This document shows positions 1 to 24,908 of a stretch of 24,908 nucleotides of DNA, one piece after another. The stretch spans positions 1 to 24,908 of IMG/VR virus record IMGVR_UViG_3300008107_000831; one strand, written 5' to 3'. Each line of letters starts with the position of its first letter. The stretch's first letter is position 1. Made by a program: the position numbers and the translations under genes. The DNA is from a virus. The notes below the pieces were generated by a model. It searched no databases and was not told where the DNA came from. It saw only the letters and a list, made by a program, of their open reading frames with translations.

Positions 1-144
1 GGAGTATCTACATCTGTCGGTGCAGCAACTACTAATTATTTTTCGATGCCAGCAAATTCTGTAGAATTTTTAGAGAAACTTCCAACCGATGTTATTTGGT
101 CATCAGTAGCAATCAAAGCATCAAAAGTAGGTCTTACTAACTAA
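1..144 (+). CDS. C-terminal fragment of an unidentified protein upstream of gp21
   Basis: The first reading frame is open from the window edge and stops with TAA at 142-144, giving 47 C-terminal residues that end SKVGLTN. It lies four bases before the gp21 start, in the slot where T4-like phages carry head-assembly genes between the portal (gp20) and gp21. The fragment is moderately hydrophobic with no motif I recognise. From position alone a small structural or prohead-core protein is likely, but I cannot name it. The start lies outside the window. Confidence 0.6.
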   Translation, partial: GVSTSVGAATTNYFSMPANSVEFLEKLPTDVIWSSVAIKASKVGLTN

Positions 145-148
145 TCCA

Positions 149-799
149 ATGAAACTTATCAGAGAAGAAATCGAAAAAGTTAAAGTTATCACCGAAAGTG
201 TTGGTGGTAAAAAGCATATGTATATTCAGGGGGTTTTTCTCCAAAGTGAAACTGTAAACCGTAATGGTAGACTTTATCCATTTTCTATAATGGAAAGAGA
301 AGTTAGTCGTTATAATGAAAATTATGTTAAGAAGGGTAGAGCATTAGGTGAGTTAGGTCACCCAGATGGTCCAACCGTAAATCTCGATAGAGTTTCACAC
401 AAAATTACCGAACTCAAGCAAAGTGGTAATAACTTTGTAGGTAAGGCACAAATTCTTTCCACTCCTATGGGAAAGATTGCAGAATCACTCCTTAAAGATG
501 GTGTAACTCTCGGCGTTTCGTCTCGTGGTATTGGATCACTAAGAGAAAACAATAAAGGTTATAAGGAAGTTGGTGAAGATTTCATGTTGGCAACTGCTGC
601 CGATATCGTCGCTGATCCTTCTGCTCCTGATGCGTTTGTTCAGGGAATTATGGAAGGAAAAGAGTGGGTTTGGGATGGAGGTGTTCTCCGCGAAAAACTC
701 GCTGAAAATACTAAAAAAAGAATTAATACTTTAGTAAATCAGAGAAGATTGGAAGAACATAAAATTGAGTTATTCAATGAATTTTTAAATTCATTGTAA
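149..799 (+). CDS. gp21: gp21 prohead core protease
   Basis: This 216-residue protein matches the T4 gp21 (T4 prohead protease) family in length and sequence character. The family is a serine protease that sits inside the prohead and cleaves scaffold, capsid and internal proteins after (I/L)-x-E sites. Visible signatures are the N-terminal SETVNRNGRLYP block, the GELGHPDGP segment with the likely catalytic His near residue 71, and GVSSRGIGSL with the likely nucleophile Ser at about 124-125. The AADIVADPSAPDAFV block further on is also typical. There is no clear Shine-Dalgarno before the ATG, so translation is probably coupled to the upstream gene. In other T4-like phages gp22 follows directly; here a methyltransferase-like gene separates them. 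Confidence 0.93.
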   Translation: MKLIREEIEKVKVITESVGGKKHMYIQGVFLQSETVNRNGRLYPFSIMEREVSRYNENYVKKGRALGELGHPDGPTVNLDRVSHKITELKQSGNNFVGKAQILSTPMGKIAESLLKDGVTLGVSSRGIGSLRENNKGYKEVGEDFMLATAADIVADPSAPDAFVQGIMEGKEWVWDGGVLREKLAENTKKRINTLVNQRRLEEHKIELFNEFLNSL

Positions 800-806
800 T
801 TATTTA

Positions 807-1532
807 ATGTATGAAATTACTTCTGATGAAAATAATAAAATACATGAATTGCATCAAAAAATAGCAGAATTAATTGAAGATAAAGGTATTGATATTCGTA
901 TAAAAGAATTATACGGAAATGATACTACTTTGATAATAGATCCAAATATTATTAAAAATATTGTTCCTAGAGATCATTACATTCATAGATATTTTCACTG
1001 TAGTACATTTTATTATATTGAAAAATTATTAGAAATAAATCCATCTAAAATATTAGATGTTGGTTGTGGTTCAAATACATTTAAAAAATTTTATCCTATA
1101 ATTTATGGAATTGATCCTTTAATTCAAGATGCAGATGAAAAAATTCAATTTAATGAGACTTTTATAAGAAATCATTTGAATGAATTTGAATGTGTAATGT
1201 CAATCTGCAGTCTACATCGTGATATTTCCTTTTTTTCTTTAGAACAAAGAATTTGCGATTTTTTAAAAATTGTAAGTCCTGGAGGAAGAGCATATATTGC
1301 ACTTAACAGTTTTGTTTTATTATCAAATATTAGCAATGAATATTTTAAGTATTTTTACAATAATAATCTTTCAATAAAAATTAAAAATATTAGATCTATA
1401 GTCAATAAAATAATTAATCAAATAAATCAATACGAAAATATATTAGAATACAACAATTTAGTTGGTTATGGTGATAATCAATCATATTCTCACATAGATG
1501 GTGATATAAGAATATTAATTGAAAAAACTTAA
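807..1532 (+). CDS. class I SAM-dependent methyltransferase-like protein (inserted gene)
   Basis: This 241-residue protein has class I methyltransferase hallmarks: ILDVGCGSNTF at about residues 82-92 is a glycine-rich SAM-binding motif I. It is followed by an acidic strand end in YGIDP near 100, and LKIVSPGGRAYIAL near 152 resembles the post-motif III strand of the fold. The C-terminal third is Asn/Ile rich and unlike anything I recognise. The substrate is unknown. The gene starts eight bases after gp21 and has no obvious ribosome binding site. It is strikingly AT-rich beside gp22 and gp23 and interrupts the usual gp21-gp22 order, so it looks like a recently acquired cargo gene. Alternative: a degenerate methyltransferase fold without activity. 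Confidence 0.7.
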   Translation: MYEITSDENNKIHELHQKIAELIEDKGIDIRIKELYGNDTTLIIDPNIIKNIVPRDHYIHRYFHCSTFYYIEKLLEINPSKILDVGCGSNTFKKFYPIIYGIDPLIQDADEKIQFNETFIRNHLNEFECVMSICSLHRDISFFSLEQRICDFLKIVSPGGRAYIALNSFVLLSNISNEYFKYFYNNNLSIKIKNIRSIVNKIINQINQYENILEYNNLVGYGDNQSYSHIDGDIRILIEKT

Positions 1533-1545
1533 AAATTTTTAATTT

Positions 1546-1553
1546 GATAAATA
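1546..1553 (+). promoter_or_regulatory. candidate T4-type late promoter for gp22
   Basis: GATAAATA lies 39 bases before the gp22 start in an otherwise empty 60-base gap, and is extended on the right as AATATAG. T4 late promoters need only a TATAAATA-like -10 element read by the gp55 sigma factor, and cyanophage late promoters have been described with a similar ATAAATA core. The position before a scaffold gene fits late expression. A match this short in AT-rich DNA can arise by chance. Confidence 0.45.
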
Positions 1554-1592
1554 AATATAGATTAAATTCTTAAGGTTAATCGGAGAGTTCAA

Positions 1593-2834
1593 ATGTCTCG
1601 TGGCAATCAATTACAAGAAATGGAAGCAGGCACTAAGCAATCCAGAACCGCTGTTAACGCTGGCGCTAAGGCGGGAGATGCAATGCAAAAATTAGCACCT
1701 GGAGCAGTTGCTGGTCAAACTGGTAGCTGGGAAGATCTTGGTGGTCCTACTCCAGAAAACTATCGCTCTGACGATAGTTCTGCAGAACTAAAAACACCAG
1801 GTAAAACCCTACAACAAGTAAAAAATGTTGTAAATAAGGGTGCAAAATCTGCTGATCCTATGAAGGGTCTGAATAAGAGCCAGGCAGTTAAAGAAGAAGA
1901 AGAATTGGAAGATCAAGATCTTGTTGAAGAAGAAATTGATGAAGAAGAGATTGATTCTGAAGAAGTAGAAATTGAAGAAGAAATCGTATCTGAAGCATCT
2001 AAAGAAGATGATGAAGAAGATGAGGATGAAGAAGATGAGGATGAAGAAGATGAAGAAGATGAAGATGAAAAAATGAAGAAGGAAGAGTATGACATCGAAG
2101 AAGATGTAAATGCTCTTTTAAATTCAAGTGACGAAGAAGAACTCTCCGAAGAGTTTAAGGAAAAGGCAAGAACTATCTTTGAATCAGCACTAAGATCAAA
2201 AGTGTCTGAAATCAAAGAAGAGTTAACTAAACAGTATGAAGTTGCTTACGAGCAAAGACTAATTGAAGAAGTTGAAGAAATCAAAATCTCTCTAGAAGAG
2301 AGAGTTGATTCATATCTAGAGTATGTTGCAGAAGAATGGATGACTGAGAACGAACTCGCAATTGAGCACGGTCTTAAGTCAGATATGACTGAATCATTCC
2401 TCGCAGGAATGAGAGGTCTTTTTGAAGAGCATTATGTATCAATCCCTGAAGATAAATATGATGTGTTAGAGAGTATGGTAGAAAAACTTGATGAGATGGA
2501 GACAAAACTCAACGAGCAAATCGAGAAAAATGTTTCTTTAAACAAGCGTCTCTCCGAGTCGATTGCACAAGGAATTTTTGATGAAATTTCTGAGGGCCTT
2601 GCTGCTACTCAGAAAGATAAGCTCGCTTCACTTGCCGAAAGTGTTGAGTTTGAAAGTGACACAGAATATCGTGAGAAACTGGAGACCCTGAAGGAATCAT
2701 ATTTCCCTTCAAGAACTGTATCTCCTCAAGCACAATCTGAAACTCTTTCTGAAGGAGTAGACGTTGCTACTGAGTATCACTCAGATTCAATGAATGCTTA
2801 CCTGAGAACTCTTTCAGCAGTTGCTAAAAAGTGA
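1593..2834 (+). CDS. gp22: gp22 prohead core scaffold protein
   Basis: This 413-residue, highly acidic and mostly helical protein sits between the protease and the major capsid gene, the position of the T4 gp22 scaffold. Residues about 137-166 are an almost unbroken Glu/Asp tract, followed by long coiled-coil-like helices with many Leu/Ile-x-Glu sites. These are what gp21 would cleave when the scaffold is degraded during maturation. The N-terminal 110 residues are a low-complexity Ala/Gly/Lys segment. CGGAGAG at 1580-1586 is a good ribosome binding site seven bases before the ATG. It is longer than T4 gp22 (about 270 residues), mainly because of the N-terminal and acidic regions. The assignment rests on composition and position more than on motifs. 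Confidence 0.87.
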   Translation: MSRGNQLQEMEAGTKQSRTAVNAGAKAGDAMQKLAPGAVAGQTGSWEDLGGPTPENYRSDDSSAELKTPGKTLQQVKNVVNKGAKSADPMKGLNKSQAVKEEEELEDQDLVEEEIDEEEIDSEEVEIEEEIVSEASKEDDEEDEDEEDEDEEDEEDEDEKMKKEEYDIEEDVNALLNSSDEEELSEEFKEKARTIFESALRSKVSEIKEELTKQYEVAYEQRLIEEVEEIKISLEERVDSYLEYVAEEWMTENELAIEHGLKSDMTESFLAGMRGLFEEHYVSIPEDKYDVLESMVEKLDEMETKLNEQIEKNVSLNKRLSESIAQGIFDEISEGLAATQKDKLASLAESVEFESDTEYREKLETLKESYFPSRTVSPQAQSETLSEGVDVATEYHSDSMNAYLRTLSAVAKK

Positions 2835-2883
2835 ATTTAATATTATCCAAATAAACACAAACACTAGTAAAAGGTAAACGCAA

Positions 2884-4296
2884 ATGTTCCAATCCGAGCA
2901 TCTGCAGGAAAAGTGGGCACCACTTCTCGACTATGATGGTCTTGATCCTATCAAAGATTCACACAGAAGAGCAGTAACCGCTGTCCTGCTAGAAAACCAA
3001 GAAAAATTCTTAAGAGAGCAACAGGCTTTCTCAAGTGGTGTCCTGATGGAGACCCCAACCAACGCTGGTAATGCTGCTGGCGCTTCAGGTGGTTTCTCAG
3101 GTTCCGCTGCTGCAGGTGGTCCTGTAGCAGGTTTCGATCCAGTTCTGATTTCACTCATCAGACGTGCAATGCCTAACCTGGTCGCTTATGACCTCGCAGG
3201 TGTTCAACCAATGAGTGGTCCTACTGGACTTATCTTCGCAATGCGTTCCCGTTATAACGATCAGTCGGGAACCGAAGCACTGTTCAACGAAGCAGATACC
3301 GCATTCTCAGGTCAAGATGATGGTCTTAACCTAACTGCTGGTATTTCTAGTGCAGTTGCAGGTATGGGTACTACTACCCAGTATGGTTCAAACCCAGGTC
3401 TTCTTAACCCTGTTGGTACTGGTGCATCCACTGGTGCTGCTGGTTATAACGTTGGTCAGGGTATGGTTACTGGCGATTCCGAGAACCTCGGCAATGGCGA
3501 TGGTAACCAGTTCAACGAGATGGCATTCTCAATCGAGAAAGTTCTTGTTGAAGCAAAGTCAAGAGCACTGAAAGCCGAGTATTCACTAGAACTCGCTCAG
3601 GACCTCAAGGCAATCCACGGTCTAAACGCAGAAGCAGAACTTGCTAACATTCTCTCCACTGAGATCCTCGCAGAAATCAACAGAGAAGTTATCAGAACCA
3701 TCTACAAGGTTGCTGAGCAAGGTGCTGCTGTAAATACTGCTACCGCTGGTGTATTTGACCTTGACGTTGATTCAAACGGTCGTTGGTCCGTTGAGAAGTT
3801 CAAGGGTCTTCTTTTCCAAATCGAGCGTGATGCTAACGCAATCGCACAAAGAACTCGTAGAGGAAAGGGTAATGTTATCATGTGTTCTGCTGACGTTGCA
3901 TCTGCTCTTAGCATGGCTGGTGTTCTCGATTACACCCCTGCTCTGAATGCAAACCTCAACGTTGATGACACTGGTAACACCTTCGCTGGTGTTCTTCTCG
4001 GTAAGTTCCGCGTATATATCGATCCATATTCGGCAAACGTATCTGCTAACCAGTACTACGTTGTTGGATACAAGGGTTCCAGCCCATATGATGCTGGTCT
4101 CTTCTACTGCCCATATGTTCCTCTCCAAATGGTTCGTGCCGTTGGTGAGAACACCTTCCAGCCTAAGATTGGCTTTAAGACCAGATACGGTCTTGTTGCT
4201 AACCCATTTGCTGAAGGAACCACTCAAGGTCTCGGCAGACTTCAAGTTAACGCAAACCGTTACTACAGAAGAGTTCAAATCAAGAACCTCATGTGA
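2884..4296 (+). CDS. gp23: gp23 major capsid protein
   Basis: This 470-residue protein has the T4 gp23 N-terminal pattern: a Lys-Trp-x-Pro-Leu-Leu motif, then DSHRRAVTAVLLENQE. It also has the conserved body including VAYDLAGVQPMSGPTGLIFAMR and the C-terminal RYGLVANPFAEGTTQGLGR block (quoted in part). It forms the hexameric capsid lattice. A likely gp21 maturation site is L-M-E at residues 54-56, which would remove the N-terminal delta domain as in T4. AAAAGG at 2868-2873 is a plausible but distant ribosome binding site. The gene is clearly richer in GC than its neighbours and uses C-ending codons, as expected for the most heavily translated phage gene. A strong terminator follows the stop. 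Confidence 0.98.
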   Translation: MFQSEHLQEKWAPLLDYDGLDPIKDSHRRAVTAVLLENQEKFLREQQAFSSGVLMETPTNAGNAAGASGGFSGSAAAGGPVAGFDPVLISLIRRAMPNLVAYDLAGVQPMSGPTGLIFAMRSRYNDQSGTEALFNEADTAFSGQDDGLNLTAGISSAVAGMGTTTQYGSNPGLLNPVGTGASTGAAGYNVGQGMVTGDSENLGNGDGNQFNEMAFSIEKVLVEAKSRALKAEYSLELAQDLKAIHGLNAEAELANILSTEILAEINREVIRTIYKVAEQGAAVNTATAGVFDLDVDSNGRWSVEKFKGLLFQIERDANAIAQRTRRGKGNVIMCSADVASALSMAGVLDYTPALNANLNVDDTGNTFAGVLLGKFRVYIDPYSANVSANQYYVVGYKGSSPYDAGLFYCPYVPLQMVRAVGENTFQPKIGFKTRYGLVANPFAEGTTQGLGRLQVNANRYYRRVQIKNLM

Positions 4297-4317
4297 TATC
4301 TGGTCACATTTTTACCA

Positions 4318-4343
4318 GGGGATCCGAAAGGGTCCCCTTTTTT
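4318..4343 (+). terminator. intrinsic terminator after gp23
   Basis: An 8-bp stem (4318-4325 pairing with 4330-4337, one G-U wobble) is capped by a GAAA tetraloop and followed by six T at 4338-4343. It starts 22 bases after the gp23 stop, where T4-like phages commonly end the capsid transcript. Confidence 0.93.
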
Positions 4344-4351
4344 AATAAATA
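4344..4351 (+). promoter_or_regulatory. candidate late promoter after the gp23 terminator
   Basis: AATAAATA begins directly after the terminator T-run and lies 25 bases before the next start codon at 4376. It carries the ATAAATA core of T4-type late promoters and would restart transcription for the SGNH-like gene and gp3. The motif is short and the surroundings AT-rich. Confidence 0.35.
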
Positions 4352-4375
4352 AAATTTATAATTAAAGAAAATAAT

Positions 4376-5230
4376 ATGAGTAAATCTTTATTAATAACCT
4401 TTGGATGCAGTTGGACTTATGGAATAGGTGCAGGTTATGAAGAGGGTATGAATGAAGAATTTTATACCGATAAAATAAGATGGTCTGAAGAATTATGCTA
4501 TGAACATTCATGGAGACGAATAGTATTAGATAATTTAAATATAAAAGGTTTAAATTTTTCAGTTGGTGGAAGTAGTAATCAAAAACAATTTAAATTCGCA
4601 AAAGAATTTTTCATAAGTGATGAATGGAATTCTATAAAAAATGAATATGATAACATAGTTGTTCTTTGGGGATTGACTACAACTGAAAGAACTTATATGT
4701 GGTGCAATGATGTTGATAGTTACCAAGATATTTTTTTACACGATGAGCGTAGAAAATTTAATAAAATCATATCACCAGTTGGGAATAAATTTATTAAAAA
4801 AGAAAGAATTTCATTTTCTGAACAATTGGAATTGGTGATAAATAGATTATCATACAACCATGATAATGAAGTTGAGCAATTGACTAATAATATTTTATTT
4901 TGGAATTATTTTTTTAAAGCAATAGGAATAAAAAATATCTGGTTTGATACTTTTGATAGTCATCAATATACATCAGATATAGAAAATTTAATAGATTCTG
5001 ACAATCAAGAAAGAGATCTTTTATTTAAATTATGTAGTTGGCATATTGAAAAAAACCCAGATATTTTAGAAACTGATAAATTATCAAAAGGTGCAATTGT
5101 TACTCATGATTATTTTTTATATGCAGCAAGAAATAAAATAATAAATCCATATAGTTATCATCCAGTAAAAAGTCAATATAGATTAATAGGTGAATATTTT
5201 ACTAAACAATTAAGACCTTATTTTCACTAA
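4376..5230 (+). CDS. SGNH/GDSL-hydrolase-like protein (inserted gene)
   Basis: The 284-residue product begins with a hydrophobic strand running into FGCSWTYG (about residues 9-16), which resembles block I of SGNH/GDSL hydrolases (GDSxxxG) with Ser12 as the possible nucleophile. VGGSSNQ near 62-68 resembles the Gly and Asn oxyanion blocks. SYHPVKSQYRLIGEYF near 260-275 carries a His at the place of the C-terminal catalytic His, although the Asp usually three residues before it is not seen. The family hydrolyses esters, often acyl groups on glycans or lipids; the substrate here is unknown. The gene is very AT-rich, sits between gp23 and gp3 and starts just after a terminator, so it looks acquired. 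It may be a virion-associated or host-envelope-modifying enzyme, but that is inference. Confidence 0.6.
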   Translation: MSKSLLITFGCSWTYGIGAGYEEGMNEEFYTDKIRWSEELCYEHSWRRIVLDNLNIKGLNFSVGGSSNQKQFKFAKEFFISDEWNSIKNEYDNIVVLWGLTTTERTYMWCNDVDSYQDIFLHDERRKFNKIISPVGNKFIKKERISFSEQLELVINRLSYNHDNEVEQLTNNILFWNYFFKAIGIKNIWFDTFDSHQYTSDIENLIDSDNQERDLLFKLCSWHIEKNPDILETDKLSKGAIVTHDYFLYAARNKIINPYSYHPVKSQYRLIGEYFTKQLRPYFH

Positions 5231-5235
5231 AAATT

Positions 5236-5799
5236 ATGACAGTAGGAAACGCTTTTAGCAATCAAATACAGAATAGAAATTTTCTATCCTCTGTCAGATT
5301 TAAGTTTGTATTAAATAGAGCAAGAAAAGTTTCTTTCTTTTCAAATTCAGCAAATGTACCTGGATTAACTTTAGGTGTTGCAGAACAACCAAATTACCTA
5401 AGAGATATTCCAATTCCAGGTGATAAAATGGATTTTGATGATTTTAATTTAAAATTCTTAGTTGATGAAAATCTTGAAAACTACATGCAAATACAAAATT
5501 GGATGAGAGGATTAGGGTTTCCAGAAAGTTTAAGTGAAATTCACAACTTACAAAAAAATCCTCCAATAGTTAATAATAAATTAACTCCAGAGATGAATAT
5601 CTATTCTGATGGAACTTTACAAGTATTAAACAGTAATAATAATGTCCAATTTGAAGTAATTTTTAGAGACATGTTTCCATATAGTTTATCTGCTCTTGAA
5701 TTTGATGCTACAAATTCTGATGAAGAATACTTTACTTCAGAGGTGTCTTTTAAGTATACTATGTATAATATAGTTGATAGGAAAGGAAATCCTTTATGA
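5236..5799 (+). CDS. gp3: gp3-like tail completion / tail tube terminator protein
   Basis: The 187-residue protein has the tube-fold pattern shared by T4 gp3, gp19 and gp54. This is an early basic strand (RFKFVLNRARKVSFFSNSAN), then VPGLTLG, then IPIPGDKMDFDDFNLKFLVD and a conserved ENYMQIQNWMRGLGFP block. T4 gp3 (176 residues) caps the tail tube and stabilises the sheath. The size and the position just after the capsid gene and before uvsY match the gene usually called gp3 in cyanomyoviruses. A gp19 (tube) paralog cannot be fully excluded by eye. The start lies five bases after the SGNH-like stop, with no clear ribosome binding site. Its TGA overlaps the uvsY ATG. Confidence 0.75.
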   Translation: MTVGNAFSNQIQNRNFLSSVRFKFVLNRARKVSFFSNSANVPGLTLGVAEQPNYLRDIPIPGDKMDFDDFNLKFLVDENLENYMQIQNWMRGLGFPESLSEIHNLQKNPPIVNNKLTPEMNIYSDGTLQVLNSNNNVQFEVIFRDMFPYSLSALEFDATNSDEEYFTSEVSFKYTMYNIVDRKGNPL

Positions 5800-6233
5800 T
5801 AATAGATCTTGATGTAATTCAAAAAATGTGGGAAGAAGATGCAAAAATTGATATGGACAATTTACATACAGAATCTACAAATATTCCCATATTACATGCA
5901 AAATATTTTGACATTTATAATAACGTAGTTTTATTAAAAAAGAAAGCAGAGCAACAAAGAAAAAATATTAGGCACGAAAGATACGAATATTTTACTGGGA
6001 AAGCGGACCCTGATGTTTATATTGAAAACCCTTTCCCCAAAAAAATTAGAGATAAGGATACTCTACAAAAGTACTTAGATGCTGATGAAAAATTATCACA
6101 ATCATCTTTAAAAATTGAGTACTACGAAACTATCCTAAATTACTTAGAGAGTATTCTTAAAGTTATTCAAAATAGAACTTATCAAATTAAGAATGCTATC
6201 GAATTTCTAAAATTCCAGGCAGGATATGGTTGA
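5796..6233 (+). CDS. uvsY: UvsY recombination mediator
   Basis: The 145-residue protein (T4 UvsY is 137) shows the family pattern. There is an N-terminal W-x-x-D-x-x-ID region with IPILHAKY, a charged helical middle with basic residues (KKKAEQQRKNIRHERYEYFTGK), and a C-terminal helical segment ending RTYQIKNAIEFLKFQAG. UvsY loads the UvsX recombinase on single-stranded DNA coated with gp32. The ATGA overlap with gp3 and the 8-base overlap with uvsW show tight translational coupling in a gp3-uvsY-uvsW unit. Confidence 0.93.
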   Translation: MIIDLDVIQKMWEEDAKIDMDNLHTESTNIPILHAKYFDIYNNVVLLKKKAEQQRKNIRHERYEYFTGKADPDVYIENPFPKKIRDKDTLQKYLDADEKLSQSSLKIEYYETILNYLESILKVIQNRTYQIKNAIEFLKFQAGYG

Positions 6234-7698
6234 CAAATTTGATTTAATAATTTCAAAGTCTAATGAAGTTTTTTTAAGAATTCAATGTGAACCACATATT
6301 GAATATGAATTAAGAGACTACTTTAAATTTGATGTTCCTAATGCAAAGTTTATGCCTCAGTATAGGGGAAGGAATTGGAATGGAGAAATTCATCTATTTG
6401 ATATGAGATCCAAACAACTTTATGTTGGATTGCTAGATAAATTAATTTCTTTCTGTAAAAATTATAATTATAATTACAAATTTGAAGATAATAAATTCTA
6501 TGGGATGCCTTTTGAAGTTAATGAAAGCATCTCATATGAAGGTGTAAAAGACTACATGAAATCTATTTGTAGTCATTCTCCCAGAGATTATCAAATTGAG
6601 GGAGTATATGATGCTTTAAAGCACAATAGAAGATTATTGATAAGCCCCACTGCATCTGGCAAATCTCTGATGATTTATTCATTAGTGAGGTACTATGTAG
6701 ACAAAGCACAAAAAATTCTCTTAGTTGTTCCAACGACATCTCTTGTAGAGCAGATGTATAAGGATTTTGAGGATTACGGTTGGGATGCTGGTTCATATTG
6801 TCACAAAATTTATTCTGGGAGAGAAAAAACTAATACTTCTTCAGTAGTTATAACAACTTGGCAATCTATCTACAAGTTAGAGCGAGGTTTCTTTGAAGAT
6901 TTTGATGTTGTTATTGGTGATGAAGCACATTTATTTAAATCTAAGTCATTAATTCAAATTATGACTAAACTTCATCATGCAAAATTTAGATTTGGTTTTA
7001 CTGGAACACTAGACGGAACTCAAACACACAAATGGGTTTTAGAAGGTTTATTTGGACCATCATATAAGGTAACCAGAACCGCAGAGTTAATGGAAAAAGG
7101 TCATGTATCAAAACTTGATATTAGATGTCTTATACTGAAGCATACTCCCCAAATATTTGAAACCTATGAAGATGAAGTTCAATTTATTATATCACATGAA
7201 AAGAGAAATAACTTTATTAAAAATCTTGCTTTAGATTTAAAAGGTAATACTCTTATTCTTTTCTCAAGAGTTGAAACTCATGGATTGCCATTATATCAAC
7301 TAATTGATAAGCATAAAAAGAGTGGAAGAAAAGTATTCTTTGTGCATGGTGGAATAGATACTGAAGAAAGAGAAAGAGTTAGAGAAATTACAGAGCAACA
7401 AAATGATGCGATAATTATTGCTTCATATGGTGTATTCTCTACTGGAATAAATATAAAAAACCTCCATAATGTAGTATTTGCATCACCTAGTAAGTCTAGG
7501 GTACGCAATTTACAAAGTATAGGTAGGGTTTTAAGAAAGGGGAAAAATAAAACAAAGGCAATGTTATATGATATTGCTGATGATTGTACTCACAAATCAA
7601 GAAAAAATTATACTTTAAATCATTTAATAGAAAGAATTAAAATTTATAATGAAGAAAAGTTTAATTACGAAATAATTACTATTAATTTAAAGACATGA
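6226..7698 (+). CDS. uvsW: UvsW RNA-DNA and DNA helicase
   Basis: This is a 490-residue superfamily 2 helicase. The N-terminal about 110 residues match the UvsW DNA-binding region (RYFKF-like start, RGRNWNGEIHLFD). Walker A is SPTASGKS near 139-147, the DEAH box is in IGDEAHLF near 231-238, motif III is GFTGT near 260, and motif VI is QSIGRVLRKG near 430. T4 UvsW (about 500 residues) unwinds R-loops and branched DNA, switching replication from origin to recombination mode and acting in fork regression. The start overlaps uvsY by eight bases and the TGA overlaps the next ATG. All core motifs look intact. Confidence 0.96.
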   Translation: MVDKFDLIISKSNEVFLRIQCEPHIEYELRDYFKFDVPNAKFMPQYRGRNWNGEIHLFDMRSKQLYVGLLDKLISFCKNYNYNYKFEDNKFYGMPFEVNESISYEGVKDYMKSICSHSPRDYQIEGVYDALKHNRRLLISPTASGKSLMIYSLVRYYVDKAQKILLVVPTTSLVEQMYKDFEDYGWDAGSYCHKIYSGREKTNTSSVVITTWQSIYKLERGFFEDFDVVIGDEAHLFKSKSLIQIMTKLHHAKFRFGFTGTLDGTQTHKWVLEGLFGPSYKVTRTAELMEKGHVSKLDIRCLILKHTPQIFETYEDEVQFIISHEKRNNFIKNLALDLKGNTLILFSRVETHGLPLYQLIDKHKKSGRKVFFVHGGIDTEERERVREITEQQNDAIIIASYGVFSTGINIKNLHNVVFASPSKSRVRNLQSIGRVLRKGKNKTKAMLYDIADDCTHKSRKNYTLNHLIERIKIYNEEKFNYEIITINLKT

Positions 7699-8093
7699 TG
7701 GAAGAAGACTTTTATGCAACAGTTAAATTAAAAAATGGTGAAGAGATCTTTTGTAAAGTATCTCCATCCATAGAAGATGATGTAACTCTTCTCTTAATTA
7801 CAAATCCAGTTACTATATCTGAAGTTAGAACTAGAAATGGTACTGGTTATAAACTAGAACAATGGTTGAAAACCAGTAGAGAAGATATGTTTATATTAAA
7901 TATGAATGATGTTTTATTAGTGAGTGAATCTAAAAATATCCAGATGATATCAATGTATCAGGGATATATAAGATCTACAAACGATTTCGGTGGTCCTTCT
8001 GGGATACAAAGGAAGATAAATCGTAAAATGGGTTATATCAGTAATATAAATGATGCTAAAGAGATCTTAGAGAAGCTCTATAAAGATATCTAA
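7695..8093 (+). CDS. small protein with Sm-like pattern (paralog 1 of 3)
   Basis: The 132-residue protein begins with a strand pattern (FYATVKLKNGEEIFCKV) seen in Sm/LSm folds, where the first strands carry a charged turn with an NG. It continues with LLLITNPVTI, then LEQWLKTSREDMFILNMNDVLLV and a C-terminal helical tail. The same plan, strand-turn-strand, 'xxNP/KP', 'L-x-x-W', then hydrophobic strand and helix, is seen in the proteins at 21443-21793 and 21795-22061. An Sm-like protein of putative cyanophage origin has been crystallised, which supports the idea, but I cannot verify homology here. It follows uvsW with an ATGA overlap and is the last gene of that operon. An RNA-related role is inference. 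Confidence 0.6.
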   Translation: MMEEDFYATVKLKNGEEIFCKVSPSIEDDVTLLLITNPVTISEVRTRNGTGYKLEQWLKTSREDMFILNMNDVLLVSESKNIQMISMYQGYIRSTNDFGGPSGIQRKINRKMGYISNINDAKEILEKLYKDI

Positions 8094-8154
8094 ATACAAC
8101 CTTTCAAAGGCGACAAACCTATTTTACTCCTATTTGCCTAGGTGTGTCAAGTGT

Positions 8155-8183
8155 TTGTGTATTCAGACCTTAAGTGTTATAAT
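8155..8183 (+). promoter_or_regulatory. sigma70-type promoter for gp55-gp47-gp46
   Basis: TTGTGT (8155-8160), a 17-base spacer and a perfect TATAAT (8178-8183) form a host-type promoter in a 116-base gap. Transcription would start near 8190, about 20 bases before the gp55 ATG. The -10 box is also the left arm of a 7-bp inverted repeat (8178-8184 and 8196-8202). A host-sigma promoter before the late sigma gene fits early or middle expression. Confidence 0.72.
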
Positions 8184-8209
8184 GTCTACATAATACATTA
8201 TAGTTTCTA

Positions 8210-8707
8210 ATGATTAACACCTCAGCGATGAATAAAAGAAAGAGATCTGTACATTATGTAAATAATAAGGATTTCCTTGCTGCTTTGATTGAATATAAGA
8301 AGTCGATTAAAGAAGCAGAAGAAAGAGGAGATCCCAAACCACGAATAACAAATTATCTTGGTGAGTGTTTTCTTAAGATTGCAACTCACCTATCATTTAA
8401 ACCAAACTTTGTAAATTATATTTTCAAAGATGATATGATTTCGGATGGTATTGAAAATTGTGTTCAATATATTCATAATTTTAATCCAGAGAAATCACAA
8501 AACCCATTTGCTTACTTTACTCAAATCATTCACTACGCTTTTCTTCGCCGTATTCAGAAAGAGAAAAAGCAACTTGAGATTAAAAATAAAATCTTAGAGA
8601 GAACTGGATTTGATGAAGTATTTTGTGACGATAACACTATTGACGGAAGTAATTACTCTGACTATAATAGTATAAAAGATAACGTTCATTCTAAACTGAG
8701 GTATTAA
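8210..8707 (+). CDS. gp55: gp55 late-transcription sigma factor
   Basis: The 165-residue protein resembles T4 gp55 (185 residues), a minimal sigma70-family factor that directs host RNA polymerase to late promoters together with gp33 and the gp45 clamp. Recognisable parts are YVNNKDFLAALIEYK near the N-terminus and DDMISDGIENCVQYIHNFNP, the sigma region 2-like core. NPFAYFTQIIHYAFLRRIQKEKKQ then matches the T4 gp55 segment around NPHAYITQACFNAF. A second in-frame ATG at 8228 would start MNKRKRSVHYV and fits family starts as well; neither has a good ribosome binding site. Its TAA overlaps the gp47 ATG by one base. Confidence 0.93.
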   Translation: MINTSAMNKRKRSVHYVNNKDFLAALIEYKKSIKEAEERGDPKPRITNYLGECFLKIATHLSFKPNFVNYIFKDDMISDGIENCVQYIHNFNPEKSQNPFAYFTQIIHYAFLRRIQKEKKQLEIKNKILERTGFDEVFCDDNTIDGSNYSDYNSIKDNVHSKLRY

Positions 8708-9747
8708 TGCGTGTTGCTATAATAACCGACCAACATTTTGGGGCACGTAAAAATTCAAAAATATTTCATGATTATTTTCTGAGTTTTTACAATGATGTAT
8801 TTTTTCCCACTTTAGAAAGGGAAGGGATTACTACGGTTATTGATATGGGTGATACTTTTGATAGTCGCAAAGGTATCGACTTCGCTGCTCTCGCTTGGGC
8901 AAAGGATAATTACTACGACAGATTAAATTCGCTGGGGTGTACGGTTTATACTGTCGTTGGTAATCATACTGCATACTATAAAAATACTAATCAGATTAAT
9001 GCTGTAGATTTGCTTTTACGCGAATATGAGAATGTAAAAGTTATATCTGAGATAGAACATATTAAAATTGGTAAGGAAAATATTCTTTTTATCCCTTGGA
9101 TAAATTCAGAAAATCAAGAAAAAACATTTGATACTATTAAAAAAAGTAATGCAAAGATTGTTTGTGGTCATTTAGAGTTAAATGGATTTTCTGCTTATCG
9201 TGGTCATGTTATGACTACTGGGCACGATAGTTCAATATTCCAAAAATTTACCAGAGTTTTTTCTGGTCACTATCATACTAGATCTACAGATGGTACTATT
9301 TTTTATCTAGGAAATCCTTATGAAATATATTCAAATGACTATAATGATACTAGAGGTTTCCACTTATTCAATACTGAAACCTTAGAATTAGAACCAGTAG
9401 ATAATCCTTATAAGATGTTTTATTCTATCTTTTATGAGGATACTGATTATAGGATGTTTGATACTAGACCATACGAAAATAAAATTGTAAAATTAGTTGT
9501 AAGGAAAAAGACTGATCTTAAACAGTTTGATAAGTTCTTAGATAAATTATATGCTTCAAACGTTGCAGAACTAAAGATAGTTGAAAATTTCAATATTCAA
9601 GAGCAATTTGAAATTGATGAACTAGAAACTGAGGATACTATTTCTATATTAAATAGGTATGTCGAAGAAACTGAGGTTAATTTGGATAAAAATGTTATCC
9701 AAAAAATGATCCAAGGTATTTACAAAGAGGCATGTGAATTAGTCTAA
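8707..9747 (+). CDS. gp47: gp47 recombination nuclease subunit (SbcD/Mre11-like)
   Basis: This 346-residue calcineurin-like phosphoesterase has the metal-binding motifs in order: TDQHFG (8-10), MGDTFDSRKG (about 46-55), VGNHTAYYK (about 82-90), CGHLELNGF (about 155) and SGHYHTRS (about 186-193). T4 gp47 (339 residues) forms the nuclease half of the gp46/gp47 complex, which resects DNA ends for recombination-dependent replication and degrades host DNA. Its start overlaps the gp55 stop by one base, and a small gene separates it from gp46. Confidence 0.96.
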   Translation: MRVAIITDQHFGARKNSKIFHDYFLSFYNDVFFPTLEREGITTVIDMGDTFDSRKGIDFAALAWAKDNYYDRLNSLGCTVYTVVGNHTAYYKNTNQINAVDLLLREYENVKVISEIEHIKIGKENILFIPWINSENQEKTFDTIKKSNAKIVCGHLELNGFSAYRGHVMTTGHDSSIFQKFTRVFSGHYHTRSTDGTIFYLGNPYEIYSNDYNDTRGFHLFNTETLELEPVDNPYKMFYSIFYEDTDYRMFDTRPYENKIVKLVVRKKTDLKQFDKFLDKLYASNVAELKIVENFNIQEQFEIDELETEDTISILNRYVEETEVNLDKNVIQKMIQGIYKEACELV

Positions 9748-9748
9748 G

Positions 9749-10018
9749 ATGTATATACTAACAATAGATGGTAAAGAGGAAGAAGGTGCATATTCCGTAA
9801 TAGATGAAGAAGGAAATCAAATTCTTTATTTGTTTGAAGAAGAAGATGATGCCGTAAGATTTGCCATGATGTTAGAAGAAATGGACTATCCAACAATGCA
9901 TGTTATTGAAATAGAAGATAAAGTAATTTTGCAAACATGTGAAATGCATGGATACCAATATGCTATAATTACTGCAAATGATTTAGTTGTTCCGCCACAA
10001 GAAAATGATATTATTTGA
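9749..10018 (+). CDS. DUF3110-like small protein between gp47 and gp46
   Basis: This is an 89-residue acidic protein. The central block LYLFEEEDDAVRFAMMLEEMDYPTMHVIEIE closely follows the pattern I know from cyanobacterial DUF3110 proteins: a short strand, an E-DDA-RFA-LLE helix, then D-(F/Y)-P-T and an acidic stretch (quoted here in part). DUF3110 is found mainly in cyanobacteria and has no assigned function to my knowledge. The gene begins one base after the gp47 stop and overlaps the gp46 start by 14 bases, so it is translated with the nuclease pair. A host origin is plausible; a role in the gp46/gp47 complex is only inferred from position. Confidence 0.65.
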   Translation: MYILTIDGKEEEGAYSVIDEEGNQILYLFEEEDDAVRFAMMLEEMDYPTMHVIEIEDKVILQTCEMHGYQYAIITANDLVVPPQENDII

Positions 10019-11717
10019 AAAAATTAGGTATAAAAACTTTTTAAGCACTGGAAATCAGTTTACCGAAATATCGTTTAATAATTCGCAAACCACACTAATT
10101 GTTGGTAATAATGGTGCTGGTAAGAGTACGATGTTGGATGCTCTTACTTTTGCACTATTTGGTAAATCTTTTAGAGGTGTCAATAAACCACAATTAATTA
10201 ACTCTGTCAATGAAAAAGATTGTGTTGTCGAAGTTGAATTTTGTGTAGGAACTAATAAATGGAAAGTTATTCGTGGTATTAAACCGTCCATTTTTGAAAT
10301 TCATCGAAATGATGTTGTATTAAATCAGGATGCTGCTGCTATTGATCAGCAAAAATGGTTTGAGCAAAATGTTTTAAAAATGAATTACAAATCATTTACT
10401 CAGATTGTTATTTTAGGTAGTAGTAGTTTTGTTCCTTTTATGCAACTTTCTGCTGCTAATAGGAGAGAAGTTATAGAAGATCTTTTAGATATTAAGATAT
10501 TTTCTTCTATGAATTCTGTGCTAAAAGAAAAAATTAGGGAAACTAAGGATGTAATCAAAACGTTTAATTTGAAGCAGGAATCTTTAGAAGATAAAGTTTC
10601 TATGCAAAGTAATTTTATCAATGAATTAGAAAATCAAGGGAAAACAATAATTGAAAATCATAAAATTAAAATTGTAGAATTAGAAAGTGAAATTAAAAAT
10701 TATAATCAACAAAATTTATCTTTAGAAGAAATAATCCAACAAAAAACTAAAGAGCAAGAAAATCTTGCAGATTCTTCAAGTAAACTTAAAAAGTTGGGAA
10801 ATCTTAAAGGAAAAATATCACAAAAAGTATCTACAATTACTCAAGAACATAAATTTTTTACCGAAAATACGGTATGCCCTACTTGTACACAAACAATTGA
10901 AGAAGAGTTTAGGTTAAATAGAATAGAAGACGCTCAAAATAAAGCAAAAGAGTTGCAGACTGGTTATAAAGAACTAGAGCAAGCAATTAAAGAGGAAGAA
11001 GAAAGAGAGCGTCAATTCATTTCCCTCTCTAAAGAGACTACTAAACTTACGTATGAAATTTCTCAAAATAATACTAGAATCTCTGGATGCCAAAAACAGA
11101 TCAGAGAACTTGAACATGAAATTCAAACTATTACCGATCAACTTAAAAACCGAAATTCTGAACATGAGAAATTAGAACAATTTAAAGAACAATTAAAACG
11201 AACTTGTGAAGATGTAGAAACTAGAAAAGATCAAATTACTTATTATGATTTTATCTACGGTTTGTTAAAAGATGGGGGAGTTAAAACTAAGATTATTAAA
11301 AAATATTTACCGCTGATAAATCAACAAGTTAATAGATATCTCCAAATGATGGATTTTTATATTAACTTTACTTTAGATGAAGAATTTAGCGAATCGATTA
11401 AATCTCCCATCCACGATGAGTTTTCTTATAGTTCTTTTAGTGAAGGTGAAAAAATGAGAATTGATCTTGCTTTATTATTCACTTGGAGAGAAATTGCAAA
11501 AATAAAAAATTCTCTTAATTGCAATCTTATTATTTTTGATGAAACATTTGATTCTTCCTTGGATGGTTTTGGTACGGATGACTTTTTAAAAATTATTAGA
11601 TTTATAATTAAAGATGCAAATATTTTCGTTATTTCTCATAAAGATGGTATGAAGGAAAAATTTGTTGATGTAATTAAATTTGAAAAGGTTAAGGGGTTTA
11701 GTAGGATGGTTGTTTAA
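10005..11717 (+). CDS. gp46: gp46 recombination endonuclease subunit (SbcC/Rad50-like ATPase)
   Basis: This 570-residue SMC-like ATPase has Walker A VGNNGAGKST (about 33-42), long coiled coils on both sides of a zinc hook CPTC (about 291-294), the ABC signature FSEGEKMR (near 478), and Walker B LIIFDETFDSS (near 507-517). Paired with gp47 it resects DNA ends. I chose the ATG at 10005 (MILFEKIRYKNFLSTGN), which fits the Rad50 N-terminus; the frame is open to an upstream TTG at 9987, but those six residues are not family-like. No strong ribosome binding site is seen, so coupling to the DUF3110-like gene is likely. The length is close to T4 gp46 (560). Confidence 0.96.
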   Translation: MILFEKIRYKNFLSTGNQFTEISFNNSQTTLIVGNNGAGKSTMLDALTFALFGKSFRGVNKPQLINSVNEKDCVVEVEFCVGTNKWKVIRGIKPSIFEIHRNDVVLNQDAAAIDQQKWFEQNVLKMNYKSFTQIVILGSSSFVPFMQLSAANRREVIEDLLDIKIFSSMNSVLKEKIRETKDVIKTFNLKQESLEDKVSMQSNFINELENQGKTIIENHKIKIVELESEIKNYNQQNLSLEEIIQQKTKEQENLADSSSKLKKLGNLKGKISQKVSTITQEHKFFTENTVCPTCTQTIEEEFRLNRIEDAQNKAKELQTGYKELEQAIKEEEERERQFISLSKETTKLTYEISQNNTRISGCQKQIRELEHEIQTITDQLKNRNSEHEKLEQFKEQLKRTCEDVETRKDQITYYDFIYGLLKDGGVKTKIIKKYLPLINQQVNRYLQMMDFYINFTLDEEFSESIKSPIHDEFSYSSFSEGEKMRIDLALLFTWREIAKIKNSLNCNLIIFDETFDSSLDGFGTDDFLKIIRFIIKDANIFVISHKDGMKEKFVDVIKFEKVKGFSRMVV

Positions 11718-11749
11718 CTGGCACACTCTGGATGGTGGGATTATTTCTA

Positions 11750-11758
11750 TGGTATAAT
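11750..11758 (+). promoter_or_regulatory. extended -10 promoter before the small basic gene
   Basis: TGGTATAAT is a perfect -10 box with a TGn extension, which can replace a -35 element; upstream TGGATG (11729-11734) would be a poor -35. A start near 11766 leaves a leader of about 20 bases before the ATG at 11785. It sits in the 67-base gap after gp46, where a new transcription unit is expected. Confidence 0.6.
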
Positions 11759-11784
11759 CTCTAATACTTCTTTTATTTTCAAAA

Positions 11785-11955
11785 ATGGCACACCACAAAA
11801 TTTGGGAAAGTGGTCGTAATCCTCACAAGAGAAACGACAAAGGAAAACGTAAACCCCAAGCAGTTAGACAAGCAAAAGAAAGACTGAGACAATTTAAAAA
11901 GCGTCACATGGGTCGCCCACAAGGCGACCTTTTGCTTTATATTGACTTTAGTTGA
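11785..11955 (+). CDS. small strongly basic protein of unknown function
   Basis: The 56-residue protein begins MAHHKIWESGRNPHKRND and is rich in Lys and Arg (16 basic against 5 acidic residues), with one predicted helix (AVRQAKERLRQFKKR). It may bind nucleic acid or an acidic partner; I recognise no family. A promoter with an extended -10 box lies upstream, but no ribosome binding site is clear. Its last 15 codons run through a terminator-like hairpin (11911-11929), so the C-terminal GRPQGDLLLYIDFS may be translated from terminator DNA, or many transcripts may end before the stop codon. The gene is too short for most ORF callers. Confidence 0.6.
   Translation: MAHHKIWESGRNPHKRNDKGKRKPQAVRQAKERLRQFKKRHMGRPQGDLLLYIDFS
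11911..11933 (+). terminator. terminator-like hairpin inside the end of the small basic gene
   Basis: A perfect 7-bp GC-rich stem (GGTCGCC 11911-11917, GGCGACC 11923-11929) with a CACAA loop is followed by TTTTGCTTT. It would end the transcript from the promoter near 11753 after about 170 bases. The T-run is interrupted by a G, so termination may be partial, which would let some transcription reach the VWA gene at 11965. Confidence 0.7.
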
Positions 11956-11964
11956 AATTAACCC

Positions 11965-14154
11965 ATGACCGTAAACCACGAAGTTAAAGGAAATCTTGCA
12001 CGTCTTCTTGCAACTGAAGACCTTGTGGTTGAACACAAAAAAGTTCAAACTGCTTGTTTTAATGTTCATACGAGGGTGCTTACTCTTCCGATGTGGGAAA
12101 AAGCATCTGCTGAAGTTTATGACATGCTTGTTGGGCATGAGGTTGGTCATGCACTTTATACCCCTGATGATGATTGGTGGGATACGTGTAAAACTCCTAA
12201 ACAATTTGTGAATGTTGTTGAGGATGTTCGGGTTGAAAAACTTATGAAGCGTCGATATGACGGTCTTCGGAAGACTTTTTATAAGGGATATTCTGAACTA
12301 AGTGATCAAGATTTCTTTTCTGTTGAAAATGAAAATGTTGATGAGTTTAATCTTGCAGATAAAGTAAATCTTTATTATAAGATTGGTTCTTTTATTAAAA
12401 TCAATTTTAATAATGAGGAAAGGGAAATTGTAGATATTATTGGACAAACAGAAACATTTGCTGACGTATTGGTTGCTGCAGAAATTCTTTATAAGTTTTG
12501 TAAGCAAAAAAATGATGAACTTCAAAAAGTTGAATCTTTAAATTCTCATGATCAAACGACACAACAATCGCAAAGTTCTCAAAATGGTAACCAATCAGAA
12601 AACCAAGAATATGTAGAAAATTCTTCCGAAACTCAATCTGGAAGTAAAAATCAATCTGTAGAAAACAAGGAAACTCAAGAAAATTTAGACAATTCTCAGA
12701 CTGAAATTGATAATAATACTCAAAATGTTGGTGGGAATAGTGCCGACATTGATGTAAAAACTATGAGTTCTCTTGAGGATGCTATCAAAGAACTTATTGG
12801 TAATAATAGTTTTTATGGTGAAAATGTATACCTTGAAGTTCCTGAATTGGATTTGGATACAGTCATTATTCCAAATAATGAAATTCATGAAGAATGTGAA
12901 ACGTCTTGGAAAAATACTTTGATGAATGAGGATAAAAGTGTTTTTTCTCATATTGATAAAAAGTATATTGAATTTAAGCGTTCTGCTCAAAAAGAAGTCA
13001 ATTATCTAGTAAAAGAGTTTGAATGTCGTAAAGCAGCAGATTCTTACTCTAGGGCGAGTACATCTACTACTGGTATCTTGGATTGTACAAAACTTCATAC
13101 CTACAAGTATAATGAAGACCTTTTTAAAAAGGTTACAACTTTATCTGATGGTAAAAATCATGGTTTGATTTTTATCCTTGATTGGTCTGGATCTATGTCT
13201 GAAGTTATGATGGATACAATCAAACAACTATACAATTTGATTTGGTTTTGTAAAAAGGTTTCAATTCCTTTTGAGGTGTATGCATTTACCTACGATTGGA
13301 AACGTGTGAAGTATACTGATGATGGTAAAGCAATTATGCCTAAACCTCACTATGAAAGGAAAGATGGTCTTCTACATGTTGATGATGAATTTGTATTGAT
13401 GAATATATTCACGAGTAAAATTAGTGCATCAAAACTTGATGTTCAATTAAAAAACATTTTTAGAGTTGTTAATTGTTTTGCTAGGAATAATTACTATACA
13501 TGCAAATATCAATTTCCTTATAAGTTAAGTCTTTCTGGAACTCCTCTCAATCAGTCATTGATTGCTCTTCACAAAATTCTGCCTAAATTTAAAAAGGAAA
13601 ATAAACTTCAAAAAGTTCAGTGTGTAATTTTGACTGATGGTGAAGCGGAAATGATGAAGAGGAATGTTGAAATCCGTAAAAATACTCAAGTTTATATGGG
13701 ATTTAATTCCATATCTGGTGACAATATGTTCCTTAGGGATAGGAAAACTGGTACGGTGTATAAAGTGCCTTCTCATTATGGTATGGGTGTAGATCTAACT
13801 CAAATTCTTCTTCGTAATTTGCGTGATAAATTCGTTGACATTAACTTTATTGGTATGCGTATTCTAATGCCGAGAGATGCCAGTCCATTTATTCGTTCTT
13901 ATACTGGTTATATGGAAAATGATACTTACTCTAAATTGATGAGTAGTTGGAAGAAAAACAAGAGTTTCTCTATTAAAACTTCTAGTTATCATGCTTATTT
14001 TGGTATTTCTTCAACTGCATTAAATAATACTACGGAGTTTGTAGTTACTGAGGATGCAACAAAAGTGCAAATTAAATCTGCATTTGTTAAATCCTTGGCA
14101 TCTAAAAAAATGAACAAAAAAATTCTTAGTGAGTTTGTTGATTTAGTTGCATAA
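11965..14154 (+). CDS. CobT-like VWA-domain protein with an HExxH metallopeptidase-like motif
   Basis: This 729-residue protein joins two recognisable parts. Near the N-terminus, HEVGHALYTP (58-67) is a zinc-metallopeptidase HExxH motif, followed by NVVEDVRVEKLM, where a conserved Glu could be the third ligand. After a Gln/Asn/Ser-rich low-complexity linker (about 190-260), FILDWSGSMSE (MIDAS D406-x-S-x-S) opens a von Willebrand A domain with LSGTPLNQSL and VILTDGEAEM as later MIDAS strands. VWA proteins commonly pair with MoxR/CobS AAA+ ATPases, and one follows just downstream. Proteins of this type recur in cyanomyoviruses without a proven role. There is no ribosome binding site of note before the ATG; the stop overlaps the next start. 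Whether it has peptidase activity is unknown. Confidence 0.75.
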   Translation: MTVNHEVKGNLARLLATEDLVVEHKKVQTACFNVHTRVLTLPMWEKASAEVYDMLVGHEVGHALYTPDDDWWDTCKTPKQFVNVVEDVRVEKLMKRRYDGLRKTFYKGYSELSDQDFFSVENENVDEFNLADKVNLYYKIGSFIKINFNNEEREIVDIIGQTETFADVLVAAEILYKFCKQKNDELQKVESLNSHDQTTQQSQSSQNGNQSENQEYVENSSETQSGSKNQSVENKETQENLDNSQTEIDNNTQNVGGNSADIDVKTMSSLEDAIKELIGNNSFYGENVYLEVPELDLDTVIIPNNEIHEECETSWKNTLMNEDKSVFSHIDKKYIEFKRSAQKEVNYLVKEFECRKAADSYSRASTSTTGILDCTKLHTYKYNEDLFKKVTTLSDGKNHGLIFILDWSGSMSEVMMDTIKQLYNLIWFCKKVSIPFEVYAFTYDWKRVKYTDDGKAIMPKPHYERKDGLLHVDDEFVLMNIFTSKISASKLDVQLKNIFRVVNCFARNNYYTCKYQFPYKLSLSGTPLNQSLIALHKILPKFKKENKLQKVQCVILTDGEAEMMKRNVEIRKNTQVYMGFNSISGDNMFLRDRKTGTVYKVPSHYGMGVDLTQILLRNLRDKFVDINFIGMRILMPRDASPFIRSYTGYMENDTYSKLMSSWKKNKSFSIKTSSYHAYFGISSTALNNTTEFVVTEDATKVQIKSAFVKSLASKKMNKKILSEFVDLVA

Positions 14155-14369
14155 TGAACTATAGAAAACATAAACAGGCAATTAACCAAAAAAAGAAAAG
14201 GATGTACACGCCTGAAGGATACTTAAAAGATCCCCCAGACGCACAATGTCCTTATTGTGGGGAAACTAGAAAATCATGTTCAAATGTAAATAGTTTGTCT
14301 CGCGCATGGGCAAGGGATGCTTGTGCAAAAAAACATAAAAACATTAAACGGTTTGGACCAGATGAATAA
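14154..14369 (+). CDS. small Cys-containing, possibly zinc-binding protein
   Basis: This 71-residue basic protein starts on the last base of the VWA gene's stop codon (TAATG overlap). It has CPYCGETRKSC (Cys 32, 35, 42) and a further Cys at 57 with a His nearby, which could bind zinc, and Lys/Arg-rich ends that would suit a nucleic-acid or protein-binding role. I do not recognise the family. The tight coupling to the VWA gene suggests co-translation. Confidence 0.65.
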   Translation: MNYRKHKQAINQKKKRMYTPEGYLKDPPDAQCPYCGETRKSCSNVNSLSRAWARDACAKKHKNIKRFGPDE

Positions 14370-14407
14370 CTGTCACATTGACGACCTCTTTTCCAAATCG
14401 TATCCCC

Positions 14408-14413
14408 TATAAT
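14408..14413 (+). promoter_or_regulatory. candidate promoter before the CobS-like gene
   Basis: TATAAT lies 29 bases before the ATG at 14443, in the 73-base gap after the Cys-rich gene. The nearest good -35 is TTGACG (14378-14383), but the 24-base gap is too long for a standard pair; TTGACG would instead sit 17 bases before TATCCC (14401-14406). A promoter is likely here, but which -10 is used is unclear. Confidence 0.5.
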
Positions 14414-14442
14414 ATCTTTGTTGAATAAATCACCAATTCATT

Positions 14443-15487
14443 ATGCCCCGCAAAATTTCTGTGACTGACGATCAACTTATTTCTGAACTTAAAACTTTGT
14501 ACGGTACTGAAATTAGTTCTGGTGACGTTAAAGGTTTTTGTGCTTCCAAAGATCTTAGTTACCCTACTGTAACTCGTCGCCTTGAACCTTATAAAACAAA
14601 TCGTGGTCGTTGGAACTTGGAAATTACTCAAGAACATGTTGATGAAATTGAGCGTACTTTCCAGGCACCTGCCGCTATTCCTCCAGTGCAACAAAATCTA
14701 ATTCCTGATAAAGATGATACCTTCGTCAAGTTTGGTAACTTTAACGATATTAAAAAAATTATTCAGTCCCGTCTCTTTTATCCTACGTTCATTACGGGTC
14801 TTTCGGGTAATGGTAAAACGTTCCCGCCTTATTGATGGGAATACTGCTTGGCACAACGGTCCCGTCATTGAGGCACTGGAGCGAGGAGCAATCCTGCTTC
14901 TTGACGAAATCGACCTCGCTAGCAACAAGATTTTGTGCCTCCAATCCATCCTTGAAGGTAAGGGTGTCTTCTTGAAAAAGATTGGTCGATGGATTTCTCC
15001 TGCCCCTGGATTTAACATTGTTGCTACCGCAAACACCAAGGGTAAGGGTTCTGATGACGGTCGCTTCATCGGCACCAACGTGCTTAACGAGGCATTCCTA
15101 GAGCGTTTCCCTGTGACCTTTGAGCAGTCTTATCCTGCCCCAGCAACCGAGCAGAAGATCCTTGAAGGCGTTGCTCTGGATCTTGGTGTAGAAGAGCGTG
15201 ATTTCTGCAAGCGCCTTGTTGATTGGGCAGATGTAATCCGCAAGACTTTCTATGATGGTGGCATTGAAGAAATCATCAGCACTCGTCGTCTTGTTCACAT
15301 CATCCGTGCCTACAGCATCTTCAATGACAAGGCAAAGGCAATTCAAGTTTGTGTAAATCGTTTTGATGATGAGACTAAACAATCTTTCCTTGAACTTTAT
15401 GATAAGATTGATAATGAGTTTGAAATGCCAAAAGACTTGACATCGGAACAAAACTCTAACGAGATTGCATCAGATACTCCTTTCTGA
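14443..15487 (+). pseudogene. cobS: CobS/MoxR-like AAA+ ATPase, broken just after Walker A
   Basis: Two frames together make one AAA+ ATPase of the type annotated cobS in cyanomyoviruses. Frame A (14443-14835) gives the N-terminal 126 residues and ends in Walker A, ITGLSGNGKTF, then meets TGA at 14833. Frame B carries RLIDGNTAWHNGPVIEAL from 14825, Walker B ILLLDEIDLAS, FNVVATANT-like FNIVATANTKGKG (sensor 1), GTNVLNEAFLERFPVTF and ISTRRLVHI, and stops at 15487. Between GKTF and RLIDG about 30-40 residues normally linking Walker A to the next block appear to be missing, together with a one-base shift. So this is a deletion plus frameshift, not a simple slip. The 3' part is richer in GC than the 5' part. 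It may be a true null allele, a recombination junction or an assembly error. Confidence 0.8.
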
Positions 15488-15490
15488 TAT

Positions 15491-15524
15491 AATTGAGGAA
15501 GGTAAATAAATCTTCCTCAATTTT
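15491..15524 (+). terminator. intrinsic terminator after the CobS-like gene
   Basis: A perfect 11-bp stem (15491-15501 with 15512-15522) with a 10-base loop is followed by a short T-rich tail. It lies four bases after the CobS-like stop and separates that unit from the replisome operon. A TATAAT (15488-15493) overlaps the left arm, but I see no -35 at proper spacing. Confidence 0.75.
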
Positions 15525-15556
15525 ATTATGCTTACTCTAGTAATGATCTTAAAATA

Positions 15557-15958
15557 ATGACAAATTTGAACAACTATGAGTTTTCGATTAACTCTAATAA
15601 CCATATTGAAATTACAAAAACTCCTGTGAACATGACTGAATCTACTAATCATCTTTGGAAGTACAATGAAGATAAAATCCTGAAAGATATTCAGGAATAT
15701 GTGACCACAACTTATAAAAGTCATTATTGTGGTCAAGAAGCAAATTATAAAGATATCCAAACAATAGACTTAATGGCAGCAAAAGAACTTGCCGCAAACT
15801 TTTGCCAAGCAAATATTCTTAAGTATGGCAGTCGTTATGGTCAAAAAGATGGACGCAATAAAATTGATCTTCTGAAAGTAATCCATTATGCTATGCTCCT
15901 TCTGCATTTTGATGGGCATTACTCCAGAACCAATAATGGTCTTTCTGAATTCCGTTGA
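15557..15958 (+). CDS. DUF3310-like protein upstream of gp45
   Basis: In this 133-residue protein the C-terminal half, with ANILKYGSRYGQKDGRNKIDLLKVIHYAMLLL (quoted as pieces: NILKYGSRYGQKDG, then KIDLLKVIHYAML), matches the shape of DUF3310 phage proteins. In these a Y-x-x-R-Y-x-x-K-(D/N)-G turn is followed by an amphipathic D-L-x-K helix. Such proteins are often labelled nucleotide-kinase-like without proof. The N-terminal half is polar and not recognised. It is the first gene after the terminator at 15491-15524 and lies 23 bases ahead of the likely gp45 start. Confidence 0.6.
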   Translation: MTNLNNYEFSINSNNHIEITKTPVNMTESTNHLWKYNEDKILKDIQEYVTTTYKSHYCGQEANYKDIQTIDLMAAKELAANFCQANILKYGSRYGQKDGRNKIDLLKVIHYAMLLLHFDGHYSRTNNGLSEFR

Positions 15959-15981
15959 TTATGAAACTTCAAAACAAAACT

Positions 15982-16647
15982 ATGAAAATCTCTGATAAAA
16001 CTTTGACCCTCCTGAAGAACTTTTCTTCTATCAATCAATCTATCTTGTTTAAGCAAGGTAACAATCTTCGTACTATTAGTGTTATGAAGAACATTCTTGC
16101 TGAAGCAACTATTGAAGAAGAACTTCCTAAGGATTTTGGTATCTACGATCTTAATCAATTTTTGAACGGTCTGAATTTGCATCAGAATGCAGAATTAGAT
16201 TTTCAAAATGACGGATATGTAGTTATCAGGGAAGGTAATATTCGTTCTAAGTATTTCTTCGCTGATCCTAATGTAATTGTTACTCCACCAGAAAAGGACA
16301 TTGTTCTTCCTAGTGAAGATGTATGTTTCCTTCTTGATACTAAAGAACTTGATAAACTTCTGAAAGCTGCTGCGGTATATCAACTTCCTGATCTATCTGT
16401 CGTTGGCGAAGCAGGTGTTGTGAAACTTGTTGTTAGAGATAAAAAGAATGATACCTCTAATGACTTTTCTATTATTGTTGGTGAAACTGACGAAGAATTC
16501 ATGTTGAATTTTAAAGTAGAAAATATTAAGATTATCCCTGGTAATTATGAAGTCGTGATTTCACGTAAACTTTTGTCACGATTTAAAAATACTGGTTTTA
16601 ATGTGTCGTATTATATTGCTCTGGAACCTGATTCTACATTTGGTTGA
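15982..16647 (+). CDS. gp45: gp45 sliding clamp
   Basis: This 221-residue protein (T4 gp45 is 228) starts MKISDKTLTLLKNFSSINQSI, which aligns with the T4 start MKLSKDTTALLKNFATINSG (quoted in part). Later IYDLNQFL and the C-terminal VALEADST-like YIALEPDSTFG are also family marks. gp45 is the trimeric processivity clamp for gp43 and also the mobile activator of late transcription with gp55 and gp33. The frame is open back to an ATG at 15961, adding seven residues; I prefer 15982 because it matches T4. Its TGA overlaps the ATG of the next gene. Confidence 0.95.
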   Translation: MKISDKTLTLLKNFSSINQSILFKQGNNLRTISVMKNILAEATIEEELPKDFGIYDLNQFLNGLNLHQNAELDFQNDGYVVIREGNIRSKYFFADPNVIVTPPEKDIVLPSEDVCFLLDTKELDKLLKAAAVYQLPDLSVVGEAGVVKLVVRDKKNDTSNDFSIIVGETDEEFMLNFKVENIKIIPGNYEVVISRKLLSRFKNTGFNVSYYIALEPDSTFG

Positions 16648-17159
16648 TGAACATCTTTGTTACTTCTCCTTGGCCTGCTGAGAGTGCTATTTGCCTCCCT
16701 GACAAACACGTTGTTAAGATGCCTTTAGAGTGCTGCCAAATGCTTTCTATCGTGGCATCAGAAAAGTGGGGACATGGATATGGCACTCTCCCTAAAGCAG
16801 ATGGAACCCCTTACAAGACCGAGAAGGGAGCATTCCGTAATCATCCTTGTACCAAGTGGGCAATGGAGAGTATTCACAATGCATACTGGTTAATCAAGTG
16901 GGGTTTAAATTTGTCTGACGAATATTGTTTGAGGTATAACAAAACTCACTCCTGTTATAAAACTCTTGTGGATGCATATTATTTGTTTCCCAAGGGTAAA
17001 ATCACAGAAGTAACACCATTCGCTCGTGCTATGCCAGATGAATTTAAACTTGACACAAGCATTGACACTTTTACTGCTTACAAGATGTATATCGCATCCA
17101 AACCTTGGGTTGCATCTAATTATCTTCGTATGCCAGAACGTAAACCTGATTGGGTATAA
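16647..17159 (+). CDS. conserved phage protein of unknown function between gp45 and gp44
   Basis: This 170-residue protein begins MNIFVTSPWPAESAICLPDKHVVKM. It includes FRNHPCTKWAMESIHNAYWLIKW and a DEYCLRYNKTHSCYK segment, a pattern I associate with a family of phage proteins that starts MNIF-TS/D and carries a conserved NHPC-W block. I know no proven function. The sequence is rich in Trp, Cys and His, which would suit a metal or nucleic-acid binding enzyme, but that is a guess. It begins on the last base of the gp45 stop and ends six bases before gp44, so it belongs to the replisome operon. Its base composition is richer in GC than gp45. Confidence 0.7.
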   Translation: MNIFVTSPWPAESAICLPDKHVVKMPLECCQMLSIVASEKWGHGYGTLPKADGTPYKTEKGAFRNHPCTKWAMESIHNAYWLIKWGLNLSDEYCLRYNKTHSCYKTLVDAYYLFPKGKITEVTPFARAMPDEFKLDTSIDTFTAYKMYIASKPWVASNYLRMPERKPDWV

Positions 17160-17164
17160 AAATT

Positions 17165-18112
17165 ATGAGTCGTAATGAATTCCTATGGGTTGAAAAGTAT
17201 CGACCCAAAACAATTGAAGAATGTATCCTTCCAGATGGGATTAAAAAAACATTCCAGGATTTCTTGAAGAGTGGAGAAGTCCCTAATCTTCTTCTTGCTG
17301 GTCCTGCTGGATGTGGAAAGACAACTGTAGCGAAAGCACTATGTAACGAATTAGGAGTGGATGTATATGTCATCAATGGATCAGACGAAGGTAGATTCCT
17401 CGATACTGTCAGAAATCATGCGAAAAACTTCGCTTCCACCGTATCGCTTACGTCAACTGCTAAACACAAAGTCATCCTCATTGATGAGGCAGATAACACA
17501 ACCCACGACGTTCAACTCCTCCTACGGGCGTTTACTGAGGAATTTAGCAACAATTGCAGATTCATCTTCACCTGTAATTACAAAAACAAAATCATTGAAC
17601 CACTACATTCACGATGCGCTGTCGTTGAATTTTCAATCCAATCAAGTAAAAAACCAGAAATCGCCTCACAATTTTTCAACCGCGTCAGGTCTATTCTTGA
17701 GGCAGAAAATGTACAATATGATCCGAAGGTACTTGTAGAACTAATCAATAAACATTTTCCTGACTGGAGAAGGGTTCTAAACGAATTGCAGAGATACTCT
17801 GTAAGTGGTATTATAGATAGTGCTGTACTTGCTTCATTTAATGATGTCAAGACAACGGATCTGGTTAAAAAACTTAAAGAAAAGAACTTCTCTGAAGTAC
17901 GTAAATGGGTTGTCAATAATCTGGATAATGATCCTGGTTTTCTTCTTCGCCGCATTTATGATACTCTCTATACTGCACTTGAGAGTTCTTCTATTCCTGC
18001 TGCTGTTCTTATTATTGCTAAGTACCAGTATCAGATTGCCTTTGTTGCCGATCAAGAAATTAATCTTTTGGCGGCATTAACTGAAATTATGTGTGAATGT
18101 GAATTTAAATGA
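17165..18112 (+). CDS. gp44: gp44 clamp-loader large subunit
   Basis: This 315-residue AAA+ protein (T4 gp44 is 319) has LWVEKYRPKTIEECILP at the N-terminus, Walker A GPAGCGKTTVAKAL (about 46-59), Walker B ILIDEAD (about 103-109), sensor 1 FIFTCNYKNKI, and the SRC arginine-finger motif (about 149-151). With gp62 it forms the 4:1 complex that loads gp45 onto primed DNA. The frame is open to a TTG at 17150, but ATG 17165 gives the family start. Its TGA overlaps the ATG of the candidate endonuclease, where gp62 would normally follow. Confidence 0.97.
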   Translation: MSRNEFLWVEKYRPKTIEECILPDGIKKTFQDFLKSGEVPNLLLAGPAGCGKTTVAKALCNELGVDVYVINGSDEGRFLDTVRNHAKNFASTVSLTSTAKHKVILIDEADNTTHDVQLLLRAFTEEFSNNCRFIFTCNYKNKIIEPLHSRCAVVEFSIQSSKKPEIASQFFNRVRSILEAENVQYDPKVLVELINKHFPDWRRVLNELQRYSVSGIIDSAVLASFNDVKTTDLVKKLKEKNFSEVRKWVVNNLDNDPGFLLRRIYDTLYTALESSSIPAAVLIIAKYQYQIAFVADQEINLLAALTEIMCECEFK

Positions 18113-18627
18113 TTGACTTTAATCTTTTTAATTGGGAAGAAATTTTTGGAACTGCTGTTGCCTCTGAAGGAATGAAAAGGGCACAAGCGAGAGGTCTTCG
18201 TACAGAAATTATTGAACTTTCGATTGCAAAACATAGTTCAAACCAATTTAAGTATGTTGGTATGAATGATACTCTTGGACATGATTTTGTAACCAATGAT
18301 GGTATTCGTTGGGAGTGTAAATGCAAAGAGAGAATGTTTAATAAAACTGTACCAACAACTAGTGATATTATTCTCAAGAATTATGCTGGAAAACGTATTG
18401 ATGTTTTAGATCAAAAGTTTGATTATATGTTACTTATCGATACTGTTAATATGAGTGTTGCATATGCTCCTTATAATTCAGTAACTAAAAATATGAAAAT
18501 TAATGATGCTAATATCATCACTAAAGTTCATTATAATGATATGGAATGGGTTAAATTGAATGTCCTTCCAAAAAAGAAACGTGATGTTGCTGAAGCGATT
18601 CAAACTCTTATCGAAGAAATTGTATGA
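18109..18627 (+). CDS. putative PD-(D/E)XK restriction endonuclease
   Basis: This is a 172-residue protein. The central segment GHDFVTNDGIRWECKCK (about 57-73) fits the PD-(D/E)XK nuclease core: Asp59 (or Asp64), a short spacer on a beta hairpin, then Glu69-Cys-Lys71 on the next strand, as in many type II restriction enzymes. Upstream helices include EIFGTAVASEGMKRA with an acidic residue that can assist metal binding. The hydrophobic strand DYMLLID near 105-112 would be a core strand. It directly precedes a DNA adenine methyltransferase with a four-base overlap, the layout of a restriction-modification pair. It is not gp62, which lies further down. The nuclease assignment is inferred from one motif and context; it could be another nuclease or a replisome accessory protein. 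Confidence 0.55.
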   Translation: MIDFNLFNWEEIFGTAVASEGMKRAQARGLRTEIIELSIAKHSSNQFKYVGMNDTLGHDFVTNDGIRWECKCKERMFNKTVPTTSDIILKNYAGKRIDVLDQKFDYMLLIDTVNMSVAYAPYNSVTKNMKINDANIITKVHYNDMEWVKLNVLPKKKRDVAEAIQTLIEEIV

Positions 18628-19505
18628 AAAAACCAGCAGATCCCTTAGCAAGAATTAAAACTCCTTTGCGGTATCCTGGTGGGAAATCAAAAGCAACCAC
18701 TAAGATGGATCCATATTTTCCAGATTTAAGAAATTATTCTGGTTATAGAGAAGCATTTCTTGGTGGTGGTAGTGTCGCTATTTACATCACTAAAAAATAT
18801 CCAAACTTAGATATCTGGGTTAATGATTTATATGAACCACTAGTTAATTTTTGGAAACAACTTCAAGAAAGGGGAGTTGACTTAAAAAATGAGTTGGTTG
18901 ATTGTAAACTTGCTTATAACAATCCAGAACTTGCTAGAGAGTTATTTTTAAAATCTAAAGAACATATTAACGATGAAGATATATCTGACTTTGATCGTGC
19001 AGTAGCATTTTACATTGTAAATAAATGTTCTTTTAGTGGTCTTACTGCTAGTTCGACATATTCACCGCAAGCATCAATATCAAATTTTAGTTTGAATGGT
19101 ATTGAAAAACTTCCAACTTACTCTGAATTAATAAAAAACTGGAAGATAACTAATTACTCATACGAAAGTTTATTAGATGGGAATACAAACTTTTTTGTAT
19201 ATCTCGATCCTCCTTATGACATTAAGGATAATCTCTATGGGCACAAAGGATCAATGCATAAAGGATTTGATCACGATAAGTTTGCTCTTAATTGTAATGA
19301 TTGTCCTATGGATCAATTAATTAGTTATAATTCTGATCAGTTAGTAAAAAATCGTTTTATTGGTGGTAAATGGAATGCTGCTGAATTTGATCTTACCTAT
19401 ACTATGAGATCTGTTGGTGAATATATGAGAGATCAAAAAACACGTAAAGAATTGCTATTATTTAATTATGACTTACGACCTCAAGGATTGGCTCAATTCT
19501 ATTAA
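18624..19505 (+). CDS. dam: Dam-type (D12 class) DNA adenine-N6 methyltransferase
   Basis: This 293-residue protein has RYPGGKSK (16-23) and AFLGGGSVAI (44-53), the SAM-binding motifs of the D12 class, VNDLYEPLVNFW (about 67-78), and the catalytic DPPY at 195-198, in the alpha-class order. The family methylates adenine in short sites such as GATC; GATC occurs repeatedly here (for example 614, 1734 and 2944), but the true target is not readable from sequence. It overlaps the putative endonuclease by four bases and runs 38 bases into gp62 in another frame. The last residues, LRPQGLAQFY, are encoded by DNA that is also the gp62 start. It interrupts gp44-gp62, an unusual place. It could also be a solitary protective enzyme. 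Confidence 0.88.
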   Translation: MKKPADPLARIKTPLRYPGGKSKATTKMDPYFPDLRNYSGYREAFLGGGSVAIYITKKYPNLDIWVNDLYEPLVNFWKQLQERGVDLKNELVDCKLAYNNPELARELFLKSKEHINDEDISDFDRAVAFYIVNKCSFSGLTASSTYSPQASISNFSLNGIEKLPTYSELIKNWKITNYSYESLLDGNTNFFVYLDPPYDIKDNLYGHKGSMHKGFDHDKFALNCNDCPMDQLISYNSDQLVKNRFIGGKWNAAEFDLTYTMRSVGEYMRDQKTRKELLLFNYDLRPQGLAQFY

Positions 19506-19854
19506 TCATACGAAAAACAATCTGCTAGATGAAACTCCAGAAGCAGTAAAAGAATATCAACCATTTATTATTAATAAATGTTTGTCTGGTCATATTGATT
19601 GCATTCTTTTTGCTAATGAAATGAATAAATTTCATCATCTAGATAAAGATATGCAATATTCATTTTATATAAATACACTGAGGAAGCGAAAGAGATTTTC
19701 TCCTTGGCTCCGAAAAGATAAAATTAAAGATTTGGAATGTGTAAAACAGTACTATGGATATAGTAATGAAAAAGCATCACAAGCTTTAAATATCTTATCA
19801 AAATCACAACTCGATTTTATTAAACAACGACTTGATATTGGCGGAACAAAATGA
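19468..19854 (+). CDS. gp62: gp62 clamp-loader small subunit
   Basis: This 128-residue protein has the cyanophage-type gp62 pattern: DLKDWLNSINHTKNNL, then PFIINKCLSGHIDCILFANEMN, and a basic LRKRKRFSPWLRK stretch. A YYGYSNEKASQALNILS helix follows. It is shorter than T4 gp62 (187) but has the usual length for marine phages. It is the single non-ATPase subunit of the clamp loader. Its ATG lies inside the methyltransferase gene (38-base overlap) without a Shine-Dalgarno, so translation is probably coupled to the methyltransferase. Its TGA overlaps the regA ATG. Confidence 0.9.
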   Translation: MTYDLKDWLNSINHTKNNLLDETPEAVKEYQPFIINKCLSGHIDCILFANEMNKFHHLDKDMQYSFYINTLRKRKRFSPWLRKDKIKDLECVKQYYGYSNEKASQALNILSKSQLDFIKQRLDIGGTK

Positions 19855-20294
19855 CTAATCAAACTATTGAACCACAAGTGCATTGGACACCTGATATGAT
19901 GGTGGAAGTTATTCTTAATGAACCTGATGATTTTCTGAAAGTTCGTGAAACTTTGACACGTATCGGAGTTGCATCAAGAAAGGAGAAAAAACTCTATCAG
20001 AGTTGCCACATTTTGCATAAGCAGGGTAGGTACTATATCACCCACTTTAAAGAACTGTTTGCTTTAGATGGTAAACATGCAAATCTTACGGTTAATGATG
20101 TTCAGCGTCGTAATCGTATTGCTCGTTTACTTTCTGATTGGGGTCTCATCACTATTGTCGATCCAGAAAGTATCGCTGATATTGCCCCATTAAATCAGAT
20201 TAAGGTTCTTTCTTATAAAGATAAAAACGAATGGATCTTAGAACAAAAGTACAATATTGGATCCAAAAAAACTAAAACTCAAGAAGATGAGTGA
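19851..20294 (+). CDS. regA: RegA translational repressor
   Basis: The 147-residue protein aligns well with T4 RegA (122 residues): VILNEPDDFLKVRETLTRIG, KKLYQSCHILHKQGRYYITHFKEL (quoted in part), RNRIARLLSDWGLI and KNEWILEQKYNIGSK. RegA binds AU-rich translation starts of early and replication mRNAs and blocks initiation. An N-terminal extension of about ten residues and a Lys-rich tail are extra relative to T4. It ends the replisome operon and is followed by a terminator. Confidence 0.96.
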   Translation: MTNQTIEPQVHWTPDMMVEVILNEPDDFLKVRETLTRIGVASRKEKKLYQSCHILHKQGRYYITHFKELFALDGKHANLTVNDVQRRNRIARLLSDWGLITIVDPESIADIAPLNQIKVLSYKDKNEWILEQKYNIGSKKTKTQEDE

Positions 20295-20300
20295 TAAATA
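20293..20300 (+). promoter_or_regulatory. candidate late promoter element after regA
   Basis: GATAAATA, identical to the eight bases before gp22 (1546-1553), overlaps the end of regA. A gp55-type start would fall near 20305, only about 75 bases before the terminator at 20348-20382, so it would make a very short transcript. Chance occurrence is possible. Confidence 0.3.
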
Positions 20301-20347
20301 AAATGTAGTGATTTTCGTGCGGTCTCTACGAGTTCGGAACATACCCA

Positions 20348-20382
20348 AATCGGTTCGGTTTTACACCGTTCCGATTTTTTTT
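20348..20382 (+). terminator. intrinsic terminator after regA
   Basis: AATCGG (20348-20353) pairs with CCGATT (20371-20376). An internal TT/TT loop is followed by CGGT pairing with ACCG around a TTTAC loop, and eight T run to 20382. It closes the gp45-regA operon. Confidence 0.9.
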
Positions 20383-20392
20383 ATTTTTGATA

Positions 20393-20398
20393 TATAAT
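20393..20398 (+). promoter_or_regulatory. candidate promoter for hsp20
   Basis: TATAAT lies ten bases after the terminator T-run, with no convincing -35 at 16-18 bases upstream (that area is the terminator stem). A start near 20405 would coincide with the base of a small hairpin (20405-20421), giving an hsp20 leader of about 53 bases. Confidence 0.5.
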
Positions 20399-20404
20399 AA
20401 TTGA

Positions 20405-20421
20405 GGACGCCGAAAGGGTCC
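20405..20421 (+). other. 5' leader hairpin of hsp20 with GAAA tetraloop
   Basis: GGAC (20405-20408) pairs with GTCC (20418-20421), a G bulges, and CC/GG closes on a GAAA loop. No T-run follows, so it is not a terminator. It would lie at the extreme 5' end of the hsp20 mRNA, where such hairpins can shield the message from decay. Confidence 0.5.
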
Positions 20422-20457
20422 ACAAAACACAAACTCGCTTTTAAAGGAGATACTATA

Positions 20458-20892
20458 ATGACTAACCTAACAAGGTATACTACTGCGGATCTTCCTGCAC
20501 TAATGGATAGAATTACTCGCAATAGTATTGGATTAGATGAATATTTTGATCGTATTTTTAGTATTCATGAGACTACTTCCAATTATCCTCCATATAATCT
20601 AGTTCAGATTAGTAATGTCGAATCTCGTTTGGAACTCGCACTTGCAGGATTTAAAAAGAATGAAGTTTATGTTTACACACAAGATGGTAAACTCTTTATC
20701 GAAGGTCAGAAAGAAGATAAGGAAACTGAAACTAAGTATGTCCACAAAGGTTTGGCTCAACGGTCATTTACACGTTCATGGACACTCTCTGATGATACGG
20801 AAGTTAGATCAGTTGATTTTGAGGATGGGCTTTTGACTATTACTCTAGGAAAAATTGTACCAGAACACCATAAACGTAAAGATTATCTCTAA
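20458..20892 (+). CDS. hsp20: Hsp20-family small heat-shock protein
   Basis: This 144-residue protein has an alpha-crystallin domain. RYTTADLPALMDRITRNSIGLDEYFDRIF forms the N-terminal arm (in pieces). NYPPYNLVQ begins the domain, LELALAGFKKNEVYVYTQDGKLFIEGQK is the core strand pattern (in pieces), and FTRSWTL, then FEDGLLTITL, follow before a short C-terminal tail. It would hold unfolding proteins during infection and is a well-known cyanomyovirus gene at this position. AAAGGAGA at 20443-20450 is the best ribosome binding site in this region and fixes the ATG at 20458; upstream in-frame codons start at a TTG inside the leader hairpin and are not credible. Confidence 0.95.
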   Translation: MTNLTRYTTADLPALMDRITRNSIGLDEYFDRIFSIHETTSNYPPYNLVQISNVESRLELALAGFKKNEVYVYTQDGKLFIEGQKEDKETETKYVHKGLAQRSFTRSWTLSDDTEVRSVDFEDGLLTITLGKIVPEHHKRKDYL

Positions 20893-20910
20893 ATAAAAGA
20901 AAAAACTTAT

Positions 20911-21090
20911 ATGAAAACCTTCCACCAATTTATAAGTGAACTTAAAACAATTCCATATTATAATGCTAAAGCACATAAAATTTATAATAAAGGAAGGGTG
21001 ACTAATATTGGATCTGGAAGAGCGGTGCCTAAAAGATCATCATCCAGTGCTTCTGGTGATGGTGGTGATGGTGGTGACGGGGGAGAATAA
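20911..21090 (+). CDS. small candidate internal head protein with capsid-targeting leader
   Basis: This is a 59-residue protein missed by length cut-offs. Its first ten residues, MKTFHQFISE, strongly resemble the capsid-targeting sequence at the start of T4 internal proteins (MKTYQEFIAE), and the I-S-E end fits the gp21 cleavage rule (I/L)-x-E. After the cut a basic segment (LKTIPYYNAKAHKIYNKGR) and an acidic Gly/Asp repeat tail (SGDGGDGGDGGE, coded by near-repeats at 21055-21087) would remain. In T4 such proteins are packed in the head and injected with DNA. It starts 19 bases after the hsp20 stop with no strong ribosome binding site and is followed by a terminator. Function after injection is unknown. 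Confidence 0.6.
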   Translation: MKTFHQFISELKTIPYYNAKAHKIYNKGRVTNIGSGRAVPKRSSSSASGDGGDGGDGGE

Positions 21091-21093
21091 ATA
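21086..21093 (+). promoter_or_regulatory. candidate late promoter element before a terminator
   Basis: AATAAATA overlaps the stop codon of the small head-protein candidate. A late start near 21100 would give only about 70 bases before the terminator at 21133-21172, a layout similar to 20293-20382. The motif is short, so chance is possible. Confidence 0.28.
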
Positions 21094-21132
21094 AGATTGG
21101 CTACCTCTCAAATATCGTCGGACAGACACATT

Positions 21133-21172
21133 AGGGGAGTTCTGGCAAAAACCAGAATTGACTCCCCTTTTT
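21133..21172 (+). terminator. intrinsic terminator before the gp43 unit
   Basis: AGGGGAGT (21133-21140) pairs with ACTCCCCT (21161-21168), and TCTGG with CCAGA around a CAAAAA loop. The 3' arm carries a 4-base bulge ATTG (21157-21160), and five T follow (21168-21172). The bulge bases are part of the -35 box of the next promoter. Confidence 0.9.
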
Positions 21173-21186
21173 AATTGTAGTATACT
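21158..21186 (+). promoter_or_regulatory. sigma70 promoter overlapping the terminator hairpin
   Basis: TTGACT (21158-21163), a 17-base spacer and TATACT (21181-21186) form a near-consensus sigma70 promoter. The -35 lies in the 3' arm of the upstream terminator. Transcription would begin near 21193, about 20 bases before the ATG at 21214, and would read into the gp43 gene cluster. Confidence 0.75.
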
Positions 21187-21213
21187 TTTAATTAAAATAT
21201 AAAGGAGTATGAA

Positions 21214-21438
21214 ATGGAAGAAAGACAAGAATTACTAAGAAAAGATCTGCAAAAGCAGAGGGATGCTCTTATTTCAGAAATTAATGTTTCTGAAACAGAA
21301 CTTAAAAATAAAAGAGATTACTTGATGAAACTTATTGGTGGACTAGAAGCAATTGATATTCTTTTTGGTCCTCAAGCGCCAGAAGAAAATCAAGAAGAAG
21401 TTGCTGAAGAAAATCAAACAGAAAGCGCACCTGAATGA
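21214..21438 (+). CDS. small acidic coiled-coil protein
   Basis: In this 74-residue protein, residues 1-45 form a heptad-like charged helix (ELLRKDLQKQRDALISEI onward). LIGGLEAIDILFG is a short hydrophobic stretch and the tail is Glu/Gln rich. A strong ribosome binding site, AAAGGAG (21201-21207), and a clean promoter support expression. It is the first gene of the unit that leads to gp43. I do not recognise a family; a small scaffold or adaptor role is possible. Confidence 0.75.
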   Translation: MEERQELLRKDLQKQRDALISEINVSETELKNKRDYLMKLIGGLEAIDILFGPQAPEENQEEVAEENQTESAPE

Positions 21439-21442
21439 TATT

Positions 21443-21793
21443 ATGTCTATAAAAATTGCAGTTATTAAAACTGGAAGTCAACTTATAAGTAAAGTAGAAG
21501 AAATGATTTATGAAGATAAACTTGTTGGGTATTTCTTCATAAAACCATGCACTATTCATACTACAGAACCTGTTTTAAATGAGAAAACAGGAAAAACTTC
21601 TTTTGATATTAGTTTAAAACCTTGGATATCATTAGGTAAAAGTGAGAGGGTAACTGTACCTTTAGATTGGGTTGTTACTTTAGTTGATCCAATTGAGGAT
21701 CTGAATAAGATGTATCTATATGATATATTAAAAATGAGCGAGGATGTTTCTGAGCATAATGTAGTATTAACTGATGGGTGTGAAGATTGTTAA
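21443..21793 (+). CDS. small protein with Sm-like pattern (paralog 2 of 3)
   Basis: The 116-residue protein begins MSIKIAVIKTGSQLISKVEEM, then FFIKPCTIH, LKPWISLGKSERVTVPL and VVTLVDPIEDLNKMYLYD. It shares the strand-turn-strand start, the I-K-P block, the L-x-P-W block and the final strand plus helix with the next gene. It also shares the L-x-x-W and following strands with the protein at 7695-8093. This resembles an Sm-like beta barrel, and an Sm-like protein of cyanophage origin is known from structure work. No function can be assigned. I chose the ATG at 21443, which starts the conserved strand; the frame is open further upstream inside the preceding gene. Confidence 0.65.
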   Translation: MSIKIAVIKTGSQLISKVEEMIYEDKLVGYFFIKPCTIHTTEPVLNEKTGKTSFDISLKPWISLGKSERVTVPLDWVVTLVDPIEDLNKMYLYDILKMSEDVSEHNVVLTDGCEDC

Positions 21794-21794
21794 G

Positions 21795-22061
21795 ATGATT
21801 AAAATTCTAATTTTTGTTAATAATGATGTGGTAATTTCTTCTATTGAAGAAGTTGGATCTGAATTGGGGGAACCTGATTGTAAATTAATTAAACCTTTTG
21901 TGGTCAAAAAAAATCCAATTGATGGGATGCCACCTAATTTAGAACCTTGGATGTCTGACTTTACTAAGCAAGATGAGTTCATGGTTCACTCCGATAAGAT
22001 CTTGACTATCGTTGAACCAACTGCTAGACTGCTGGAACTGTACGGTGACATGACTAAGTAA
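21795..22061 (+). CDS. small protein with Sm-like pattern (paralog 3 of 3)
   Basis: The 88-residue protein begins MIKILIFVNNDVVISSIEEVG, followed by KLIKPFVV, LEPWMSDFTKQDEFMV and ILTIVEPTARLLELYGD. It lines up block by block with the preceding protein (IKI start, IKP, L-P-W, IVEP against LVDP), so the two are tandem paralogs. It starts one base after that stop; an earlier in-frame ATG at 21774 would overlap the previous gene and break the alignment. Its TAA shares a base with the gp43 ATG, so it is translationally coupled to DNA polymerase. Function unknown. Confidence 0.7.
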   Translation: MIKILIFVNNDVVISSIEEVGSELGEPDCKLIKPFVVKKNPIDGMPPNLEPWMSDFTKQDEFMVHSDKILTIVEPTARLLELYGDMTK

Positions 22062-24556
22062 TGAGGTTCTACACCAACGTCCAAATGGTCGGAGATCAAT
22101 TTCTTGTTCGTGGTTATGAAAATGGAGAACATTTCATGATCCGAGAGAAATTTTTTCCGACTCTTTTTGTGCCTTCAAATAAAAAAACAAAATATAAAAC
22201 TTTAACTGGTGAAACTGTAGAAGCAATTAAACCTGGAACCGTAAGAGAATGTAGGGAATTTATTAAAAAATATACCGATGTAGAAGGTTTTAAAATCTAT
22301 GGAAATGAGCGATATATTTACCAATATATCGCTGAAAATTATCCAGAAGATGAAATTAAATTTGATATTAGTAAAGTAAAACTTTTAACATTAGACATTG
22401 AGGTTGCATCAGAAAATGGGTTTCCTGATGTAGAAAGTGCTTCTGAAGAAGTTTTACTTATCACAGTTCAAGATTATTCTACTAAAGAACTTGTAACCTG
22501 GGGTAAAGGACCATTTAAACTAACCAAGGGTAATGTTTACTATAAACAATTCAATAATGAGTATGATCTTTTGAATGATTTTATTCATTGGTGGATGGAT
22601 AATACGCCAGAAGTTGTTACTGGTTGGAATAGTAAATTGTATGACATTCCATACCTTGTTCGTAGAATTGACAGGGTTCTTGGTGAAAAGTTAATGAAAC
22701 GTTTATCCCCATGGGGTCTTGTGACTGAGGATGAAGTTTATATTTCTGGTAGAAAAAATATTTCTTATGATATTGGTGGTATTTCTCAATTAGATTATCT
22801 TGATCTTTATAAGAAATTTACTTACAAAGCACAGGAGTCTTATCGTCTAGATTATATTGCTGAAGTTGAACTTGGACAGAAAAAACTTGATCACTCTGAA
22901 TTTGAGACTTTTAAAGATTTCTACACGAAAGGATGGCAAAAGTTTGTAGAATATAACATTATCGACGTAGAACTTGTTGACCGAATGGAAGACAAGATGA
23001 AGTTGATTGAACTTGCGCTGACCATGGCATATGATGCTAAAGCGAATTATGAAGATGTATTTTCTCAAGTTCGCATGTGGGATACAATCATTTACAATTA
23101 TCTAAAAAAACGTGATATTGTAATTCCCCCAAATGAAAGATCTGATAAAGAATCAAAATATGCAGGTGCGTATGTAAAGGAACCAATTCCAGGAGCGTAT
23201 GATTGGGTGGTGAGTTTTGACTTGAACTCCCTATATCCTCATCTTATTATGCAATATAATATTTCTCCAGAAACACTTTTGGAAGAAAGGCATCCTTCAG
23301 TAAATGTAGATAAAATTTTAAATCAACAAATCACTTTTGAAAAATACAATGATTATGCTGTATGTGCTAACGGTGCTATGTACCGTAAAGATGTGCGAGG
23401 ATTTCTTCCAGAATTGATGGAAAAAATTTATAATGAACGTGTAATTTTTAAAAAGAAAATGCTTGCTGCTGAGCAAGAATATGAAATTAAAAAAACCAAA
23501 GAACTTGAAAAAGAGATTGCAAGATGTAATAACATTCAAATGGCACGTAAAATTCAACTTAATTCTGCTTATGGTGCTATTGGTAATCAATACTTTAGAT
23601 ATTTTAAACTAGCAAATGCTGAGGCAATCACACTCTCAGGTCAAGTATCCATTCAGTGGATTATGAATTCTGTAAATAGTTACTTAAATAAAGTTCTTAA
23701 AACTGATACTGTTGATTATGTTATTGCTTCTGATACCGATTCTCTTTACGTTAATATGGGTCCTTTTGTTGACGCAGTATTCAAGGGAAGAGAGAAAACT
23801 CCTGAAGGCGTTGTTTCGTTCCTTGATAAGGTCTGTAAAGTGGAACTTGAAAAGTATATTGAAAGTTCTTACCAAAAATTGGCAGACTATGTAAATGCTT
23901 ATGATCAAAAAATGTTCATGAAGCGTGAATGTATTGCTGATAGAGGAATTTGGACTGCTAAAAAAAGATATATTCTTAATGTGTGGGATAGTGAAGGTGT
24001 TCGTTATGAAGAACCTAAACTGAAAATTAAAGGTATTGAGGCAATTAAGTCGTCAACACCAGCACCATGTCGAAAAATGTTTAAAGATGGTTTTAAAATA
24101 ATGATGACTGGTACTGAAGATGATGTGATTGATTTTATTGAACAATGTCGCATTAATTTTAAAAAGTTACCTCCAGAACAGATTGCATTTCCTAGAAGTG
24201 CTTCTGATGTTAGAAAATATCAATCCTCATCTCACATTTATATTAAAGGAACTCCAGTTCACATCAGAGGAGCATTATTGTTCAATCATTATATTAAACA
24301 AAAAAATCTCACAAACAAATATTCATTAATTAATAATGGTGAAAAAGTAAAATTCATTTACTTAAAAAAACCAAATATTATAAGAGAAAATATTATTTCG
24401 TTTATTCAAGAATTTCCTAAGGAACTTGACCTTGACAAATACATTGATTATGAACTACAATTTGAGAAAGCATTTCTAGAACCTTTTAGAGCAATTTTAG
24501 ACGCGATTGGTTGGAATGTAGAGAAAACTGCAAACCTTGAATCATTTTTTGTTTAA
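22061..24556 (+). CDS. gp43: gp43 DNA polymerase (family B)
   Basis: This is an 831-residue replicative polymerase (T4 gp43 is 898). The exonuclease motif I is LLTLDIEVASENG (about 110-122), VTGWNSKLYDIPYL is Exo II, and YNIIDVELVDRM is Exo III. Polymerase motif A is FDLNSLYPHLIMQYN (near 386-400), motif B QLNSAYGAIGNQYF (near 503), motif C IASDTDSLYVN (near 557), and KKRYILNVW lies in the thumb-side region. All acidic catalytic residues appear intact. The C-terminus ENLESFFV-like (NLESFFV) is the usual clamp-binding tail. It overlaps the upstream gene by one base and the downstream small gene by one base. Confidence 0.98.
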   Translation: MRFYTNVQMVGDQFLVRGYENGEHFMIREKFFPTLFVPSNKKTKYKTLTGETVEAIKPGTVRECREFIKKYTDVEGFKIYGNERYIYQYIAENYPEDEIKFDISKVKLLTLDIEVASENGFPDVESASEEVLLITVQDYSTKELVTWGKGPFKLTKGNVYYKQFNNEYDLLNDFIHWWMDNTPEVVTGWNSKLYDIPYLVRRIDRVLGEKLMKRLSPWGLVTEDEVYISGRKNISYDIGGISQLDYLDLYKKFTYKAQESYRLDYIAEVELGQKKLDHSEFETFKDFYTKGWQKFVEYNIIDVELVDRMEDKMKLIELALTMAYDAKANYEDVFSQVRMWDTIIYNYLKKRDIVIPPNERSDKESKYAGAYVKEPIPGAYDWVVSFDLNSLYPHLIMQYNISPETLLEERHPSVNVDKILNQQITFEKYNDYAVCANGAMYRKDVRGFLPELMEKIYNERVIFKKKMLAAEQEYEIKKTKELEKEIARCNNIQMARKIQLNSAYGAIGNQYFRYFKLANAEAITLSGQVSIQWIMNSVNSYLNKVLKTDTVDYVIASDTDSLYVNMGPFVDAVFKGREKTPEGVVSFLDKVCKVELEKYIESSYQKLADYVNAYDQKMFMKRECIADRGIWTAKKRYILNVWDSEGVRYEEPKLKIKGIEAIKSSTPAPCRKMFKDGFKIMMTGTEDDVIDFIEQCRINFKKLPPEQIAFPRSASDVRKYQSSSHIYIKGTPVHIRGALLFNHYIKQKNLTNKYSLINNGEKVKFIYLKKPNIIRENIISFIQEFPKELDLDKYIDYELQFEKAFLEPFRAILDAIGWNVEKTANLESFFV

Positions 24557-24720
24557 TGGATTTACCTATTACTGATGAAGAACTGAATACAATTATTAGT
24601 GCTTTATGTCTGGGTGGAGATGTGGCACTATATCAAAAATTAAAACTTGTAAAAGAACTAAGGCAACAAGGTTTGCCTTATAAAAAAATACTTCGTGAAG
24701 AATACGGGATGGTAATTTAA
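24556..24720 (+). CDS. small conserved-position protein between gp43 and uvsX
   Basis: This is a 54-residue protein below usual length cut-offs. It begins on the last base of the gp43 stop (TAATG) and ends on the base that starts uvsX (again TAATG), which supports it as a real coupled gene. The sequence DLPITDEELNTIISALC, then LYQKLKLVKELRQQGLPYKKILREEYG, looks like two or three helices, with a possible helix-turn-helix at the C-terminus. No family recognised. Confidence 0.72.
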   Translation: MDLPITDEELNTIISALCLGGDVALYQKLKLVKELRQQGLPYKKILREEYGMVI

Positions 24721-24908
24721 TGGATTTTCTTAAAGAAATTGTAAAAGAAGTTGGTGGAGAGTACACTAAACTTGCTTCTGATATTGACGAAACGGAAACT
24801 TATGTTGATACGGGTTCATACATTTTTAATGCACTGGTTTCAGGTAGCATATTTGGTGGTGTATCTGGGAATAAGATTACTGCTATTGCTGGAGAGTCTT
24901 CTACTGGA
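24720..24908 (+). CDS. uvsX: UvsX RecA-like recombinase, N-terminal part
   Basis: The 63 residues up to the window edge include SYIFNALVSGSIFGGV and ITAIAGESSTG, the start of the Walker A motif (GESSTGKT in T4-like UvsX). UvsX catalyses strand exchange and works with UvsY, UvsW and gp46/gp47, all in this window. The start overlaps the previous stop by one base. The gene continues beyond the window. Confidence 0.92.
   Translation, partial: MDFLKEIVKEVGGEYTKLASDIDETETYVDTGSYIFNALVSGSIFGGVSGNKITAIAGESSTG

Follow-up and report, generated by a model that had tools for sequence, protein, structure and literature searches.

A leader-tagged small protein gene at an hsp20-linked exchange site of a T4-like cyanophage, and its probable packaging in the virus head

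What is encoded by the short open reading frame (ORF) that directly follows the small heat-shock protein gene hsp20 in this virus, and could its product travel in the virus head? The window, that is, the whole 24.9 kb virus record analysed here, has the gene order of a T4-like cyanophage, and its DNA is nearest to that of Synechococcus myoviruses. A sequence-only reading had described a 59-residue ORF beginning MKTFHQFISE, which was absent from the prior gene listing. The ORF is present as described, 18 nt past the hsp20 stop codon, and it is a real gene, whose frame, start and leader are kept in IMG/VR homologues. A spurious ORF was also considered and was ruled out by conservation, by a dN/dS far below 1 and by the fixed position behind hsp20. 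Our main reading, to which we give a probability of about 0.74, is that the product is an internal protein, made late and packaged in the head of this T4-like cyanophage; the probability covers the full explanation, with docking, cutting, delivery and the exchange site. Packaging of the protein is likely, and we infer that it is cut by the gp21 protease and injected together with the DNA. The features on which the argument draws are collected in Table 1.

Table 1. Positions in the window of the gene, its parts, its neighbours and the head genes discussed in the text.
Feature	Position	Strand	Basis and remarks
gp21 prohead protease, presumed processing enzyme	149..799	+	Pfam PF03420 Peptidase_S77 E 1e-39; PHROG head maturation protease E 1e-82
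gp22 scaffold (T4 internal proteins bind such a core via the leader)	1593..2834	+	PHROG head scaffolding protein E 9e-108
gp23 major capsid protein, candidate gp21 site LME/T at residues 54-56	2884..4296	+	equivalent sites in cyanophages
hsp20 (small heat-shock protein), constant left neighbour	20458..20892	+	PHROG Hsp20 E 4e-58; Pfam HSP20
Late-promoter-like element TCTAAATA, overlapping the hsp20 stop codon	20888..20895	+	one mismatch to TATAAATA
Leader-bearing small basic protein	20911..21090	+	ATG start, 59 aa, MKTFHQFISELKTIPYYNAKAHKIYNKGRVTNIGSGRAVPKRSSSSASGDGGDGGDGGE; homologues share start and leader
Capsid-targeting-like leader MKTFHQFISE, predicted gp21 cut after E10	20911..20940	+	T4 IPII/IPIII match; cleavage inferred
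Predicted mature peptide, 49 aa, 5.0 kDa, pI 9.8	20941..21087	+	computed; residues 11-45 basic, zero acidic
Gly/Asp tail after PKRSSSS, part of the shared C-terminal signature	21049..21087	+	alignment
Hairpin then T-run, probable terminator closing the hsp20-ORF unit	21133..21168	+	dG -19.7 kcal/mol, z -4.25

The leaders read from the T4 genome are MKTYQEFIAE in both IPII and IPIII, and MKTFKEF in IPI, where ITE/A comes later. Calculated with the residue frequencies of the window, the pattern MK[TS][FY]xx[FY][ILV]xE at a start codon has a P of about 2e-6, and 0.0016 occurrences are expected in the window, which has 938 ATGs when both strands are counted. A degenerate leader pattern gave 18 matches in 8 phage records versus 0 for the reversed control, and the positive control, MKx[FY]xx[FY] applied to T4, recovered ipI, ipII and ipIII as well as one more small gene, 61.1. 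Mutagenesis of T4 IPIII has assigned residues 4 and 7 to targeting and residues 8 and 10 to processing, a protein with D10 being targeted but unprocessed (PMC9026906). At the targeting positions the cyanophage protein has the aromatics F4 and F7, and it carries I8-S9-E10. The additional T4 product, gp61.1 (locus L517; NC_000866 18966-19130, - strand; 54 aa, hypothetical), is possibly a fourth leader-tagged small protein in T4. It resembles the cyanophage protein in its leader (MKTFKEFIKE), very small size and Lys-rich C-terminal region, and is unlike it past the leader and in its neighbours.

The machinery that would receive such a leader is encoded in the same genome, which has both gp21 and gp22. 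The protease, which the sequence-only reading had already placed near the left end of the window, is confirmed by Pfam and PHROG alike, and its motifs ELGH, SSRG and DIVADPS are all present. In gp23 of the window and of three other cyanophages, L-x-E stands at the expected propeptide end (LAE/A in S-SCSM1, LTE/A in both S-SZBM1 and S-CREM2), which is consistent with an unchanged gp21 specificity. Elsewhere in the window, a CobS/MoxR-like ATPase gene (14443-14835 and 14714-15487) is apparently split by a frameshift shortly past Walker A (GLSGNGKT), perhaps through a sequencing error.

Relatives of the gene were found at the same place in many other viruses. A first IMG/VR scan returned 11 loci that share start, leader and core with the query, and an independent IMG/VR scan by hsp20 returned 80 loci, 36 of them with a leader-bearing small ORF 12-45 nt past the hsp20 stop (five other regular-expression matches were short chance ORFs and were left out of the 36). 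Further scans enlarged the set to over 220 viral loci, which yield 111 distinct peptides and have a homologue or analogue in this hsp20-adjacent position; for 221 of 225 loci the start lies 12-23 nt past the hsp20 stop. Several types can be told apart: the query-like type A has HKVYDKNRVTNIGAGRAVPKRSSSS and then a Gly tail; type B has MKSFDEFKTIAYKNAVPHTVYS..IPKGKAVPVRSRSSAGG; type C/D has YKMAKPHLGLPKGKAYAKRSSSSAGG; type E begins MKTFQEF and continues with EMKGDFG and YAMLPGKKVCKFKRKR; and type G is a further type at this site, represented by two distinct peptides in the cut-site count below. By alignment, a C-terminal signature, KGKA/GRAVP-x-[KR]SxSSxGG with a Gly/Asp tail, is common to types A, B, C and G.

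Database matches to the family are few. The query has no family match in Pfam or PHROG, and a relative searched against PHROG gave two very weak matches that cover the leader only. In tblastn against 50,697 phage records, neither the query nor a type B relative found a match; probes of types C and E matched Synechococcus phage DSL-LC02 and S-SRM01, respectively, and these two are the isolates with a family member. The S-SRM01 member (L014, 5097-5276) has its annotated start 7 codons late, so that the leader is lost; searches that rely on annotation would miss leader proteins whose starts are wrong in this way.

Within the family, the leader is far more uniform than the site at which it would be removed. 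K2 is present in 111 of 111 distinct peptides, and positions 4 and 7 are both F or Y in every one of them. For extraction K2 was obligatory, while I or L would also have been accepted at position 4 and L at position 7; none of these alternatives occurred. A scan without the leader filter yielded one true exception, locus L469, which is one residue shorter. In type A the dN/dS is 0.07 for the leader versus 0.19 for the core, and in type B it is 0.03 versus 0.26, with high synonymous change in the type B leader, which indicates that the constraint there acts on the protein. Type E shows no such contrast between leader and core, the leader thus being the most constrained part in two of the three subfamilies tested. 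The proposal that this is a T4-type capsid-targeting sequence is supported by every available sequence test, including the aromatic residues at positions 4 and 7 in all relatives.

The cut site behaves differently from one subfamily to the next. [IL]xE occupies residues 8-10 in 10 of 11 type A and 16 of 17 type C peptides, has moved to residues 11-13 in type E (30 of 38), and occurs nowhere in residues 5-25 of type B, the largest subfamily (0/43), or of type G (0/2). A point against the main reading is that the residue after the predicted cut would be L, I or V in type A, where the T4 internal proteins have A. The sequence-only reading had predicted an I-x-E site for gp21 and had named missing conservation of leader and site in close relatives as a ground for rejection; the leader is kept in all 111 peptides, and the site holds in the query's own subfamily and in type C, but not in types B and G, and is shifted in type E. 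Trimming is therefore not a requirement of the family as a whole, and since type B keeps the leader without a cut site, it is head targeting, not trimming, that appears to be selected. Read from these alignments, the family shows that the split between targeting and trimming known from T4 mutants also occurs naturally.

The type of gene that follows hsp20 is not inherited stably with it. In a phylogeny of 162 hsp20 sequences, the following-gene type changes at least 45 times when types only are considered and 71 times with all groups, where the least possible number is 5, although these counts are approximate because hsp20 is a short gene that could have undergone recombination of its own. Strongly supported branches of the tree alone force 10-15 changes for each of B, C, E and absence, and 3 for A. 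With so many switches the locus behaves as a cassette-exchange site, and exchange at the hsp20-adjacent locus is clear. The internal proteins of T-even phages are diverse and have only the leader in common (PMC3012670, PMC12373910).

The sequence at the hsp20 stop codon bears on a possible expression late in infection. The cyanophage late motif is NATAAATA (PMC2984593), to which the element found there is close. [CA]TAAATA lies over the hsp20 stop in 214 of 217 family loci, compared with 44 of 82 loci without the gene. For leader genes in general, TAAATA is found within 60 nt upstream in 49%, compared with 25% of control ORFs (P 3e-8); in the window alone, late-motif matches were not above chance.

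Published virion proteomes of cyanophages allow the leader to be related to actual presence in particles. The virion list of S-CREM2 (PMC10665884) comprises 52 of 221 genes and includes five of five leader genes, namely those for a SAM hydrolase, ORF13, an APH/ChoK-like kinase, ORF136 and a cytidylyltransferase. In S-SZBM1 (PMC9146016) one of three leader genes was detected, a cytidylyltransferase (MRFRQFIIE), and in S-SCSM1 (PMC9602691) one of two, an NMNAT (MKSFLQFLKE) annotated as a virion protein. Pooled, 7 of 10 leader genes were detected versus 1.9 expected (P 6e-4), in three phages that are without the hsp20-linked family and with a pattern (M[KRQ]x[FYL]xx[FYM]hxE) that had been broadened with some of the S-CREM2 proteins already in view. 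A narrower pattern gave 3/3 for S-CREM2 (counting the GTG-start kinase), 0/2 for S-SZBM1, where the cytidylyltransferase is missed, and 1/2 for S-SCSM1. Passages of the three proteome papers themselves allow for contaminants, and no link to a targeting leader is drawn in those portions of the papers that were consulted. In the literature searched, 'capsid targeting' and 'cyanophage' occur together in a review only.

The virion proteins that bear a similar leader are thus the SAM hydrolase, the APH/ChoK-like kinase, the NMNAT/cytidylyltransferase proteins and small unknowns (L241, L240 and L245 in S-CREM2, L267 in S-SCSM1, L270 in S-SZBM1). The enzymes from S-CREM2, S-SCSM1 and S-SZBM1 have the same kind of leader as the query (MKDFDSFLEE, VKRFDAFLTE, MKNFSSFLTE and the two given above) and were detected in purified virions; unlike the query, they have known folds. 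The main exception to the leader rule is the GDFNG family of about 105 aa, MKSFxxFLSESVNIxGDFNG... (L268 1216-1536, L266 4312-4629, L138-L140, L151), which was undetected in the virions of S-SCSM1 and S-SZBM1, and the neighbour _192 was undetected in one phage. Among the matches listed from an IMG/VR scan for MKTFxxFIxE (L016-L135), the leader stands on many unrelated proteins, including nucleotidyltransferase-like proteins, kinase-like proteins and small unknowns, and locus L071, also among the matches listed, has four leader genes within 14 kb.

Taken as a mechanism, the main reading would proceed as follows. The protein would be synthesised late, and by analogy with T4 its leader, MKTFHQFISE, would bind it to the scaffold protein gp22 in the interior of the growing prohead. 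There gp21 would cut after I-S-E10, at a site that is kept in the query's subfamily. The resulting 49-residue, strongly basic peptide with its Gly/Asp tail would remain among the packaged DNA and would enter the next host together with it. At the exchange site between hsp20 and the gp43 region, alternative leader-tagged peptides would replace one another. The head-address tag and the hundreds of relatives that act as interchangeable cassettes suggest that such viruses probably carry leader proteins to their next host.

For the role of the mature peptide there are two leading options, a DNA-associated protein and a DNA-delivered inhibitor of host defence. An AlphaFold2 model predicts strands at residues 22-26 and 29-33 with moderate confidence (pLDDT about 80) and a disordered tail, and a PDB fold search with this medium-confidence model gave no match at E <= 0.001. 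One possibility is that the peptide mainly neutralises or organises the packaged DNA, as a histone-like filler with no specific host target. This would be compatible with packaging and competes with other ideas for function only; as such it is rather unlikely. The pI of 9.8 and the complete lack of acidic residues in 11-45 fit it well, a Lys/Arg-rich stretch is common to all types, and lysines of T4 internal proteins touch packaged DNA phosphates (PMC3012670). However, each type has its own conserved sequence (RVTNIGAGRAVP, PHTVYS, KGDFG...C), which together with the predicted beta-hairpin suggests more than charge. More generally, a role in assembly or in association with DNA is favoured by how strongly charged the peptide is and by purifying selection within the individual types.

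The second option, that the peptide is injected to inhibit a host defence, in the way that T4 Ip1, Ip2 and Ip3 act against different GmrSD type IV restriction enzymes, is unlikely as well. It is favoured by the cassette exchange and by the fact that all three T4 proteins inhibit type IV restriction enzymes (PMC12373910), with the same leader, small size and alternative cassettes at a single locus as further parallels. Against this, the core within each type is under purifying, not diversifying, selection, and similarity to known inhibitor families is absent in Pfam and PHROG. Likeness to IPI* in particular found no match in Pfam, PHROG or PDB, and T4 Ip1-3 themselves share no sequence. The remark of the sequence-only reading that the remainder is unlike T4 internal proteins is true, yet it applies equally among T4's own three.

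A different alternative would make the protein an assembly factor, either a small core or scaffold component such as T4 gp67/gp68 or a partner of Hsp20 in building the prohead; it would bear the scaffold-binding motif but would be no payload itself and would not be delivered. The constant linkage to hsp20, which has been suggested to aid capsid scaffolding (PMC3037559), the purifying selection on the core and the retention of the leader without a cleavage site in type B would all suit such a role, but the gene is dispensable, being carried by only 36 of 80 unselected hsp20 loci, and its type is swapped repeatedly, unlike core assembly genes, so that this alternative is improbable. That MKxFxxF is accidental or serves translation initiation, the peptide being an intracellular regulator, is very improbable, since two leader families undetected in virions are outweighed by the 18 matches versus 0 reversed, by a constraint on protein and not on DNA, and by the 7 of 10 leader genes found in virions.

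The preferred reading, a late internal protein packaged in the head, can be set beside known systems. With T4 IPI, IPII and IPIII the cyanophage protein shares the MKT[FY]xxF leader with I-x-E, its small size and basic character, and a genome that encodes gp21 and gp22; it differs from them past the leader, in having 59 aa with a Gly/Asp tail and in lying behind hsp20, and the cyanophage family further differs in its large subfamily without a cleavage site. T4 internal proteins share the leader only (PMC12373910), whereas the cyanophage types also share the C-terminal signature. As at the exchange loci for T-even internal proteins, alternative cassettes occupy one locus (PMC12373910, PMC9026906, PMC3012670). 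The ADP-ribosyltransferase Alt of T4, which is packaged and injected, is similarly directed to the head and cut by gp21 at I-x-E (ITE-6, PMC5694885), but is a large enzyme with a six-residue leader.

What appears to be new here is an internal-protein system of T4 type in cyanophages, whose exchange site is constantly linked to hsp20 and one of whose subfamilies has lost the trimming site. In that subfamily targeting and trimming would be seen apart in a natural setting, a separation known until now from laboratory mutants of T4 only. More tentatively, and with odds somewhat short of even, cyanophages may have in the hsp20-adjacent site their own equivalent of the internal-protein hot spot of T-even phages, devoted to the exchange of leader-tagged peptides that are delivered into cyanobacteria. 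Taken together with the leader-tagged enzymes of published virions, T4-type head targeting may then be a general, largely unrecognised route by which cyanophages inject proteins as infection begins. If true, the proteins carried into hosts by T4-like cyanophages could be recognised by the ten codons with which their genes begin. That would account for the repeated finding of NMNAT-like proteins, SAM hydrolase and kinases in the virions of cyanophages, and would mark out hundreds of proteins in abundant aquatic viruses as unstudied candidates for injection.
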